The notes beneath the pieces were generated by a model. It was not told where the DNA came from and searched no databases. It saw only the letters and a program-made list of their open reading frames with translations. From positions 868,001 to 932,000 of the forward strand of contig NZ_QEKM01000001.1 of NCBI RefSeq assembly GCF_003096555.1: a stretch of 64,000 nucleotides of DNA. Direction: 5' to 3'. Position 1 is the stretch's first letter; every line of letters starts with the position of its first letter. Of this stretch, positions 1-64,000 are shown piece by piece. The stretch comes from Simplicispira sp. 125 (GTDB taxonomy: Bacteria; Pseudomonadota; Gammaproteobacteria; Burkholderiales; Burkholderiaceae_C). The translations under genes were made by a program, and so were the position numbers.

Positions 1-1965
1 AACATGGCGGAAGACGGCTCGGTGACGCCACTGCCCGCGCCCTGCGTGGACACCGGCATGGGCCTGGAGCGCCTTGCCGCGATCCTGCAGCATGTGCACA
101 GCAACTACGAGATCGACCTGTTCGACCAGCTCATCAAGGCTGCTGGCCGTGAAACCGGCGTGAGCGATCTGGACAACAAGAGCCTGCGCGTGATTGCCGA
201 CCACATCCGCGCCACGGCCTTCCTGGTGAGCGACGGCGTGATCCCCGGCAGCGAAGGACGTGGCTATGTGCAGCGTCGCATTATTCGCCGCGCCATCCGC
301 CATGGCTACAAGCTGGGCCAGAAAACGCCGTTCTTCCACAAGCTGGTGGCCGACCTGGTGCGTGTGATGGGCGACGCCTATCCCTCGTTGCGTGCCCAGG
401 AGCAACGCATCACCGAGGTACTCAAAGCCGAGGAAGAGCGCTTCTTTGAGACGCTGGCCAACGGCATGGAGATTCTGGACGCCACTCTGGGCGGCGGCGC
501 CACGGTACTGCCTGGTGACGTGGCCTTCAAACTGCACGACACCTACGGCTTCCCGCTCGACTTGACCAACGACGTGTGCCGCGAACGCGACGTCGAGGTG
601 GACGAGGCTGGATTCAAGGCCGCCATGGAAAAACAGAAGGCCCAGGCCCGCGCTGCCGGCAAGTTCAAAATGGATAAGGCCCTTGATTACACGGGCGATG
701 TCAACCGCTTCACCGGCTACGAGCAGCTCACCGAATCCGCAAAAATTACCGCAATCTACGTTGATGGCACCAGCGTTGCCGCATTGAAAATCGGGCAAAA
801 CGGTGTGGTGGTGCTGGACACCACGCCGTTTTATGCCGAAAGCGGCGGCCAGGTGGGCGACGAAGGCGTCATTACCAGCGGCTCGGCCCGCTTTGCGGTG
901 GGCGACACGCTCAAGATCAAGGCCGACGTGTTCGGCCACCATGGCACGCTGGAAGAGGGCACCCTGAACGTGGGTGACACCGTGCAGGCCCAGGTGAACC
1001 AGGCCGTGCGCGCCGCCACCATGCGCAACCACTCGGTCACCCACCTCATGCACAAGGCGCTGCGCGAAGTGCTGGGCAGCCATGTGCAGCAAAAGGGCAG
1101 CTTGGTCAATTCTGAGCGTACGCGCTTTGACTTTGCGCACAACGCTCCCGTGACCGATGCCGAGGTGCGCGAGATCGAGCGCCGCGTAAACGAGGAAATA
1201 CTCGCCAACGTCGCCACGCAGGCCCGCGTGATGGACATCGAATCGGCCCAGAAGACCGGCGCCATGATGCTGTTTGGCGAAAAATACGGCGATTCCGTGC
1301 GTGTGCTCGACATTGGCACCAGCCGCGAGCTGTGCGGCGGTACGCACGTGCAGCGCACGGGCGACATTGGCCTGTTCAAGGTGGTGGGTGAGGGCGGTGT
1401 CGCTGCGGGTGTGCGCCGCATTGAAGCCGTGACCGGGGTCAACGCACTGTCCTATCTGCAAAACCTGGAAGACACGGTAAACCAGGCCGCAGGCGTGCTG
1501 AAGTCGCCCGTGGCCGAACTCACGGGCCGCATCAGCCAGGCGCTGGAGCACGCGCGCGCGCTGGAGAAGGAAGTGGCCGCGCTCAAGGGCAAGCTGGCCT
1601 CCAGCCAGGGTGACGAGCTGCTGGGCCAGGCGGTCGATATCAAAGGCATCAAGGTGCTGGCTGCAGCCCTGCCGGGCGCTGACGCCAAGACCTTGCGTGA
1701 CACCATGGACAAGCTCAAGGACAAGCTCAAGACGGCTGCCATCGTGCTGGCTGCCGTCGATGGCGACAAGGTGCAGATCGCTGCCGGAGTGACCGCCGAC
1801 AGCGTGGGCCGCATCAAGGCCGGTGAACTGGTCAACTTTGTGGCCCTGCAGGTGGGCGGCAAGGGCGGCGGCAAGCCCGACATGGCTATGGCCGGCGGTA
1901 CCAATGCGGCGCAACTACCCGCAGCGCTGGCCTCGGTGGCTGATTGGGTGGCTCAGAAGATCTGA
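1..1965 (+). CDS. alaS: Alanyl-tRNA synthetase, 3' portion (5' end outside window)
   Basis: Charges tRNA-Ala with alanine in the cytoplasm and edits mischarged serine or glycine. The frame is open from base 1, so the gene begins upstream of the window; the ATG at base 4 is internal. About 654 of the usual 870-odd codons are present. The segment starts near the end of the catalytic core ([12 protein letters not shown]). It continues through the tRNA-recognition region, the editing domain with its metal-binding HSVTH (about nt 1030-1044) and CGGTH (about nt 1333-1347), and the C-terminal glycine-rich C-Ala tail ([15 protein letters not shown]). No frameshift is seen. Downstream is a mobile-repeat-like element and then an oppositely oriented operon. 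Confidence 0.97.
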
Positions 1966-1997
1966 TTTTTTGTTTGCGCCGGGAGGCGCTTGCATGC

Positions 1998-2014
1998 ACC
2001 GCACTTTGTGCGGT
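1998..2014 (+). terminator. Short hairpin after alaS (weak terminator candidate)
   Basis: ACCGCAC-TTT-GTGCGGT forms a perfect 7-bp stem with a 3-base loop, 33 bases after the alaS stop. No U-run follows, so intrinsic termination is uncertain. Confidence 0.3.
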
Positions 2015-2021
2015 TGCCTGG

Positions 2022-2187
2022 GCTTAGGGCGATGCTGAACAAGTCCCTCACGCGCTGCGCATTCGTACCTCGGGCGGTCTGCGGCGTTGCAAATTCTCGC
2101 CATAGCTGCGGCTATGACTGCGCCTTGCATCCCATCTCGATGCACGGCGCGCACCATCGCGGTGACTTATTCAGTCATCGCCTTAGA
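2022..2187. mobile_element. MITE-like inverted-repeat element, about 166 bp
   Basis: The ends are imperfect inverted repeats of about 25 bases: left arm core GGCGATGCTGAACAAGTC, right arm (reverse complement) GGCGATGACTGAATAAGTC. The middle contains a near-palindrome, CATAGCTGCGGCTATG (about 2101-2116). No protein is encoded. The right end supplies the TAA stop of the diguanylate cyclase gene on the minus strand. This looks like a non-autonomous transposon or a dispersed palindromic repeat; copy number cannot be judged from one window. Confidence 0.55.
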
Positions 2188-3226
2188 AAAGCTCCACGTC
2201 GTCGTTGCTGACCTTGGATTGGAAATGCCCCTCGGCCACGAGGTCGTCGTAGTAGCGCACCTGGTTGCGCCCGTTTTCCTTGGCGAAATACAAGGCTTGG
2301 TCAGCCTGGCCCAGGATTTCCACGGGGGAGCCTTTGTCGGTAGAGACAAAACCCACGCTGACGGTGACCTGCCCCACCTGCGGAAAATAGTAGTCTTCGA
2401 CGTTCTTGCGGAATCGGTTGAAAACCTTGTGCGCTGTTGACAGGCTGGTCGATCGCAACAGCACCACGAACTCCTCGCCGCCAAAGCGGAAAATGCGGTC
2501 ATGGCTGCGGAACGAGGAGCGCAGAATGTTGGCGACCAGGATCAGCACTTCATCGCCATACAGGTGTCCGAATCGGTCATTGACCATTTTGAAATGGTCA
2601 ATGTCCACCACAGCCAGCCATTGCTGCATGGTGTCCGGGGGGGCGTCGGCGTCTTCCTCCATGCTGGCGATGGCCTGGGGCCGCTCCCCAGGGTCGTTGG
2701 ATGTGAAGCGTGAGAACTGCTCGTCGAAAGTCTTGCGGTTGAACAGGCCGGTCAGCGCATCGCGCTCGCTGTAGTCCAGCAAGCTCTGGTAGTTTTTGTA
2801 GACGTGAAAGACGCTGGTGATCACATCGAGTTTTTGGGCCGAAAAGGGGCGCGACTGGATGACTTCGAGACAGGTTGTCACCTTGTCATGCATCCAGACG
2901 GGCAGCCATAGGCAATAGCGCCCCCGGCCCAGGGTTGCGGCAGCACTGGCGCTGCGCGCCTGGATGCATTCCAGCAAAGCGGGTATTTCCGTGATGGGCT
3001 GGCGCAAGGGGTCTTGGGCTGCTTCGCTTTCGGCAGAAACCCATTGGCCTTTGTCCATCCAGGTGATGGGGCGCACGAAGTAGGCGTCGTTGACGGTAAA
3101 AACTTCCAGTGAACGTACCTGCACGACGGAGCTGAGCGACTGCAGCGTGGACAGCACCGACACCGCCAGCCGCAAGTGATCGCGGTGGCCGGTCATTTCA
3201 ACCAAGTTTTGCAGGATGGGTTTCAT
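2183..3226 (-). CDS. Diguanylate cyclase (GGDEF protein)
   Basis: Predicted to make cyclic di-GMP from two GTP. The 347-residue protein has an N-terminal region of about 150 residues with no motif I recognise. A GGDEF domain follows: DALTGLFNRKTF at 156-167, DIDHFKMVNDRFGH near 208-221, an I-site RSHD at 240-243, and the catalytic GGEEF at 249-253. A loop of about 30 residues (roughly 172-200) is inserted between the first helix and the first strand of the domain. No membrane segment is evident. It is the last gene of a minus-strand run, 12 bases after trmB. Its stop codon lies inside the end of the adjacent MITE-like element. Confidence 0.93.
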   Translation of the reverse strand: MKPILQNLVEMTGHRDHLRLAVSVLSTLQSLSSVVQVRSLEVFTVNDAYFVRPITWMDKGQWVSAESEAAQDPLRQPITEIPALLECIQARSASAAATLGRGRYCLWLPVWMHDKVTTCLEVIQSRPFSAQKLDVITSVFHVYKNYQSLLDYSERDALTGLFNRKTFDEQFSRFTSNDPGERPQAIASMEEDADAPPDTMQQWLAVVDIDHFKMVNDRFGHLYGDEVLILVANILRSSFRSHDRIFRFGGEEFVVLLRSTSLSTAHKVFNRFRKNVEDYYFPQVGQVTVSVGFVSTDKGSPVEILGQADQALYFAKENGRNQVRYYDDLVAEGHFQSKVSNDDVELF

Positions 3227-3238
3227 GGGCTTGGTGTG

Positions 3239-4054
3239 TCAGTCAGTGCCCAGCGGACGGCGCCGAAAAACCAGGTCCCATACACCGTGTCCCAGGCGCA
3301 GGCCGCGATTTTCGAACTTGGTCAGCGGACGATATTCGGGTTGCGGTGCATAACCCTCGGCGGTGTTGGCCAGCAAGGGTTCTGCGCCGAGCACTTGCAG
3401 CATCTGCTCGGCATAAGGCTGCCAGTCGGTGGCGCAATGGATGTAGCCGCCGGGCTTGAGTCGTGCCGCCAGTTTGGCGATCAGAGGCTGCTGGATGAGG
3501 CGCCGCTTGTTGTGTTTCTTTTTGTGCCAAGGGTCGGGAAAGAAGATGTGCACGCCGTCCAGGCTTGCAGGGGCCAGCATGTGGTCCAGCACCTCTACGG
3601 CGTCGTGTTGCACGATGCGTATGTTCGTCTGGCCCTGCTCGCCGATGCGTTTGAGCAAGGCGCCAACACCGGGTTCGTGCACTTCGCAGCACAGGAAGTT
3701 GTCCTCTGGCCGTACACGGGCGATATGCGCCGTGGCTTCGCCCATGCCGAAGCCGATCTCTAGCACCAGCGGGGCACTGCGACCAAATAAGGCTGTGGCG
3801 TCTAGCACAGCGGCGGTGTACGGGACGACAAAGCGCGGCCCCAGGTCTTCGAAGGCTTTGGCCTGGCCGGTGGTAGTGCGCCCGGCCCGGCGCACAAAGC
3901 TCTTGATGGTCTTGGGGTAGGCTACGCCGACGGGTGCGTTGCCAGCGGGCGGAGAGCGATCGTCCGGCGTTGCAGCATTGCTGCACGGAGCGGCGGGAGC
4001 GGGAGCGGTGGAATGCGTTGCGGTCACAGAGATCAATTGTAGAGAGGCATCCAT
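3239..4054 (-). CDS. trmB: tRNA (guanine-N7-)-methyltransferase
   Basis: Methylates G46 at N7 in the variable loop of tRNAs using S-adenosylmethionine. The 271-residue protein shows the SAM-binding motif [16 protein letters not shown] and the family signature [16 protein letters not shown] chose the ATG at 4054 (MDASLQL); an upstream GTG at 4066 is possible. The gene starts inside the 3' end of gluQ (22-base overlap), suggesting translational coupling in the FAD-oxidoreductase, gluQ, trmB, GGDEF run. The N-terminal 50 residues are low-complexity and probably disordered. Confidence 0.95.
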
Positions 4055-4998
4055 GCCTTGACCCACTGGGACAAGACATCGTTCAGGCTTGTGTTGTCAG
4101 GATGCACCAATGTGGGGAGATTCAGCACAGTGGCGGCCGCTTGCAGCGCCTGGAGCGGGTTGTCCAGCACCAGCGGCGCGGCGCCATGCTGCTTGGAGAG
4201 CTTTTCGCCATCAGCACCCCGCACGAGCGGGGTGTGCAGGTACAGCGGTGTTGGCTGTTGCAGCGCCTGCTGCAAAAGGATCTGCCGGGGCGTGTTGTCG
4301 GCAAGGTCTTCGCCGCGCACGACATGGGTGATGGCTTGCGCGGCGTCGTCCACCACCACGGCCAGTTGGTAGGCCCACAGGCCATCGGCGCGGCGTAGCA
4401 CGAAGTCGCCCACGCTGCATGGTACGTCCTGCTGCTGCGAACCCAAGCGGCGGTCTGTCCAGTGCAGCGTATTATTTGCTATCGAAAATGTAGCTGACTG
4501 CGCTTGACAGGCGGGCGTTGAAGCCTGTTTTTTCATAAAATCGGTGGTGGCAAAACGCCACGACCGGGCAGCGCGCCCCTGCAGGCCGTTGCGGCAGGTG
4601 CCGGGGTAGGGGCGCTCAATGTGGCGCTGGCGTGTGTGGCCTGCGGCTTCATGGACCATTTCAATGTCCTTGCGTGTGCAAGCGCAGGGGTAGGCCAGTC
4701 CGCAAGCTAAAAGCTGATCCAGCGCCTGCTGGTACAGGGCGCCCCGGCGGGATTGCCACAGCGGTGGTTCGTCGGGCACCAGGCCGCAGGTCGCCAGCTG
4801 GGCAAGAATGTGTTCGCCTGCGCCAGGCAGGCAACGGGGTGTGTCCACATCTTCGATACGTACCAGCCAGCGGCCGCCCTGGCCGCCGTTCCATGCGCGC
4901 GCATCCAGCCAACTGGCCAGCGCAGCCACCAGCGAGCCTGCATGCAGCGGGCCCGTAGGCGACGGCGCAAACCGGCCAACGTAACCCCCTGCGCTCAT
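4033..4998 (-). CDS. gluQ: Glutamyl-Q tRNA(Asp) synthetase
   Basis: Attaches glutamate to queuosine in tRNA-Asp; it is a truncated GluRS paralogue lacking the anticodon-binding domain. The 321-residue protein starts [19 protein letters not shown], with the HIGH-like [10 protein letters not shown] and the KMSKS-like EKLSKQHG. The ATG overlaps the stop of the upstream flavoprotein gene (ATGA-type overlap at 4995-4998). A stretch of about 24 residues ([14 protein letters not shown] and following, nt about 4471-4541) is unlike the family and is encoded by a copy of the interspersed repeat. The reading frame is nevertheless intact. Confidence 0.93.
4471..4541. repeat. Interspersed repeat copy inside gluQ
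   Basis: The AT-rich segment ATTATTTGCTATCGAAAATG, followed by TAGCTGACTGCGCTTGAC and ending in a T-run, resembles the ATAGCTGCTTGCGCTTGATGG-type repeat found elsewhere in this window (for example at 56861 and 44230). It lies wholly within the coding sequence and keeps the frame. Its base composition is visibly more AT-rich than the surrounding gene. Confidence 0.6.
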
Positions 4999-6089
4999 GC
5001 AATGGCGAGTGCCAGTTCCAGCCCGGAAATGAAGGCATCTTCGAGCCGGTGGCCCAGGCACCAGTCGCCACAGGCGCCAAGACCTGTGGCTTCGTCCCAA
5101 AGGTGGCTCTGGCCCAGGGGCTTGGTGGTCTGCGCGTAACGCCAGCGGTGCACTTCGGCATGCGCGGGTGCGGCACGGATGCCGGTGACCTCAGAAAACG
5201 CCTTGAGCAACTTGGCCTGCACGCGATCGGGATCATCCTCGAGGTGCTCTGCCGACCATGCCGGGCTGGCCTGCACCGTCCAGCGCTCAATGCTGTTACG
5301 GCCTGGCTTGGACGACTCGCGTGCCAACCACGCGATGCGGTGGTGGGTGCTGCGGGCGGCATTCCATTGCGGTCCCAGCGTGGTCAGGCCCGGGCGCACG
5401 GCTTGCGGAAAGGCCGCCATCAGTGTCCAGCAGGGGGCCTGGGATACGTGGGCCATGGCCTGTGAGAGCGCGCTGCCGGTGCCGCTGGCGTCCAGCAGGG
5501 CGCGGGCTGGGGTTGCAGGCTGGGCGATGAGGACGGCATCAAAACCGGCGACGACGTGCTGGGCACCGTCGGTTTCTTCTGTGCAGAGCTGCCAGTTGCC
5601 TGGGGCCATGCGATCAGGCTCGATGCGCACCACGCGGGTGTGGGTTTGCAGGCGGCCTGCCTGCTGCAAAGGTTGCGCCCAAGCGGCCACCAGGCTGCCC
5701 ATGCCAGGCTTGGCAACCCAGTGCGCGTCCTTGGGCAGGGGGCTGGCGGCCACCACGCGGCCTGCAGCGTCGAGAACGCGCACGGTGTTGGCACTCCAGG
5801 GGCGGCACAGGCCGGGCACCGTGTCCAGGGCCTGGGTAAATCGGGCGTCGCGCACCGTAAAGTACTGCGCTCCGGCGTCAAAGCTGCCGTAGGGGGTTTC
5901 GAAGGTGCTGGTGCGGCCGCCGGCTCGGTCGCTTTTTTCGAAAACAGTCACCTGGTGCCCCGCCTGCATGAGGGTGCGTGCGCATGTTATTCCGGCCATG
6001 CCAGCGCCGATCACGGCGATGCGACGAGGATTTTGTGCAGCGCGCGGTACTCGGAGACGGGTGGCGCGGGAGGGCTTGGGAGGGGGCAT
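4995..6089 (-). CDS. FAD-dependent amine-oxidase-like oxidoreductase
   Basis: Predicted soluble NAD(P)/FAD-dependent oxidoreductase of 364 residues, amine oxidase/renalase-like. The N-terminus carries the dinucleotide-binding motif [17 protein letters not shown], then [12 protein letters not shown] and [12 protein letters not shown], which are typical of this superfamily. The substrate is unknown. I start it at the ATG at 6089 (MPPPKPS); the frame is open further upstream but without family similarity. Its stop overlaps the gluQ start by 3 bases, making it the first gene of the four-gene minus-strand run. Confidence 0.88.
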
Positions 6090-6168
6090 GTTCGGGCCTT
6101 TCGGGCAGGTGTCAGTCAGGTGGGTTGTGCAACGCACCCACTCTACACGCCTCGCGCGGGCTTGCGCA

Positions 6169-7107
6169 TCAAAAATGGTGGTGGTTTTCCAGCAGCGCAC
6201 GCCGTGTCGCAGGGCTTTTTAACTGGTTCAGCCACCATTGCAGTGCCCGGCCGGGTACGGTAAAACCCGGGCCGCCCCAGGCATAGTGCAGGCGCACGCT
6301 GCGCTCGGGCCGTGCGACCTTGCGTACCACCAGTCGGCCCGCTTCGACATACGGCCGCACCATGGGCTCAGGCAAAAAACCGCCGCCCAGCCCCCGCAGT
6401 TGCACCTGTATCTTGGCTTGCATGCTGTCCACGGTCAGCACGTCCTGCCCACCGAGCAGGCCCATGGTCATGCCGCCGCGCTGTGCTGAATCGGCCACGG
6501 CCACGGCACGGTGCTCGCGCAGGGTGGCATCGGTGATGGGTTCTGGGGCGTTGGCCAGCGGGTGGTGTGGCGCCACCACGTAAACAAACAACAGATCGCC
6601 CAGTGGTGCCTGCTGGAGGCCTGCTACGGTGTTGCCGCCCTCCGCGATGCCGATGGCCAGGTCTGCTTGGCCCGAGGTGAGTGCTTCCAGTGTCCCCGTC
6701 ATGATTTCTTCGCGCAGCTTGAGATGCGTGGGGGGTGAAAGGGCATAGAAGGCGTCCACCAGTTCGAGCATGGTGTGGGGTGACATCGCGCCATCGATTG
6801 AAAGCGTCAGCTGCGATTCCCAGCCGGTGGCAACGCGGCGCACGCGGTGGGCCACCGCCTCCACGTCACGCAGAAGGCGCTCGCCTTCGCGCAACAGTTC
6901 TGTGCCGGCCTCGGTAGGGCGCGCCTGGCGGGCGCTGCGGTCGAACAGCAGCACATCCAGGGCGTCTTCGATCTGGCGCACGCGGTAGGTCAGTGCGCTG
7001 GGAACCAGCCCCAGTTGCCGTGCGGCTGCGGCAAAGCTGCCGACCTCGGCAATCACCTGCAGCATGGACAGGTTCTCGGGCGTTAGAGCATCGTGGGCGG
7101 AGCGCAT
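6169..7107 (-). CDS. LysR-family transcriptional regulator
   Basis: The 312-residue DNA-binding regulator has a winged helix-turn-helix in the first 65 residues (SFAAAARQLGLVPSALTYRV) and a LysR substrate-binding domain after about residue 90. The first ATG is at 7107; a TTG start at 7116 is also in frame. It is divergent from the pirin gene with 106 bp between starts, so it probably regulates itself and pirin. A perfect 15-bp palindrome with the LysR T-N11-A pattern lies 5 bases upstream of the ATG. Confidence 0.92.
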   Translation of the reverse strand: MRSAHDALTPENLSMLQVIAEVGSFAAAARQLGLVPSALTYRVRQIEDALDVLLFDRSARQARPTEAGTELLREGERLLRDVEAVAHRVRRVATGWESQLTLSIDGAMSPHTMLELVDAFYALSPPTHLKLREEIMTGTLEALTSGQADLAIGIAEGGNTVAGLQQAPLGDLLFVYVVAPHHPLANAPEPITDATLREHRAVAVADSAQRGGMTMGLLGGQDVLTVDSMQAKIQVQLRGLGGGFLPEPMVRPYVEAGRLVVRKVARPERSVRLHYAWGGPGFTVPGRALQWWLNQLKSPATRRALLENHHHF

Positions 7108-7111
7108 AGGG

Positions 7112-7126
7112 TTCAAATGATTTGAA
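7112..7126. promoter_or_regulatory. Palindromic putative LysR operator
   Basis: TTCAAATGATTTGAA is a perfect inverted repeat around one central base and contains T-N11-A. It sits in the lysR/pirin intergenic region, immediately upstream of the regulator's ATG. Confidence 0.55.
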
Positions 7127-7213
7127 TTGTTCCATCAATCCAGCAGGCCCGCAGGTGCGGTCGTCGCTTCTACAGTGGGGGGTCGATTAAGCCACCCAAA
7201 AAGGAGCTACACC

Positions 7214-7915
7214 ATGATGACTATTCGCAAATCACAGGACCGGGGCTATGCCGACCATGGTTGGCTCCAGTCGTACCATAGTTTCTCGTTTGCCGGTTAC
7301 CACGACCCCCGCCACATGGGGTTTGGCAACTTGCGCGTCATCAACGAGGACCGTATCGCCCCGGGCGCTGGCTTTGGCACGCACGGCCACCGCGACATGG
7401 AGATCATCAGCTATGTGCTATCGGGTTCCCTGGCCCACAAGGACAGCATGGGCAACGTGGTGGCCATTGCTCCGGGCGAGGTGCAGCGCATGAGTGCAGG
7501 CACGGGGGTAACGCACAGCGAGTTCAACCATGCGCCGGGTGAGACCACACATTTTCTGCAGATATGGATTCTTCCCGACCAAAACGGGATTGCGCCTGGC
7601 TATGAGCAAAAAGCCTTTCCAGCAGAGCAAAGGCAGGGGCGCTTGCGTCTGGTGGCCTCGTCCGATGGGGCGCAGGGATCTGTGCGCATCCACGCCGATG
7701 CAGCGCTCTATGCTGGGTATTTTGACGCGGGTGAGGCGGTCGAGATGGCACTGGATCCGCAGCGCAAATGCTATGTGCATCTGGTGCGCGGCGCATTGCA
7801 GGTCAATGGCCAAGCCTTGGCAGCGGGTGATGCCGCCCTGCTGGAGCGGGAGAGCACGCTGAGGTTGGACCAGGGCGCCGGTGCCGAGGTGCTGGTGTTT
7901 GACTTGCTGCCCTGA
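7214..7915 (+). CDS. Pirin-family protein (bicupin)
   Basis: A 233-residue cupin protein of the pirin/YhhW family, metal-binding and in some members with quercetin 2,3-dioxygenase activity. Visible features are SYHSFSFAGYHDPRHMGFG, the metal-ligand segment GTHGHRDMEIISYVL and MSAGTGVTHSEFN, all in the N-terminal cupin. The ATG at 7214 is preceded by AAAAAGGAG, which decides the start. It is divergent from the LysR gene and convergent with the MinD-like gene (1 base between stops). Confidence 0.94.
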   Translation: MMTIRKSQDRGYADHGWLQSYHSFSFAGYHDPRHMGFGNLRVINEDRIAPGAGFGTHGHRDMEIISYVLSGSLAHKDSMGNVVAIAPGEVQRMSAGTGVTHSEFNHAPGETTHFLQIWILPDQNGIAPGYEQKAFPAEQRQGRLRLVASSDGAQGSVRIHADAALYAGYFDAGEAVEMALDPQRKCYVHLVRGALQVNGQALAAGDAALLERESTLRLDQGAGAEVLVFDLLP

Positions 7916-7916
7916 T

Positions 7917-8783
7917 TCAGGCCGCACGGGTCAGCAGGGTTTCTTCGATCTTGCCCGCCAGCTGGGAGATGGCCATGGCGGCCGGACAGCCCGGAACCTG
8001 CAGCAGCAGTAGCTGGCGGCGCATCACAGCGTCGCGCACGGCGTTATCGGCCGGGATATCACCCATGTGGATCAGGCGCAGTGGGCGACCCGAATGGGTC
8101 GTGACAAAGCGTTCGAGGACCTGTTGCAGCTGGCTGGTGATGGCGCGCCCGTCGCCCGGGCGGGCCGTCTGGTTGACCACCATGCGGATATGTTGGCGTT
8201 GCTGTTGCATGGCCAGCACCTTGATGGCGGCGTAGGCATCTGTGAGCGAGGTGGGCTCGGGGGTGGCTACTACCAATACCTCGGAGGCCAGCGACACCGA
8301 GAACAGCACCACATCGGAGATGCCGGCGCCCGTGTCGAGCAGGATCACATCGAAGCGAGGCGCCAGCGTCTGGATCACGCTGAGAAACTGGTTGCGCACC
8401 TCGGGCGTCAGGCGCGAATATTCGACCATGCCCGAGCCTGCCAATACCACGGAAAAACCGCCGGGCGCTGCGATCACGGCGTCGTCCAGGCTCGACTTGC
8501 CGATGAACACGTCATGCAGCGTGATTTTCGGGTGCAGGTTGAGCACCACGTCGAGGTTGGCCAGGCCCAGGTCGGCATCAAGCACCAGCACGCGCAGGCC
8601 ACGGCGGGTAAGTGCCGCAGCCAAATTGGCCGAAACAAAGGTCTTGCCCACGCCACCCTTGCCACTGGTGATGGCAATGATGCGTGCGCCCGGGGGCTGT
8701 GTCGCCGGTGTGCCGGGGACAGGCGCTGTGGTGGAGGGGGACGGCGCGTCGCTCATTTTCTTGCTTTCAGTGGGCGCTGTCAT
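7917..8783 (-). CDS. MinD/ParA-family ATPase (FlhG/YlxH-like)
   Basis: The 288-residue deviant-Walker P-loop ATPase carries ITSGKGGVGKTFVSANLA near residues 38-55, VLDADLGLANLDVVL, and DVILLDTGAGISDVVL. It resembles chromosomal MinD-like proteins of the FlhG/YlxH group that position flagella or other polar machinery; the partner cannot be told from this context. The N-terminal 35 residues are Pro/Ser/Thr-rich. The ATG at 8783 overlaps the preceding GGDEF gene by 17 bases; an ATG at 8756 would lie just past the GGDEF stop and is an equally good start. Confidence 0.85.
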   Translation of the reverse strand: MTAPTESKKMSDAPSPSTTAPVPGTPATQPPGARIIAITSGKGGVGKTFVSANLAAALTRRGLRVLVLDADLGLANLDVVLNLHPKITLHDVFIGKSSLDDAVIAAPGGFSVVLAGSGMVEYSRLTPEVRNQFLSVIQTLAPRFDVILLDTGAGISDVVLFSVSLASEVLVVATPEPTSLTDAYAAIKVLAMQQQRQHIRMVVNQTARPGDGRAITSQLQQVLERFVTTHSGRPLRLIHMGDIPADNAVRDAVMRRQLLLLQVPGCPAAMAISQLAGKIEETLLTRAA

Positions 8784-9525
8784 TGAGGTTCAGGGAGTTC
8801 AGGTCGCCCCATCCAGATGGAGTGTAAAGAGGGCCAAAAAGCATGCCCTTTTCCTCTGCGGTGACAGTGCTGTCAGGCTGTTCTTCGATGCACACGCGGT
8901 TGCGTCCTTCGGCCTTGGCCCGGTAGAGCAGGTGGTCGGCCCGATCCGTCCAAAGCGGAGTGGTCGAGCGAATCCATTGCAAGGCATAAGCCCCGCCCAC
9001 GCTGATGGTGATGCTCAACTCGGTGTTGGAGTCGATGCGCACGGGCGTCGTAGCGATGGTGCGGCGGATGCGCTCGGCCACCGCTTTGCCAAAGGCTGCC
9101 TGGCAGGCGGGCAACACCACAGCAAATTCTTCGCCACCATACCGGGCCAGGGTGTCCATGGGCCGCACGCATTGTGTCAACGTGTTCGCCACGGCCTGCA
9201 GCACCTTGTCACCGGCCAGGTGGCCGTAGGTGTCATTCACATGCTTGAAATGGTCGATGTCGAGCATCAGCAGCAATGCGGCTTCGCCCGATCGGGTGAC
9301 GCGATCGATTTCCCGCTCGAGTACGGCCTGGAACTGGCGTCGATTGGCCAGGCCAGTGAGTGGGTCGCGCAGGGAAAGGTCGCACAGCCCGTCAATCATT
9401 CTTTGCAGGTACTGCGCCGGCGTGGTGCCCGTCGGAGGAATCTCCCCACGGCCGAGCAAAGCGGCAGCTGTATCCAGGCGCAGGTCGCGCAGGTCAACAG
9501 AGAGAAGGGGAGCGATTTTGGCCAC
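8767..9525 (-). CDS. Diguanylate cyclase (GGDEF protein)
   Basis: A compact 252-residue cytoplasmic protein with a short N-terminal helical region and a GGDEF domain: DPLTGLANRRQF at 54-65, DIDHFKHVNDTYGHLAGD near 89-106, an I-site RPMD at 121-124 and the catalytic GGEEF at 130-134. It is predicted to make cyclic di-GMP with product inhibition. It lies 17 bases downstream of the SulP gene and overlaps the MinD-like gene, so the three are probably cotranscribed, possibly coupling anion uptake, c-di-GMP and a positioning ATPase (inference). Confidence 0.92.
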   Translation of the reverse strand: MAKIAPLLSVDLRDLRLDTAAALLGRGEIPPTGTTPAQYLQRMIDGLCDLSLRDPLTGLANRRQFQAVLEREIDRVTRSGEAALLLMLDIDHFKHVNDTYGHLAGDKVLQAVANTLTQCVRPMDTLARYGGEEFAVVLPACQAAFGKAVAERIRRTIATTPVRIDSNTELSITISVGGAYALQWIRSTTPLWTDRADHLLYRAKAEGRNRVCIEEQPDSTVTAEEKGMLFGPLYTPSGWGDLNSLNLNDSAH

Positions 9526-9542
9526 GTGTTACAAGGGTCAAT

Positions 9543-11237
9543 TCAGTCCGAGTGTACCTGTGCATCGGGTGGTTGTAGCTGGCGTAGTGCTCGCAGGGCA
9601 TCCGCATCGGTGCGGTACATGCGCAGCTTGGGTCCGGGGGTTAAAACCCCTGCGCGCTCCAGTACCTGCTCGATCGGCAGTTTGAGCCCGCTGATGTGCA
9701 GTGTGCAACCTTCGCGCAAGACCAGTGCCTGCAGCCGGGCGAAAGTTTCCACGCCGGTCACGTCGACGCGGTTGATTGGCTGGGCAAACAGGCAGACATC
9801 GGTCAGGCCCGGGCGGGCCGCCATTCGGTCGGCCATTGAGCGCTCTAGTGCGCTGGCCGATGCAAAGTCCAGTTCCGCGTCCATGCGCAGGGCCAGCAAA
9901 TCGGGGGCCAGCGGGGCGAGCTGCCACAGCTGCCGGTCGCGCAGACTGCCGTCGGGGTGCAGGCCGACTTCAATGATGCGGGGGTGCAGGCGTTGGTAAA
10001 GATAGTGGCTGAGGTTCATCAACAGGCCCACCAGTACGCCCCAATACAAATAAGGGGCTGTGGCCAGGGTGATGGCGAAGGTCGTAGCGCTGATGGAGGC
10101 CTCGACCCGCGATATACGCCACAGTTTATGCAGCGTCGCGGGTTTGATCAGGCCCGTAATAGCCATTACTACGACGGCGGCCAACACCGATTGCGGCACA
10201 TGGTGCAGCGCAGGGGTCAACCACAGCAAGGCGACAAGCACCACGACACAGGAGAACACCGAGGCCCAGCCGGTGCGGGCTCCGGCATACAGGTTGATGG
10301 CCGAACGCGAAAACGAGGCGCTGGTGGCAAAGGCGCCGCACAGGCCTGAACTGATCTTGGCCAGGCCATGGGCCATCAGATCCTGGTTTTCATTCCAGCG
10401 TGTTCCGCTGCTCTGGTGGTCTACTTTTGCGCTAGAGGCCGTTTCCAGAAAACTGACCAGGGTGATCACCAGCACCGGCATGATGAGTGCGCCCAGCGTG
10501 GACCAAGGCAAAGCGCCCGGCCAGAAGGGGTGAGGCAGGCCGGAGGGCAGAACCCCCACCACGGCGCCGCCACCTTCGGCGTAGCCCATGGTCTTGCTGA
10601 TGAGTGCAGCACCACCCATGACAACGATCACGGCCGGAAATCTGGGCCAACGCTTGCGTGCCAGCCAGAGCGCCGCAATGCTGCCCAGGCCCATGGCTGC
10701 GCCCGCCACATCGAAATGCTGTAGGCTGGGGCTGCCGATCAGTTCGGTCAGCGATACGTGCAACCCCAGCAGGCCCGGCAGTTGCGAGGCCAGAATCAGC
10801 AAGGCGGCTGCCTGTGTGAAACCGCTGAGCACGGGGGATGTGACCAGATTGAGCAGCCAGCCAAACCGCACCAGGCCCAGTACGAGCTGGAGTGCGCCCG
10901 ACAGCAGCGCAATCCACACCGCAAGAGACACCCATTGCGCGCTGCCCGGCACCGCCAGGCCGCTGAGAGACGTGCCGATGAGCAGGCTCGTCAGGGCCGT
11001 GGGGCCTACACCCAGCCGGGTGGACGAGCCCCAGAGCACCGCCACCAGGCCCGGTAGGAGCGAGGCATAAATGCCCGTGACCAGTGGCATGCCGGCCAGT
11101 GCGGCGTAGGCCACGCCCTGGGGCACGAGCATCAGGCCAACGGTCAGGCCTGCCCAGAATTCGCCCTTGAGAAGCTCGCGATCGGGCCGAGGCCAGGCCA
11201 GAAAGGGAAACCAGCGGGTCATGGTGACGGGCAGCAT
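9543..11237 (-). CDS. SulP-family anion permease with STAS domain
   Basis: Predicted inner-membrane sulfate or bicarbonate-type transporter of 564 residues (SLC26/SulP). The N-terminus has the family motif GLTVGLMLVPQGVAYAALAG and many hydrophobic segments follow to about residue 400. The C-terminal STAS domain (about 435-545) includes LTDVCLFAQPINRVDVTGVE. The start is either the ATG at 11237 or that at 11222 (MTRWF); neither has a strong ribosome-binding site. It is the first gene of a SulP, GGDEF, MinD-like run and is divergent from the BON lipoprotein gene. Confidence 0.92.
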   Translation of the reverse strand: MLPVTMTRWFPFLAWPRPDRELLKGEFWAGLTVGLMLVPQGVAYAALAGMPLVTGIYASLLPGLVAVLWGSSTRLGVGPTALTSLLIGTSLSGLAVPGSAQWVSLAVWIALLSGALQLVLGLVRFGWLLNLVTSPVLSGFTQAAALLILASQLPGLLGLHVSLTELIGSPSLQHFDVAGAAMGLGSIAALWLARKRWPRFPAVIVVMGGAALISKTMGYAEGGGAVVGVLPSGLPHPFWPGALPWSTLGALIMPVLVITLVSFLETASSAKVDHQSSGTRWNENQDLMAHGLAKISSGLCGAFATSASFSRSAINLYAGARTGWASVFSCVVVLVALLWLTPALHHVPQSVLAAVVVMAITGLIKPATLHKLWRISRVEASISATTFAITLATAPYLYWGVLVGLLMNLSHYLYQRLHPRIIEVGLHPDGSLRDRQLWQLAPLAPDLLALRMDAELDFASASALERSMADRMAARPGLTDVCLFAQPINRVDVTGVETFARLQALVLREGCTLHISGLKLPIEQVLERAGVLTPGPKLRMYRTDADALRALRQLQPPDAQVHSD

Positions 11238-11358
11238 GCCGCCATTGTCGTGCCGATGATGAGCCTTTGTCCTACGCTGTGATCCGTCCTGTCTGACCCG
11301 GCAGGCGGGGTCGGGACTCTAAAGTTCCAGTCATCCCATTTTTGAGAGGAGTCTCTTC

Positions 11359-11895
11359 ATGAACAACGAGCATTTTTCCTATCGAGCAGCCCAACGTATC
11401 GCCACTGTGGTGGCTGTCTCCGCACTGGCCTTTGGACTGGTCGCTTGCGACAAGCCCCAAGACGCTACGCTCGGCCAGAAGATTGACAACGCTGTCGAAA
11501 AGACCGAGCAGGCGGCCCAGGATGCCAAGGTGAAAGCTGAGCAAGCCGCCCAGGACGCCAAGGTCCAAGGTGAAAAAGCCATGCAATCGGCTGAAAAAGG
11601 ACTGGAAAAAGCGGGCGACAAAATGGAGGCCGCAGCGCAGGAGGCGGGCGCCATGGCACGTGATGCCGCCAGTTCGGCCGCCACACTGGCCAGCGATGCA
11701 GGCATTACGGCACAGGTGAAAGCCGGCCTGGCCAAGGACTCCGACCTCAGTGCGCTGAAGATCGACGTGGACACCCGCAGTGGCGTGGTCACTCTCAACG
11801 GCACCGCGCCTTCGGATGCTGCACGCGAACGTGCCGCCGCCATTGCGCGGGAGGTGAAGGGTGTCACCTCCGTCATCAACCATTTGACGGTGTGA
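11359..11895 (+). CDS. BON-domain lipoprotein
   Basis: The 178-residue periplasmic lipoprotein has a signal peptide ending in the lipobox LVAC, with Cys30 as the lipidated residue. Asp at +2 (CDKPQ) would, by the E. coli rule, favour inner-membrane retention. Residues 40-95 are an Ala/Lys/Glu-rich amphipathic helix with near-repeats of KAEQAAQDAKV. A BON domain follows (about 108-178, SGVVTLNGTAPSDAARERAA), a fold found in OsmY-type envelope-stress proteins. A good Shine-Dalgarno (GAGAGGAG) precedes the ATG. Confidence 0.88.
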   Translation: MNNEHFSYRAAQRIATVVAVSALAFGLVACDKPQDATLGQKIDNAVEKTEQAAQDAKVKAEQAAQDAKVQGEKAMQSAEKGLEKAGDKMEAAAQEAGAMARDAASSAATLASDAGITAQVKAGLAKDSDLSALKIDVDTRSGVVTLNGTAPSDAARERAAAIAREVKGVTSVINHLTV

Positions 11896-11929
11896 ACAAG
11901 CGCGGGTGGCTGCGCGCTACCATGGCGCC

Positions 11930-13159
11930 ATGAAAGATACCGCGCCCGACCTGTCCACCCGCATTGTTCACCATTCTTACCAGCCCCCTGTGGGCTTTGC
12001 GGCGCCGCAGCCCGGCGTTTTCAAGGCATCCACTGTCATATTCCCCAGCGTTGCCGCACTGCGCACGCGCGAGTGGAAAGACAAGAGCGGCTATACCTAT
12101 GGGCTGCATGGCACTCCTACCACCTTCACCCTGGAAGAACGCTTGTGCACGCTCGAAGGTGGTTTGCACTGTGTGCTGGTGCCCAGCGGACTGGCGGCGA
12201 TTGGCAATGTCGCCCTGGCGCTGCTCAGGGCGGGCGACGAAGTGCTGGTTCCCGATAACGCTTACGGGCCGAACAAGGCCATGGGTTCGACCACTTTGGC
12301 CCAGTTTGGGGTGCGCCAGGTGTTCTACGATGCACTGGATACTGCCGATTTGGCTGCCAAGATCACGCCTGCGACCCGTCTGGTCTGGCTGGAGGCACCC
12401 GGCTCGGTGACGCTTGAATTTCCGGACCTGTGCGAGCAGGTGCGCATTTGCCGCGCCAACGGGGTGCCCACCGCGCTGGACAATACCTGGGGGGCGGGCC
12501 TGGCGTTTGCACCCTTCGACCTGTTGGGTGATGGCAGTGGCAGCCTGGCGGTGGATGTGTCCGTGCACGCCCTCACCAAGTACCCCAGCGGCGGTGGGGA
12601 TGTGCTTATGGGTAGCGTTATTACAAGAGACCCCGCCTTACACCATCAGATCCAGCGCACCCACATGCACCTGGGACTGGGCGTGGGGGCTAACGACGCC
12701 GAGGCCATACTGCGCGCGCTGCCGAGCATTGGCCTGCGCTACCGCGCCCACGACCAGGCCGCGCGCACCCTGGCTCGGTGGATGCAGCAGCAGACCCCTG
12801 TGGCCCAGGTGCTGCACCCCGCATTGCCCGATTCGCCGGGCCATGCCCATTGGAAAGCCCTGTGCGGTGCAACCCGGGATGGCGAAGGCCTGGCTGCTGG
12901 CCTGTTCAGCGTGGTCATCGATGCGCGGTATTCCCAAGCCCAGGTGGATGCCTTCTGCGATGGCCTGGAGTATTTCAAGCTGGGGTACAGCTGGGGCGGC
13001 CCCATGAGCCTGGTGGTTCCCTACGAGCTGGGCAGCATGCGCAGCCAGCCCTCGCCGCACCTGCGGCCGGGCACCTTGGTGCGGTTTTCCATGGGGCTGG
13101 AAGCCGTGCAGGACTTGCAAGCCGATGTGGAGCAGGCCATGCAGCGTGCCTTTGGTTGA
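11930..13159 (+). CDS. metC: Cystathionine beta-lyase
   Basis: PLP enzyme cleaving cystathionine to homocysteine, pyruvate and ammonia in methionine synthesis. The 409-residue protein has the Cys/Met-metabolism PLP fold with Y-x-LHGTPTT, LEAPGSVTLEFPD and the cofactor lysine in SVHALTKYPSGGGDVLMG. The ATG at 11930 (MKDTAPDLSTRIVHH) is chosen because family similarity begins there. Distinguishing beta-lyase from gamma-synthase rests on the overall MetC-like sequence and is fairly secure. It lies 34 bases after the BON lipoprotein gene, same strand. Confidence 0.9.
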   Translation: MKDTAPDLSTRIVHHSYQPPVGFAAPQPGVFKASTVIFPSVAALRTREWKDKSGYTYGLHGTPTTFTLEERLCTLEGGLHCVLVPSGLAAIGNVALALLRAGDEVLVPDNAYGPNKAMGSTTLAQFGVRQVFYDALDTADLAAKITPATRLVWLEAPGSVTLEFPDLCEQVRICRANGVPTALDNTWGAGLAFAPFDLLGDGSGSLAVDVSVHALTKYPSGGGDVLMGSVITRDPALHHQIQRTHMHLGLGVGANDAEAILRALPSIGLRYRAHDQAARTLARWMQQQTPVAQVLHPALPDSPGHAHWKALCGATRDGEGLAAGLFSVVIDARYSQAQVDAFCDGLEYFKLGYSWGGPMSLVVPYELGSMRSQPSPHLRPGTLVRFSMGLEAVQDLQADVEQAMQRAFG

Positions 13160-13205
13160 GGCTGCATGTGCCTTCCATCAACAGACTGAAAGAGTAGGGT
13201 ATCGG

Positions 13206-13219
13206 TTGAGATAGATCAA
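13206..13219. promoter_or_regulatory. FNR/Anr-like binding box
   Basis: TTGAG-ATAG-ATCAA matches the FNR consensus TTGAT-N4-ATCAA at 9 of 10 positions. It is 46 bases upstream of the DUF2189 start and 46 bases after metC. The match suggests oxygen-responsive control of the downstream membrane protein, but it is sequence evidence only. Confidence 0.45.
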
Positions 13220-13265
13220 GAAGCGGCAATGAGGGCATACATTGGGTGAACAACCTCTGGATGCC

Positions 13266-14054
13266 ATGACGACCCACACTGCCTCTGACCGCGACACCCA
13301 ACCTATTGTCTTGCAGGCGTTGCGTTGGGCCGACCCTTGGCGCTGGCTGCAGCGCGGCTGGCAGGACATGCGTTGCGCCCCGGGTATTGCCTTGTTCTAT
13401 GGCGCCTGCTTTTGGGGCATGGCACTGCTGTTGGGCTGGGTGTTCCGGTCGCGGCCTGAATATGTCATGTCGATGGCCAGCGGCTGCTTGCTGTTGGGGC
13501 CTTTTTTGGCCATGGGCCTGTACGACACCAGCCGCCGCCGCGAGGCAGGCTTGGAGCCTGAGCTGGGCCAGTCCATCACCTGCTGGGACAAACACATGGG
13601 CAGCATGGGCATGCTGGTGCTGGTGCTCATCGTGCTGGAACTGCTCTGGGGCCGGGCGTCCCTGGTGGTGTTTGCTGTGTTCTTCAACACTGGCATGCCC
13701 TCCACCACGGGCGTGGTGCAAGCCATTTTCAATTTGCAGAACTGGAGCTTCGTCGCTGTTTACACCGTGGTGGGTGGCGTTTTTGCGGCCATCGTGTTCT
13801 CCGTCAGCGTGGTGTCCATCCCCATGATCCTGGACCGTGACACCGATGCACTCACCGCAGGCATCACCAGCATGCGGGTGGTGGTGGAAAACACCGGAGT
13901 CATGCTGCTCTGGGGGGCATTGATCACGTTGCTGGTGGTGGCGTCCATGGTTTTCTGGGGCGCAGGGCTGCTGCTGGTCGGTCCCTTGTTGGGTCATGCC
14001 AGCTGGCATGCCTATCGTGCGGCCGTGGCGGTGCCTGTGGCTGTGGGGTCATGA
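13266..14054 (+). CDS. DUF2189 integral membrane protein
   Basis: A 262-residue inner-membrane protein of unknown function. I see about six hydrophobic segments (for example ALFYGACFWGMALLLGWVF and the end segment WGAGLLLVGPLLGHASWHAY) and the features DTSRRREAGLEPELGQS and SVVSIPMILDRDTDALTAG that I recognise from the DUF2189 family. The ATG at 13266 (MTTHTASDRD) is preferred over the upstream TTG at 13242. The upstream FNR-like box hints at a role under low oxygen. Confidence 0.75.
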   Translation: MTTHTASDRDTQPIVLQALRWADPWRWLQRGWQDMRCAPGIALFYGACFWGMALLLGWVFRSRPEYVMSMASGCLLLGPFLAMGLYDTSRRREAGLEPELGQSITCWDKHMGSMGMLVLVLIVLELLWGRASLVVFAVFFNTGMPSTTGVVQAIFNLQNWSFVAVYTVVGGVFAAIVFSVSVVSIPMILDRDTDALTAGITSMRVVVENTGVMLLWGALITLLVVASMVFWGAGLLLVGPLLGHASWHAYRAAVAVPVAVGS

Positions 14055-14112
14055 AGGCTCTTCACAGGGCAAGCTGTTACAGTGGGACTCCACTTTAGAG
14101 AGAGCAATCACC

Positions 14113-14301
14113 TTGGCAACCCCCAATTACGGATACGAAAAACGCCAGCGTGAGCTGGCAAAAAAGAAGAAAAAAGAAGAAAAACTGCGCGCTAAGGCGT
14201 CAGGCCCCCGCTATGACACCAACGGTGCCCCTTCCGATGGAGTCGCCGAGAACCATCCCGGCCAGCCCGCCGCCCCTGGTGGCGAGAACGCCCCGTCCTG
14301 A
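14113..14301 (+). CDS. Small basic hypothetical protein
   Basis: A 62-residue protein starting at TTG (LATPNYGYEKRQREL, with the first residue read as Met). It is very lysine-rich early on (KKKKKEEKLRAK) with a Pro/Ala/Gly-rich tail. The ATPNYGYEKRQ-ELAKKKK opening looks like a small conserved Burkholderiales protein I have seen before, but its function is unknown to me. No in-frame ATG fits that conserved start, so the TTG is chosen. It lies 58 bases after the DUF2189 gene. Confidence 0.65.
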   Translation: MATPNYGYEKRQRELAKKKKKEEKLRAKASGPRYDTNGAPSDGVAENHPGQPAAPGGENAPS

Positions 14302-14330
14302 TAAACGCCCACCCTGCCCAAGGCCCTTGT

Positions 14331-14990
14331 TCAGCGCAGCAACTTGCGCAGTGCGGGCCACACGTTCCCGAGCATGATCGGATGTGCCTGGGCATTGGGG
14401 TGAATACGGTCGGGCTGGAACAGGGCCGTAGCGTCTGGCCCGTTGGCCACACCTTCCAGCAAAAAAGGCACCAGCGCCGTTTGGTGCTGGCGCGCCACCT
14501 CTCCAAAAGCAGCGGCAAAGCGCCGCGCATAGTCGCTACCGTAGTTGGGCGGTACCTGCATGCCCACCAGCAGCACCTTGGCACCGGCCTTTTGCGCTGC
14601 CTGTGCCATGGCGGAGAGATTGTCCTGCGTGTTCTTCATAGGCAAGCCGCGCAATGCGTCGTTGCCACCCAGTTCGATCACCACCACGGCAGGCTTGTGC
14701 TTGTCCAGCAGCGCGGGCAGGCGCGCCCGGCCGCCCGACGTGGTATCGCCGCTGACGCTGGCGTTGACCACGGTGGCGGCCACCTTTTCGTCGGCCAGGC
14801 GTTTCTCCAGCAAGGCCACCCAGCCCGTACCACGGGCCAGGCCGTACTCCGCGCTGAGGGAGTCGCCCAGCACCAGGATCGTTGGCCCACTGCCCTTGGC
14901 AGACGCCTGCGCCGTTCCCAGGCAAAGCCCCGCCAGTGGGCTGGCTGCCAAGCCCAGGATAAAGTGGCGCCGAAGCCGATCTGTTCTCAC
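14331..14990 (-). CDS. Arylesterase / TesA-like SGNH hydrolase
   Basis: The 219-residue exported esterase/lysophospholipase/thioesterase I type enzyme has the SGNH blocks GDSLSAEYG (nucleophile Ser), NASVSGDTTSGG, IELGGNDALRG and DRIHPNAQAH (Asp-His pair). A Tat- or Sec-like signal (RRHFILGLAASPLAG...AQASA) precedes the domain. I chose a GTG start at 14990 because GAAAGG lies 9 bases upstream; an ATG at 15014 would overlap the start codon of the divergent ATPase gene. Divergence from a YbbA/LolD-like ATPase matches the E. coli tesA-ybbA arrangement. Confidence 0.88.
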   Translation of the reverse strand: MRTDRLRRHFILGLAASPLAGLCLGTAQASAKGSGPTILVLGDSLSAEYGLARGTGWVALLEKRLADEKVAATVVNASVSGDTTSGGRARLPALLDKHKPAVVVIELGGNDALRGLPMKNTQDNLSAMAQAAQKAGAKVLLVGMQVPPNYGSDYARRFAAAFGEVARQHQTALVPFLLEGVANGPDATALFQPDRIHPNAQAHPIMLGNVWPALRKLLR

Positions 14991-15012
14991 GTTCGAACAC
15001 CTTTCATCATTC

Positions 15013-15708
15013 ATGTCTGATTCTTCTACGCCACCTGCGCACCCCGTCATTGCTGTCGAGCATGTGTTCAAGTCGGTCAGCGACTCCACGGGTACGCTCG
15101 ACATTCTGCGCGACATTGATTTCCGGCTGGCGCACAGGGAAACCGTGGCCATCGTTGGAGCGTCGGGCTCGGGCAAGAGTACGCTGCTGTCCATCATCGC
15201 CGGGCTCGATACCCCCACGCGCGGCACGGTGCGCCTGGATGGGCAGGACCTGTTCGCTCTGGGCGAGGACGACCGTGCCGCCTTGCGGGCGCAGAAGATT
15301 GGTTTCGTGTTCCAGAGCTTTCAGCTCATGGGCAACTTGACCGCGCTGGAAAACGTGATGCTTCCACTGGAGCTGGCAGGCCGGCGCGATGCGCGCAAGC
15401 GTGCGACCGAGATGCTGGAACACGTTGGCCTGGGCCAGCGCCTGGGCCACTACCCCAAGGTACTCTCAGGCGGCGAGCAGCAGCGTGTGGCGCTGGCGCG
15501 GGCCTTCGTGGTGCAGCCGGCGGTGCTGCTGGCCGACGAGCCCACGGGAAGCCTTGATTTCGCCACTGGCGAGACCATCATGCAGCTCATGTTCGACCTC
15601 AACCGCGAGCAAGGCACCACGCTGGTGCTGGTCACGCACGACCGGGGCATTGCACAGCGTTGCGAGCGCTGCATCACGATAGAAGCCGGGCGTGTGGCGA
15701 TGGCCTGA
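15013..15708 (+). CDS. ABC transporter ATP-binding protein (YbbA/LolD-like)
   Basis: A 231-residue ATPase of the MacB/LolD group: Walker A GASGSGKST, Q-loop FVFQSFQLMG, signature LSGGEQQRVALARAF and Walker B VLLADEPTGSLD. Such ATPases normally work with an FtsX-type permease. No permease gene is present here: the gene ends 16 bp before an IS element, and rlmB follows the IS. Either the permease is elsewhere, or it was lost. The gene is divergent from the TesA-like esterase. Confidence 0.9.
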   Translation: MSDSSTPPAHPVIAVEHVFKSVSDSTGTLDILRDIDFRLAHRETVAIVGASGSGKSTLLSIIAGLDTPTRGTVRLDGQDLFALGEDDRAALRAQKIGFVFQSFQLMGNLTALENVMLPLELAGRRDARKRATEMLEHVGLGQRLGHYPKVLSGGEQQRVALARAFVVQPAVLLADEPTGSLDFATGETIMQLMFDLNREQGTTLVLVTHDRGIAQRCERCITIEAGRVAMA

Positions 15709-15724
15709 ATTTTGGATATTTTTG

Positions 15725-16787
15725 CCTGATTAGCGACATACCTCAGTTCGTCGTGAACGTTCCGCCATTGCCAGCCCTCCAACAACCAGTGCCGAGTCAT
15801 CGGCCAAGGAGCAGGCAATGTCAATGAATGCCATCCAGTTCCAGCGCGGCCTGTCGCTGCCCCAGTTCCAGGCTCTCTACGGCCGTGAAGAACAGTGCGA
15901 ACGCGCCTTGGTGGCCGCCCGCTGGCCCCACGGCTGGCAGTGTGCCCACTGCGGCTGCAAGCGCTTCTTTCTCACCCGCAATGGCATCGGCCGCCAGCTG
16001 TGGGAGTGCTTTATCTGCGGCTACCAGAGTTCGAGCATCGTGGGCACCGTGATGGAGCACACCCATCTGCCCCTGCGGCTGTGGTTCCTGGCCATGTATT
16101 TGCTCACCCAGCACAAGAACGCCATTCAAGCGCCCTGGCGCTCAAGCGCCAGTTGGGTGTGTCCTACAAGACAGCGTGGCTGCTCAAACACAAGCTGATG
16201 CAGGCCATGGGCCAGCGCGATGCGCGCTATCTGCTGAGCGGGCGTGTGGAGATCGATGATGCCTACCTTGGGGGCGAGCGCGCAGGCAGTATCAACGGTG
16301 GACGCAAGGCGGCCAACAAATCCGCCTTTGTAGCTGCCGTACAGACCAGCGAGAACGGCAGGCCGCTGTACCTGCGCTTGGTGCCAGTGGCGGACTTCAC
16401 GAATCAGGAGATGGCGCAGTGGGCGCAGCGCTATCTGGCGCCCGGCTGTCATGTGGTCAGCGATGGCACACCTGCCTTTGCCCAGGTGCGCCAGGTGGGC
16501 GCTATTCATGAGCCCCACGTCACGGGAGGTGGCCGCCAGGGGGCGCAGACGCCCCAGCTGCACTGGGTCAACACCCTGCTGGGCAATCTCAAGACCAGTG
16601 TGGCGGGAACGTACCACTCGTTTGATCATGCCAAATATGCTGCACGCTACCTGGCGGAGTTCTGCTACCGCTTCAACCGCCGCTTTGACCTGCCCGCCAT
16701 GCTGCCAAGGCTGCTGCGGGCGCTAGTAACCACAAGGCCTCTTCCATTGAAAATGTTGCGTGTGTCTGAGGTACGTAGCTAATCAGG
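15725..16787 (+). mobile_element. IS1595-family insertion sequence (transposase frameshifted)
   Basis: A 1063-bp element with 22-bp terminal inverted repeats: left CCTGATTAGCGACATACC.. (15725-15746) and right at 16766-16787, with 20 of 22 positions identical after reverse complementing. It is flanked by a perfect 8-bp target duplication TATTTTTG (15717-15724 and 16788-16795), the size expected for IS1595. The target is the T-run edge of an interspersed repeat upstream of rlmB. It carries one transposase gene, disrupted by a frameshift. Confidence 0.92.
15818..16782 (+). pseudogene. IS1595-family transposase, frameshifted
   Basis: The N-terminal part has the IS1595 zinc ribbon (WQCAHCGCKRFF..WECFICGYQ) and LPLRLWFLAMYLLTQHKNAI. 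At about nt 16125 the frame is lost. The continuation SALALKRQLGVSYKTAWLLKHK..VEIDDAYLGGERAGS..FAQVRQVGAIHEPH..KYAARYLAEFCYRFNRRFDL, the ISXO2-like catalytic domain, reads on in another frame to 16782. One missing base in GCCATTCAAGCG explains the break. IS1595 elements are normally single-gene, so I treat this as inactivation rather than programmed frameshifting. Confidence 0.88.
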
Positions 16788-16845
16788 TATTTTTGGCCTC
16801 TAGCGCTTTATGGATAAGCGATAGCAGCTATAAATTATATAGCAT
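16788..16845. repeat. Interspersed repeat copy upstream of rlmB (IS1595 target)
   Basis: TATTTTTGGCCTCTAGCGCT, then TTATGGATAAGCGATAGCAG and CTATAAATTATATAGC, is a clear copy of the window's interspersed repeat. Its first 8 bases are the target-site duplication of the IS1595 element. Confidence 0.75.
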
Positions 16846-16869
16846 TCGTGTGCAGCGGATAATTACGCC

Positions 16870-17619
16870 ATGTCCAGCCCCAAAGTCCTCTTCGGCTTCC
16901 ATGCCGTGGGCGTGCGCCTGAAAACCGCGCCGCAATCCATTATTGAAATCTATTACGAGGCCACGCGCCGCGATGCGCGCATGCGCCAGTTTCTGGACCG
17001 CGCCAGGGAAGCGGGCGCCCGGATGATCGAGGCCGACAGCCTGCGCATTGCCAAGCTGGCCGGTAGCCATGGCCACCAGGGCGTGGCCGCGCGGGTGCAG
17101 CCCCTGCCGCAGGCCACCTCGCTCGACGAACTGCTGGAAGACCTGGAAGCCGCAGGCGTGGAGCAGCCTTTGCTGCTGGTGCTCGACGGCGTGACCGACC
17201 CGCACAACCTGGGCGCCTGCCTGCGCGTGGCCGATGGCGCAGGTGCCCATGCGGTGATTGCCCCCAAGGACCATGCGGTGGGCGTGAACGCCACGGTAGC
17301 CAAGGTGGCCAGTGGTGCCGCAGAAACCGTGCCGTATTTCATGGTGACCAATTTGGCGCGCACGCTGAACGAGCTCAAGGAGCGCAACATCTGGATCATC
17401 GGCACCAGCGACGATGCCCCGCAAACCATCTACCAGGCAGACCTGAAGGGCCCGGTCGCGCTGGTGCTGGGTGCCGAGGGCGACGGTATGCGCCAGCTCA
17501 CGCGCAAAACCTGCGACGCGCTCGTCAGCATTCCCATGAAGGGAGCGGTCGAGAGCCTGAACGTGTCCGTGGCCAGCGGTGTGTGTCTGTACGAAGCCCT
17601 GCGCCAGCGTGCCGTCTGA
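16870..17619 (+). CDS. rlmB: 23S rRNA (guanosine-2251-2'-O)-methyltransferase
   Basis: The 249-residue SPOUT methyltransferase modifies G2251 in the peptidyl-transferase P-loop of 23S rRNA. An N-terminal RNA-binding substrate domain ([11 protein letters not shown]) is followed by the knotted SpoU motifs [37 protein letters not shown] and [20 protein letters not shown]. The next gene (sir2) begins at a GTG overlapping the stop, suggesting translational coupling. Confidence 0.95.
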
Positions 17620-18364
17620 ACCCGCGGCGGGGGCGCAAGCGCTCGAATCCGCCATCGCCGGGGTGCGCCAGGCCCGACACATCGCCGTGCTCACCGGCGC
17701 TGGCGTGAGCGCCGAATCGGGCGTACCCACGTTCCGCGATGCGCAAACCGGCTTCTGGGCACAGTTCCGCGCCCAAGACATGGCCACCCCTGAGGGTTTT
17801 CGGTCCCACCCGCAGCGGGTGTGGGACTGGTACCAGTTTCGCCGCGGCCTGGTTGCGCAGGTGCAGCCCAATGCCGCGCACCGGGCACTGGCGGACTTCG
17901 CCCTGCACCACCCGGGGCGCATGACCTTGATGACGCAAAACGTGGACGGGTTACACCAGCGCGCGGGTAGTCCCCAGGTGCTGTGCCTGCACGGAGAGCT
18001 GCAGCGCAACCGCTGGCTCGATCTGCCGTGCCCCCATTGCGACCTGGAGAACACGGTCGATGCGCGCCCGCCGTACTGTGGTGCCTGCGGCAACCTGGTT
18101 CGGCCGGATGTGGTGTGGTTTGGCGAGCCCTTGCCCCTGGCTGTGCTGGACGCTGCGCAGGCTGCGGCCCGCATGTGCGACCTGATGCTCGTGGTCGGGA
18201 CTGCCGGTGCGGTGTACCCGGCCGCAGGCCTGGCGCACAGCGCCCGCGCCGCAGGCGCCCGGGTGGTGGTGGTGAACACCGCCGACAGTGCACTGGACGA
18301 TGTGGCGCATGCCGTGGTGCGCGGCCCCGCTGCCGTGGTCTTGCCTGCATTGCTCGGTGTGTGA
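17609..18364 (+). CDS. Sir2-family NAD-dependent deacylase
   Basis: The roughly 251-residue sirtuin is predicted to remove acyl groups from lysines with consumption of NAD. Motifs are the NAD-binding [27 protein letters not shown], the catalytic His in LHGEL, a four-cysteine zinc site (CPHC..CGAC) and VVWFGEPLP. The start is unclear; I use the GTG at 17609 (VPSEPAAG), inside the rlmB stop region. The frame also continues upstream within rlmB. Confidence 0.93.
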
Positions 18365-18454
18365 TTTCTGCACACACTGTCCCTGAGTGGCTGGACAGGG
18401 GAGGGGGTGGTCATTAATATGCAGCCCCTTTGCATCTTTCAAGGTTCGTTATCC

Positions 18455-19621
18455 ATGAGTCGCCGCCAATTTCTCCTGCGCACCACGCAAGCCGCCGCCG
18501 CCACCAGCCTGCCTACCTGGGCCCTCCCTGCGCTGGCCGCCGAAGAAGCCTTGTCGGCGCGGCATGTCACGCTGGGGTGCTCCATCGCGCTCACGGGCCC
18601 GCTGGGGCAGGCGGGTATCGAGCAAGTCGCCGGCATGAAAGCTGCGTTTGCTGAACTGAACCAGGCCGGTGGTGTTTTCGGGCGTGAAATCCAGCTGGAG
18701 GTGAAGGATGACGGCTACGTGGCTGCACGCACCCTGCAGAACGTTACCGCGATGCTGGCAGCCCAGTCGGCGTTTGCGCTCATCTCGCCGTTGGGTACCG
18801 CCAACACCGCGGCCATCCTGCCGCTGATCGAAGGCAAGGGCATACCTACCGTGGGGCCAGTCACCGGCGCGCCATCGCTGCGCACGGCTGAGCAACGGCA
18901 TGTGTTCTTCGTACGTCCCAGCTACCGCGATGAAACCCAGCGCCTGGTCCAGCAGGTTGGCGATATGGGTCTCAAGCGCATTGCCGTGGTGTATCTGGAC
19001 AACCCGTTTGGCAAGGAGGTGCTCTCGGACATGACCAAGGCGCTGGAAGCCGCACAGGTTGAACGTGCTGGTGAATTCGCCCTGGCCGTGGATGGCAAGA
19101 ATGCCGTGGAATTGGCTGATCAGGTCGCTGCTGGAAGCCCCAGCGCCGTCTTGCTGGCCACTACGGGAACGGCCAACACCGCCTTCATGCTCGCATTCCG
19201 TGCACGCGCCGCCGGTGTGCCCATGGCCGGCCTGTCGGTCACGGTGATTTCGTCTGAAATGCCCAAACTGGGCGCGGCTACGCGCGGCATGGCGCTGGTG
19301 CAGGTGTTTCCAGACGCCAACTCGCAAAAATCGGTGCTGGTACGCAAGTTCCAGAGCACCATGAAGAACACGGGCGCCGCGCCTGCTTATCTGAGCAGTG
19401 CCAGCGCGCTGGAAGGCTGGATCAATGCGCAGGTGATGATTGAAGGCTTGAAGAATGCGGGCAAGGACCTGACCCGCGAGCGCTTGCGCACAGGGCTGGC
19501 CAGCGTGCGCAGCCTGTCCTTTGGTGACTTCAGCGTGGGCTTTGGCAACAAGGCGCCTTATGTGGGCACCGACTCGATCTACCTCGCCATTTACGCTGAA
19601 AAAGGCCGCCGCCTGAGCTGA
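18455..19621 (+). CDS. ABC-type branched-chain amino acid/amide-binding protein
   Basis: A 388-residue periplasmic binding protein type 1 (LivJ/Leu-binding-like), exported by a twin-arginine-like signal (MSRRQFLLRTTQAAAA..ALPALA). After the signal come VTLGCSIALTGPLGQAG, IQLEVKDDGY and TGAPSLRTAEQRHVFFVRPS, typical of the family. The ligand is unknown. No permease or ATPase genes adjoin it. Instead it is followed 147 bases later by a large hybrid histidine kinase, so it may serve sensing rather than transport (inference). Confidence 0.9.
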   Translation: MSRRQFLLRTTQAAAATSLPTWALPALAAEEALSARHVTLGCSIALTGPLGQAGIEQVAGMKAAFAELNQAGGVFGREIQLEVKDDGYVAARTLQNVTAMLAAQSAFALISPLGTANTAAILPLIEGKGIPTVGPVTGAPSLRTAEQRHVFFVRPSYRDETQRLVQQVGDMGLKRIAVVYLDNPFGKEVLSDMTKALEAAQVERAGEFALAVDGKNAVELADQVAAGSPSAVLLATTGTANTAFMLAFRARAAGVPMAGLSVTVISSEMPKLGAATRGMALVQVFPDANSQKSVLVRKFQSTMKNTGAAPAYLSSASALEGWINAQVMIEGLKNAGKDLTRERLRTGLASVRSLSFGDFSVGFGNKAPYVGTDSIYLAIYAEKGRRLS

Positions 19622-19768
19622 ACCTTGCGCTAGCGCAAACAGCCTCCGCTGCCGCTGCGCGCAGCGTTGACGCCGCAGGGGCCTGTTGTTGATACTGCCT
19701 GCTGACTGCGGGTCAGGGTAGACGGGCCGTTTCCTGGCTGCTCCCTTGTGCTCGTCACTGGAGGGGCC

Positions 19769-22700
19769 ATGGAGCACACAGCCTGTACGCAGGAAGCGCT
19801 GCAAAAGAGCATTGAGCGCCTGGAGCGCGAGAACCAGGCCTTGAGGGCTGCGCTGGAGGGCAGCGACAACGCGCTCAAAGAGGCGCGTGCCACGCTGGTG
19901 CGCGGCGCGGCCTATAACAAGCGGGTCTATCAAGAATCGCCCGTGCCCATCGTCATCATCGACCCGGCCATTGGCATCGTAGATTGCAACCAGGCGGCGG
20001 TGCGCATCTACGGTTTCTCATCGCGCGACGAGGTGCTGGGCAAAATGCCGCTGGATTTCTCGGCACCAACGCAATATGACGGTACCGACACCCAGACCGC
20101 GGGCGAGGAAATCACGCGCTCCATCTTTGAGCACGGCATTGCCAATTTTCTCTGGCGTGCGCAGCGCGCGAATGGTGAAATTTTCGATGCCGAGGTCAAT
20201 CTCATGGCCTTCGATTGCGGCGGCCGTATTTTGCTGCGCTTCACGGTGGATGATGTGTCGGAGAAGCGCCGTGTGCGGCAGGAGATCGACCGCCAGCAGG
20301 CTGAGATCCGCAAACTGCTGCAAGAGCAGCAGGTGATTTTTGAAAACACCCCCAATGGCATTTGTTATTCCGCCGATGGCATCGTGCTGCGGGTCAACAA
20401 GCGCTTGTGCGAGAGTCTGCAGATGGCGCGCGAGGATTTGCTGGGCAAGCCGGTAGCGCAGGCACTGTTTTCTAGCGAGGACAACTACCAGGCCTTTGCG
20501 GCCATGGCGGGGCCGCTGCTCAGCGCCGGCAAGGTGGTGCGCACCGAGTGGGAGTTTCGGCGCAGCGATGGCACATCCTTCGTGGCCATGGTGTCGGGTC
20601 AGGGCATCAGCATTGCGGGCTACGAACGCTCGGCTGTTTGGATTTACGAAGACATCACCGAACGCAAGAAACTCGAACGCGACCGCCAGGAGAACGAGGA
20701 CCGCCTGCTCCGCATTCTGGAGAACAGCCCCGTAGGCGTGGTCATTGGCACGCCGGAAGGGCAACTGGTGTTTGCCAACCGCCAGCATGCCGAAATGATG
20801 GGGGTGCTCTCTGAGGACATACCGTCGTACAACACCTACCGTTCCTGGCGCAACCCGGCAGACCGCGATACGTTCATGGAGCAACTGCGCCGCGACGGCA
20901 GTGTGAAGGCCTACCAGGCCGATCTGGTGCGCGCCGATGGCTCCCCCATCACCGTGCTGCTGTCATCCATGTTGCTGGATTTCTCTGATGGGCGTTACCT
21001 GGTTTCCTGGCTCTATGACATCACCGAGCGCCAGATCGTGGAGCAGCGCATCGCGCGCAGCGAGGAGCGCCTGAACCTTGCCTTGCGCGCCGCCCATCTG
21101 GGCCTGTACGACTGCACCATCGACGACCAGGGGCGTATCGGTGAGGTGACGGTGAACGACATCTGGGCCGAGATGCTCGGGTACGGCAAAGAAGAACTTC
21201 TGGCCCGCTACCCCGATCACCTGGCGTGCTGGAGCGACCTGATTCATCCTGACGACCTGCCCGACGTGCAGCAACGGTTGCAGCGCTTTCTGGGGAACCA
21301 AGTGCAAGAGCACCGTGCCACCTTTCGCATGCGCACCCACTCTGGGCAATGGCGTTGGATTCAGGACACGGGCGACGCCGCCCTGCGCGGGCCGGACGGG
21401 CGCCCGCGCCGACTGGTCGGTATCAACCAGGACATCACTGACCAGAAAATGGCCGAGACCAGCCTGCGCGCGAGCGAGGCCCACAACCGCAAATTGCTGG
21501 ACGAGCAGCAAACGATCTTTGACAACGCCCCCAACGGCATCATCTACACCGCCAACGGCGTGATCCTGCGCGTCAACCAGCGCATGTGTGAACACCTGGG
21601 CTACGTGCCCGAGGACATGGTGGGCCAGCCAGGCCACATGATGTACCACTCACAGGACGACTACGCACGCTTTGGCGCTATGGTCGGCCCCTTGCTGGCC
21701 ACGGGCAAGGATGTGAACGTGGAATGGGAGTTTGTGCGCCAGGATGGCCGCCCCTTCGTTGCCCAGGTCTCCGGGCGTGCCTTGCAGTCGACAGACCACA
21801 GCCACGTCACCATCTGGGTGTTTGAGGATATTGCCGAGCGCAAGGCTGCCGAACATGCCATGGCCGAGGCGCGCCGCGTGGCCGAAGAAGCCACCCGCGC
21901 CAAGAGCGATTTTCTGGCCAACATGAGCCATGAAATCCGCACCCCCATGAACGCCATCATCGGCATGTCGCACCTGGCGCTGCAAACCCCGCTGGACGCC
22001 CGCCAGCGCAACTATGTGGAAAAAGCGCACCGGTCCGCCGTGGGCCTGCTCGGCCTGATCAACGATGTGCTCGATTTTTCCAAGATCGAGGCCGGGAAGA
22101 TGGTGATCGAGCAAACCGCGTTCCAGCTCGATGAGGTGATGGACCATTTGGCCAACCTGATTGGCCTCAAGACCGAAGACAAGGGGCTGGAGCTGCTCTT
22201 CCATGTGGCCCCGGACATTCCTGCAGGCCTGGTGGGTGACCCGCTGCGCTTGGGGCAAATCCTGGTCAACCTGGGCAACAACGCCGTCAAGTTCACCGAG
22301 CAGGGTGAGGTGGTGATCGGCATTGAAAAAACCGCCGAGGACGAACAGGGCGTGGAATTGCACTTCCGGGTGCGCGATACCGGCATTGGCATGACGCCTG
22401 AAGAACGCGCCAAATTGTTCCGACCTTTCAGCCAGGCCGACAGCTCCACCACCCGCCGCTACGGCGGCACGGGCCTGGGTTTGGCCATCTCGCGCAATCT
22501 GGTCGAGCAGATGGGCGGAAGCATCTGGGTCGAGAGTGCACTGGGCCAAGGCTCGGAATTCCACTTCACAGCCCGATTCGGCCGCCAGGAAAATAACGTG
22601 GTGCTGCCTCGCCTTGCGCGCGAGACATTGCAAGCCATGCGGGTCTTGGTCGTGGACGACAACGCCTGTGCCCGTGAAATCACCGCCAGCATTGCCCTCA

Positions 22701-24103
22701 GCCTGGGTCTGCAGGTGGATACAGCCATGGACGGCGCAGCGGCCCTGGCGGCCGTGGCCAGCGCCGAGCAGCAGCACCGACCCTACAGCCTGGTGCTGAT
22801 CGACTGGAAGATGCCGCAGATGGACGGCATCGAAACCTTGCAACACCTGAACGCGCACGATCTGCTCCAGGTGCCGGCCGCCATCATGGTCACGGCCTAT
22901 GGCCGCGAAGAGGCCCTGGGCGAAGCCGAACGGCGCGGCGTGGCGCTGCGCTCGGTGCTCACCAAACCGGTCATGGCCAGTCAGTTGCTGGACGCCATTG
23001 GCCGTACCCTGGACCACAAAGCGGTGACCGAGCACCAGTCAGGTCTGATTGGGCAAGACGCACAGGCTGCCATGCAACAGCTGGCAGGCGCTCGCGTGCT
23101 GCTGGTGGAAGACAACGAGCTGAACCAGGAGCTGGCGCTGGAACTGCTGCGTCATGCTGGCATGGATGTGGAGCTGGCCACCAACGGCCAGGAAGCGCTG
23201 GATGCGCTGGCCCGGGATGCGCGTTTCGACTGTGTGCTGATGGACTGCCAGATGCCCGTGATGGACGGCTACGAGGCCACGCAACGTATCCGCGACAACC
23301 CGGCACTGCAGACCCTGCCCATCATTGCCATGACCGCCAACGCTATGGCAGGCGACCGCGAACGCGCCCTGGCCCGGGGAATGAACGACTACATCGCCAA
23401 GCCGCTGGATGTGGGCAGCATGTTCCGCACCATTACCCGCTGGGTGGGCGCGCGCTGCGCCGTGCCGGGTGCTACCGCGGCAGCGGCGTCGCCGCCGTTG
23501 TCATCGTCGCTGCCGCTTGCCGCACCAGGGTTGCCGCACCTGCCCGGTATCGACACCCGCGCCGGTTTGGCAACCACCCTGCACAACGAGGTGCTGTACC
23601 GCTCACTGCTGGGCAAATTCCGCGCAGGTCAGGCGGGGTTTGCCGCTGGCTTTCGGGCAGTGCAAGGCCAGGGGGATGCCACGGCACCCGAGCGCTTGGC
23701 CCACACCCTCAAGTCGGTGGCCGGCAGCATTGGTGCACGCAGTGTGCAGGCCGCTGCAGCTGCGCTCGAGAGTGCCTGCAGAAAAGACGAGGCGCCTGCG
23801 CGCATTGCAGCCCTGCTGGAGGCGGTGGACGCGGCCTTGGCTCCAGTCATTGCGGGGCTGGACCGCCTGGATGCCGCAGTCAAGGATGTGTCAGTGGCTG
23901 CGCCCATAGCCCCGGACGTGCAGCAGGTACAGGTGTTTCGGCAGGAATTACAGGCCCTGCTGGTGGCCGGTGATGCCAGCTCGCTGGATCTGGTCGCCCG
24001 GCACGGCGGGCTGCTGCAGGTTGCCTGTCCGCACGCGCACCAAGCCATCGCCGCCGCCATTGACGGGTTTGACTTCGAAGCGGCGCTGTCTTTGATGCAG
24101 TAA
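19769..24103 (+). CDS. Multi-PAS hybrid sensor histidine kinase with two receivers and Hpt
   Basis: A 1444-residue complete phosphorelay in one chain. Order: N-terminal coiled coil (about 10-45); five PAS modules (roughly 52-165, 195-300, 315-425, 435-560, 580-690); HisKA with phosphoacceptor His721 in [14 protein letters not shown]; HATPase with [10 protein letters not shown] near 834 and DTGIGM near 870; receiver 1 (VLVVDDN, Asp1012 in [11 protein letters not shown]); receiver 2 (VLLVEDN, Asp1159 in [11 protein letters not shown]); Hpt with His1312 in [11 protein letters not shown]. No transmembrane segment is evident, so sensing is probably cytoplasmic. PAS2 and PAS5 are similar to each other ([20 protein letters not shown] versus [20 protein letters not shown]), suggesting internal duplication. 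The ATG at 19769 follows CTGGAGGGG. Stops 3 bp from the convergent receiver-GGDEF gene. Confidence 0.95.
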
Positions 24104-24106
24104 CGC

Positions 24107-25015
24107 TTAACGGGTGTGCACCACAAAGCGATTGCGCCCCGCGCCCTTGGCTTCGTACAGCGCCGCATCCGCCAGGTCCACCAGGGCCTGGGCGGGCTCG
24201 TCGGCCCGGGGCACGGCAGTGGCCACGCCCAGGCTGATGGTGACATGGCGGTGTGTGGGTGACTGGGCGTGCTCCAGGCGCTGCGCCTCAATCGCTGCAC
24301 GCATCTGCTCTGCCAGGCGGTGGGCGCCGGTGCTGTCGGTGGACGGCAGCAAACAGCCAAACTCTTCGCCGCCGCAGCGCGCCACCAGGTCGGTGGGCCG
24401 CGTCACGCATGCGGCCAGGGTGCGGGCCACCTGGATCAGGCATTCGTCGCCTCCCGGATGGCCATAGTGATCGTTGAAGGCCTTGAAATGGTCAATGTCA
24501 ATGGCAATCAGTGACACCGGTGTCTGCTCGCGTGCGGCGCGCTGCCACTCCAGTACCAGGCCCTCGTCAAAACGGCGCCGGTTGCTGATGCCTGTGAGAT
24601 GGTCTTGCGTGGTCAGGCGCTCCAGCAGGTCACGGTTGCGCTTGAGCTCGATATGGTTGCGCACCCGGGCCTGCACGATGGACGGTCGAATGGGCTTGAC
24701 GATGTAGTCGATGGCGCCCAGCGACAGGCCCCGGGCCTCGTCCTCTTCGTCGTCGCGCGACGATACGAACAGCACCGGGATACGCGCCGTGGCCGGGTTC
24801 TGCTTGAGCCGGGCACACACCTCGTAGCCATCCATGCCGGGCATCATGACGTCCAGCAAAATCAGGTCGGGCGGCTCGGCCGATGTGGCCAGCGCCAGGG
24901 CCCGCTCTCCGTTGATGGCCACCTTGACTTTGTAGTCCTGCTTGAGCACTGCCGAGATGATCTGCAGGTTCTCCGGGGAGTCGTCCACGACCAGAATGCT
25001 TGCTTGTGCTTCCAT
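24107..25015 (-). CDS. Response regulator with GGDEF output (diguanylate cyclase)
   Basis: A 302-residue receiver-GGDEF protein, WspR/PleD-like. The receiver (6-125) has DD at 11-12, phosphoacceptor Asp55 in LILLDVMMPGMDG and Lys107. The GGDEF domain has TTQDHLTGISNRRRF, DIDHFKAFNDHYGH, an I-site RPTD at 206-209 and the catalytic GGEEF at 215-219. Phosphorylation would be expected to switch on c-di-GMP synthesis. The ATG at 25015 is preceded by GAGGAAG. It is convergent with the hybrid kinase gene and is the obvious candidate recipient of its phosphoryl group (inference). Confidence 0.94.
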   Translation of the reverse strand: MEAQASILVVDDSPENLQIISAVLKQDYKVKVAINGERALALATSAEPPDLILLDVMMPGMDGYEVCARLKQNPATARIPVLFVSSRDDEEDEARGLSLGAIDYIVKPIRPSIVQARVRNHIELKRNRDLLERLTTQDHLTGISNRRRFDEGLVLEWQRAAREQTPVSLIAIDIDHFKAFNDHYGHPGGDECLIQVARTLAACVTRPTDLVARCGGEEFGCLLPSTDSTGAHRLAEQMRAAIEAQRLEHAQSPTHRHVTISLGVATAVPRADEPAQALVDLADAALYEAKGAGRNRFVVHTR

Positions 25016-25226
25016 CTGCGCTTCCTCGGGTGCGATGACGAACCGGCGCAGTGTTCTCGTGGCCTGTGACCGGATGTGTTTGCCGCCGAAAAGAATACGG
25101 GGTTTCAGGTGCGCCGGGCCAAAAATCCGGCCCCGACTGCGCTGGATCAAATCGCCATCCTGTCCAAGGCGCGCAAGAGGGAAGCAGGGTGACGTAACTA
25201 TTTGATGCATGGACGCTGGCGGGGCC

Positions 25227-25805
25227 TCATACCCAGCCGATGGCCCCCAGCACGGCGCCCGCGCCCAGTAGCCACAACAGGTGCAGCCGGGTGCGCCAGA
25301 CCAGCACTGCGGTGGCCGCGGTCAGCAACCACAGTGGCCAGTCGGTGGCAGGCTGGCCCTGCGCACGGCCCAGCACCCAGGTGGTGGCCATCAGCAGCCC
25401 AATGACCAGGGGCGCCATGCCCTGTTTGAAGGCGCGCACCGCGCGCCGCTGGCGGTTGCGGTGCGCCCAGCGTGTGGCCAGCCACGTCAGCGTGGCGCTG
25501 GGCAGCATGATGCCCAGCATGCACAGCGCCGCCCCCAGCAGGCCATAGCCCCACCCGCCTGCGTTCAGCCCTACATGCCAGCCCAGCAGGGCAATAAACA
25601 GCACGTTGGGACCTGGCGCTGCTTGTGAAATGGCGATGCTGGCGCTGAACTGCATGTCGGTCAGCCAGGCATTGCGCTCCACCAGAAAACGGTGCATGTC
25701 GGGCGCCGTGGCAATGGCTCCGCCCACGGCCAGCAGCGAGATCGACAGGTAGTACAGAAACAGGTGCAGCCAGTCGAGGGGCTGTAAAACGATGGCGTGC
25801 GTCAT
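25227..25805 (-). CDS. Chromate transporter, second half (short-chain ChrA)
   Basis: A 192-residue membrane protein of the CHR family, C-terminal-type partner of a split chromate transporter. It shows LAVGGAIATAPDMHRFLVER, the conserved QAAPGPNVLFIALLGW and several hydrophobic segments. The start at 25805 (MTHAIVLQPLDW) overlaps the upstream half by 4 bases, so both are likely made together and form one antiparallel transporter. The substrate, chromate or another anion, is not proven. Confidence 0.9.
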   Translation of the reverse strand: MTHAIVLQPLDWLHLFLYYLSISLLAVGGAIATAPDMHRFLVERNAWLTDMQFSASIAISQAAPGPNVLFIALLGWHVGLNAGGWGYGLLGAALCMLGIMLPSATLTWLATRWAHRNRQRRAVRAFKQGMAPLVIGLLMATTWVLGRAQGQPATDWPLWLLTAATAVLVWRTRLHLLWLLGAGAVLGAIGWV

Positions 25806-26392
25806 GGTGCGAGCTTGCGCCAGGTGAGTACGCAGGCGGTGCCGCCCACCAGCAGCAGCACCCAGTACAGCGGCATGCGCAGCCACACCATGGCAGCAAA
25901 CGTGGCCCCCGCAATGGCCGCGCACACCCAGGGTCCCAGCGGGTGGGTGCGCAGCGCGGCGGCCAGCTTCAGGCCCATGCCTGCAATCAGTCCCGCCGCC
26001 ACCGCACCCATGCCGCGCAAGGCGCCCGCCATGGCGGGGTGGCTGGCCCACTGCGCGTACACCATGGCCGCCCCCAATGCCAGCACCAGCGGCAACGACA
26101 GCATGCCCGCCAGCGCCGCAAAGGCCCCGCACAGGCCAAAGTGGCGGTCGCCAATCATGATGGACAGGTTCACCACGTTGGGCCCCGGCATCACCTGGGC
26201 CACGGCCCAGTCTTCCAGGAACTCCTCGTTCGTCATCCAGCGCTTTTTCTCGACCAGTTCGCGCTGCACCACCGCCACCACGCCGCCAAAACCTTGCAGG
26301 GCCAGCCAGGTAAAAGACCAGAACAGATCCGCCACGTTGCGCGGGCCGGGCGCCACGGGCGCGGCGTCTGGGAGGAGGGGGGCAGAGTGCAT
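25802..26392 (-). CDS. Chromate transporter, first half (short-chain ChrA)
   Basis: A 196-residue membrane protein, the N-terminal-type half of a two-gene CHR transporter. Family motifs are FWSFTWLALQGFGGVVAVVQ, EFLEDWAVAQVMPGPNVVNL and IGDRHFGLCGAFAALAGM. It overlaps the second half by 4 bases (ATGA). It is divergent from the FAH-family gene, with an interspersed repeat copy in the 140-bp gap. Confidence 0.92.
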   Translation of the reverse strand: MHSAPLLPDAAPVAPGPRNVADLFWSFTWLALQGFGGVVAVVQRELVEKKRWMTNEEFLEDWAVAQVMPGPNVVNLSIMIGDRHFGLCGAFAALAGMLSLPLVLALGAAMVYAQWASHPAMAGALRGMGAVAAGLIAGMGLKLAAALRTHPLGPWVCAAIAGATFAAMVWLRMPLYWVLLLVGGTACVLTWRKLAP

Positions 26393-26413
26393 AAAAAATT
26401 GAATAAAAAGTGA

Positions 26414-26464
26414 CCCTAGCGCTTATCCATCAAGCGCTGATAGCTATCATAAAAATAGCTATTG
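26414..26464. repeat. Interspersed repeat copy between chrA and the FAH gene
   Basis: CCCTAGCGCTTATCCATCAA, then GCGCTGATAGCTATCATAAA, is a near-complete copy in the divergent promoter region. Note the internal inverted repeat AGCGCTTATCCATCAAGCGCT. Confidence 0.7.
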
Positions 26465-26532
26465 GGCCTGCAACGGCCACCATCGTACGCCCGTGGCACA
26501 CTGCGCGCTTTGCCCTGTACGAAAGCCTTTCC

Positions 26533-27378
26533 ATGAAACTCATCCGTTACGGTGCGCCTGGTGAAGAGCGCCCAGGTCTGGTCGATGCCCAGGGTGTGCT
26601 GCGCGACCTTTCGATGCTGCTGGCCGACATTGGCCCTGCGCAGCTTGCGCCCCGCACCCTGGCGGCCCTGGCCGCCATTGACGCGGCGCGCCTGCCCGCC
26701 GTGCCAGGTCAACCGCGCCTGGGCTGCCCCGTGGGTGGGGTGGGCAAGATCGTGTGCGTGGGCCTGAACTACCGCGACCACGCGCTGGAGGCGGGCATGC
26801 AGCCACCGGCCGAGCCCGTGTTGTTCATGAAAGCCATCACGGCCTTGAGCGGCCCGAATGACCCCTTGCACATCCCGCCGGGTTCGCAAAAGACCGACTG
26901 GGAGGTGGAGCTGGGCATCGTCATCGGCACCCGCGCCCGCCATGTGACCGAGGCCGACGCATTGCAGCATGTGGCAGGCTACGTGCTGGGCAACGATGTG
27001 TCCGAGCGCGCCTACCAGATCGAGCGCGGCGGCCAGTGGGACAAAGGCAAGAGCTACGACGGATTTGCCCCCATCGGCCCCTGGCTGGCCACGGCCGATG
27101 CGGTGGCCGACCCGCATGCCATCGACCTGTGGCTGGAGGTCAATGGCCAGCGCGTGCAAAGCGGCAGCACGCGCAACTTTATCTTTGGTGTGCCCACGGT
27201 GGTGTCGTACATCAGCCAGTTCATGACGCTCGAGCCTGGCGACATCGTGCTGACCGGCACCCCCGCTGGCGTAGGCCTGGGGCAAAAACCGGCGCCCTGG
27301 TTCCTCAAGCCTGGCGATGTGGTGCGGCTGGGCGGCACCGGGTTGGGCGAGCAGCAGCAGACCTGCGTGGGCGGCTAG
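26533..27378 (+). CDS. Fumarylacetoacetate hydrolase (FAH)-family protein
   Basis: A 281-residue cytoplasmic hydrolase, isomerase or decarboxylase of the FAH superfamily, acting on a 2-oxo or acylpyruvate-type substrate that I cannot specify. It shows KIVCVGLNYRDHALEAGM, LFMKAITALSGPNDP, the metal-binding DWEVELGIVIG, NDVSERAYQ and VLTGTPAGVGLG. The ATG at 26533 (MKLIRYG) is the family start. It is convergent with a small DUF6150-like gene, 4 bp apart. Confidence 0.92.
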   Translation: MKLIRYGAPGEERPGLVDAQGVLRDLSMLLADIGPAQLAPRTLAALAAIDAARLPAVPGQPRLGCPVGGVGKIVCVGLNYRDHALEAGMQPPAEPVLFMKAITALSGPNDPLHIPPGSQKTDWEVELGIVIGTRARHVTEADALQHVAGYVLGNDVSERAYQIERGGQWDKGKSYDGFAPIGPWLATADAVADPHAIDLWLEVNGQRVQSGSTRNFIFGVPTVVSYISQFMTLEPGDIVLTGTPAGVGLGQKPAPWFLKPGDVVRLGGTGLGEQQQTCVGG

Positions 27379-27382
27379 TGCC

Positions 27383-27670
27383 TTATTTTTCCAGCTGACC
27401 GCGCAGCTTGTGGCTGGTGTTGCGCCAGCCCGCCTTGTCGGGGTACTTGACCTTGAAGATTTTCAGATCAGCCTGCGTCTCGTACTTGGTTCTGAAAATC
27501 TTGAAGCTGGCCTGCGCCTCATGCAGCACGAAAAACCACTTGGCATCGCCCTCGGCCTGCTGGGCGTAGGCCACCTCGTACCAGCACAGGTCGGCCTGGG
27601 TTTCATAGTGCACTTCGCAGACCACGGCATTGGCCAGGTTTTCGTATTTCACTTCCAGGATTTTTGCCAT
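27383..27670 (-). CDS. Small repeat protein, DUF6150-like
   Basis: A 95-residue protein made of short degenerate repeats of the form (Y)xxQADLxxYxVxY: VHYETQADLCWYEVAY, TKYETQADLKIFKVKY. It ends in a basic tail. I associate this pattern with the DUF6150 family, from memory. No signal peptide or membrane segment is seen. Function unknown. Confidence 0.7.
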   Translation of the reverse strand: MAKILEVKYENLANAVVCEVHYETQADLCWYEVAYAQQAEGDAKWFFVLHEAQASFKIFRTKYETQADLKIFKVKYPDKAGWRNTSHKLRGQLEK

Positions 27671-28152
27671 GTCGTCACTTTCTGAAAAAGGCAGGCACCG
27701 CCGCGCCCGTGGACTGAGAGGGTATCGTAAAAGCAGGGTGCGTCAGCCCCCAAAGGCCGGGTGAGAGCGCCGCTCATGCCGCACAAACGGCCGTTCAGCC
27801 AGTCCGCCGCTGTTTGGCCCGGAGTGGCATGCGTGTCCCGTGGCTCGTGCACATCGGATGCGGCCGACAAATCCGCAATTGACCCGCCCCATGAAGTCTG
27901 AACCGTTCGCCCTGAGTCTGTCGAAGGGTTTCGAAAACCGCAGCCTGAACGGTATTTGAGACATCAACGGGCCGGAGCAATAACGCTCTCTTTTTCAGCA
28001 GAATGCTTTTCCCAAAGGCGGGTGTCGGGCTGTGCGCCCGGCGGCGCAACCCAACACACACCAACGCCCCGGACGATAGGGTCGGGTAATGTGTCCGCAC
28101 AACGCGGCACCAGAGTTCATACTCAGCCCATCGTTCACCTACGGGGATTGCC
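27671..28152. other. Intergenic region of 482 bp, no gene
   Basis: No convincing coding sequence. An imperfect inverted-repeat element lies at about 27902-27953 (arms ACCGTTC/GAACGGT around TTCGCCCTGAGTCTGTCGAA), a dispersed-repeat type I associate with Comamonadaceae. The remainder contains two similar GC-rich stretches (around 27740-27780 and 28010-28050) that look like decayed repeat sequence. The promoter of the downstream VIT gene should be near 28100-28150. Confidence 0.5.
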
Positions 28153-28860
28153 ATGTCAGCTGCTCCACGCCGCCTGCACCGTGAACGCCACCGCACCGAC
28201 CGCATCGGCTGGCTGCGCGCCGCTGTGCTGGGCGCCAACGATGGCATTGTGTCCACCGCTAGCCTGGTGGTAGGTGTGGCGGCGGCGCAGGCCAGCCCGT
28301 CCGCCATCGTGATGACGGCAGTGGCCGGACTGGTGGCCGGGGCCATGTCGATGGCGGCGGGGGAGTATGTGTCGGTGCACTCGCAGGCCGACACCGAAAA
28401 AGCCGACTTGGAGCGCGAGCGCCTCGAACTGGCCGCAGACCCGCTGGCCGAAGAACACGAGCTGGTCGGTATCTACGAGCGCCGGGGCCTGGCCCCCGAG
28501 TTGGCGCAGCAGGTCGCCCAGCAGCTCATGGCGCACGACGCGCTGGGCGCCCATGCACGCGACGAGCTCGAAATATCCAATGCCATGGCAGCCCGTCCGG
28601 TGCAGGCTGCGCTCACGTCTGCCGCCAGTTTTGCCGGTGGCGCCGCCTTGCCCCTGCTGGTAGCCGTTGTGGCGCCCGCCAGCAGCCTGCTGGCTTGGGT
28701 GGCGGTTACTGCACTGGTGTTTCTGGCCCTGCTCGGGGGCGTAGCTGCGCGCACGGGTGGCGCGGGTGTGCTGGTGGGCGCCTGGCGTGTCACCTTCTGG
28801 GGCGCCCTGGCCATGGCCATCACGGCGGGCGTGGGGATGCTGTTTGGAGCGCCGGTCTGA
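28153..28860 (+). CDS. VIT-family (CCC1-like) Fe2+/Mn2+ transporter
   Basis: A 235-residue inner-membrane protein of the VIT1/CCC1 family, expected to move Fe2+ or Mn2+. The first segment contains LRAAVLGANDGIVSTASLVVGVAAA and the second MTAVAGLVAGAMSMAAGEYVSV. A cytoplasmic Glu-rich metal-binding region follows (DLERERLELAADPLAEEHEL), then three C-terminal membrane segments. It is convergent with the GAF-GGDEF gene. Confidence 0.92.
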   Translation: MSAAPRRLHRERHRTDRIGWLRAAVLGANDGIVSTASLVVGVAAAQASPSAIVMTAVAGLVAGAMSMAAGEYVSVHSQADTEKADLERERLELAADPLAEEHELVGIYERRGLAPELAQQVAQQLMAHDALGAHARDELEISNAMAARPVQAALTSAASFAGGAALPLLVAVVAPASSLLAWVAVTALVFLALLGGVAARTGGAGVLVGAWRVTFWGALAMAITAGVGMLFGAPV

Positions 28861-28883
28861 GAGGCTGAGGGGAATGGGGCGCT

Positions 28884-29975
28884 TCAGCCCTGCGCGCTGA
28901 CCACCCGGTTTCGCCCGGCTGTTTTCGCTGTGTACAGCGCGGCGTCGGCCCGGGCGTAGAGGCCGCCAGCGTCTTCCTGGTCCTGCAGCGTCGCCGCGCC
29001 AATGCTGATGGTCGTCGGGTGGCCCAGCCAATCCGCCCTTGCCACGGCGTTGCGCATGCGCTCGGCGACGCCCAGGGCGCCCACAGCATCCGTGTTCGGC
29101 AGGATGACGGCGAACTCCTCGCCGCCCACGCGGGCAACGATATCGATGACCCGGGCACAGCCGCTGAGCACCTGGGCGATCGCCAGCAGCACCTTGTCTC
29201 CGGCGTCGTGGCCGTAGGTGTCGTTGATGCGCTTGAAATGGTCCACGTCCAGCACCAGCAGGCTCAGGGGCGTGGTTCTGCGCTCCACAATGGCCCATTC
29301 CAGTTGAAGGCTGTGATCAAACGCCCGCCGATTGCGCAGGTCGGTCAAGGCATCGGTGGTTGCCAGCTCGCTCAGCGCCCGGTTCAGTTCATCGACTTTT
29401 TGCAACTGTGCCAGCAACTGCTGGTTGAGCGCATCGGCGTCCTGCAATGCCTTGCGCAGCCGGATTTCGCGCAGGGCAGAGTGCGCCAGTTCGACGAGGA
29501 CCTCCACATCCTGTTCGGTCCACTGCTTGGGCTTGAAATCCACCGCGCAAAAACTCCCCAGCACATGCCCGTCGTCGGTGCGCAGCGGAATGCCGATGTA
29601 GGCCCTGACCCCCAGGGATTGCACCGTGGGGACGTCCCGGAAAACGGCCGCCTGCGTCACGTCTTCCAGAACCAGTGCCTCGTTCGACGTCAGGGCATAG
29701 TGGCAAAACGTGCGCCCCGTCAGCTCCCGCGTAGTGCGCAAGGGCTCGCCCAACCCAAAAGCGCTTTTGTAAAAATCGCGGTCGGCATCCAGCAGCGACA
29801 CAAAGGCCACGGGCGCCCCGGTGAGCCGGGCCGCCAGGCGGGTCAGCCGGTCAAAACTCTCTTCAGGTGGGGTGTCCAGCAGGCCGGTGTCGCGCACCGC
29901 TGCCAGACGCTGGGGGTCGGTGAGTGCGGCCTGAATCTGGGCTGCATCGGCAGGCTTCGGGGGCGTGGAAGTCAT
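28884..29975 (-). CDS. GAF-GGDEF diguanylate cyclase
   Basis: A 363-residue cytoplasmic protein. A GAF domain (about 40-170) contains APVAFVSLLDADRDFYKSAFG, GRTFCHYAL and YIGIPLRTDDGHVLGSFC, resembling GAF sensors of small ligands or redox state. A coiled coil (175-205) leads into a GGDEF domain with ATTDALTDLRNRRAF, DVDHFKRINDTYGH, an I-site RVID at 275-278 and GGEEF at 284-288. It is the fourth GGDEF protein of the window and lies alone upstream of the restriction-modification gene's 3' end. Confidence 0.94.
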   Translation of the reverse strand: MTSTPPKPADAAQIQAALTDPQRLAAVRDTGLLDTPPEESFDRLTRLAARLTGAPVAFVSLLDADRDFYKSAFGLGEPLRTTRELTGRTFCHYALTSNEALVLEDVTQAAVFRDVPTVQSLGVRAYIGIPLRTDDGHVLGSFCAVDFKPKQWTEQDVEVLVELAHSALREIRLRKALQDADALNQQLLAQLQKVDELNRALSELATTDALTDLRNRRAFDHSLQLEWAIVERRTTPLSLLVLDVDHFKRINDTYGHDAGDKVLLAIAQVLSGCARVIDIVARVGGEEFAVILPNTDAVGALGVAERMRNAVARADWLGHPTTISIGAATLQDQEDAGGLYARADAALYTAKTAGRNRVVSAQG

Positions 29976-30064
29976 GCGACCATGGTAACAATTTCACACC
30001 CCATAGGCCGGGGCCGGGCCGCCATGCCCTTGCTCTGCACCGGCGCCACCCCGGCCCGAGGGCG

Positions 30065-33000
30065 TTAGCCGCGCCAGGCTACTTCGCCCCCCGTCGCCAC
30101 CGCCTGCGCCCGGCCCAGAGCTTCGAGCGTTTGCAGCAGCGTGGGCAGGCCTTTCTTCCAGGGGCCACGGCCTTTGAAGCGGGCTTCGATGGCGCTCAAT
30201 GTGAGCGGGATGGGGCTGGCGGCCAGTGCGTCGGCCACGGCGCGCACCTGCTCGGGCAGGGTGGCGGGCCAGGGGTGCTGGGCGGGTTTGGTTTGCTCTG
30301 GTTTTGATAGCGATTTTTCACTATCAAAATCAGCCTCTGGCGCTTGATCATCTTGCGCAAGCAGCTCCTGTTTTTGCACTGAATTTTGCGGATTTTGAAA
30401 GTCCGGCCGCAGCCAGCGCACGCGGCCCTGGGCTTCCTCCTGCGCACGCTGGGTGTTGAGCTGCACCAGGTAGGCCAGGATGTCGTCGGTGCTGGCCGTG
30501 GCGGGCAAGCCGTAGGCCGCCAGCACGGCGGCATCGAGCTCGTCGTGCAGCTCGCGCAGCACGCCCACCAGGCCCTGGGTGTGCTGGGTTTTCTCTTTGG
30601 CCGTGAGCGCCCGGCCTTCGCGCAGGGCCGCCAGCACGTTGTAGATGCCGGTGAGGGTGAGGCCGGTGTTGCCGGATTCGGGCGCCAGCACGCGCTTGCG
30701 GTGGGCGTCGATCTGCTCGGCCAGCTGGGCGATGCGCTCGCGCAGGGGCGGGGTCAGGCCGGTGTCTTCGTCGGGGAAGGGGAAGGTGTCGAAGCAGGTG
30801 GATTTGCTGTACACCGGGTCATTGCCCACGCCCAACCGGCCACCGAGAGCCAATGCCCAGCAGACATGCAATTGACTGGAGAGGACGCCCAGGGAGAAAG
30901 CGTCGTCGAGTGCGATAGCAATCAATTTGTCGTCCGGCAGGATGCTGGCATCCAGGAATTGGAAGACGCGGTGTTTGGAGACTTGACCGGTAGCGATGTA
31001 GCGATCAAGCGACGCGACGGACTGGCGCATCCTTGGTTGATCTTCTGCGAACCTCCACCAATAATCGCGTCGTTTTGGTCGCGGATTTTGGTCACGGTCG
31101 GGTTTCACTCGTTCAAGTAGCCATTGGTAGACGGCAGGATATTGCGTGCGTAAATCCTCAGCGCTGAATCCAAATGCATCGATCACGCGGACACCACGGG
31201 GCGCGTCCGTCAGGTCACGTCCATTACGGTATTCACGCAGGATGGAAGGGCTGCCTAGCGCCGCCGCTTGCTCTTTCGTAACGATGAAACCCGCACCGTG
31301 TGGAATGACCCCGCGATTGGCGATCTGGGCGTTTGCTCGCAAGGGTTGCGCTTTCGCGACATTCGCGCCGAGGCTCAAGTCGGCATGAAGCAAACCAGTA
31401 CGTGTCAACATTTCCACTGTGGTCTCTCCATGCTCACCAGGACGCTCGTCCATCACGGTGTGAAGGCGACCGTCGCCAGCGCCGCCAGCAAGCGCTGTCA
31501 TGGCAATCCGCACCGCCGCACCGTTGGCGCTGTCCACCCAGGGATGGTCGGAAATCGCCATTTCCAGATGGGTGTTTTGGTCCAGCGCTGCCTGCACTAC
31601 GCGACGGTTAAAGATCATCGTCAGGCTGTTGGTGGTGATCAGCCCCATGCGCCGCGTTTGGCCTGCGGTCACTTGCGCGGCGGCGTGGTGCCACCAGAAC
31701 ATCACAAAGTCGGCGCTTTCCGGAATCTCGGGCCACGCGCCGCGCAGGGCTTGCACATAGCCGTCGCCCAGGGCATCGCGCATCCGCTTGTTTCCAATAA
31801 ACGGCGGGTTCCCCACAATGAAATCCGCTTGCGGCCACTGGGCCTTGCGTGCACCCACGTAGCGCCATTGCGGCACCTGGGCGGCTTCGTCGGGCACTAG
31901 TTCGCCCGTTACAGGGTGGGTCTTGAACGTGGTGCCGTCCCAGCGGCTGAGCAGCTGGTCGGCGTCGTCATAGGCCAGCTCTTGCGCGTCCCAGGCCAGC
32001 ACGGCGTCGCGGCATTCGATGTTGCCGTAGTTGTGCACCACGGGCTCGGCCACGGCGGTGTTGCCTCGGGTGCGGATGTGCCACTGCAGGTAGCCGATCC
32101 ACAGCACCAGCTCGGCCAGGGCGGCGGCGCGTTCGTTGAGCTCGATGCCGCGCAGTTGCTGCAGGGTGACGGTTTCGCCTTCAAAGCCGAGCTGGTCTTG
32201 CGTGTGCCCTAATTCTTCGAGCTGGTTGACGACTTCGCCCTCCAGGCGCTTCAAGTGCTCCAGCGTCACGTACAAGAAGTTGGCGCTGCCGCAGGCCGGG
32301 TCGAGCACGCGGGTGGCGCACAGCTGGTGGTGGAATTTTTTGACCTCGGCGCGGGCCTCGGCCAGCTTGGCTTCCATCGCTTTGCCTTGCAACGCGGCGG
32401 CCTCGTGCGCCAGCACCAGGGCGGCGGCCTGGGCGTTGGCCCAGTCTGCGCGCAGGGGCTCGATGACGGTGGGCAGCACCAGGCGCTCGACATAAGCGCG
32501 GGGCGTGTAGTGCGCGCCCAGGGCGTGGCGCTCGGCGGGGTCGAGCGCGCGTTCGAGCAAGGTGCCGAAGATGGCGGGCTCGACCTCGCGCCAGTTGGAC
32601 TTTGCAGCGGCGATCAGCAGGTCGATCTGCTCGGGCGTGAGCAGCAGGCTGTAGCCGTCTTCGCCTGCGCCCTTGAACAGCTTGCCGTTGAAGTGCAGCA
32701 CGGGCTTGGCCAGCGCGGCAGAAAAGCCGCCCCGGTCCATGTCGGCCCACAGAATACGCAGCATCTGCTGCAGCGTGGCGGGGTCGTTGCGATGGGTTTG
32801 CAGCAGGCCGAGGAAGGCACCTTTGGGCAGCAGTTCCACATCCTCCGCAAACATGCTGAAGAGGCAGCGGGTGAGGTAGGATGCTATTATTTCGGGAGCT
32901 ATTAACGATTGCTGGTATTGGGTTTTGCTGTATTTGTGGTATAATTTCTGTTCTGTTCTGTTCTGTTCTGTTCTGTTCTGTTCTGTTCTGTTCTGTTCTG

Positions 33001-33682
33001 TTCTGTTCTGTTCTGTTCTGTTCTGGGCGACAGGCGATTCGAGCGACTTGGCCAATCGCGCCAGCAGTGCAGACACGTCGCGCGTGACCTGCGCGCTGAT
33101 GCGTGCGGGGTTCAGGCTGTCGGGGTCTTGCCAGATGCGGCGCAGGCGGTCTTGCACCTCGGGGCGGGCCAGGTCGGCCAGCTGCAGGCGGTGGCTGCGC
33201 GGGTCGGGGTAGGGGGTGTAAGTGCCGCCGGTTTTGCTGAACTCGGCGTACACCTCGATCACGGTGCCGACATCGACCACCAGCACGAAGGGCGGGCGAC
33301 CCTCGTGGGCGGGCAGGGCGCGGGCATATCCCTCGCCCTGGCTGCGGGCGCGCAGCAGGCCGTCGTCAAAACCTTTGGTGTGGCTACCGGCCTTGAGCTT
33401 TTTGGCCTCCAGCACAAAGTGGCCGCGCCGGTAGCAGTCGATGCGCCCCGCGCTGGTGCTGCCGTCGCCATGGGCAAAGGTGACGGGGCGCTCGAACATG
33501 TAGTCCTGCTCGGGCGTGGGGTGGGGCTTGGCCATGCCCAGCAGCGCGCACAGGTCGATGACAAAGCTTTGTGCGGTGGCCAGCTCGCTGGCGGTGGTGC
33601 CGCTCCAGCGGGCAATGAAGTCTTGCGCGGCGGCGCTGTGAACCGGTGCGCTGGCGCCTGTGGCGGTGTTGTGGGCTCCCAT
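30065..33682 (-). CDS. MmeI-like fused restriction-modification enzyme with in-frame (CAGAA)16 tract
   Basis: The 1205-residue single-chain enzyme combines nuclease, N6-adenine methylase and target recognition, as in Type IIL MmeI-like systems. The N-terminal nuclease core is D82-x9-E92-x-K94 ([17 protein letters not shown]), the same spacing I recall for MmeI. Residues 220-246 are encoded by 16 tandem CAGAA units (QNRTE repeated). A helical connector follows, then methylase motif I ([14 protein letters not shown], about 459-472) and motif IV GNPPFIG (about 622-628). The putative target-recognition region lies after about 780. A winged-helix-like C-terminus (about 1120-1205) is joined by a linker encoded partly by an interspersed repeat. 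The frame is open throughout, so this copy is ON. No separate specificity or restriction gene adjoins. Confidence 0.9.
30301..30366. repeat. Interspersed repeat copy inside the restriction-modification gene
   Basis: GTTTTGATAGCGATTTTTCA, CTATCAAAATCAGCCTCTGG and CGCTTGATCATCTTGCGCAA form a diverged copy that includes GTTTTGATAG..CTATCAAAAT as an inverted repeat. It is read in frame as the linker before the C-terminal domain. Confidence 0.55.
32880..32945. repeat. AT-rich segment next to the CAGAA tract, possible interspersed repeat
   Basis: GATGCTATTATTTCGGGAGC, TATTAACGATTGCTGGTATT and the following T/G-rich bases are much more AT-rich than the gene around them. They resemble a longer variant of the interspersed repeat. 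The segment encodes [20 protein letters not shown] immediately after the tandem repeat. Assignment is tentative. Confidence 0.35.
32946..33025 (-). repeat. Pentanucleotide tandem repeat (CAGAA)16 in coding sequence
   Basis: Sixteen perfect copies of TTCTG on the plus strand (80 bases) read as CAGAA on the coding strand. As 5 is not a multiple of 3, any gain or loss not divisible by three units shifts the frame. None of the three frames has a stop inside the tract. Just downstream, one alternative frame stops within about 45 bases and the other stays open to about 32181. Confidence 0.97.
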
Positions 33683-33721
33683 GCCCGGGATGATAGCGGG
33701 GGGCAGGGCGGCACCGCTGCA

Positions 33722-33908
33722 TCACCCACGTGCCGTGATTTCCTCTTTTGAAGCCGGGTTGAAGGGCGTAAGGAGCACGCCTTTGGGGGATTCAACAAGA
33801 AACACCGTGTCACCCGCTTGCAGCTTCAGGCGCGCCAGTACCTCATCGGGCCGAACGAAGCCCACGGAGTCACCGATGGGTGAGGGGAGTGAATTTGCAC
33901 GTTTTCAT
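33722..33908 (-). pseudogene. AbrB/MazE-type antitoxin remnant
   Basis: The minus-strand translation GDSVGFVRPDEVLARLKLQA, then GDTVFLVESPKGVLLTPFNP, closely resembles the AbrB-domain antitoxin family. An ATG at 33908 gives MKTCKFTPLT and then runs out of frame; removing one C from the ACCC at about 33879 would restore a continuous reading frame. The C-terminus also stops early (ASKEEITARG) without the usual toxin-binding tail. No toxin gene is adjacent. It is a decayed addiction module immediately upstream of the restriction-modification gene. Confidence 0.65.
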
Positions 33909-33988
33909 TCCGACCCGCACTACACCCACTCGCGTAGAGTGATGCAGGACGTCCTTAGCGGGCGCTGTGCTCGCAGCCGTGGGGTTTT

Positions 33989-34204
33989 TCAGGCAAAGGT
34001 ATTGACCTGCGTGCCCAGCGTGCCCGAGGTGGCCAGCGCGGGCTGGGGCATGGTCTGCACCATGGCGTCGATCATGGTGGTGGCTGTGGCTTGTTGCATG
34101 TCCAGCGCCTTTTTCAGCATGGTGATGTTCACCGCGTCCGACGTTTTGGCGCTGGCCATGTTGGTGGCGGTGTTGATGATGGCGTTGGTAAGGGCGACGT
34201 CCAT
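33989..34204 (-). CDS. YjfB-family small protein (putative motility-associated)
   Basis: A 71-residue protein starting MDVALTNAIINTATNMASAK and continuing with NITMLKKALDMQQATA. Its length and layout match the YjfB family annotated as putative motility proteins; the actual function is not established. The ATG at 34204 is chosen as the family start; the frame is open upstream but looks non-coding. It stands alone, downstream of the flavoprotein gene. Confidence 0.75.
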   Translation of the reverse strand: MDVALTNAIINTATNMASAKTSDAVNITMLKKALDMQQATATTMIDAMVQTMPQPALATSGTLGTQVNTFA

Positions 34205-34278
34205 GGCAGAAAACTCCAGTAATAAGGCTTTATCGACCTGCAGGGTGATTTCTTGAATGGACGGCGTTGCGACCGGCC

Positions 34279-35694
34279 TTACTCCAGCGCGGCCGAGCCC
34301 ATCGGCGCGCAGTGTGCAAGGTCGGATACACGCGGCCCAGGGAGCTTGCGGGATACGTCGCGCAGCGCGGTGCGCAGGCCTTCTTCGAGCACGGGGTGGT
34401 AGATGGGCATGGCCAGAAGGTCTTGCACACCCAGGCCTTGCGACACCGCCAGCCCCAGCAGATGGGCCAGGTGTTCGCCCGCCGGTGCACACAGCTCGGC
34501 GCCCAGGAGCCTGCCGTCCGTGCCATCGGCGTACAAGGCGATGCGCCCTTCGTTGCGCTGGCCTGCCCGGGCGCGCCCCTGGTTAGCGAAGCTGGCGGAG
34601 CCCACTACAAAAGACGGGTGCGCCAGATGGGCGGCGCTGGCGCCCACCACGGCCACTTCGGGGTCGGTGAAGACGATGGACAGGGGGGTGCGGCGCTTGT
34701 AGCAGCGCACTTCTTCGGCCAGTGCGTTCATACCGGCAATGTGGCCTTCGTCAGCGGCTTCGTGCAGCAAGGGGCGGTCGCTATTGACGTCCCCGGCGAT
34801 GAAAACGCGCAGATCGCCCACCTGCGTGCTGCCGGGGTGAAACGCGGGCATGCCGTGTTCGTCAAGCGGTACGCCGAGTGTCTCCAGGCCCAGCCCCTGC
34901 ACGTTGGGCTTGCGGCCGACGGCTGCCAGCACCTGGTCCACCACCACGCGGGTCTCGCCGCTGGTGATGGCAATGCCGCCGTCCACCGCCTCCAGCTGCG
35001 CCTGGGCGCCCGTGTGCAGTGGCATGTCGGCTGCCAGCGCGGTGCGCAGCACGGCATTGATGTCGGGATCGCTCAGGCCGGCCAGCATGTCTTTGCTGGC
35101 AAAGGCGCTGACCTCGATGCCCAGCCGTGCGAGCGCCTGCGCCAGTTCCGCACCCAGCGGCCCCAGCCCCACCACGCCCAGCCGGGGGCCGATGCGGTTT
35201 TGCTCAAACAGCGTATCGGTTGTCAGCACGCGGTCTGCAAAGGCCTGCCAGGGCTTGGGGATGAAGGGGTGTGAGCCGGTGGCGATGATGATGGCGCGTG
35301 CCGTGAGGCGTTCGCCGTTGACCTCCACACAGTCGGGCCCCCGCAGGCGGGCACGGCCCGCCACACTGCGCTTGCCCAGGGTGTCGGTCAATGCGAGGGT
35401 GCTGGCGACAAAATCGTCCCGCATCGCCCGCACGCGCTGCATCACGGCCGGGAAGTCGATCGACAGGGCGCTTGCCCCCCGGATGCCAAAGGTGTCGAAG
35501 CTGCCACGGCGGTGGTAGGCGTTGGCGGCTTCGATGAGCAGCTTGGAGGGCATGCAGCCCACACGTGCGCAGGTGGTTCCGTACGGCCCGTCGTTGACGA
35601 TGAGGAAGTTGTCTGTGTGCTTTTTGACCTCGCTCAGTGCGGCAAGGCCTGCAGTACCGGCGCCGAGGATGATGACGTCGAAGGGCTTTTGCAT
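34279..35694 (-). CDS. Dihydrolipoamide dehydrogenase-like flavoprotein disulfide reductase
   Basis: A 471-residue class I pyridine nucleotide-disulfide oxidoreductase. It has the FAD motif VIILGAGTAGLAAL, the redox pair in TTCARVGCMPSKLL (CxxxxC), the NAD(P) motif GVVGLGPLGAELAQAL, the second FAD motif VFIAGDVNSDRPLLHEAADE and the C-terminal active-site segment MPIYHPVLEEGLRTAL. There is no linked 2-oxo acid dehydrogenase operon, so it may be a paralogue serving another disulfide or acting as a general reductase. The start at 35694 (MQKPFDVIILG) has GGAG 9 bases upstream. Confidence 0.88.
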   Translation of the reverse strand: MQKPFDVIILGAGTAGLAALSEVKKHTDNFLIVNDGPYGTTCARVGCMPSKLLIEAANAYHRRGSFDTFGIRGASALSIDFPAVMQRVRAMRDDFVASTLALTDTLGKRSVAGRARLRGPDCVEVNGERLTARAIIIATGSHPFIPKPWQAFADRVLTTDTLFEQNRIGPRLGVVGLGPLGAELAQALARLGIEVSAFASKDMLAGLSDPDINAVLRTALAADMPLHTGAQAQLEAVDGGIAITSGETRVVVDQVLAAVGRKPNVQGLGLETLGVPLDEHGMPAFHPGSTQVGDLRVFIAGDVNSDRPLLHEAADEGHIAGMNALAEEVRCYKRRTPLSIVFTDPEVAVVGASAAHLAHPSFVVGSASFANQGRARAGQRNEGRIALYADGTDGRLLGAELCAPAGEHLAHLLGLAVSQGLGVQDLLAMPIYHPVLEEGLRTALRDVSRKLPGPRVSDLAHCAPMGSAALE

Positions 35695-35788
35695 GGTGGG
35701 CTCCTGGGGGTTGCGGGGGTTACACCATGCTGCCATGGGCCTGCATTGTGTGGTGTAGGCCCATGCAGCCAAAACACCAGGGAAAAAG

Positions 35789-35913
35789 CCTGATGAGCGA
35801 TATACCTCAGACAGGGACATCAGCCTCTGTATAAATAGCGGCGCCCGGATTGGGTACCCTCTCCCGCAAGGGGGTAGGGAGTAAAAACCATTTGAGATAT
35901 GTTCCCAATCAGG
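35789..35913. mobile_element. Miniature IS1595-derived element (MITE), 125 bp
   Basis: The left end CCTGATGAGCGATATACC.. (35789-35810) matches the 22-bp terminal repeat of the IS1595 element at 15725 at 20 of 22 positions. The right end, at about 35892-35913, is a more diverged inverted copy (reverse complement CCTGATTGGGAACATATCTC). The 80-base interior does not encode transposase. Flanks GGAAAAAG and AAAAAAGG are only partly alike, so the target duplication is imperfect. It abuts a degenerate interspersed repeat, as the full IS does. Confidence 0.65.
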
Positions 35914-35973
35914 AAAAAAGGCCGTTACCGCTTTGAGGATGGCTTTTTATAGCTATCGAAACAGTAGTGCTTG
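35914..35973. repeat. Degenerate interspersed repeat copy next to the MITE
   Basis: AAAAAAGGCCGTTACCGCTT, then TGAGGATGGCTTTTTATAGC and TATCGAAACAG, resembles the repeat (T/A-run, GGCC, CGCTT, ATAGCTAT) but is diverged. It sits just past the yigZ stop codon. Confidence 0.45.
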
Positions 35974-35979
35974 CGCCAT

Positions 35980-36591
35980 TCAATCCAGCGTCTCATCCCC
36001 ATCGGGTACGTTGCTGCAGGTGATGGCGCCATGCGAGAGGTCGGCCAGGCGCTGCACCAGTGCCGGGGCGGCGGATTCGGGCAGCGTGAAGTGCAGGCGC
36101 ACATCGCTGGCATGCGCGGCGCTCTCCAGGCAGGCCCCGGCAGCGGCCAGTTCGCGCCGCACCGCGCCTTCGAGTGCGTAGGGCAGGCTGCAGTGCAAAT
36201 GCGCGACGCGCTGCAGTGCGACCTTGTGCGCGCCCAGCAGGGCCTGGGCGACGGCGTCGGTGTACGCACGCACCAGGCCGCCCGCCCCCAGCTTGACGCC
36301 GCCAAAGTAGCGCACCACGGTGGCTTGCACGCCTTCAAGGTCCTGGTGGCGCAGCACGTCGAGCATGGGGCGGCCTGCGGTGCCGCCGGGCTCGCCGTCG
36401 TCCACGGCGGCGGATTGGCCCCCCGCCAGCAGCGCCCAGCAGATGTGGGTCGCGCCGGGGTGTTCCTTCCAGAGCGCATCGACATGGGCCTGGGCGCTGG
36501 CCCGGTCCGGCATGGGCTGCACGCAGCCGATGAAGCGGCTTTTCTTGATGAGGAGTTCGCTGTGGACGGGGGCTGCAAGGGTGTAGGGCAT
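35980..36591 (-). CDS. YigZ/IMPACT-family protein
   Basis: A 203-residue protein of the YigZ (IMPACT N-terminal) family. It opens with LLIKKSRFIGCVQPM and contains the signature DDGEPGGTAGRPMLDVL and VVRYFGGVKLGAGGLVRAY. The family is linked to translation or stress control in eukaryotes; the bacterial role is not well defined. The C-terminal half (from about 145) is the DUF1949-type ferredoxin-like domain. Confidence 0.92.
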   Translation of the reverse strand: MPYTLAAPVHSELLIKKSRFIGCVQPMPDRASAQAHVDALWKEHPGATHICWALLAGGQSAAVDDGEPGGTAGRPMLDVLRHQDLEGVQATVVRYFGGVKLGAGGLVRAYTDAVAQALLGAHKVALQRVAHLHCSLPYALEGAVRRELAAAGACLESAAHASDVRLHFTLPESAAPALVQRLADLSHGAITCSNVPDGDETLD

Positions 36592-36736
36592 GGAGCGGTA
36601 GAGCTTACCCTGCGCCCTACTCAGAGTGCTTTCAGGAGTGGATTTCGACAGCGAAGCGCTGATTCAGCAAGGGCGGTTTTGCTGGGTTCATAACGCCATG
36701 GCCACGCGATCGGGGGAGAAACTCACTTGCTTATCG

Positions 36737-38281
36737 CTATTGCAGACCCTGGGCCTCCACAGGTTTCTTGCGTTCATGCTGCCGTCGGAATGTTTGCAGC
36801 CTGCGGACGGCGATCACGCAGCCTGTCGCAGCGATGGCAAATGCTCCAAGGGTGAGCAGAATGATGACAATGTCCCGTGCCAAGGCTGCGCGCAGGAAAA
36901 CTGGCAGATCCCAACTGTGCAGCAGATTGAAGAGCCATCGGCCGGTGCGCTGGGCGCGATCCATGCTGTGAACCACGTCGCCGGTGCGCGGGTCAATGTA
37001 GGTCTGCGTGCGGCCGATATCGCTGAACGTGAGCTTGAGTATCGGCAGTGGCCGTTCATTTCCTGCATACATCGAGGCACCGTGTCGCGCGTAGTAATAC
37101 GCATCGTAATCTTGCAAAAACTCTACCGACTCGATGGAAGCGCTGTGCAGACGGGATGCCGCCTGCGCCAGCACACCGTCTGGCCAGCTTTCCTGCACGG
37201 CCCAGCCGTTGTTGTGCTGCACGACGAGACGGCTTTTGCCGTCGGCGCTGTGCGCCTGCAGATAGGCGGCGCCTGCAAGGACTTTCCATTCCAGTTCGCT
37301 GGCCGTAAAGCCGGCTTGCTGCAGCATGTCAAGGGCTTCGCTGGGGGGTAGCGTGGCGTGTACTGCACCAGGCGTACCTTGGCGATAGGCAACGATGTCG
37401 GGGCGACCGTGCCCAGGGTTGAAGATGCCCACAGGGTTCATGGACATGATGCCGCTGAACATCCAGAGGATCAGCATTGTTCCAAAGGTCAAGCCGGCCA
37501 CATGGTGCCAGCGCATGGGCAGGTTGCGGTACGGCGTTCGGTGGCCGGATTTGTATTGCCCGCGGAAACGCCAGCGCCACAGGCCAGTGCACGCGCCTGC
37601 AATGGCGCTGAGGGTGCCGAGGACAGAGAGAGCGATCAACAACCAGGTCCAGAAGGGGTCCGACGAACCGTCACGGAACATGTAGAGCCAATGCAGCCAC
37701 GCGCCCACGAAGTTCCAGTACCTTTGTGCCTGTGGTGCATCGAGAACGACTTCGCCGGTACGCGAGGACACGTAAAGCAGCGTGTTCTGCGCATCGCCCA
37801 TTTGCACCATGAACAATGGCCGATGCGGATCCAGGCTGCGCCCGTGGGTCCAGCGGTCATCGTCCACCTGTCCTTGCAGTTCTGCCGAGGCGCCGGGCAG
37901 GAAGGCGCGGGCGCTTGCAAGGGCAGTGGCGTCATCCGCAGGCGGCAGTGCTTGGCCTGTCATCGCGTCGACGAGTTGTAATGTTCCATCGCCCTCGCGC
38001 AACCGGTAGCGCCAATGCTCGCCAATGCGGGTGAGAACCAGCTCCTGCACCTGTTCTGGTGCACGGCTGCGCGCCAGCGCTGCTTCTGCGGAAACGCAAC
38101 AACCGGGCGCGCTCAGCGGGGGCAATGCCCTCAGCCGCTCCTGCGGCAGCAGCTTGGGGTAGCCAACATAGAGCATCACCACGCCGCTCACCAGCCAGAG
38201 CAGCATCAGCAGGCAAAAGCCGATGCCGCTCCAGCGGTGAAACAGGTAGATGAAGCGCTTGGCGTGTACGCCGTGCGACAT
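36737..38281 (-). CDS. PepSY-domain transmembrane protein (iron-uptake associated)
   Basis: A 514-residue inner-membrane protein of the PepSY_TM family. The first membrane segment is in FIYLFHRWSGIGFCLLMLLWLVSGVVML, shown here only as positions 10-37. Periplasmic PepSY regions follow, then WRFRGQYKSGHR and a conserved MRWHHVAGLTFGTMLILWM helix, with a last helix near 465-490. Such proteins commonly accompany TonB siderophore receptors and may reduce or release imported ferric chelates. It lies 13 bases downstream of the receptor gene, almost certainly cotranscribed. Confidence 0.88.
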   Translation of the reverse strand: MSHGVHAKRFIYLFHRWSGIGFCLLMLLWLVSGVVMLYVGYPKLLPQERLRALPPLSAPGCCVSAEAALARSRAPEQVQELVLTRIGEHWRYRLREGDGTLQLVDAMTGQALPPADDATALASARAFLPGASAELQGQVDDDRWTHGRSLDPHRPLFMVQMGDAQNTLLYVSSRTGEVVLDAPQAQRYWNFVGAWLHWLYMFRDGSSDPFWTWLLIALSVLGTLSAIAGACTGLWRWRFRGQYKSGHRTPYRNLPMRWHHVAGLTFGTMLILWMFSGIMSMNPVGIFNPGHGRPDIVAYRQGTPGAVHATLPPSEALDMLQQAGFTASELEWKVLAGAAYLQAHSADGKSRLVVQHNNGWAVQESWPDGVLAQAASRLHSASIESVEFLQDYDAYYYARHGASMYAGNERPLPILKLTFSDIGRTQTYIDPRTGDVVHSMDRAQRTGRWLFNLLHSWDLPVFLRAALARDIVIILLTLGAFAIAATGCVIAVRRLQTFRRQHERKKPVEAQGLQ

Positions 38282-38294
38282 GACTCGCGCGTCC

Positions 38295-40424
38295 TTAGAA
38301 CCGGTGGTTCAAGGTCAGCTCGGCGCGGCGCCGCTCGCCAACGAGCCATTGCGTACCGCTGTAGTAAGCCGTTGTGAAGTAGTACTTGTCAAAGACGTTG
38401 AAGCCGCGCAGGGTGAGCGTGGTAGCAGGCCCAACGCGCCATTGAACTGCAAGGTCCGTGGTGGTGTAGGAAGGCAGCGCGATCGTGTTGGCGGTGTTGG
38501 CGTAGCGCTCGCCCACGTAACGCATGCCAGCGGAGAGAGTCCAGTTTGGCAAAACCTTCCAACCCAGCCATGCATTGGCAACACGTTCGGGCACGTTGGT
38601 GGGCACCTTGCCGTTGCGTGAGGTGGCCACTCCGCCTACGGATTCCGTGAAGTCGTCATACCGCGCTTTCAACAGCGTTGCGTTGGCGTCAAACTGAAGT
38701 TTGTTGGCGATTGGCAGCGACAGCGTGCCTTCGATGCCCTGGGTGGACTGCTGGCCAACCTGAACCCACAACGACGGGTTGGTACTGTCCCGGGTCGTCA
38801 GGTTACTTTTCTTGATCTGGTACAGGGACAGTGACCAGTCGCCCTTCTTGTCCAGGATCGATTGTTTGATGCCAATCTCGAACTGACGGCCGGTGGTGAA
38901 ATCAAAAGCGCTGTTGGCGGCAGAGAGGAACATCAAAGCCCGCGCCGGGTCGGCTGCCCGCGAAAACTGTGCATACACCGAAGTGTCGGGCTGCACCAGG
39001 TAAACGGCTCCCAAGCGACCACCGACGCTGGAGTATGTTTTGTCGAAATCCTGGGTGCTGGCAACCAGGTTGTCACGCTGAATGCTGACCCGGTCGTAAC
39101 GTAGGCCACCGACGATGGACAGCTTGTCGTTCAGCTCCAGCCGGTCTTCGGCGAAGAATGCGTATTGGTCGGCGCTGTTGCGGTAGCGCGGAATGAAGGG
39201 CACGGAGCTGTTGTAGTACCCCGGTGTCGGGTTGTAGGGGTCGACGGGTGTCGTTGTCCCTGTGTAGGTATTGTTCGTGTGCTGGAACTGGCTGGTATTG
39301 ATGTCAAAGCCGACCGATGTGCGATTGGGCAGGCCGAATAGCATGCCTGTGAACGCGACGTCGGTCGTGTTGCCAGTTTGGGACTGGTTGTGCGCGATCT
39401 CGGTGTTATCGGCACGGTCAATCAAGCCGGTGCTGGTGTTGTAGGTAAAGGCCTCGGCGTTGCGCCAATAGCGGTAGCTGGTGAGGTGGTAGAACTTGCT
39501 TCGAACCAGCGTGTTGCTGTTGGGCGTCCACTGGGCCGCCAATTCGGTCCATTTGTCGTGGTACTCGATCTGGCTGTCTTCGACGTTGTAGTTCCTTCCG
39601 CGCAGAGCTTCGGGATGCTCTCCATTGATCGAGGGCATGCCGGCATAGCGCATCGGATTTTGCTTGCCCTGTGCGTGGCTGAGTTTGAACTGCAAATCGG
39701 GCGATACATCGAGCTGCATAGCCCCTGAGATGCTGGCGTTGTGGGTGTCGCCGAGATCGACCCAGCCGCCCGAGCGGTCGCCACTGACGTCAAGGCGGTA
39801 CGAGAGCATGTTGTTGATGGCTCCGCCACTTCCATAGGCCAGGGCCTGTTTGTCGCGGGTGCCGACGGTGGCCTGGATTTCGCTTTGAACCGGCCCACGG
39901 GTGGGTTTCTTGGGCACAACATTGATGACACCGCCAATACCGCCGTCGCCGTGGATCACCGAGGCAGGGCCCCGAAGCACTTCGATGTGATCAACCGACC
40001 AGGTGTCAAACGGGAAACTGACAGAGACGTTGCCATATTGGCGCGTACCGTCATACAGGCGCATGACTGAAGTGGAGTCGGTAAAACCACGGGCTGACAG
40101 GGCGCTGCCGCTGTTGCCGGGGTGGCCCATGCTGGTGATGCCGGTGGCGCGGGTGATGGCGTCGATGAGCGAGGCGTCTCCGCGCGCTTCCAGCTGCTCG
40201 CGGCTGATGATGTCGAGGCTGGCAGGGGTTTGCAGTGGTGTCAGGTCAAGGTTAGAGCCTGTAGATGCGGGTTTTTCCAGGCGGGGAGCCTCGCTGGCCG
40301 TGACGGTGACCTCCGGCAGTGGAGATGTGGCCTGGCTTTGTGCGGGCTGGTGCACGAGCAGCAAAGGAGCCAGCCAGGTGAGCTGCGCCAGGGCACTGCG
40401 AGGGAAAGGGACTTGAATGGACAT
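38295..40424 (-). CDS. TonB-dependent siderophore-type outer-membrane receptor
   Basis: The 709-residue outer-membrane receptor has a signal peptide ending near residue 31 (PAQSQA) and a TonB-box-like stretch (PEVTVTASEA). A plug domain contains SLDIISREQLEARGDASLID, VLRGPASVIHGDGGIGGVIN and VPKKPTRG. A 22-stranded barrel ends with the terminal Phe (ELTLNHRF). It resembles FhuA/FpvA-type ferric-siderophore receptors; the ligand is unknown. I found no clear Fur box upstream. The PepSY gene follows and a DUF2946 gene precedes it. Confidence 0.93.
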   Translation of the reverse strand: MSIQVPFPRSALAQLTWLAPLLLVHQPAQSQATSPLPEVTVTASEAPRLEKPASTGSNLDLTPLQTPASLDIISREQLEARGDASLIDAITRATGITSMGHPGNSGSALSARGFTDSTSVMRLYDGTRQYGNVSVSFPFDTWSVDHIEVLRGPASVIHGDGGIGGVINVVPKKPTRGPVQSEIQATVGTRDKQALAYGSGGAINNMLSYRLDVSGDRSGGWVDLGDTHNASISGAMQLDVSPDLQFKLSHAQGKQNPMRYAGMPSINGEHPEALRGRNYNVEDSQIEYHDKWTELAAQWTPNSNTLVRSKFYHLTSYRYWRNAEAFTYNTSTGLIDRADNTEIAHNQSQTGNTTDVAFTGMLFGLPNRTSVGFDINTSQFQHTNNTYTGTTTPVDPYNPTPGYYNSSVPFIPRYRNSADQYAFFAEDRLELNDKLSIVGGLRYDRVSIQRDNLVASTQDFDKTYSSVGGRLGAVYLVQPDTSVYAQFSRAADPARALMFLSAANSAFDFTTGRQFEIGIKQSILDKKGDWSLSLYQIKKSNLTTRDSTNPSLWVQVGQQSTQGIEGTLSLPIANKLQFDANATLLKARYDDFTESVGGVATSRNGKVPTNVPERVANAWLGWKVLPNWTLSAGMRYVGERYANTANTIALPSYTTTDLAVQWRVGPATTLTLRGFNVFDKYYFTTAYYSGTQWLVGERRRAELTLNHRF

Positions 40425-40646
40425 GGTGGGTCAGAGAGTGTTCGAGGCGAAGCCGCATGCATGCGTGCAGGCCATTCTTTTGCGAGGGCAGATCCGGGTG
40501 CACCACGACGCGCTGCAGGGCAGCGTCAGCAAGGGTTCGGGGCTATCGTGCACAGGCGCGATGCCAGAACCGGCGCGGTTCAAGCGGAAAGGGAAGGGGG
40601 GGCTTCAGTGCTCCACAGCGCGTGCACTACGCGGTGGAAAACGATC

Positions 40647-41009
40647 TCAAGCCAGAGGCGCGGGCGGGGGGCCGCGAGCCGGCATTTGGGCACCCACCAA
40701 GCGGGGTGTGTGCCAGGATTCATAGTGTGGCAGCGCATACCCGCAGAGCTGGGGTTGCGCACACTTGGGCGGTGACGAAGTGGCAGGAGGACTGACGGCC
40801 AGACAGGTGGGGCAGTCCAGACTTGCATGAGCGGAGCTTACGACGGTGTCATCGCCCAGCGCAACCATTGTGAAATGCCCTGCCTGGGAACAGATCACCT
40901 GCATTGTCTTGGGCTGGACAAAAGGCGATGCGGTGGCGACACCCATGGACACCATCAGCCAGGCCAACATGAGGCGAGCGATGATGTTGAGGTGGCGCGG
41001 GCAGTTCAT
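40647..41009 (-). CDS. DUF2946-family exported small protein
   Basis: A 120-residue protein with an N-terminal hydrophobic segment (IIARLMLAWLMVSMGVATA) and a cysteine-containing CPTC motif in SLDCPTCLAV. This fits the DUF2946 family, often found near TonB receptors and metal-handling genes. The C-terminal part is Pro-rich. It is 222 bases upstream of the receptor gene, same strand. The metal specificity, iron or copper, cannot be told. Confidence 0.7.
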   Translation of the reverse strand: MNCPRHLNIIARLMLAWLMVSMGVATASPFVQPKTMQVICSQAGHFTMVALGDDTVVSSAHASLDCPTCLAVSPPATSSPPKCAQPQLCGYALPHYESWHTPRLVGAQMPARGPPPAPLA

Positions 41010-41274
41010 CGGGAGGGTTCAATACATGCGATGGGGTTCGCACCATCGCCGCCGGATGCTGAAGAGCGACCAGCAGAGAGAAACGCGAACGATTGCGTTT
41101 TCGATAAACGCTAACCATCGATCATATCAGTCGATGGCTGCCCCATTCGTGACGAGAATCCTCTATTTAGTGTTCTGTGGGCGGGCGCTTGGTTCCCCGA
41201 TCGGCATTCTCAAGCGGGCCACGGCGATGCTGAAGAAACACTGACATGAACGGAAAAATGTCGCGTGTTTGTGG

Positions 41275-42627
41275 TCAATGCGGCGTGGTGTTTTTCAGGA
41301 TGCCCCGCACCAGGTTGCGGCTGTGTGCGCCGACGTTGCGCATCAAGGTGGCGATGGTGGATTCCAGCGCGGCCTTGGGGGCTTCGCCCTGGCGCGCCAC
41401 CTCGGCCATCAGGTCGATGTCTTTGGCGTGCAGGCCAAAGTCGAAACTGGGGTCGTTGACATAGCCCACGGGCACGGTAGCGAGCATCTGGTCGGTCACG
41501 GTAACGCCCAGGTCGTGTGCCTGGCGGGCCACGGTGTCCCGGGTGTACAGGTCGGACCACGCGGGGTAGCCCGCATCGGTGCCGGTGTCGTGCAGGGCCT
41601 TTTCCACGCTGCTGGCCTGGCGGGTCTGGGCGGCAGCCTGGATCATCTGGCTCTCGTAGCGCTCCAGCACGAAGTGGCGGTTGGACAGCAGGATGACCAT
41701 GTCGTTTTTCGGGCCCGGCATGCCCAGCAGGGACAGCAGGTTGATGCCGATGAGCCGCGCCGCCGAGAAGCCCGGCGCCAGGCTGGCATGGTAGGGCTGG
41801 GTCAGGTCTTGCACGTAGTGCAGCGCCAGCCCGGCAAAGCGCCAGCCCCAATAGGGGTGGCCGTTGCGAAAGGCCAGTTCGGACAGGCCCCGGTATTGCT
41901 GGATGCGCAGCAGTGGGTAGGTGCGCTTGAGGAAACCCGCCGCCATGTAGATGACGGGCGACTCGTGGAAGAAGCCCATGTGGAAGGGCGCCTGGGTGGA
42001 GAACGCGAGGTTGGGGTTGCCGAACGGAATTTTGCCAAAACCATAGCGCGGGCCCCAGGGCGAGGGGTTGTCCTCCCACAGGTTGAGGTCCATGCCGTAG
42101 TCGGGCTCGTCGCTGGCCGAGGCCAGCACCGCCAGCGGCGCCACGGCTTCGCCTGGGCGCAGGCGCACGAAGTGGTGGCCGCCGCCGTCTTTGTCGCGCT
42201 CGGGCAGGGCGCTGACGGTGTTGTGCGCCAAGGGCTCGGCCTGCGGCGCCGTGCTCCAGGGGTCGGGCTGCACGTACAGGGCCAGGCGGCTTTCGGGCGA
42301 CACGCGCAATGCCGTCAAAAATGCCTTGCGCAGCGCCAGCGGGCCTTGCTGCGCCACCTGCGCATCAAAGCGCAGCGCGGCGGGCAGCGGCGGGTAGTGC
42401 GCAATGTGGGCCTGTGCCCAGGCATCTTGCCGGGCCAGCAGCGCTGCAATGGGCTGGGCCTGTGCGGCCAGAAATAATTCGAGCGGTTCGGCCACGACCG
42501 GGGCGGCCTGCGCCACCTCGGGCATGCCCTCGAAAGCGCGGTAGCTGGCCAGGGCGTGGTTGCTCCAGGCCAGCGCAGTGCCTGTGTTGCCCAGGGCCAG
42601 CAGGGCGGCGAGGAAGAGGCGTTTCAT
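41275..42627 (-). CDS. Exported phospholipase C/P1-nuclease-like protein
   Basis: A 450-residue protein with a signal peptide (MKRLFLAALLALGNTGTALA) and mature start WSNHALASYRAFEG. The Trp and His near the mature N-terminus, plus LALHYVQDLTQPYHASL, are reminiscent of the zinc phospholipase C/P1 nuclease fold. The assignment is by motif only. It is the last gene of a minus-strand run with FGGY kinase, GlpD-like and AGPS-like genes, which would make phospholipid or lysolipid hydrolysis a sensible first step of a glycerolipid pathway. Confidence 0.7.
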   Translation of the reverse strand: MKRLFLAALLALGNTGTALAWSNHALASYRAFEGMPEVAQAAPVVAEPLELFLAAQAQPIAALLARQDAWAQAHIAHYPPLPAALRFDAQVAQQGPLALRKAFLTALRVSPESRLALYVQPDPWSTAPQAEPLAHNTVSALPERDKDGGGHHFVRLRPGEAVAPLAVLASASDEPDYGMDLNLWEDNPSPWGPRYGFGKIPFGNPNLAFSTQAPFHMGFFHESPVIYMAAGFLKRTYPLLRIQQYRGLSELAFRNGHPYWGWRFAGLALHYVQDLTQPYHASLAPGFSAARLIGINLLSLLGMPGPKNDMVILLSNRHFVLERYESQMIQAAAQTRQASSVEKALHDTGTDAGYPAWSDLYTRDTVARQAHDLGVTVTDQMLATVPVGYVNDPSFDFGLHAKDIDLMAEVARQGEAPKAALESTIATLMRNVGAHSRNLVRGILKNTTPH

Positions 42628-42649
42628 GGCGGGGTTCCGGTGGTGTGGT

Positions 42650-44209
42650 TCAGTCTTGGGAAGGGTAGCCGGTGATGGCGCGGATGTCGCGGTACAGCGG
42701 TTGCAGGCGTTGGTACATGCGGCAGTACACCCGCCGGTAGAGCTGCTCGTAGGTGCGCGCGTGTACTGGCTCGGGCTCGAACCGGTCGCCCATGTGCGCC
42801 ATGGCGGCCACGGCGGCGGCGTAGTCGGCGTGCAGGCCCAGGCCCACGGCGGCAATCATGGCGGCGCCCAGGCCGCTGGTCTCGTACAAATGTGGGCGCT
42901 CGCAGGGCAGGTTGAAGATGTTGGCGGTGATCTGCATGGCCGCGTCGCTTTGCGAGCCCCCACCCGAGACGCGCACCAGCGTGATCGGCGCTCCGCCACG
43001 GCGTTCAATCCGCTCCTTGGCCTCGCGCAGCGCGTAGGCCAGGCCTTCGAGGATGGCGCGGTACAGGTGGGCGCGGGTGTGCACGTCGCCAAAGCCAATC
43101 ACCGCGCCCTTGGCTTCGGGGCCGGGCACCTTGATGCCGGGGTTCCAGAAGGGCTGCAGCATGAGGCCCTGGGCGCCGGGCGGTACGCGTCCGACCAGGG
43201 CGTCGAACAGGCTCTCGGGCGTCACGCCCTCGGCCATGGCTTGTTGCTGCTCATGCAGGCCGAACTGCTCCTTGAACCAGTTGACCATCCAAAAACCCCG
43301 CGTGATCTGCACCTCGGTGTTGTAGTGGCCCGGCACGGCGGCCTGGTAGGGCGGGATGAAAGGCGTGGCCTCCAGGTAGCGCGGCGTGGTGGTGTTGATG
43401 GTGGCGGCGGTGCCGTACGAGAGGCAGGCAATCTCGGGCGTGAGGCACCCGGCGCCCAGCACCTCGCAGGCTTTGTCTGCCGCGCCCGCCAGCACCTTCA
43501 ATCCGGCGGGGATGCCGGTGTCCTGCGCGGCCTGCTGGCTCACTTCGCCGATGACGGTGCCCGCCGCCACCAGCTCGGGCAGCATGTCGGGTGTGATGGG
43601 CAGGGCCTGCCATTTCCAGTCGTGCGGCGGCGCCCAGTGGCCTTTTTTGTAGTCGAAGGGCACGTAGCCCACTTGCGAGGCAATCGAATCGACCAGGCGG
43701 CCGGTGAAGCGGTAGTTCAGGTAGCCCGAGAGCAGCAAGTAGGTGCGGGTGCGCGCCCAAATTTCTGGCTGGCGCTGGGCAATCCAGTTGGCCTCGGCCT
43801 CTTTCTGGAAGTGGCGCACGGTATCGCGCATGCCAATGGCGCGAAAGGCCGCTTCCCACCACCAGGCCAGGCGCGGGGCGTGCTCGGCGCGCCGCTGGTC
43901 GAGCCAGATCATCGCCGGGCGCAAGGGCTGGCCGTGCTCGTCCAGCGCCAGGGTGGTGCCGCGTTGCGTGGTGATGACGAGGCCAGCGATGTCGCTCTTG
44001 TTGACGCTGGTGGTTTGCCACAGTTGCTCGCAGGCCTGGCACAGGGCTTGCCAGAACACGTCGGCGTCCGCTTCCATCCAACCGGGTTCGGGCGACTGGT
44101 AGGTGATCGCTACCTGCGATTTGTCCACCAGGTTGCCTTGCAGGTCGAACAGCAGGGCGCGCACGCTTTGCGTGCCGTTGTCGATGGCGAGCAGGTAGGG
44201 GGCGGGCAT
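42650..44209 (-). CDS. FGGY-family carbohydrate kinase (glycerol kinase-like)
   Basis: A 519-residue ATP-dependent kinase of the FGGY family. It shows YLLAIDNGTQSVRALLFDLQ, ITTQRGTTLALDEHG, the family segment YLNYRFTGRLVDS and the C-terminal signature LVRVSGGGSQSDAAMQI. The substrate is not defined by sequence; being beside a GlpD-like gene, glycerol or a glycerol-like polyol is likely. The ATG at 44209 follows GGAGACACC. An interspersed repeat fills the gap to the upstream glpD-like gene. Confidence 0.85.
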   Translation of the reverse strand: MPAPYLLAIDNGTQSVRALLFDLQGNLVDKSQVAITYQSPEPGWMEADADVFWQALCQACEQLWQTTSVNKSDIAGLVITTQRGTTLALDEHGQPLRPAMIWLDQRRAEHAPRLAWWWEAAFRAIGMRDTVRHFQKEAEANWIAQRQPEIWARTRTYLLLSGYLNYRFTGRLVDSIASQVGYVPFDYKKGHWAPPHDWKWQALPITPDMLPELVAAGTVIGEVSQQAAQDTGIPAGLKVLAGAADKACEVLGAGCLTPEIACLSYGTAATINTTTPRYLEATPFIPPYQAAVPGHYNTEVQITRGFWMVNWFKEQFGLHEQQQAMAEGVTPESLFDALVGRVPPGAQGLMLQPFWNPGIKVPGPEAKGAVIGFGDVHTRAHLYRAILEGLAYALREAKERIERRGGAPITLVRVSGGGSQSDAAMQITANIFNLPCERPHLYETSGLGAAMIAAVGLGLHADYAAAVAAMAHMGDRFEPEPVHARTYEQLYRRVYCRMYQRLQPLYRDIRAITGYPSQD

Positions 44210-44229
44210 GGTGTCTCCGGTGTTCTTCT

Positions 44230-44279
44230 GTTTTGATAGCTGCTCGCGCTTGATGGATAAGCGTTGGAGGCCGTTTTTA
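44230..44279. repeat. Interspersed repeat copy between glpD-like and FGGY genes
   Basis: GTTTTGATAGCTGCTCGCGC, then TTGATGGATAAGCGTTGGAG and GCCGTTTTTA, is a clear copy. Its end supplies the stop codon of the glpD-like gene. Confidence 0.7.
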
Positions 44280-46007
44280 CCCAATTATTGAATTGTCTTG
44301 GAAGCGGTGGCGCGGGCGAGCGGAGACTGCGCCCACGGTTCCGGGATTGGGGTCTGAGCACGAGTTTCGCTGCGCGAAATCGTGATCCGACCCCAATGCC
44401 TGCGACCCCAATGCCTGCGCCGCGCCCGGCGGCTGGTAGTGCGCGGCGATCAGGGCGCGGTAGCGCTCTATCTCGTCTGCCCAGCGCGCCGCTTCCCAAG
44501 CCAGGTGCGGCGCGCACAGGGCCTGGATGCGTGGCAGGTGGTCCAGGCCGCCACGCGGCAACAACAGCCCGAGCCGCGTGCGGCGCAGCAGCAGGTCGTC
44601 CAGGTGTTGCACGGATTCGCGCCGGGCGGCGATGGACAGCTCCAACCACAGGGTCTGGGTGCCGGGGATGGTGTGCAAATCGCCGTCCCGCGCGTCTGCG
44701 CACCAGTCGGCCGCGTACGCGCCGTAGCGTGCGGTGAGGCGCTGGCGCACGGCCGGGCTCCAGTGCGGGTTCAGCGTGGGTGCGGGGGTGAACAGCGGGG
44801 CGTCGCTCCTCTCAAACGCCTTGCCTGCATGCGGCGCTGCCAGCGCCAGCGCGTCCTGCGCCATCAGGCGGAAGGTGGTGAGCTTGCCGCCGGCGAGGGT
44901 GACGAGGCCCGATTCGTCCCGCACCACATGGTCGCGCGTGGCTTTGGACGCATCCTGCTCCCCGTCGTCAATCACCGGACGCACGCCGGCATAGCAGGCG
45001 CTGATGTCGGATGGTGTGACGTGCGCCGCAGGGAACTGGTCGTTCACGGCGTCCAGCAAATAGGCCACTTCGGCCGCAGTGATTCTGGCCTCCACATCCA
45101 GATCCAGGGGGTGGTCCAGGTCGGTGGTGCCCACCAGGGTGGCGCCTTCCCACGGGTAGAAAAAGACGGGGCGGCCATCTTTGGGGTGCATGAAGCTGAT
45201 GCTTTGCGCCACCGGCAGGCGCCAGAACGGCAGCACCAGGTGGCTGCCGCGCAGCGGGCGCAGCAGCGGCGCGGCGCCCACACCGGCACGCAGCCGGTCG
45301 GCCCAGGCGCCGGTGGCGTTGACGACGGTGCGGGCTTGCACGGTGTGGGTGTGGCCGGTGAGGGCGTCTTTGGTCACCACGCCGGTGACCTGGCCGTTGG
45401 CCGCTTGCAGGCGTTCAACCGCCATGTAGTTGAGCAGCGTGGCCCCATCGCGCTGCGCTTCGAGCAGCACGCGCCAGACCAGGCGGGCGTCGTCGGTCTT
45501 GGCGTCCTGGAACACCAGGGCGCCGCGCAGGCCGGGCGGTGCCAAGCCCGGCGCCAAGGCCTGGGTGGCGGCGAGGTCGGCGTAAAAGTGGCTGCTCCCC
45601 ACACCTTGATTTCCGGCCATCCAGTCGTATACCGTTAACCCTGCCTGCATCAGCCAGCGCCCAGGCTTGCGGCCCGCGCAGTCGGCAAACAGAAAGCTTT
45701 GCGGTTCCACCAGGCCCGGGGCTTCGCGCAGCAGGCGCTGGCGTTCGCGCACCGAGTGCAGGGTGGTTTTGAGGTCGCCTTCCTTGAGGTAGCGCAGGCC
45801 GCCGTGCACTAATTTGGAAGAGCGGCTCGACGTACCCCAGGCAAAGTCGCGTTGTTCGAGCAGCAGCACGCTCCAGCCGCGCCGCGCGGCCTGCTGCGCC
45901 ACACCAGCACCGCTGATCCCGCCGCCAATGACGACCAGATCCCAGGGCTGCGCGGACAGGCGCGCGAGCGCGGCGGCCCGTTGCGCTGGTGGATTCAGTT
46001 CGCCCAT
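44277..46007 (-). CDS. glpD: FAD-dependent glycerol-3-phosphate dehydrogenase (GlpD-like)
   Basis: Predicted to oxidise sn-glycerol 3-phosphate to dihydroxyacetone phosphate, feeding electrons to quinone. The 576-residue protein has DLVVIGGGISGAGVAQQAAR, SSKLVHGGLRYLKEGD and the C-terminal LAGGKLTTFRLMAQDA with a DAO_C-type domain. The last 45 or so residues (GSQALGSDHDFAQR onward) have no family likeness and are encoded by a palindromic repeat and the edge of an interspersed repeat. The start overlaps the upstream AGPS-like gene by 13 bases. Confidence 0.88.
   Translation of the reverse strand: MGELNPPAQRAAALARLSAQPWDLVVIGGGISGAGVAQQAARRGWSVLLLEQRDFAWGTSSRSSKLVHGGLRYLKEGDLKTTLHSVRERQRLLREAPGLVEPQSFLFADCAGRKPGRWLMQAGLTVYDWMAGNQGVGSSHFYADLAATQALAPGLAPPGLRGALVFQDAKTDDARLVWRVLLEAQRDGATLLNYMAVERLQAANGQVTGVVTKDALTGHTHTVQARTVVNATGAWADRLRAGVGAAPLLRPLRGSHLVLPFWRLPVAQSISFMHPKDGRPVFFYPWEGATLVGTTDLDHPLDLDVEARITAAEVAYLLDAVNDQFPAAHVTPSDISACYAGVRPVIDDGEQDASKATRDHVVRDESGLVTLAGGKLTTFRLMAQDALALAAPHAGKAFERSDAPLFTPAPTLNPHWSPAVRQRLTARYGAYAADWCADARDGDLHTIPGTQTLWLELSIAARRESVQHLDDLLLRRTRLGLLLPRGGLDHLPRIQALCAPHLAWEAARWADEIERYRALIAAHYQPPGAAQALGSQALGSDHDFAQRNSCSDPNPGTVGAVSARPRHRFQDNSIIG
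44346..44397. repeat. REP-like palindrome within the 3' end of glpD
   Basis: ATTGGGGTCTGAGCACGAGT pairs with ATCGTGATCCGACCCCAAT across GCGCAGCGAAA-type loop sequence, giving a 52-base imperfect hairpin. A direct duplication of GACCCCAATGCCTGC follows (about 44389-44418). The hairpin style resembles REP/dispersed palindromes of Burkholderiales. Confidence 0.65.
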
Positions 46008-47611
46008 GGCCCGCCGTCCTGCAGCAGCTTGCCGGGGTTCATGATGCCGTGCGGGTCAAAGTGGCGGCACAGCCCGGCCAGCGTCGCCATGCCCAGCGGG
46101 CCTTTTTCATCCACCAGGTGCACCGCGTGGTCGCGCCCCACGCCATGCTGGTGGCTCACCGTGCCGCCGTGCGCGGCAATGGCGCCCGCCACCGCAGCCT
46201 TGAGCGCTTGCCAGCGCTCGAAGTTGGGTGCAAAGCCGCCCGGCGCAATCGGCCACACGTACTGCGAATAAATGCTGCTGCCTTGCGGGTACAGGTGCGA
46301 GAGGTGGGTGAAGGCGTGCACGCGCTGGCCGAAACTGTCGAACACGTCGCGCGCGGCCTGCTCCATGGCGAGCATCAGCGGTTTGACCTGGGGCCAGTCC
46401 ACCGCCGTCTCGATGGTGTCGGCCGCGTAGCCCAGGTCCCACAGGGTGTTGCGCAGGTACGGCCCTTTGAAGCGGTTGGCCGCCCACTTGCTGCCCATGG
46501 CTGTGCCGATGTAGACCGCGCCGTAGTGCGCCAGCAGGCGCCGGGCCTCGCGCAGGGCGTGGCGGGCGGTGCGCTTGTCCGCGCTCACACCCAGCATCAG
46601 CATGCATTTGCCTGCGCTGCAGCCGCGCCAGGCCAGGTACTTTTCCATCGCGCCTACCAGCCGCTCGTGCCCGGCCAGCGTGAGGTTGGTTTCGGTCTCG
46701 ATGCCGTTGGACAGCCGCAGCATCGACAGCGGCAACTTGCGCTGCACCAGCGCGCGCACGGCGGCCTCGGCGCGGTCCCAGTCGGGCAGAAAGAGGGCGT
46801 GAAAGCTCTCGTGCTCCGGCAGCGGCGTGACGCGCACCGTGGCTTCGGTGAGGATGCCAAAGCGCCCCTCGGAGCCCAGCACCAGCTCGCGCAAATCCGG
46901 TCCGGCGCTGGTGGCAGGAAATGTAGGCAGGGTGAGCGGGCCCACGGGTGTTTCCATGCGGCCCCCGGCAAACAGCTGCTCGATGCGCCCGTAGCGCAGC
47001 GACTGCTGGCCGCTCGATCGCGTCACCACCCAGCCGCCCACGGTGGAGTATTCAAACGACTGTGGAAAATGCCCCAGCGTGTAGCCGTGCGCGCGCAGTT
47101 GTGCCTCCACCAACGGCCCCGGCGTGCCCGCGCCAAAAGTGGCAAGCTGGCTGCTCTTGTCCAGGTGTAGCAGCCGGTTCATGCGGGTGAGGTTGACCGA
47201 GAGGATGGGGCCATCGCTCACAGGGCAATCGAGGTGTCCGGCCACGCTGGTGCCGCCCGCAAAGGGGATGACCATCCAGCGGTTCGCCTGGGCCAGGTCC
47301 AGCAGTTCGCGCACCTGCTCGCCCGACTCGGGATACGCCACGCCATCGGGCACTGGGGGCAGCGCGCCAAAGCGTTTCCTGATCCAGTCGGCATAACTCT
47401 CGCCGAGCGCCATGGCGAGGCGCTCCGAAGGCTCGCGCGAAATGAGGGGGTGCGCGGGCAGGCGGGGCGGCGGGATGCGCGCCAGCAGGTCTTCGCGCTG
47501 CGCATCCTGCCCCGGCAGACCCGGGCCCAGGCGCGCGGCGATCATGGCGCGTGCGCCTTCTCCCAGACTCATCGAGGTGGCGTCGTCGCCCCAGCCGTTC
47601 CAGCGTCGCAT
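45995..47611 (-). CDS. FAD-linked oxidase, alkyl-DHAP synthase (AGPS)-like
   Basis: A 538-residue flavoprotein of the vanillyl-alcohol-oxidase superfamily. The FAD-binding half has VIPFAGGTSVAGHLDCP and the AGPS-like STVGGWVVTRSSGQQSLRYG. The cap and C-terminus have AFTHLSHLYPQGSSIY, GGTVSHQHGVGRDH and HFDPHGIMNPGKLL. In AGPS the reaction exchanges an acyl for an alkyl group on DHAP; in bacteria the direction and substrate are unproven. The ATG at 47611 faces the AraC gene 81 bp away and heads the glycerolipid-type operon. Confidence 0.85.
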   Translation of the reverse strand: MRRWNGWGDDATSMSLGEGARAMIAARLGPGLPGQDAQREDLLARIPPPRLPAHPLISREPSERLAMALGESYADWIRKRFGALPPVPDGVAYPESGEQVRELLDLAQANRWMVIPFAGGTSVAGHLDCPVSDGPILSVNLTRMNRLLHLDKSSQLATFGAGTPGPLVEAQLRAHGYTLGHFPQSFEYSTVGGWVVTRSSGQQSLRYGRIEQLFAGGRMETPVGPLTLPTFPATSAGPDLRELVLGSEGRFGILTEATVRVTPLPEHESFHALFLPDWDRAEAAVRALVQRKLPLSMLRLSNGIETETNLTLAGHERLVGAMEKYLAWRGCSAGKCMLMLGVSADKRTARHALREARRLLAHYGAVYIGTAMGSKWAANRFKGPYLRNTLWDLGYAADTIETAVDWPQVKPLMLAMEQAARDVFDSFGQRVHAFTHLSHLYPQGSSIYSQYVWPIAPGGFAPNFERWQALKAAVAGAIAAHGGTVSHQHGVGRDHAVHLVDEKGPLGMATLAGLCRHFDPHGIMNPGKLLQDGGPWAN

Positions 47612-47692
47612 GACATACTCCGTTGCAAAAGGGGCGCAATGCTTCCCCAGGTCCGCCAATGTAGTCCTGCGCCGCCCGTTTGCCACTTCGCA

Positions 47693-48724
47693 ATGCCGCC
47701 AATTGATTGTTCGATCGCGCCAAGTGCGCCCCGCGTGGTGGCGCCCTATGCCCATACCTTGTGGGATGCCGCCCGTGCGGAGGGGCTGCCACAGGCCGTG
47801 CTGGAACAAGTGCTCGGCCCCGGTGGCCTGGGTGAGACCGACATAACAGCGGCGGCCTACAGGGCCCTGTTGCAGCAGGCGGTGGCGCATGCGGGTCCGG
47901 GGTTTGGCTGGCGTCTGGGCCAAAGCGTCAAACCCACCACCTACGGCGTTAACGGCATCCTGCTGCTGGCTTGCCCGACACTGGGCGAGGCGCTGCAGCA
48001 GGTGCTGCGCTTCGAATCGCTGGTGCACGATCTGGGGCGTTCGTCCTTTGAGCGCCAGGGTGACCAGGTGGTTTATGCCTGGCGCAACGATTGCCCAGGC
48101 CACGCGGCCGCCGGAGCGCTGGTCGAGTCGGTGTTTTCCGGCATACAGACCTGCGCACAGTGGCTGGTGGGCCAGCCTGTGACCGGGTTTACGCTGGAAT
48201 TCATGCACCACACCGATGCCGAAACTGCCGCCGCCATTGCACGCGCCAGTGGTGCCAGCGTGCGCTGGGGCGCGCAGGCCCACCGCGCAATCTTTCCGGC
48301 AGAGGTGCTGGACTGGCCGATTCCGCAGGCCAACAAAACCTTGCTGCCGCTGCTGCAAACCCACGCCGACGAACTGCTGCAGGCCCGCCACCCGCGCGAG
48401 GGCGGCATCGTGGCGCAGGTGCGCCAGTGCATCTCGGGTCGATTGGGCCAGGGCATGGTCAAACTGGCCGATGTGGCGCAAGACCTGCACTTGTCCACCC
48501 GCACCCTGCAGCGCCGCCTGATGGATGCGGGCGTGGCCTACCAGGCGCTGCTGGACGCCACGCGGCATGAGCTGGCTTGCCACTACCTCGCCACTTCGGC
48601 CATGCCCATTGCCGAGGTGGGCTACCTGCTGGGCTACCAGGATGCGTCGGCCTTCCACCACGCCTTCAAACAGTGGCAGGGCCAGGGGCCAGGGCAGTAC
48701 CGGGCGTCTCGGGCCAGCGCTTGA
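47693..48724 (+). CDS. AraC-family transcriptional regulator
   Basis: A 343-residue regulator with an N-terminal arabinose-binding-like domain (AraC_binding_2 type, about 20-210) and a C-terminal HTH_18 (about 245-340: VKLADVAQDLHLSTRTLQRR and EVGYLLGYQDASAFHHAFK). It is divergent from the AGPS-like gene, 81 bp between starts, and is the likely regulator of the AGPS-glpD-FGGY-phospholipase operon. Confidence 0.9.
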   Translation: MPPIDCSIAPSAPRVVAPYAHTLWDAARAEGLPQAVLEQVLGPGGLGETDITAAAYRALLQQAVAHAGPGFGWRLGQSVKPTTYGVNGILLLACPTLGEALQQVLRFESLVHDLGRSSFERQGDQVVYAWRNDCPGHAAAGALVESVFSGIQTCAQWLVGQPVTGFTLEFMHHTDAETAAAIARASGASVRWGAQAHRAIFPAEVLDWPIPQANKTLLPLLQTHADELLQARHPREGGIVAQVRQCISGRLGQGMVKLADVAQDLHLSTRTLQRRLMDAGVAYQALLDATRHELACHYLATSAMPIAEVGYLLGYQDASAFHHAFKQWQGQGPGQYRASRASA

Positions 48725-48917
48725 CTGTTGCCTTGCGCACACAGAACGGAGAAGCCTGGCGTCGAGGGTGTGTGATTTCCGTCACGCTGGCCGCCATAGA
48801 AAGGGCAGGCGGGGTGTGGATGTGCGCTCAGTCACACGCAAGGAGGGGTTGCTTTCCTACACTGGATTGATACCCGGCGCCCTACGCTGTCCGTACCCCG
48901 CCCTTGAAGGAACTGCC

Positions 48918-49124
48918 ATGTTTGCCCTGCCGCCCAACGCCCCTTTGCGCAATGCCTTGGCCAGCCATGTGTTTGGCCGGTTTGCTGCGCGCGCTGTGCC
49001 TGCCGTGCGGCACGACAGCCCCGTGTCTGTGGTGTCCCGCCCCCGCCTGGCGCCGCCCGAGGTGGTGGAAGACGCGGACGAGATCGACTTGGCCCAGCGG
49101 GTGCGTGACCTGGGCGAATGGTGA
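48918..49124 (+). CDS. Small hypothetical protein
   Basis: A 68-residue protein starting MFALPPNAPLRNALASHVFG, Ala/Arg/Val/Pro-rich with an acidic end (EVVEDADEIDLAQRVRDLGE). AAGGAA lies 9 bases before the ATG. No family recognised. It lies between the AraC gene and ygiQ; 193 bases of non-coding sequence precede it. Confidence 0.5.
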   Translation: MFALPPNAPLRNALASHVFGRFAARAVPAVRHDSPVSVVSRPRLAPPEVVEDADEIDLAQRVRDLGEW

Positions 49125-49252
49125 CAACCAAAGCGCAGGCAACACCTGCGCCGCATGGGGGCAAACCTGCAGGTTGCGACAAAAAGAGGCAGTCGCCGTA
49201 AAATCAAAGGTTGCCCCAAAATGGTCGCCTGGTTGCCCAAGGCCGCACCCCC

Positions 49253-51619
49253 ATGAATTCCCCCGTTGATGTGTCCTTTTTTGCGCGTGCCGCCAAGCCG
49301 CTGACCAGCTACCGCCCGTACTGGGCCAAACGCTTTGGCACGGCCCCGTTCCTGCCCATGAGCCGCGCCGAGATGGACCAGCTTGGCTGGGACAGCTGCG
49401 ACATCGTGCTCGTCACCGGCGACGCCTACATCGACCACCCGAGCTTTGGCATGGCCGTGATTGGCCGCACGCTCGAAGCGCAGGGCTTTCGCGTCGGCAT
49501 CATTGCCCAGCCCGACTGGCAAAGCGCCGAGCCCTTCAAGGCGCTGGGCAAACCCAATCTGTTCTGGGGCGTGACGGCGGGGAACATGGATTCCATGATC
49601 AACCGCTATACGGCCGATCGCAAAATTCGCAGCGACGACGCCTACACCCCCGGCGCCGAAGGCAACCGCCGCCCCGACCGCGCCGCCATCGTCTACAGCC
49701 AGCGCTGCCGCGAGGCGTACAAAGACGTGCCCATCGTGCTCGGCGGCATCGAAGGCAGCCTGCGCCGCATTGCCCACTACGACTACTGGAGCGACAAGGT
49801 GCGCCGCTCCATCGTGGTGGACGCCAAGTGCGACCTGCTGCTGTACGGCAACGCCGAGCGCGCCCTGGTCGAAGTGGCCCACCGCCTGGCCGCACGCGAA
49901 CCCGTGGCCGACATCACCGACGTGCGCGGCACGGTTTTTGTGCGCCGCAGCACGCCAGGCGGCTGGTTTGAAATCGATTCCACCGACGTCGACCAGCCCG
50001 GCCGCGTAGAAGACCACATCAACCCCTACCAAACCACCAGCGAGCAGGCGGCCGAGCAGGGCGGTACCTGCAGCTCGCAAGATACTACGATTTCGATAGC
50101 TGCTGGCGCAGAGCAGATAAGCGCTGACGGCCAAAAACAGTCTGAAAAAAGCGCGACTACGCATGCGCTCAACTTCGTGCCCAATCCGGCGCTTGCAGCC
50201 AAACGCAAGGCGCCGCCGCAAGACCGCACGGTCATTCGCATTCCCAGCTACGAGCAGGTCAAGAGCGACCCGGTGCTCTACGCCCACGCCAACCGCGTTA
50301 TGCACCTGGAGACCAACCCTGGCAATGCCCGCGCGCTGGTGCAGGCGCATGGCGAGGGCACCACCGCGCGCGACGTGTGGCTCAACCCGCCGCCCATCCC
50401 GCTCACCACGGCCGAGATGGACCACATCTTCGACCTGCCCTACGCCCGCAGCCCGCACCCGAGCTACGCCGACGCGCAAGGCCGGCACGACGGCGAGACG
50501 AAAATCCCCGCGTGGGAAGTGATCCGCTTCTCCATCAACATCATGCGCGGCTGCTTTGGCGGCTGCACCTTCTGCTCCATCACCGAGCACGAGGGCCGCA
50601 TCATCCAGAGCCGCTCCGAGGATTCCATCCTGCGCGAGATCGAGGACGTGCGCGACAAAGTGCAGGGCTTCACCGGCACCATCTCCGACCTGGGCGGCCC
50701 CACGGCCAACATGTACCGCCTGGGCTGCCGCACGCCCGAGATCGAGGCGGCCTGCCGCAAGCCGAGCTGTGTGTATCCCGGCATCTGCTCGAACCTGACG
50801 ACCGACCACAACCCGCTGATTTCCATCTACAAGCGCGGCCGGGCGATCAAGGGCATCAAGAAAATCCTCATCAGCTCCGGCTTGCGCTACGACCTGGCCA
50901 ACCAATCGCCCGAGTACGTGAAAGAACTGGTGCAGCACCACGTGGGCGGGTATCTCAAGATCGCGCCCGAGCACACCGAGGCTGGCCCGCTCACCAAGAT
51001 GATGAAGCCGACGATCGGCAACTACGACAAATTCAAGCAGCTGTTTGAGAAATACTCGGCCGAGGCGGGCAAGAAGCAGTTCCTCATCCCCTACTTCATC
51101 GCCGCCCATCCCGGCACCAGCGACGAAGACATGATGAACCTGGCCATCTGGCTCAAGAAACACAGCTTCCGCGCCGACCAGGTGCAAACCTTCTACCCCA
51201 GCACCATGGCCAGCGCCACGGCGATGTACCACACCGGCATCAACACCCTCAAGGGCGTGCACCGCGATGAACGGGGCGAAAAGGTGGACGTGGTGCGCGG
51301 CGAAAAACGCCGCCGCCTGCACAAAGCTTTTTTGCGCTACCACGACCCGAAGAACTGGCCGCTGCTGCGCGACGCGCTCAAGGCCATGGGCCGCGCCGAC
51401 CTGATTGGCAACGGCAAGCACCATTTGATTCCCACCTTCCAGCCTTTGGCGGGTGCGTGCGGTAGCCAGAAGAACGAGAAGTTCCTGACGATTCCGTCGA
51501 TGGTGATGGAGAAAAACCAGCCCAAGCCGGGACAGATTCTGAGCCAGCACACGGGCCTGCCGCCGCGTGCGGGAACTGCAGGCAAAAAGCCAAGCTATCG
51601 CCCGTCTGGTAAGCGCTAA
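49253..51619 (+). CDS. YgiQ-family radical SAM protein
   Basis: A 788-residue member of the YgiQ family (UPF0313), function unknown. The N-terminal domain has [20 protein letters not shown] and [17 protein letters not shown]. The radical SAM core has the iron-sulfur motif [15 protein letters not shown] (CX3CX2C), then [12 protein letters not shown] and the end motif [11 protein letters not shown]. About 25 residues ([18 protein letters not shown] onward) between the two halves are encoded by an interspersed repeat. The ATG at 49253 is the family start. Its 3' end is partly duplicated at 52994-53204. Confidence 0.93.
50084..50139. repeat. Interspersed repeat copy inside ygiQ
   Basis: ACTACGATTTCGATAGCTGC, then TGGCGCAGAGCAGATAAGCG and CTGACGGCCAAAAACA, is a copy lying in frame in the linker between the N-terminal and radical SAM regions. 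Confidence 0.65.
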
Positions 51620-51636
51620 AAGCTATTGTTTTTGAT
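51610..51636. repeat. Partial interspersed repeat at the end of ygiQ
   Basis: TAAGCGCTAAAAGCTATTGT followed by TTTTGAT is a truncated copy; the ygiQ stop TAA (51617-51619) lies within it. Confidence 0.5.
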
Positions 51637-51912
51637 GGTGTGAACGGGGCGCTGGAGCGCGGGGCTGTTCACTCATTGTCCGGTTGGGCGCTGCGGTGTG
51701 CGTGCCCACCGTCACCGATTGATTGGTGTCGCTCAGCGGCTGCTCAATCAGGTCTTCAATGACCAAAGTTCGGCAATAGAACGCTGCCACCGCGCCTGCT
51801 GCTTGCAGCTTGGCCCTGAGCGAGTCGGCATCGTCGTGCTTGCCCACCTCCACCAACAGGCCGTGGTGGCCAGGTCGGCAATGCTGCGCACCAAATCACT
51901 TTCTACGCTCAT
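51623..51912 (-). pseudogene. Frameshifted small gene of unknown function
   Basis: From an ATG at 51912 the reading MSVESDLVRSIADLATTA runs well, then a one-base shift near 51858 is needed to continue as LLVEVGKHDDADSLRAKLQA, AGAVAAFYCRTLVIEDLIEQ and a Pro/Arg-rich tail ending near 51623. I do not recognise the family. It lies between ygiQ and the SDR gene, within the segment bracketed by the ygiQ 3'-end duplication. It could instead be two overlapping unrelated frames. Confidence 0.4.
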
Positions 51913-52145
51913 AGAAGACAAGAGCGAATCAGCATGAATTCGCAAGGGTCAGTACTGCCAAACCCAATCCACTTGGGCCATGCCGGTCAAAAGTCACTGT
52001 GAAGCAGTGCGCAAACCAAAAATGCCTGCGTCGTTGGATGCCAATGGTCGAGATTGGCGAAGGATGCCGACGTGCACCTCACGCCCGACACGCGCATACT
52101 CGCTCCCGTGATGCGATCCCTTCGCATCCAATTGGAGATTCATCC

Positions 52146-52973
52146 ATGAATCACACAGTTTTGATCACAGGTTGTTCCTCGGGCATCGGTGCGGCTGCGG
52201 TGCAGCACTTTGCCGCGCAGGGCTGGAACGTCGCCGCGACGCTGCGCAACCCCGCTAGCGCCCACTTCGAGGACGGCGCGGGCAAGGTGGCGACCTTTGC
52301 GCTTGATGTGACAGACCAGAAGTCAGTCGACGCGGCAGTGGCGCAGGCTGCGGAGCGTTTCGGGCAGATCGACGTACTTATCAACAACGCCGGCTACGGC
52401 CTGTTCGGCCCGTTCGAGACCGCCACGCAAGAGGTCATCGAGCGCCAGTTCCAGACCAACGTTTTTGGCGTCTTTGCGGTGACGCGCGCCGTGCTGCCGC
52501 ACATGCGCGAGCGCGCCAGCGGCGTCATCATCAACGTGGCCTCGCTCACGGGCCTGGTGGCAATGCCGCTGTACTCGCTCTATGCGGCGTCCAAGTTCGC
52601 CGTGGTGGGTTTTTCAGAGTCGCTCAGCCACGAACTGGGGCCCTTGGGCATACGGGTGAAGGTGTTTGCCCCCGGCGCGGTGGCGACCGACTTTTCGGGC
52701 CGCTCGCTGGTGCGCACGTTTGAGGGCGACGGCGGCCCTTATGCACAATCCATTGGCAAGGTCATGGGCGTGTTTGCGGCCAATCGAGGCACCAGCAATG
52801 CCTCTACTCCTGAGCAACTGGCCCAGGCGCTGTACGACGCGGCGACCGATGGCAGCGCGCAGCTGCGCTATGTGATTGGCGAGGACGCCAAGGCGCTGAT
52901 GCAAACCCGCAAGGATATCGGTGAAGAAGCCCTGATGGGTGCCATGCGCCAACGCTTTGGGTTGGCTGGTTGA
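52146..52973 (+). CDS. Short-chain dehydrogenase/reductase (SDR)
   Basis: A 275-residue classical SDR with the NAD(P)-binding TGCSSGIGAAAVQHF, DVLINNAGYGLFGPFE, the catalytic Tyr/Lys in YSLYAASKFAVVGFSESL and PGAVATDFSGRS. The substrate is unknown. The ATG at 52146 (MNHTVLITGC) is the family start. It is bracketed by ygiQ 3' sequence on both sides, so it may have been brought in by recombination. Confidence 0.9.
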   Translation: MNHTVLITGCSSGIGAAAVQHFAAQGWNVAATLRNPASAHFEDGAGKVATFALDVTDQKSVDAAVAQAAERFGQIDVLINNAGYGLFGPFETATQEVIERQFQTNVFGVFAVTRAVLPHMRERASGVIINVASLTGLVAMPLYSLYAASKFAVVGFSESLSHELGPLGIRVKVFAPGAVATDFSGRSLVRTFEGDGGPYAQSIGKVMGVFAANRGTSNASTPEQLAQALYDAATDGSAQLRYVIGEDAKALMQTRKDIGEEALMGAMRQRFGLAG

Positions 52974-52993
52974 AGCCTACGCCGGTTCGGTCA

Positions 52994-53204
52994 GAACGGC
53001 AAAGGTATGCGCCATTTGATTCCCACCTACCAGCCCATGGCCGGCAGTTGCGGCAGCCAGAAGAACGAGAAGTTATTGACCATTCCTTCGATGGTGATGG
53101 CGAAGAACCAGCCCAAGCCAGGGCAAATTTTGAGCCAGCACACCGGCCTGCTGCCCCGGGTCACCGGAAGCGCACGACCCGGGCCAAAGAAGAAGCCGCG
53201 CTGA
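52994..53204 (+). pseudogene. Duplicated 3' end of ygiQ (gene fragment)
   Basis: The reading MRHLIPTYQPMAGSCGSQKN, then [20 protein letters not shown] and ILSQHTGL, matches the C-terminus of the intact YgiQ upstream over about 45 residues with roughly five substitutions, then diverges to a basic tail (SARPGPKKKPR). The rest of the gene is absent. The divergence means this is not a very recent tandem copy. Confidence 0.85.
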
Positions 53205-53425
53205 ACGGGCACGGCATGCTGGCAGCGCCGTAGGCATGGTGGAGACCTTGCCGAACGGCTGGTTCGCTGGACATTCTCTTGATGAATGACGCCATCCCTC
53301 ACAGAATGAACTCTGTTGGGAGGCTGTAGGTGTGAGCCAACGGCGGTGTCTGGTGCTTGCAGATATGGGCCGCGTACGCTGTGCCCCAAGATCGGTACGA
53401 AACAGGGGAAAGGTCAAGTCGCGCA

Positions 53426-55141
53426 ATGGTTCATCTGTCACACATCCTGCTGCTGCTGGGCGTTGCGGTCGCCGTGGTGCTCATTTTTCAGCATCTGCAC
53501 ATTCCCACCAGCCTGGGCTACTTGCTGGTCGGGGTCATTCTCGGTCCGCACACGGTCGGACCGATTGTCGATGTACCGGAGTTCAAGACCATGGCGGAGT
53601 TTGGCGTGGTCTTTCTGCTGTTCACGATCGGGCTGAATTTCTCTTTGCCGCAGTTGCACGCCCTTCGCGATCAGGTGCTTGTGCTTGGCACGGGGCAGGT
53701 GGTCTTCACGACCACCTTGGTCGGTGTCACCGCTTGGTTGGCGGGACTGCCTGCCGCTGTGGCATTCGTCATCGGAGCGGTGTTTGCCCAGTCCTCCTCC
53801 ACCATCATCGGCAGCCAGTTGGCAGAACAAAAGGAAGAGAACTCACCCCACGGCCGACTCGGGCTGGCAATGTCGGTGTTCCAGGACGTCACTGCGGTGC
53901 CTTTTCTGGTCGTCATTCCTGTGCTGGGCATGGCGGTGGGGGCCGATATCCTGGCTCTCGAGCTGGGTTGGGCAATGGTCAAAGCCCTGCTGGCGTTTTC
54001 CCTCGTGTTTTATGTTGGTCGCTGGTTGCTGCGCCCGCTGTTTCGCTTCGTCACGCGGCGCCGCTCAGCAGAGGTGTTTACGCTGGCCGTATTGCTAGTG
54101 GCATTGCTCGCCGCCTGGACGACCTTCAGCCTCGGCATGTCGCTGGCGTTCGGTGCGTTTCTGGCCGGCATGATGCTGGGCGAGACAGAGTTTCGTCACC
54201 AGGTTGAATCGAGCATCCGCCCTTTCCGAGACGTGCTGCTCGGCCTCTTTTTTATCGGTATCGGCATGTTGTTCGACCCGGCGGCGATCCCTCGCATATG
54301 GCATTGGGCTTTGCTTGGCACCTTGCTGCTGTTGGTGAGCAAGATCCTGCTGGTCGCGGCGATGGTGAAGAAGAGCGGCATTGACACTCTGATGGCGTGG
54401 CGCACGGCGTTGTTGCTGGCTGTGGGCGGAGAATTCGGTTTCGCCCTGCTGGCCATTGCCCTCGATGCCAAGGTGATCGACATCGATGTGGGGCAGATCG
54501 CGCTGACCGCCGTGCTGTTCTCGATGATTGCGGGGGCCTTTCTCATCCGCTTCAACCATGCCATCGCCTCCCGGCTGGTGGGCGTCCGCCGCGATGCAGA
54601 CCAGGGCCTTGCGCACCCCTTGTCGGATGCTCCTGAACCGCAAGTGGTGATAGGTGGCTATGGTCGTGTCGGTCACACCATTGCCGTGTTGTTGCATGCC
54701 AGCAATGTGCCGTTTGTGGCCTTCGACACCGACCCGAAGCGGGTGATGCAAGGGCGGGCCGATGGTTACCCGGTGCTGTATGGCGATATCACCGATGCAG
54801 AGCTGCTGGCAGCGGTTCATGTGGAGCGGGCCGCCCTGGTTGTCATCACGCTGGATGATCACGCCAACGCGTTGCGCACCGTGGGGGTTTTGCGCAGCAG
54901 CTGCCCCCATGTTGCCGTCATCGCGCGGGCGCAAGACCTCGAATCGAGCTCACGACTCATTGACGCCGGAGCCACCCACGCCTATCCGGAGGCGATTGAA
55001 GCCAGCTTGCGCCTGGGAGCGACCGCGTTGCGGATGCTGTCGATTCCGACCGACGATATCGATAGCATGCTGCAGGATGTGCGCGATTGGGACTACAAAC
55101 CCGTGCTCGAAAATGAAACCGCCCCGGAGAAAAATCCATGA
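53426..55141 (+). CDS. CPA2-family cation/proton antiporter with TrkA-N domain (KefB/YbaL-like)
   Basis: A 571-residue inner-membrane antiporter, probably K+/H+. The membrane domain (about 1-390) shows SLGYLLVGVILGPHTVG, FLLFTIGLNFSL and FAQSSSTIIGSQLAEQKEE. The TrkA-N Rossmann domain (about 402-515) starts with VIGGYGRVGHTIAVLL. No glutathione-specific accessory gene (kefF/G) is nearby. The stop overlaps the UspA start by 4 bases, so the two are translationally coupled. Confidence 0.92.
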   Translation: MVHLSHILLLLGVAVAVVLIFQHLHIPTSLGYLLVGVILGPHTVGPIVDVPEFKTMAEFGVVFLLFTIGLNFSLPQLHALRDQVLVLGTGQVVFTTTLVGVTAWLAGLPAAVAFVIGAVFAQSSSTIIGSQLAEQKEENSPHGRLGLAMSVFQDVTAVPFLVVIPVLGMAVGADILALELGWAMVKALLAFSLVFYVGRWLLRPLFRFVTRRRSAEVFTLAVLLVALLAAWTTFSLGMSLAFGAFLAGMMLGETEFRHQVESSIRPFRDVLLGLFFIGIGMLFDPAAIPRIWHWALLGTLLLLVSKILLVAAMVKKSGIDTLMAWRTALLLAVGGEFGFALLAIALDAKVIDIDVGQIALTAVLFSMIAGAFLIRFNHAIASRLVGVRRDADQGLAHPLSDAPEPQVVIGGYGRVGHTIAVLLHASNVPFVAFDTDPKRVMQGRADGYPVLYGDITDAELLAAVHVERAALVVITLDDHANALRTVGVLRSSCPHVAVIARAQDLESSSRLIDAGATHAYPEAIEASLRLGATALRMLSIPTDDIDSMLQDVRDWDYKPVLENETAPEKNP

Positions 55142-56022
55142 CATCGCTCACACGTATTCTCGCCGCCACTGATTTGTCGGCCCACGCTCGCCACGCGACT
55201 GAACGCGCCGCCCTCGTGAGCAAGGATACGGCTGCGCTGCTCGATCTGCTGCATGTGGCGAATCTGGCGCCTCTGGAGCGGCTGCGGCAGTTGATGGACA
55301 CATCGCCAGAGGAGATGGAGCGGCGGGTGCTCGATGCTGCGCGGCAACGGCTCCACGATCTGGCAGCTTCACTCCAGCAACGCTACGGTGTGGTTGCGGG
55401 CACGCATGCGGTGGTCGGCCCTGTGTTGGCGGAACTGGCCAGGCAGGTCGATAGCCAGGATGCCGGTCTGCTGGTTTGCGGAGCCAAAGGGGAAAGCATC
55501 ATTCGGCACCATTTGCTGGGAACGACGGCGCTACGGATGTTGAGCACGACGAAATGTCCTGTTCTGGTGGTCAAGCAGCCCCCGCACGAATCCTATCGTC
55601 GGCTCCTTGTGCCCGTCGATTTTTCGCCTTCATCGCTGCGCGCGATCCGGCATGCACGCAGCATTGCCCCACAGGCTGGCATCGTTCTGCTGCATACCTT
55701 TGAGGCTCCTTTCGAGGGGAAGTTGCGCTACGCCAGCGTGGATGAGGACACCATCAACGACTATCGGGTCGTTGCCAGACAGGAAGCCATCCAGAAACTC
55801 CACGCACTGTGCGAGAAAGCCGGGCTGTTGCCCTACGAAACCCACCAGATCGTCCTACATGGCAATCCGACCTTGCACATCATCGAGCAAGAACAGGAGC
55901 AGGATTGCGATCTGATCGTGGTGGGCAAGCACGGTGAGAGCGTGCTGGAGGATCTGCTGCTGGGCAGCGTCACCAGGTACGTTCTGGCCGAATCGCAAAG
56001 CGACGTCCTGGTGTCGGTGTGA
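55138..56022 (+). CDS. Tandem universal stress protein (UspA family)
   Basis: A 294-residue protein with two Usp domains: 1-150 (RILAATDLSAHARHATERAA, GAKGESIIRHHLLGTTALRM) and 156-294 (RLLVPVDFSPSSLRAIRHAR, VVGKHGESVLEDLLLGSVTR). Each ends in the G-x-x-G-x9-G(S/T) nucleotide-binding pattern. Coupling to the antiporter gene suggests a stress-linked modulator of cation flux (inference). Confidence 0.93.
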   Translation: MTSLTRILAATDLSAHARHATERAALVSKDTAALLDLLHVANLAPLERLRQLMDTSPEEMERRVLDAARQRLHDLAASLQQRYGVVAGTHAVVGPVLAELARQVDSQDAGLLVCGAKGESIIRHHLLGTTALRMLSTTKCPVLVVKQPPHESYRRLLVPVDFSPSSLRAIRHARSIAPQAGIVLLHTFEAPFEGKLRYASVDEDTINDYRVVARQEAIQKLHALCEKAGLLPYETHQIVLHGNPTLHIIEQEQEQDCDLIVVGKHGESVLEDLLLGSVTRYVLAESQSDVLVSV

Positions 56023-56121
56023 CCATGATCGAAGCCGGGTTGGACCCTGCCTGCCTCCGGGGGCAAACGAACATGATGTCGGCTATTGCTGCGCTTTCAG
56101 CGCAATTCGTGCAGAACATCC

Positions 56122-56802
56122 CTAGAACAAGTCACGATAGAGCCAGAACACCAGCGAGCCGCAATGCAGCACGATGGTGAGCCAGTACACCGCACGAAAT
56201 TCCGCCTTGCTGGTTTTGTGCCGCATGTTTTGCTGGGCCAGCCAGGCAGCGGGCCAGCCGCCGAGCAGAGACAACAGGTGCAAATTTGACTCAGGAATGC
56301 GCCAACGGCCTGCACGTGCAGCGTTCTTGTCGGCCGCGTACATCCACAGCGTGACGACGTTCAGCGCCGCCAGGGCTGCGAGCGTCCACAGCGGCAGCCG
56401 CTGCGTCCACACGCCCCAGGCCAGCAAAGCGGCCCATACCAGCATCAGGCCATAGGCCAAGGATGCGCCGGTGGCGGGTGAGTGCGCTTTGCCCTGGCGT
56501 TGGTTTGTGCGGGGGGTAGGTGCCGAGCGCTTTGCGGGTGCCGGGCGTTGGGTGCGCTTGCTGTCGCTGCTGCGTGCGTCTTCGGCGCCCTGCGGGCTGG
56601 CCGCCGTGCGCACCGCCATGGCGCGCGGGCCTTTGCCGCCGACGTGGATTTCTTCAAACACCACGGCAAGGCCTTCGCGCGGGGGTGTGGCACCGCGGTA
56701 GTCGCGTACGTGAAAGAACACATCGCCTGCGCAATCGCCGCTGCGAATGAAGCCAAAGGCGCGCGTGGCGTCCCAGCGAACGATGGAGCCTTGCTTGGTC
56801 AT
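56122..56802 (-). CDS. Cold-shock domain plus DUF1294 membrane protein
   Basis: A 226-residue fusion: an N-terminal cold-shock RNA/DNA-binding domain (SIVRWDATRAFGFIRS, DVFFHVRDYRG), a basic Ser/Pro/Arg linker (about 68-110) and a C-terminal DUF1294 with four membrane segments (YAADKNAARAGRWRIPESNL and LLGGWPAAWLAQQNMRHKTS are the family signature). Function unknown. It stands alone, opposite to the UspA gene. Confidence 0.92.
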   Translation of the reverse strand: MTKQGSIVRWDATRAFGFIRSGDCAGDVFFHVRDYRGATPPREGLAVVFEEIHVGGKGPRAMAVRTAASPQGAEDARSSDSKRTQRPAPAKRSAPTPRTNQRQGKAHSPATGASLAYGLMLVWAALLAWGVWTQRLPLWTLAALAALNVVTLWMYAADKNAARAGRWRIPESNLHLLSLLGGWPAAWLAQQNMRHKTSKAEFRAVYWLTIVLHCGSLVFWLYRDLF

Positions 56803-56860
56803 GTGTTGTCGTTCATTCAGTGTGTGGGCCTTTGTGCAGGCAGCATCGCTCTATCGACAA

Positions 56861-56931
56861 AATTACTATGAAAAATATAGCTGCTTGCGCTTACTGGTAA
56901 ATCGCTAGAGGCTAAAAATATATCAATTTTT
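56861..56931. repeat. Interspersed repeat copy downstream of the aminotransferase gene
   Basis: AATTACTATGAAAAATATAG, then CTGCTTGCGCTTACTGGTAA and ATCGCTAGAGGCTAAAAATA, is one of the best-preserved copies. It sits between the CSD-DUF1294 start and the aminotransferase terminator. Confidence 0.75.
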
Positions 56932-56933
56932 CA

Positions 56934-56958
56934 GTAAAAAGCCGCCCGTAGGCGGCTG
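56934..56958 (-). terminator. Intrinsic terminator of the aminotransferase gene
   Basis: On the minus strand, GCCGCC-TACG-GGCGGC is a perfect 6-bp stem with a 4-base loop, followed by TTTTTAC. It lies 35-59 bases past the stop codon. Confidence 0.85.
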
Positions 56959-56992
56959 GCAATTCCAAGGGTGCTGCGCACCCCCGAAGGCA

Positions 56993-58189
56993 TCACATCA
57001 CCTTGGCAATCGACGCGCAGACGTAGTCGATGTTCTTGCTGTTGAGCGCGGCCACGCACATGCGACCGGTGTCGGTGCCGTACACGCCGAACTCGCTGCG
57101 CAGGCGCACCATTTGGTCTTTCGACAGGCCGGAGTAGCTGAACATGCCGATCTGCTGGGTGATGAAGGACATGTCCTTTTGCACACCGGCAGCCTTGAGG
57201 CCATCGACCAGCTTCTGGCGCATGGCCTTGATGCGCACGCGCATTTCGCCCAGCTCTTTTTCCCACAGGGCGCGCAGTTCGGGGTTGTTCAGCACGGCGG
57301 CCACCACGGCGCCGCCGTGCGTGGGCGGGTTGCTGTAGTTGGTGCGGATGACGATCTTGAGCTGGCTCAGCACGCGGCTGGCTTCTTCCTTGTCAGCGCA
57401 CAGGACAGAGAGGCCACCCACGCGCTCGCCGTACAGGCTGAAGCTCTTGCTGAACGAGGTGGAGACAAAGAAGCTCAGACCCGAGGCGACGAACTTCTGG
57501 ATCACTGCGCCGTCTTCCTGGATGCCGTGGCCAAAGCCCTGGTAGGCCATGTCGAGGAAGGCGGTGAGGTTTTTGGCCTTGACGACGGCGATGACCTGGT
57601 CCCACTGCGCGGGCGTGATGTCGTAGCCGGTGGGGTTGTGGCAGCAGGCGTGCAGCACCACGATGGTGCCGGGCGCGGCGGCGTTCAGGCTGGCCAGCAT
57701 GCCGTCGAAGTTGACGCCGCGCTTCTCAGCGTCGTAGTAGGCGTAGGTATCCACGGTGAAACCTGCATTGGTGAACAAGGCGCGGTGGTTTTCCCAACTG
57801 GGGTCAGAGATCAGCACCTTGGCATCGGGGCTGACTTTCTTCAGGAAGTCGGCGCCGATTTTCAGGCCGCCGGTACCGCCAATGGCTTGCACCGTGGCCA
57901 CGCGGCCCGATTGCACAGGCTCGGAGTCGGCACCAAAGACCAGGCCCTTGACGGCGTTGTCGTAGGCGGCGATGCCGTCGATGGGCAGGTAGCCGCGCGG
58001 GGTGGGCTTTTCCATCATGGTTTTTTCAGCCGCCTGCACGCAGGCCAGTAGCGGCAGCTTGCCGTTGTCATCGAAGTACACGCCCACGCCCAGGTTGACC
58101 TTGTGGGGGTTAGTGTCAGCGTTGAATTGCTCGTTGAGACCCAGGATGGGGTCGCGGGGGGCCATTTCGACGGCGGAGAACAGAGACAT
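56993..58189 (-). CDS. Aromatic/aspartate aminotransferase (class I)
   Basis: A 398-residue PLP enzyme of the AspC/TyrB group, transaminating aspartate or aromatic amino acids with 2-oxoglutarate. Family features are [49 protein letters not shown] and the cofactor lysine in [17 protein letters not shown] (near residue 250). The ATG at 58189 has AAGGA upstream. It is divergent from uvrB. AspC versus TyrB preference cannot be decided from sequence alone. Confidence 0.93.
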
Positions 58190-58290
58190 GGATCGTCCTT
58201 GGAGGGTGTAGGTGGCGGGCAAACCCAAGCTGCGTTAGGCTTTTGGGTTCACTCTCTGATTTTAGCGGCCCGCGCAGGCCGTGCCGCACC

Positions 58291-60384
58291 ATGTCCATGC
58301 AAGAAACCGCCATCGAACCCGCCAAGGGGCAGTTCGTCCAGTTCCCCGGCTCGCCCTTCGAGCTGTACCAGCCTTACCCCCCTGCGGGCGACCAGCCCAC
58401 CGCCATCGACCTGTTGGTGGAGGGAGTGAATGCGGGAGAGGTGTTCCAGACCCTGCTGGGTGTGACCGGCTCGGGCAAAACCTTCACCATGGCCAACGTG
58501 ATTGCGCGCCTGGGCCGGGCTGCCATTGTGTTTGCGCCCAACAAGACGCTGGCGGCGCAGCTCTACAGCGAGTTCCGTGAGTTCTTTCCGAAGAACGCGG
58601 TGGAATACTTCGTCAGCTACTACGACTACTACCAGCCCGAGGCCTACGTGCCCCAGCGCGATCTGTTCATCGAAAAGGACAGCGCCATCAATGAGCACAT
58701 CGAGCAGATGCGCCTGTCGTGCACCAAAAGCTTGCTGGAGCGGCGCGATGTGGTGATCGTGGCCACGGTGTCGGCCATTTACGGCATTGGCAACCCCGAG
58801 AGCTACCACCGCATGGTCATGACGCTGCGTGCGGGCGACAAACTGGGCCAGCGTGATGCGATTGCGCAGTTGGTGCGCATGCAGTACCAGCGCAATGACA
58901 TGGACTTTTCGCGCGGCAATTTTCGCGTGCGGGGCGACACCATTGATGTGTTTCCGGCCGAGCATTCGGAGCTGGCCCTGCGCATTGAGCTGTTTGACGA
59001 CGAGATCGAGAGTCTGCAACTGTTCGATCCGCTCACCGGCCGGGTGCGCCAGAACATTCCGCGCTTTACCGTGTACCCCAGCAGCCACTACGTCACGCCG
59101 CGCGACCAGGTGCTGCTGGCGGTCGAAGCCATCAAGGCCGAACTGTCGGAGCGCCTCAAGCAACTGCTGGCCGACGGCAAGCTGGTCGAAGCGCAGCGCC
59201 TGGAACAGCGCACGCGCTTTGACCTGGAAATGCTCAGCGAGGTGGGCCATTGCAAAGGCATCGAAAACTACTCGCGCCACCTGGCAGGCACGGCGGCGGG
59301 CGACCCGCCCAGCACGCTGACCGACTATTTGCCGCGCGATGCATTGATGTTTCTGGACGAGAGCCACCAGATGATCGGCCAGCTCAACGCCATGTACAAC
59401 GGCGACCGCTCGCGCAAGACCACGTTGGTGGAATATGGCTTCCGGCTCCCCAGTGCGCTCGATAACCGGCCACTCAAGTTCGAGGAATTCGAAGCCCGCA
59501 TGCGCCAGGTGGTGTTCGTGTCTGCCACTCCGGCCGACTACGAAAAGCAGCACGCGAGCCAGGTGGTCGAACAGGTGGTACGGCCCACGGGCCTGGTCGA
59601 TCCCTTGGTGGAAGTGCGGCCCGCCACCCACCAGGTGGACGATGTGCTGCAGGAAATCCGCATCCGCGCCGACCTGGGTGAGCGCGTGCTGATCACCACG
59701 CTGACCAAGCGCATGGCTGAGCAGCTCACCGACTACCTGACCGACAACGGCGTCAAGGTGCGCTATCTGCACAGCGATGTGGACACTGTGGAGCGCGTGG
59801 AGATCATCCGCGACCTGCGGCTGGGCGCCTTCGATGTGCTGGTGGGTATCAACCTGCTGCGCGAGGGCCTGGATATTCCCGAAGTGTCGCTGGTGGCCAT
59901 TCTGGATGCGGACAAGGAAGGTTTTTTGCGCTCCGAGCGCAGCCTGATCCAGACCATTGGCCGGGCGGCACGCAATGTTTCGGGCAAGGCCATTCTGTAT
60001 GCCGACCGTGTGACCGATTCCATGGCACGCGCCATCGGCGAGACCGAGCGCAGGCGCGCCCGGCAGGTCGCATTCAATACCGCGAATGGCATTACGCCGC
60101 GCAGCATTGTCAAGCAGGTAAGAGACCTGATTGATGGCGTCTACAGCGAGAAGGCGGGCAAGGACGCCCAACGCCTGGAGCAAGAGGCACTGCAGCGCGC
60201 ACGGGCGGAGGATATGTCGGAAAAAGACCTGGCCCGTGAGATCAAGCGGCTGGAGAAGCTGATGCTGGAACATGCCCGCAACCTGGAGTTTGAACAGGCT
60301 GCCCGCGTACGCGACCAGTTGGCACGCCTCAAAGACATGGCCTTTGGTGCCCATGGTAGCGACAATGCCCCTCTGGCAGGCTAG
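58291..60384 (+). CDS. uvrB: Excinuclease ABC subunit B
   Basis: The damage-verifying helicase-like subunit of nucleotide excision repair. The 697-residue protein carries Walker [15 protein letters not shown] (about 57-70), the beta-hairpin region [21 protein letters not shown], helicase motifs VSATPADYE and TIGRAARN, and the C-terminal UVR motif ([20 protein letters not shown]) that binds UvrC. Starts at 58291 or 58297 are both possible. Confidence 0.97.
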
Positions 60385-60439
60385 GAATACAAGGTTTTTG
60401 CAACTTGCATGGCGCAATTGCGACCATCTGGTTTTTTTA

Positions 60440-60471
60440 CCCGACAAATTTGATATGGATTGTGCTAGAAT
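60440..60471 (+). promoter_or_regulatory. Putative iscR promoter region
   Basis: A good -10-like TAGAAT lies at 60466-60471 in an AT-rich stretch 140 bases upstream of iscR. CCCGACAAATTTGATATGG (60440-60458) resembles half of an IscR type 1 site. A leader hairpin (CCCGCA..TGCGGG, about 60505-60530) follows. The call is based on position and partial motif only. Confidence 0.35.
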
Positions 60472-60610
60472 GCCCTTAGCCGAAAACAAAAAACCACGAT
60501 GAAGACCCGCAGCCACTGACTTGTTGCGGGACGGGTGGAGACGGTGTCCTGATAGGTCATGAACCATTCAGGCGTTTCACGAACCAACAAGCCAGATAAA
60601 GGAGCTTGCG

Positions 60611-61147
60611 ATGCGTCTCACTACCAAAGGCCGTTTTGCGGTCACCGCGATGATCGATCTGGCCTTGCGCCAAGGCAATGGACCAGTCACCCTGGCTGCC
60701 ATCAGCCAGCGCCAGCGCATTTCGCTGTCGTACCTGGAGCAGCTGTTTGGCAAACTGCGCCGCCATGAGCTGGTGGAATCCACCCGCGGCCCTGGCGGCG
60801 GTTACACGCTGGCGCGCAAAGCCGGTGACATCACCATTGCCGACATCATTGTGTCGGTTGATGAGCCCATCGATGCCACGCAATGCGGCGGCAAGGAAAA
60901 CTGCATGGGCGAAGCCGGTCGTTGCATGACGCACGACCTCTGGGCCACCTTGAACCAGCGCGTGGTTGAGTTTCTGGACTCCGTCACGTTGCAAAAACTG
61001 GTGGACGAGCAGTTGGCCAAAGGCTTGACGATCGAAGACAAGCCGATGACCCGCCGTGCCATCTCCACCACGCCTGTGATCAAACCGATCCGCGTGAATG
61101 CCCCCAATTCAGTGTTTGCCCTGGGCAACGTGTTCGCCAAATCCTGA
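60611..61147 (+). CDS. iscR: Fe-S cluster assembly transcriptional regulator
   Basis: The 178-residue Rrf2-family repressor binds a [2Fe-2S] cluster and controls the isc operon. The winged helix is at 1-65 ([27 protein letters not shown]). The cluster ligands are Cys92, Cys98 and Cys105 with His108, one residue longer between the last two cysteines than in E. coli. AAAGGAG precedes the ATG. It is the first gene of the isc operon. Confidence 0.97.
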
Positions 61148-61262
61148 AGACCCTGATAGAGAAGCGGGTGGCTGCGTGCCGACCGGCGCGCGGTGCGCGT
61201 TTGCGGCAAGCTACCCGCCTGTGCACTGCAATTGCCAGCCCGAAGACCTGACCGAGCCAGCT

Positions 61263-62483
61263 ATGGACATGACTCCCCACTTTCCGATTTATCTTGACTA
61301 CGGCGCCACCACGCCAGTGGATCCGCGCGTCGTGGACGCCATGATTCCCTGGCTGCGCGAGCATTTTGGCAATCCTGCATCCCGTAGCCACGCCTGGGGC
61401 TGGGAAGCCGAAGAGGCCGTGGAAAAGGCCCGCGTCCAGGTGGCTGAGTTGATCGGCGCAGACCCGCGCGAAATCGTCTGGACCAGCGGCGCCACGGAAT
61501 CGAACAACCTGGCCATCAAGGGCGCCGCCCATTTCTACAAGGGCAAGGGCAAGCACCTCATCACGGTCAAGACCGAGCACAAGGCTGTGCTGGACGTGAT
61601 GCGCGAGCTGGAGCGCCAGGGTTTTGAGGTCACCTACCTGAACGTGCAGGAAAACGGCTTGCTGGACTTCGACGCGCTCAAGGCGGCGATTCGCCCCGAC
61701 ACCATCTTGATCAGCGTGATGTTTGTGAACAACGAGATCGGCGTGATCCAGGACATTCCGGCCATTGGCGCGATGTGCCGTGAAAAGGGCATCATCTTCC
61801 ATGTGGATGCAGCGCAAGCCACGGGCAAGCTGCCTATCGACCTGGCCACGTTGCCGGTCGACCTGATGAGTCTGGCCTCACACAAAACCTATGGCCCCAA
61901 GGGCATTGGCGCTCTGTATGTGCGCCGCAAGCCGCGCATTCGCCTCGAAGCCCAGATGCACGGCGGCGGTCATGAGCGCGGTATGCGCTCGGGTACGCTG
62001 CCCACGCACCAGATTGTGGGCATGGGCGAGGCGTTCCGCATCGCCCGTGAGGAAATGGCGCAAGACCTTGCCAAGGCGCACAGCCTGCAAAAGCGTTTGC
62101 TCGATGGCCTGACCGATATGGAGCAGGTGTTCATCAACGGTGACATGGCGCAGCGCGTGCCGCACAACCTGAACATCAGCTTCAACTATGTAGAGGGCGA
62201 GTCGCTCATCATGGGGATCAAGGGCCTGGCGGTGTCGTCGGGTTCAGCCTGCACTTCGGCCAGCCTGGAACCCAGCTATGTGCTGCGTGCCCTGGGCCGC
62301 AGCGACGAGCTGGCGCACAGCAGCTTGCGCATGACGATTGGCCGCTTCACTACGGCCGAGGAAATCGACTACGCCATCGGCACGATCCGTGAAAACGTAG
62401 CCCGGCTGCGCGACCTCAGCCCCCTGTGGGACATGTACAAGGATGGCGTGGACCTGAGCACAATCCAGTGGGCCGCGCACTGA
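61263..62483 (+). CDS. iscS: Cysteine desulfurase
   Basis: PLP enzyme releasing sulfur from cysteine for Fe-S clusters and tRNA thiolation. The 406-residue protein has [19 protein letters not shown], the cofactor Lys208 in SHKTYGPKG and the catalytic Cys330 in [16 protein letters not shown]. The ATG at 61263 is chosen by family start. A 115-base gap separates it from iscR. Confidence 0.97.
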
Positions 62484-62536
62484 GCCTGCAGGCATTGCCC
62501 GCAGCACCCGTTATTTGAATCGAGGAGGTAAACACC

Positions 62537-62935
62537 ATGGCTTACTCAGAAAAAGTGATCGACCATTACGAGAATCCGCGCAATGTGGGTTCGTTTGACA
62601 AGGGCGATGATTCCGTGGGCACCGGCATGGTCGGCGCCCCGGCCTGCGGCGACGTGATGAAGCTGCAGATCAAGGTCAACCCCGAAACGGGTGTCATTGA
62701 GGATGCACGCTTCAAGACCTATGGCTGTGGCTCGGCTATCGCTTCATCATCGCTGGTGACCGAATGGGTCAAGGGCAAGACGCTGGACCAGGCGGCGGCC
62801 CTCAAGAACAGCGAAATTGCCCAGGAACTGGCGTTGCCGCCGGTCAAGATTCACTGCTCCATCCTTGCAGAAGACGCCATCAAGGCGGCGGTGCAGGACT
62901 ACAAAACCAAACACGGCACCGCTGTTGCCGCCTGA
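62537..62935 (+). CDS. iscU: Fe-S cluster assembly scaffold
   Basis: The 132-residue scaffold carries ligands Cys37 (APACGD), Cys64 (YGCGSA) and Cys107 (HCSILAE), plus Asp39. The LPPVK motif at 100-104 is the HscA-binding site. A strong GAGGAGG precedes the ATG. Confidence 0.98.
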
Positions 62936-62939
62936 AACC

Positions 62940-63263
62940 ATGGCAATTACCCTGACCGAAGCGGCAGCCCGGCATGTCAGCCGTTACCTGTCGCGGCGTG
63001 GCAAGGGCCTGGGAGTGCGTCTGGGTGTCAAGACCAGCGGTTGCTCGGGCCTGGCGTACAAGCTCGAATACGTGGACGACGCTGAGCCGGAAGACATCAT
63101 TTTCGAGAACCACGGCGTGAAGGTGCTGATCGATCCCAAGAGCCTGGCCTATATCGACGGCACGGAGCTGGACTTCGTGCGTGAGGGGCTGAATGAAGGC
63201 TTTCGCTTCAGCAACCCGAACGAACGTGACCGCTGCGGATGTGGAGAGAGCTTCCGCGTCTGA
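62940..63263 (+). CDS. iscA: Iron-sulfur cluster assembly A-type carrier
   Basis: The 107-residue A-type carrier has the three conserved cysteines Cys35 (TSGCSG), Cys99 and Cys101 (CGCGESF). It starts 4 bases after the iscU stop, implying translational coupling. Confidence 0.97.
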
Positions 63264-63282
63264 CCCTGGCCCGCTGAACTGT

Positions 63283-63318
63283 AAAACCGCCATCGCGCAC
63301 CGTGTTGGCGGTTTTTTT
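63283..63318 (+). terminator. Intrinsic terminator-like hairpin between iscA and hscB
   Basis: AAAACCGCCA pairs with TGGCGGTTTT around a 12-base loop and runs into seven T residues. It lies inside the isc operon, 7 bases before the hscB start, and probably lowers expression of hscB-hscA relative to iscRSUA. Confidence 0.8.
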
Positions 63319-63324
63319 GCTGAT

Positions 63325-63843
63325 ATGAACCTTCAATCCGACGATTTTGAGTTGTTTGGTGTGCCAAGGCGTTTTGCCCAGGAGCGCAGTGCGCTCGATG
63401 CACGCTGGAAAGAACTGCAGCGTGAAGCCCACCCCGACCGCCATACCGCCAGCAATGCCGCAGTACAACGCCAGGCCATGCAATGGTCGGTGCGCATCAA
63501 CGAGGCGTATCAGCGCATCAAGGACCCGCTGCGCCGGGCGGCCTACCTGTGTGAGTTGAACGGTGCGCCGATCCGCGCTGAGGACAACACCGCCATGCCC
63601 GCTGATTTTTTGGTGCAGCAAATGGAATGGCGCGAAGCGCTCGAAGATGCAGAAAATCTGGCCGAAGTCGATGCGCTGGAAGCCCAGGTGCACCAGGCCC
63701 GGCGCACCACCCTGGAGCGCTGCGCCGATTTCATCGACCAGCAGCAGGACTATGCTGCTGCAGCCCGCCAGGTCAGAGCCCTCATGTTCATTGCGCGTTT
63801 TGCGCTCGACATCGAGCGCAAGCAGGAGCAACTGGGACAATAG
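63325..63843 (+). CDS. hscB: Co-chaperone HscB (J-protein)
   Basis: The 172-residue J-domain protein delivers IscU to HscA. The J domain has HPD at 36-38 (REAHPDRH) and the C-terminal helical domain binds IscU. The ATG at 63325 lies immediately after a terminator-like hairpin; the reading frame is open upstream through iscA sequence but without similarity. Confidence 0.95.
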
Positions 63844-63911
63844 CGCCCAGACCTATCGATTTTTCGTGCCGCCGAGCGTGCAGGCGCATCCCCCAGACAA
63901 GACAGGAACCC

Positions 63912-64000
63912 ATGGCGCTGTTGCAGATTTCCGAACCCGGCCAGTCCCCCGCACCCCACCAGCGACGCATTGCTGTGGGTATTGACCTGGGCACCACCCA
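63912..64000 (+). CDS. hscA: Fe-S assembly chaperone HscA, N-terminal fragment (3' end outside window)
   Basis: The first 29 complete codons are present: [19 protein letters not shown], then [11 protein letters not shown], the Hsp70 phosphate-1 motif. It works with HscB and IscU. It starts 68 bases after hscB. Confidence 0.93.

What the first reader, a model, noticed from the sequence alone, without database searches (positions are those of the whole stretch)
30065..33682. MmeI-like restriction-modification gene with an in-frame (CAGAA)16 tract: candidate phase-variable methylome switch
Seen: sixteen perfect 5-base repeats inside an otherwise intact 1205-residue fused nuclease-methylase gene. 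The unit length is not a multiple of three, no frame has a stop within the tract, and one alternative frame stops within about 45 bases. Known: pentanucleotide and tetranucleotide tracts of this size in restriction-modification genes switch ON/OFF by slipped-strand mispairing in several pathogens (classically Type III mod genes). Inferred: this single gene would switch cleavage and methylation together, so an OFF cell loses both safely, and methylation-dependent gene expression could vary between siblings. I do not recall this described for MmeI-like enzymes in Comamonadaceae.
Basis: partly seen in the sequence, partly recalled or inferred. Interest (0 to 1): 0.85.

Follow-up and report, generated by a model that had tools for sequence, protein, structure and literature searches.

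The report
Slippery-repeat switch in restriction-methylation gene
A bacterial DNA-cutting and DNA-marking enzyme carries a run of sixteen five-letter repeats in the hinge between its two halves, and relatives carry quite different repeats at the same hinge, some of which put the gene out of frame, so it very probably flips on and off at random.

Summary
A perfect (CAGAA)16 tract lies in frame at 32946-33025 in a 1205-aa MmeI-like (Type IIL) restriction-modification gene, 30065-33682 minus strand. It is unique in the genome and sits in the flexible tether between nuclease domain and helical spacer/methyltransferase. Counts of 13, 16 or 19 units read through; 14 and 17 stop at codon 257/262; 15 and 18 near codon 500.

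The stronger result comes from relatives. At this same tether, homologues carry tandem repeats with ten different units of 5, 7, 8, 10 or 11 nt, some in frame, some not. Acidovorax genome G443 has (ACCAGCCG)3.6 out of frame with an intact 935-aa second half; four further half-gene sets share a contig length. Tract carriers are scattered on the gene tree. The closest relatives have about 2 units, or only the second half. This supports slipped-strand ON/OFF switching and a recurrent hotspot.

Not shown: switching within a clone, methylome change, expression effects. One octamer allele (G422) is decayed, and tracts are a minority of homologues. Phase-variable MmeI-like enzymes are known in Helicobacter (homopolymer tracts), so this is a new variant of a known kind.

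The parts
30065..33682 (-). MmeI-like Type IIL restriction-modification gene, 1205 aa, ON at 16 units
   Evidence: PADLOC REase_MTase_IIG PDLC03627, 1395 bits, residues 18-1194; PDB 5hr4 MmeI, E 7.2e-28
33038..33631 (-). MmeI_N nuclease domain (residues 18-215)
   Evidence: Pfam PF20464, E 6.4e-22
33401..33439 (-). D82...E92-A-K94, invariant in the alignment; reads as the PD-(D/E)XK nuclease motif
   Evidence: invariant columns in 46 sequences; assignment of these residues to the motif is recalled
32946..33025 (-). (CAGAA)16 slippage tract, coding strand, codons 220-246, between nuclease domain and helical spacer
32879..32945 (-). AT-rich remainder of the linker insert after the tract; its end aligns with the linker insert of relatives, which in turn matches an interspersed repeat elsewhere in the window
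   Evidence: alignment and blastn; lengths
32899..32904 (-). TAA TAG double stop met in the frame of 14/17 units
32852..32854 (-). ATG of Met277, where the listed second halves of split homologues begin (MFAEDV...)
32675..32887 (-). MmeI helical spacer domain (residues 266-336)
   Evidence: Pfam PF20465, E 7.2e-14
31502..32359 (-). MmeI methyltransferase domain (residues 442-727), with DPACGSANF (461-469) and NPPF (625-628)
   Evidence: Pfam PF20473, E 2.4e-31; motifs seen
30833..31585 (-). variable target-recognition region (about residues 700-950)
   Evidence: Pfam PF20466 at 849-971; 58-76% identity per block to P0002 here against 86-100% upstream
30300..30376 (-). in-frame stretch near the C-terminus that resembles the interspersed repeat

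Best explanation
The gene encodes a single-chain Type IIL (MmeI-type) enzyme that cuts and methylates DNA. The (CAGAA)n tract codes for a repeat peptide in the flexible tether between the nuclease domain and the helical spacer/methyltransferase/recognition module. Replication slippage adds or removes 5-nt units (inferred). One count in three keeps the frame and makes the whole enzyme. The other two end translation soon after the nuclease domain or about 250 codons later, before the NPPF methylation motif and the recognition region, so neither specific cutting nor methylation is expected (inferred). The cell line therefore alternates at random between a state with this restriction and methylation activity and one without. 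Shown here: the anatomy, the frame consequences, and in-frame and out-of-frame alleles among relatives at the same place with ten different unit sequences. Inferred: that slippage occurs at a useful rate in this strain, and that selection (phages, incoming DNA) keeps such tracts.
For: Anatomy and frames. Same-site tracts with unrelated non-triplet units: DNA for CAGAA, GACGG, ACCAGCCG, AGTCCAGC; among the 352 proteins held, 19 linkers were periodic (aa period 4 to 14) and 15 of these fit exactly one non-triplet DNA word, adding AGTCCGC, CAGACCAG, CAACTCAG, CCATCCAG, TCGACAGCGC and GGCTCAACAGC. G443 is OFF with an intact 935-aa second half. 25 of the 112 proteins new are 880-1000 aa and begin at the same Met. 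Close relatives P0002-P0004 (94-100% identical per 50-residue block over the first 200 residues) have about 2 units; P0260/P0261 are listed as second half only. In 47 Acidovorax genomes the octamer pattern lies at 6 loci in 5 genomes, 3 of the 6 in this gene; in 399 family genomes it is in 6, none of which has this gene. Tract carriers are scattered on the nuclease-domain tree: 18 rows need 13 changes, at least 6 forced by supported branches, 0% of bootstrap trees with one clade. Two alleles look as if unit number offset a nearby 1-nt indel: the window's tail is 51 nt against 52 in G161, and P0085 is out of frame just before the tract and back in frame after it.
Against: No reads or sister clones: unit variation within one strain is not shown. 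Tracts are a minority: 1 of 12 genus loci read, 2 of 8 in Acidovorax plus one contig-broken locus, 1 of 37 in the rest of the family sample. G422 is OFF and also has an in-frame stop and a frameshift in its second half, so that allele looks dead. Linkers are also interrupted without a non-triplet tract: L135 by an in-frame stop, L051 by a frameshift. Triplet tandems exist: (CAAGCACAG)4.6 in L105, and 4 of the 19 periodic protein linkers fit no non-triplet unit (which did not look below aa period 4, so some 6- and 9-nt units were missed). Truncated proteins were favoured by the length filter, and their stop codons were checked on DNA only for G422 and G443. Carriers are slightly clustered on the tree (8 of 500 shuffles as low). 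The ON state of the window rests on the 1-nt shorter tail: a base-calling error there would make 16 units OFF. Pairwise dN/dS is low in OFF and ON alleles alike, which fits recent or reversible OFF states but cannot prove reversal.
Confidence: 0.73

Rival explanations
1. The tract is a neutral expansion in a tether that tolerates any insertion. The linker took up an interspersed repeat, microsatellites grew at its edge, and frame loss simply kills the gene now and then; there is no selected switch.
For: Linkers of relatives hold in-frame interspersed-repeat sequence, long unrelated inserts, triplet tandems (L105; 4 of 19) and an in-frame stop without a tract (L135). G422 is OFF and decayed. 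The three non-MmeI octamer loci in Acidovorax each lie 44-91 bp from a GCTAT...ATAG repeat-like stretch, against 0 of 7 octamer loci in other genera.
Against: Octamer tracts are rare in genomes, but 3 of 6 Acidovorax tract loci hit this gene. G443 keeps an intact second half while OFF.
Confidence: 0.19
2. The split genes are sequencing or assembly errors, or ordinary pseudogenes, and the 16 units of the window are fixed.
For: Several truncated proteins come from short metagenome contigs; the G454 contigs end inside the tract; G422 has further lesions.
Against: G443 is a single 4,966,379-bp contig with a clean tract and intact halves. dN/dS shows purifying selection.
Confidence: 0.08
3. In one OFF frame translation restarts at Met277 and makes a methyltransferase-recognition module without nuclease, so the tract toggles between cut-and-mark and mark-only.
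For: The stop of the 14/17-unit frame lies some 45 nt before ATG277; in G443 the stop is about 60 nt before it. Gene callers start the second half there in 28 of 112 proteins.
Against: Met277 is an invariant residue of the spacer, so the ATG is there anyway; the restart would lack residues 266-276 of the spacer; no obvious ribosome-binding site precedes it (by eye).
Confidence: 0.06
4. Length tuning: in-frame changes of three units (5 residues) alter the tether and the reach or efficiency of cutting, rather than ON/OFF switching being the point.
For: The nuclease domain of MmeI is flexibly tethered (PMC4833311, passages) and tether lengths vary widely among homologues.
Against: Non-triplet units make this the rarer outcome of a slip, and out-of-frame alleles are found in nature.
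Confidence: 0.04

Closest known systems
MmeI, Type IIL enzyme (PDB 5hr4; PMC4833311, passages seen)
   Same: Same domain order and homology over most of the chain. [quoted passage not shown] the tract lies in that tether.
   Different: The passages seen do not speak of phase variation; this protein has a long repeat-bearing insert in the tether.
Helicobacter pylori JHP1272 / HP1353-HP1354 (PMC3936762, passages seen)
   Same: Single-chain Type IIG enzymes that the authors liken to MmeI and suggest are Type IIL; a homopolymer tract turns them ON/OFF.
   Different: Homopolymer tracts; a second tract there changes specificity. Here one tract of 5-nt units in the nuclease-spacer tether, with unit sequences that differ among relatives, in Comamonadaceae.
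Campylobacter jejuni Cj0031 (PMC4889913, passages with parts of the abstract seen)
   Same: Single-gene Type IIG enzyme switched by slippage, with reported methylome, expression and phage effects; recognition region varies between strains.
   Different: Poly-G tract near position 2573 of the gene, far downstream of the nuclease-spacer junction.
Type III mod and Type I phasevarion genes (PMC7394358, passages seen)
   Same: Short tandem repeats inside a methyltransferase reading frame switch it ON/OFF; 17.4% of Type III mod genes and 10% of Type I systems are given as repeat-bearing.
   Different: Restriction and modification in separate genes; the surveys named in those passages cover Types I and III.
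PglX of the phage growth limitation/BREX systems (recalled, not looked up)
   Same: Weak PADLOC hits to PglX models; a poly-G switch in Streptomyces pglX is recalled.
   Different: Part of a multi-gene system; no fused nuclease of this kind (recalled).

Membership tests
MmeI / Type IIL restriction-modification enzymes | nuclease, helical spacer, m6A methyltransferase and recognition domain in one chain, in this order | tested here: met
   All four MmeI Pfam domains above cut-off in order
MmeI / Type IIL restriction-modification enzymes | sequence homology to MmeI beyond one domain | tested here: met
   phmmer to 5hr4, E 7.2e-28, main stretch residues 266-536, second 618-972; the nuclease part alone did not score
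MmeI / Type IIL restriction-modification enzymes | intact catalytic motifs of nuclease and methyltransferase | tested here: met
   D82, E92, K94 and DPACGS invariant, NPPF nearly invariant in 46 sequences; motif roles recalled
MmeI / Type IIL restriction-modification enzymes | methylates one strand only; cuts about 20 nt away | not testable with these tools
   Needs purified protein or SMRT data
Simple-sequence contingency (phase-variable) genes | tract in the reading frame, unit not a multiple of three, slip gives truncation | tested here: met
Simple-sequence contingency (phase-variable) genes | in-frame and out-of-frame alleles occur naturally | tested here: met
Simple-sequence contingency (phase-variable) genes | unit number varies between near-identical alleles | tested here: inconclusive
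   About 2 units in P0002-P0004 against 16 in the window, but they differ in the recognition region and may be sister species; no reads available
Simple-sequence contingency (phase-variable) genes | measured reversible switching within a clone | not testable with these tools
   Needs reads or sub-clones of the isolate
Phasevarion | methylation change alters expression of many genes | not testable with these tools
   No methylome or transcriptome at hand

The most novel reading that the evidence does not exclude
The nuclease-spacer tether of MmeI-type enzymes in Acidovorax and relatives is a dedicated hotspot where new microsatellites with unrelated 5-11 nt units are born, lost and exchanged again and again. 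Single-chain Type IIL enzymes would then be a third class of repeat-driven DNA-methylation switches, beside Types I and III, in free-living bacteria, each switch paired with a different, exchangeable recognition region.
Probability: 0.44. Interest if true: 0.76.

Novelty: new variant of a known kind. Interest (0 to 1): 0.64.

Why it matters
Repeat-driven switching of DNA methylation is known mostly from host-adapted pathogens and from Type I and III systems. Here it appears in single-chain Type IIL enzymes of Comamonadaceae, and the same spot of the gene carries many different repeats in different lineages. That makes a natural experiment: if unrelated repeats recur at one hinge, selection for switching restriction itself (not for one regulon) is a likely driver, and this can be tested by phage challenge and methylome sequencing. 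It also warns that half-genes annotated as separate MmeI-N and methyltransferase proteins in these genomes may be OFF alleles, not pseudogenes.

Tried and rejected
Chance: rejected (0 in 100 shuffles). A genome with many CAGAA tracts: rejected. One inherited ancestral tract: not supported; carriers are scattered on the nuclease-domain tree, although recombination of the linker between alleles could scatter them too. That tree used 110 rows chosen by me from the lists plus three loci; P0003, P0004, P0085 and P0240 were left out by hand, and P0052, P0132 and P0151 fell out through a text filter. Its bootstrap had not settled, and P0168 has a long branch. Restart at Met277 is kept as a weak rival. 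AlphaFold on residues 1-620 gave a poor model (mean pLDDT 65; residues 220-225 and 237-258 below 50), so it is used only as mild support for a disordered tether, and no fold search was run. Genus searches of G161 and G048 returned one genome each. The check for repeat-like stretches beside other octamer tracts looked only at the first match per strand; it was redone, and the report uses. The tally left out G020, whose two contigs end in the linker without a visible tract, and distant MmeI-like hits of about 40% identity. Paper searches for phase-variable Type IIG, MmeI with phase variation, Type IIL, Comamonadaceae with phase variation and tandem repeat (no paper), Acidovorax, REBASE/phasevarion, Burkholderiales and octa/heptanucleotide tracts listed no paper on such tracts in Comamonadaceae MmeI-like genes; these were capped listings read by title and start of abstract. 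One of them (PMC3759439, listing only) concerns phenotypic variants of Acidovorax citrulli. Two reviews were seen in passages only (PMC12707154; PMC12456177). Cyanobacterial heptamer repeats led nowhere.
Full report
What is there. The window is part of a single-contig 3,966,897-bp genome. Its genus is very probably Simplicispira or a close neighbour: genome G004 of the same genus carries at contig 38 the locus that the named record of Simplicispira metamorpha DSM 1837 (contig ...038) also carries, with the same match values; this naming is an inference. The gene at 30065-33682 (-) encodes 1205 aa with the four MmeI Pfam domains in order, a hit over residues 18-1194 to a PADLOC Type IIG model and homology to the MmeI crystal structure. 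Presumed catalytic residues are invariant or nearly so among 46 sequences.

The tract. (CAGAA)16 occupies codons 220-246, between the nuclease domain (18-215) and the helical spacer (266-336). In MmeI this junction is a flexible tether: the nuclease domain is disordered in the crystal (PMC4833311, passages). A weak AlphaFold model also has low confidence here, among other places (220-225, 237-258). The repeat is perfect, absent from shuffles, single in the genome at four units and single in the genus at three units. With 13, 16 or 19 units the gene reads through; the other counts tested truncate it at codon 257/262 or 499/504.

Relatives carry different repeats at the same place. The linker of more distant homologues is short (ARSLEQAGHAPQxVAA type). 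In Acidovorax, Simplicispira and neighbours it is longer, often with an in-frame piece that matches an interspersed repeat found several times in the window. In a subset there is a tandem tract just after the LAKSLE motif. DNA shows CAGAA (window), GACGG (G161, whose contig has the length of the Acidovorax sp. MR-S7 record of L041), ACCAGCCG (G422, G443) and AGTCCAGC (G454 and L042). From proteins, because a non-triplet unit is read in all three frames, the DNA word can be solved: of 19 periodic linkers among the 352 proteins held, 15 fit exactly one non-triplet unit, adding AGTCCGC, CAGACCAG, CAACTCAG, CCATCCAG, a 10-mer and an 11-mer; the other 4 fit none and are presumably triplet-multiple repeats, and aa periods under 4 were not looked for. 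That is ten units of 5, 7, 8, 10 and 11 nt. The protein lists are biased: the truncated ones come from a search limited to short proteins. In 80 named contigs 72 could be read: one non-triplet (the G161 locus again), one triplet (CAAGCACAG in L105), and one frame-shifted without tract (L051). Two loci could not be read across in the unnamed set (L176, L154) and eight in the named set; G020 was left out because its contigs end in the linker.

ON and OFF alleles. The window and G161 are in frame. G422 is out of frame too, but its second half also has an in-frame stop and a frameshift, so it is probably dead; this counts against a purely reversible picture. G454 is broken at the tract into two contigs with 9 and 11 units at their ends. 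In the protein database, N-half and C-half entries with identical longest-contig lengths occur five times among the 35 + 35 entries that I compared out of 120 + 120 listed: G443 itself, Acidovorax sp. JHL-9 (ACCAGCCG), two more with repeats (P0139, P0141) and one without (P0134). Twenty-five of the 112 proteins new are 880-1000 aa and start at the same methionine. Pairwise dN/dS in both halves is low for OFF and ON alleles alike (0.05-0.38 and 0.025-0.17).

Close relatives. P0002-P0004 are 94-100% identical to the window protein per 50-residue block over the first 200 residues and 96-100% from 250 to 600, but carry only about two units and a different recognition region (58-76% at 700-950). 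P0260 and P0261 match the window at 96-100% per block from the start of the second half to residue 600 and are listed as second half only. So in the nearest lineage the tract is not constant, and recognition regions are swapped. Two alleles suggest that unit number follows frame: the window's tail after the tract is 51 nt against 52 in G161 and G454, and P0085 leaves the frame before the tract and regains it after. Both could also be base errors.

Is the hotspot real? In 47 Acidovorax genomes the octamer pattern (CAGYCSAS)3 was found at 6 loci in 5 genomes, 3 of them at this gene (the two G454 contig ends counted as one locus). In 399 family genomes it was found in 6 genomes, none of which has this gene; the gene context of those other tracts was only listed, not settled. 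On a tree of 110 nuclease domains, 18 tract carriers need 13 changes, at least 6 of them forced by supported branches; no bootstrap tree has them as one clade, though they are slightly clustered (8 of 500 shuffles as low). Repeated gain, loss or exchange is thus favoured over one origin; gain cannot be told from exchange.

Mechanism, in steps. Shown: in-frame non-triplet tract; truncation in the other frames; natural ON and OFF forms. From established knowledge: such tracts slip in replication. Inferred: the OFF products lack recognition and methylation, so cutting and marking vanish together. A restart at Met277 giving a mark-only enzyme is not excluded, but there is no positive evidence for it.

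Comparison. As a kind this is a phase-variable single-chain restriction-modification gene. Precedents are C. jejuni Cj0031 (PMC4889913) and H. pylori JHP1272/HP1353-1354, which the authors relate to MmeI and Type IIL (PMC3936762). New, as far as the listings go, are the taxon, the long-unit tract in the nuclease-spacer tether, and above all the turnover of unrelated units at one site. The published surveys named in passages of PMC7394358 deal with Types I and III.

For these, confidence went from 0.74 to 0.73, the neutral rival from 0.18 to 0.19 and the novel case from 0.45 to 0.44.

Noticed in passing
window 26416-26445, 44238-44277, 30327-30370, 56879-56913, 16803-16824: Matches (77-90% identity; the last one weak, E 0.05) to the linker insert of L034: a short interspersed repeat with a core like CTAGCGCTTATCCATCAAGCGC...AGCT. 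The linker insert of relatives and a C-terminal stretch of this gene look like in-frame copies of it.
   Followed up: partly
L188, L221, L189 (Acidovorax genomes G425, G440): The three octamer tracts outside this gene lie 44-91 bp from a GCTAT...ATAG repeat-like stretch; none of the seven octamer loci in other genera has the pattern within its locus; background 5 hits in the 64-kb window. Microsatellites may be born beside this repeat family.
   Followed up: partly
G000:C1:495496-496323 (outside the window): A second, distant MmeI-like locus (42% identity over residues 267-566) with a TAG inside.
   Followed up: no
P0002-P0004, P0260, P0261 against the window protein, residues 700-950: Recognition region exchanged between otherwise nearly identical alleles.
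   Followed up: partly
P0085: Reading frame shifts just before the repeat tract and is restored after it: either a natural compensation by the tract or a base error.
   Followed up: no
L186 / L135 (G145): Linker filled by a long GC-rich inverted-repeat-like insert with an in-frame TAA; another break at the same tether, without a microsatellite.
   Followed up: no
L171 and L222 (G454): Assembly broken exactly in the tract, with 9 and 11 units at the two contig ends; similar breaks may hide more tract alleles.
   Followed up: partly
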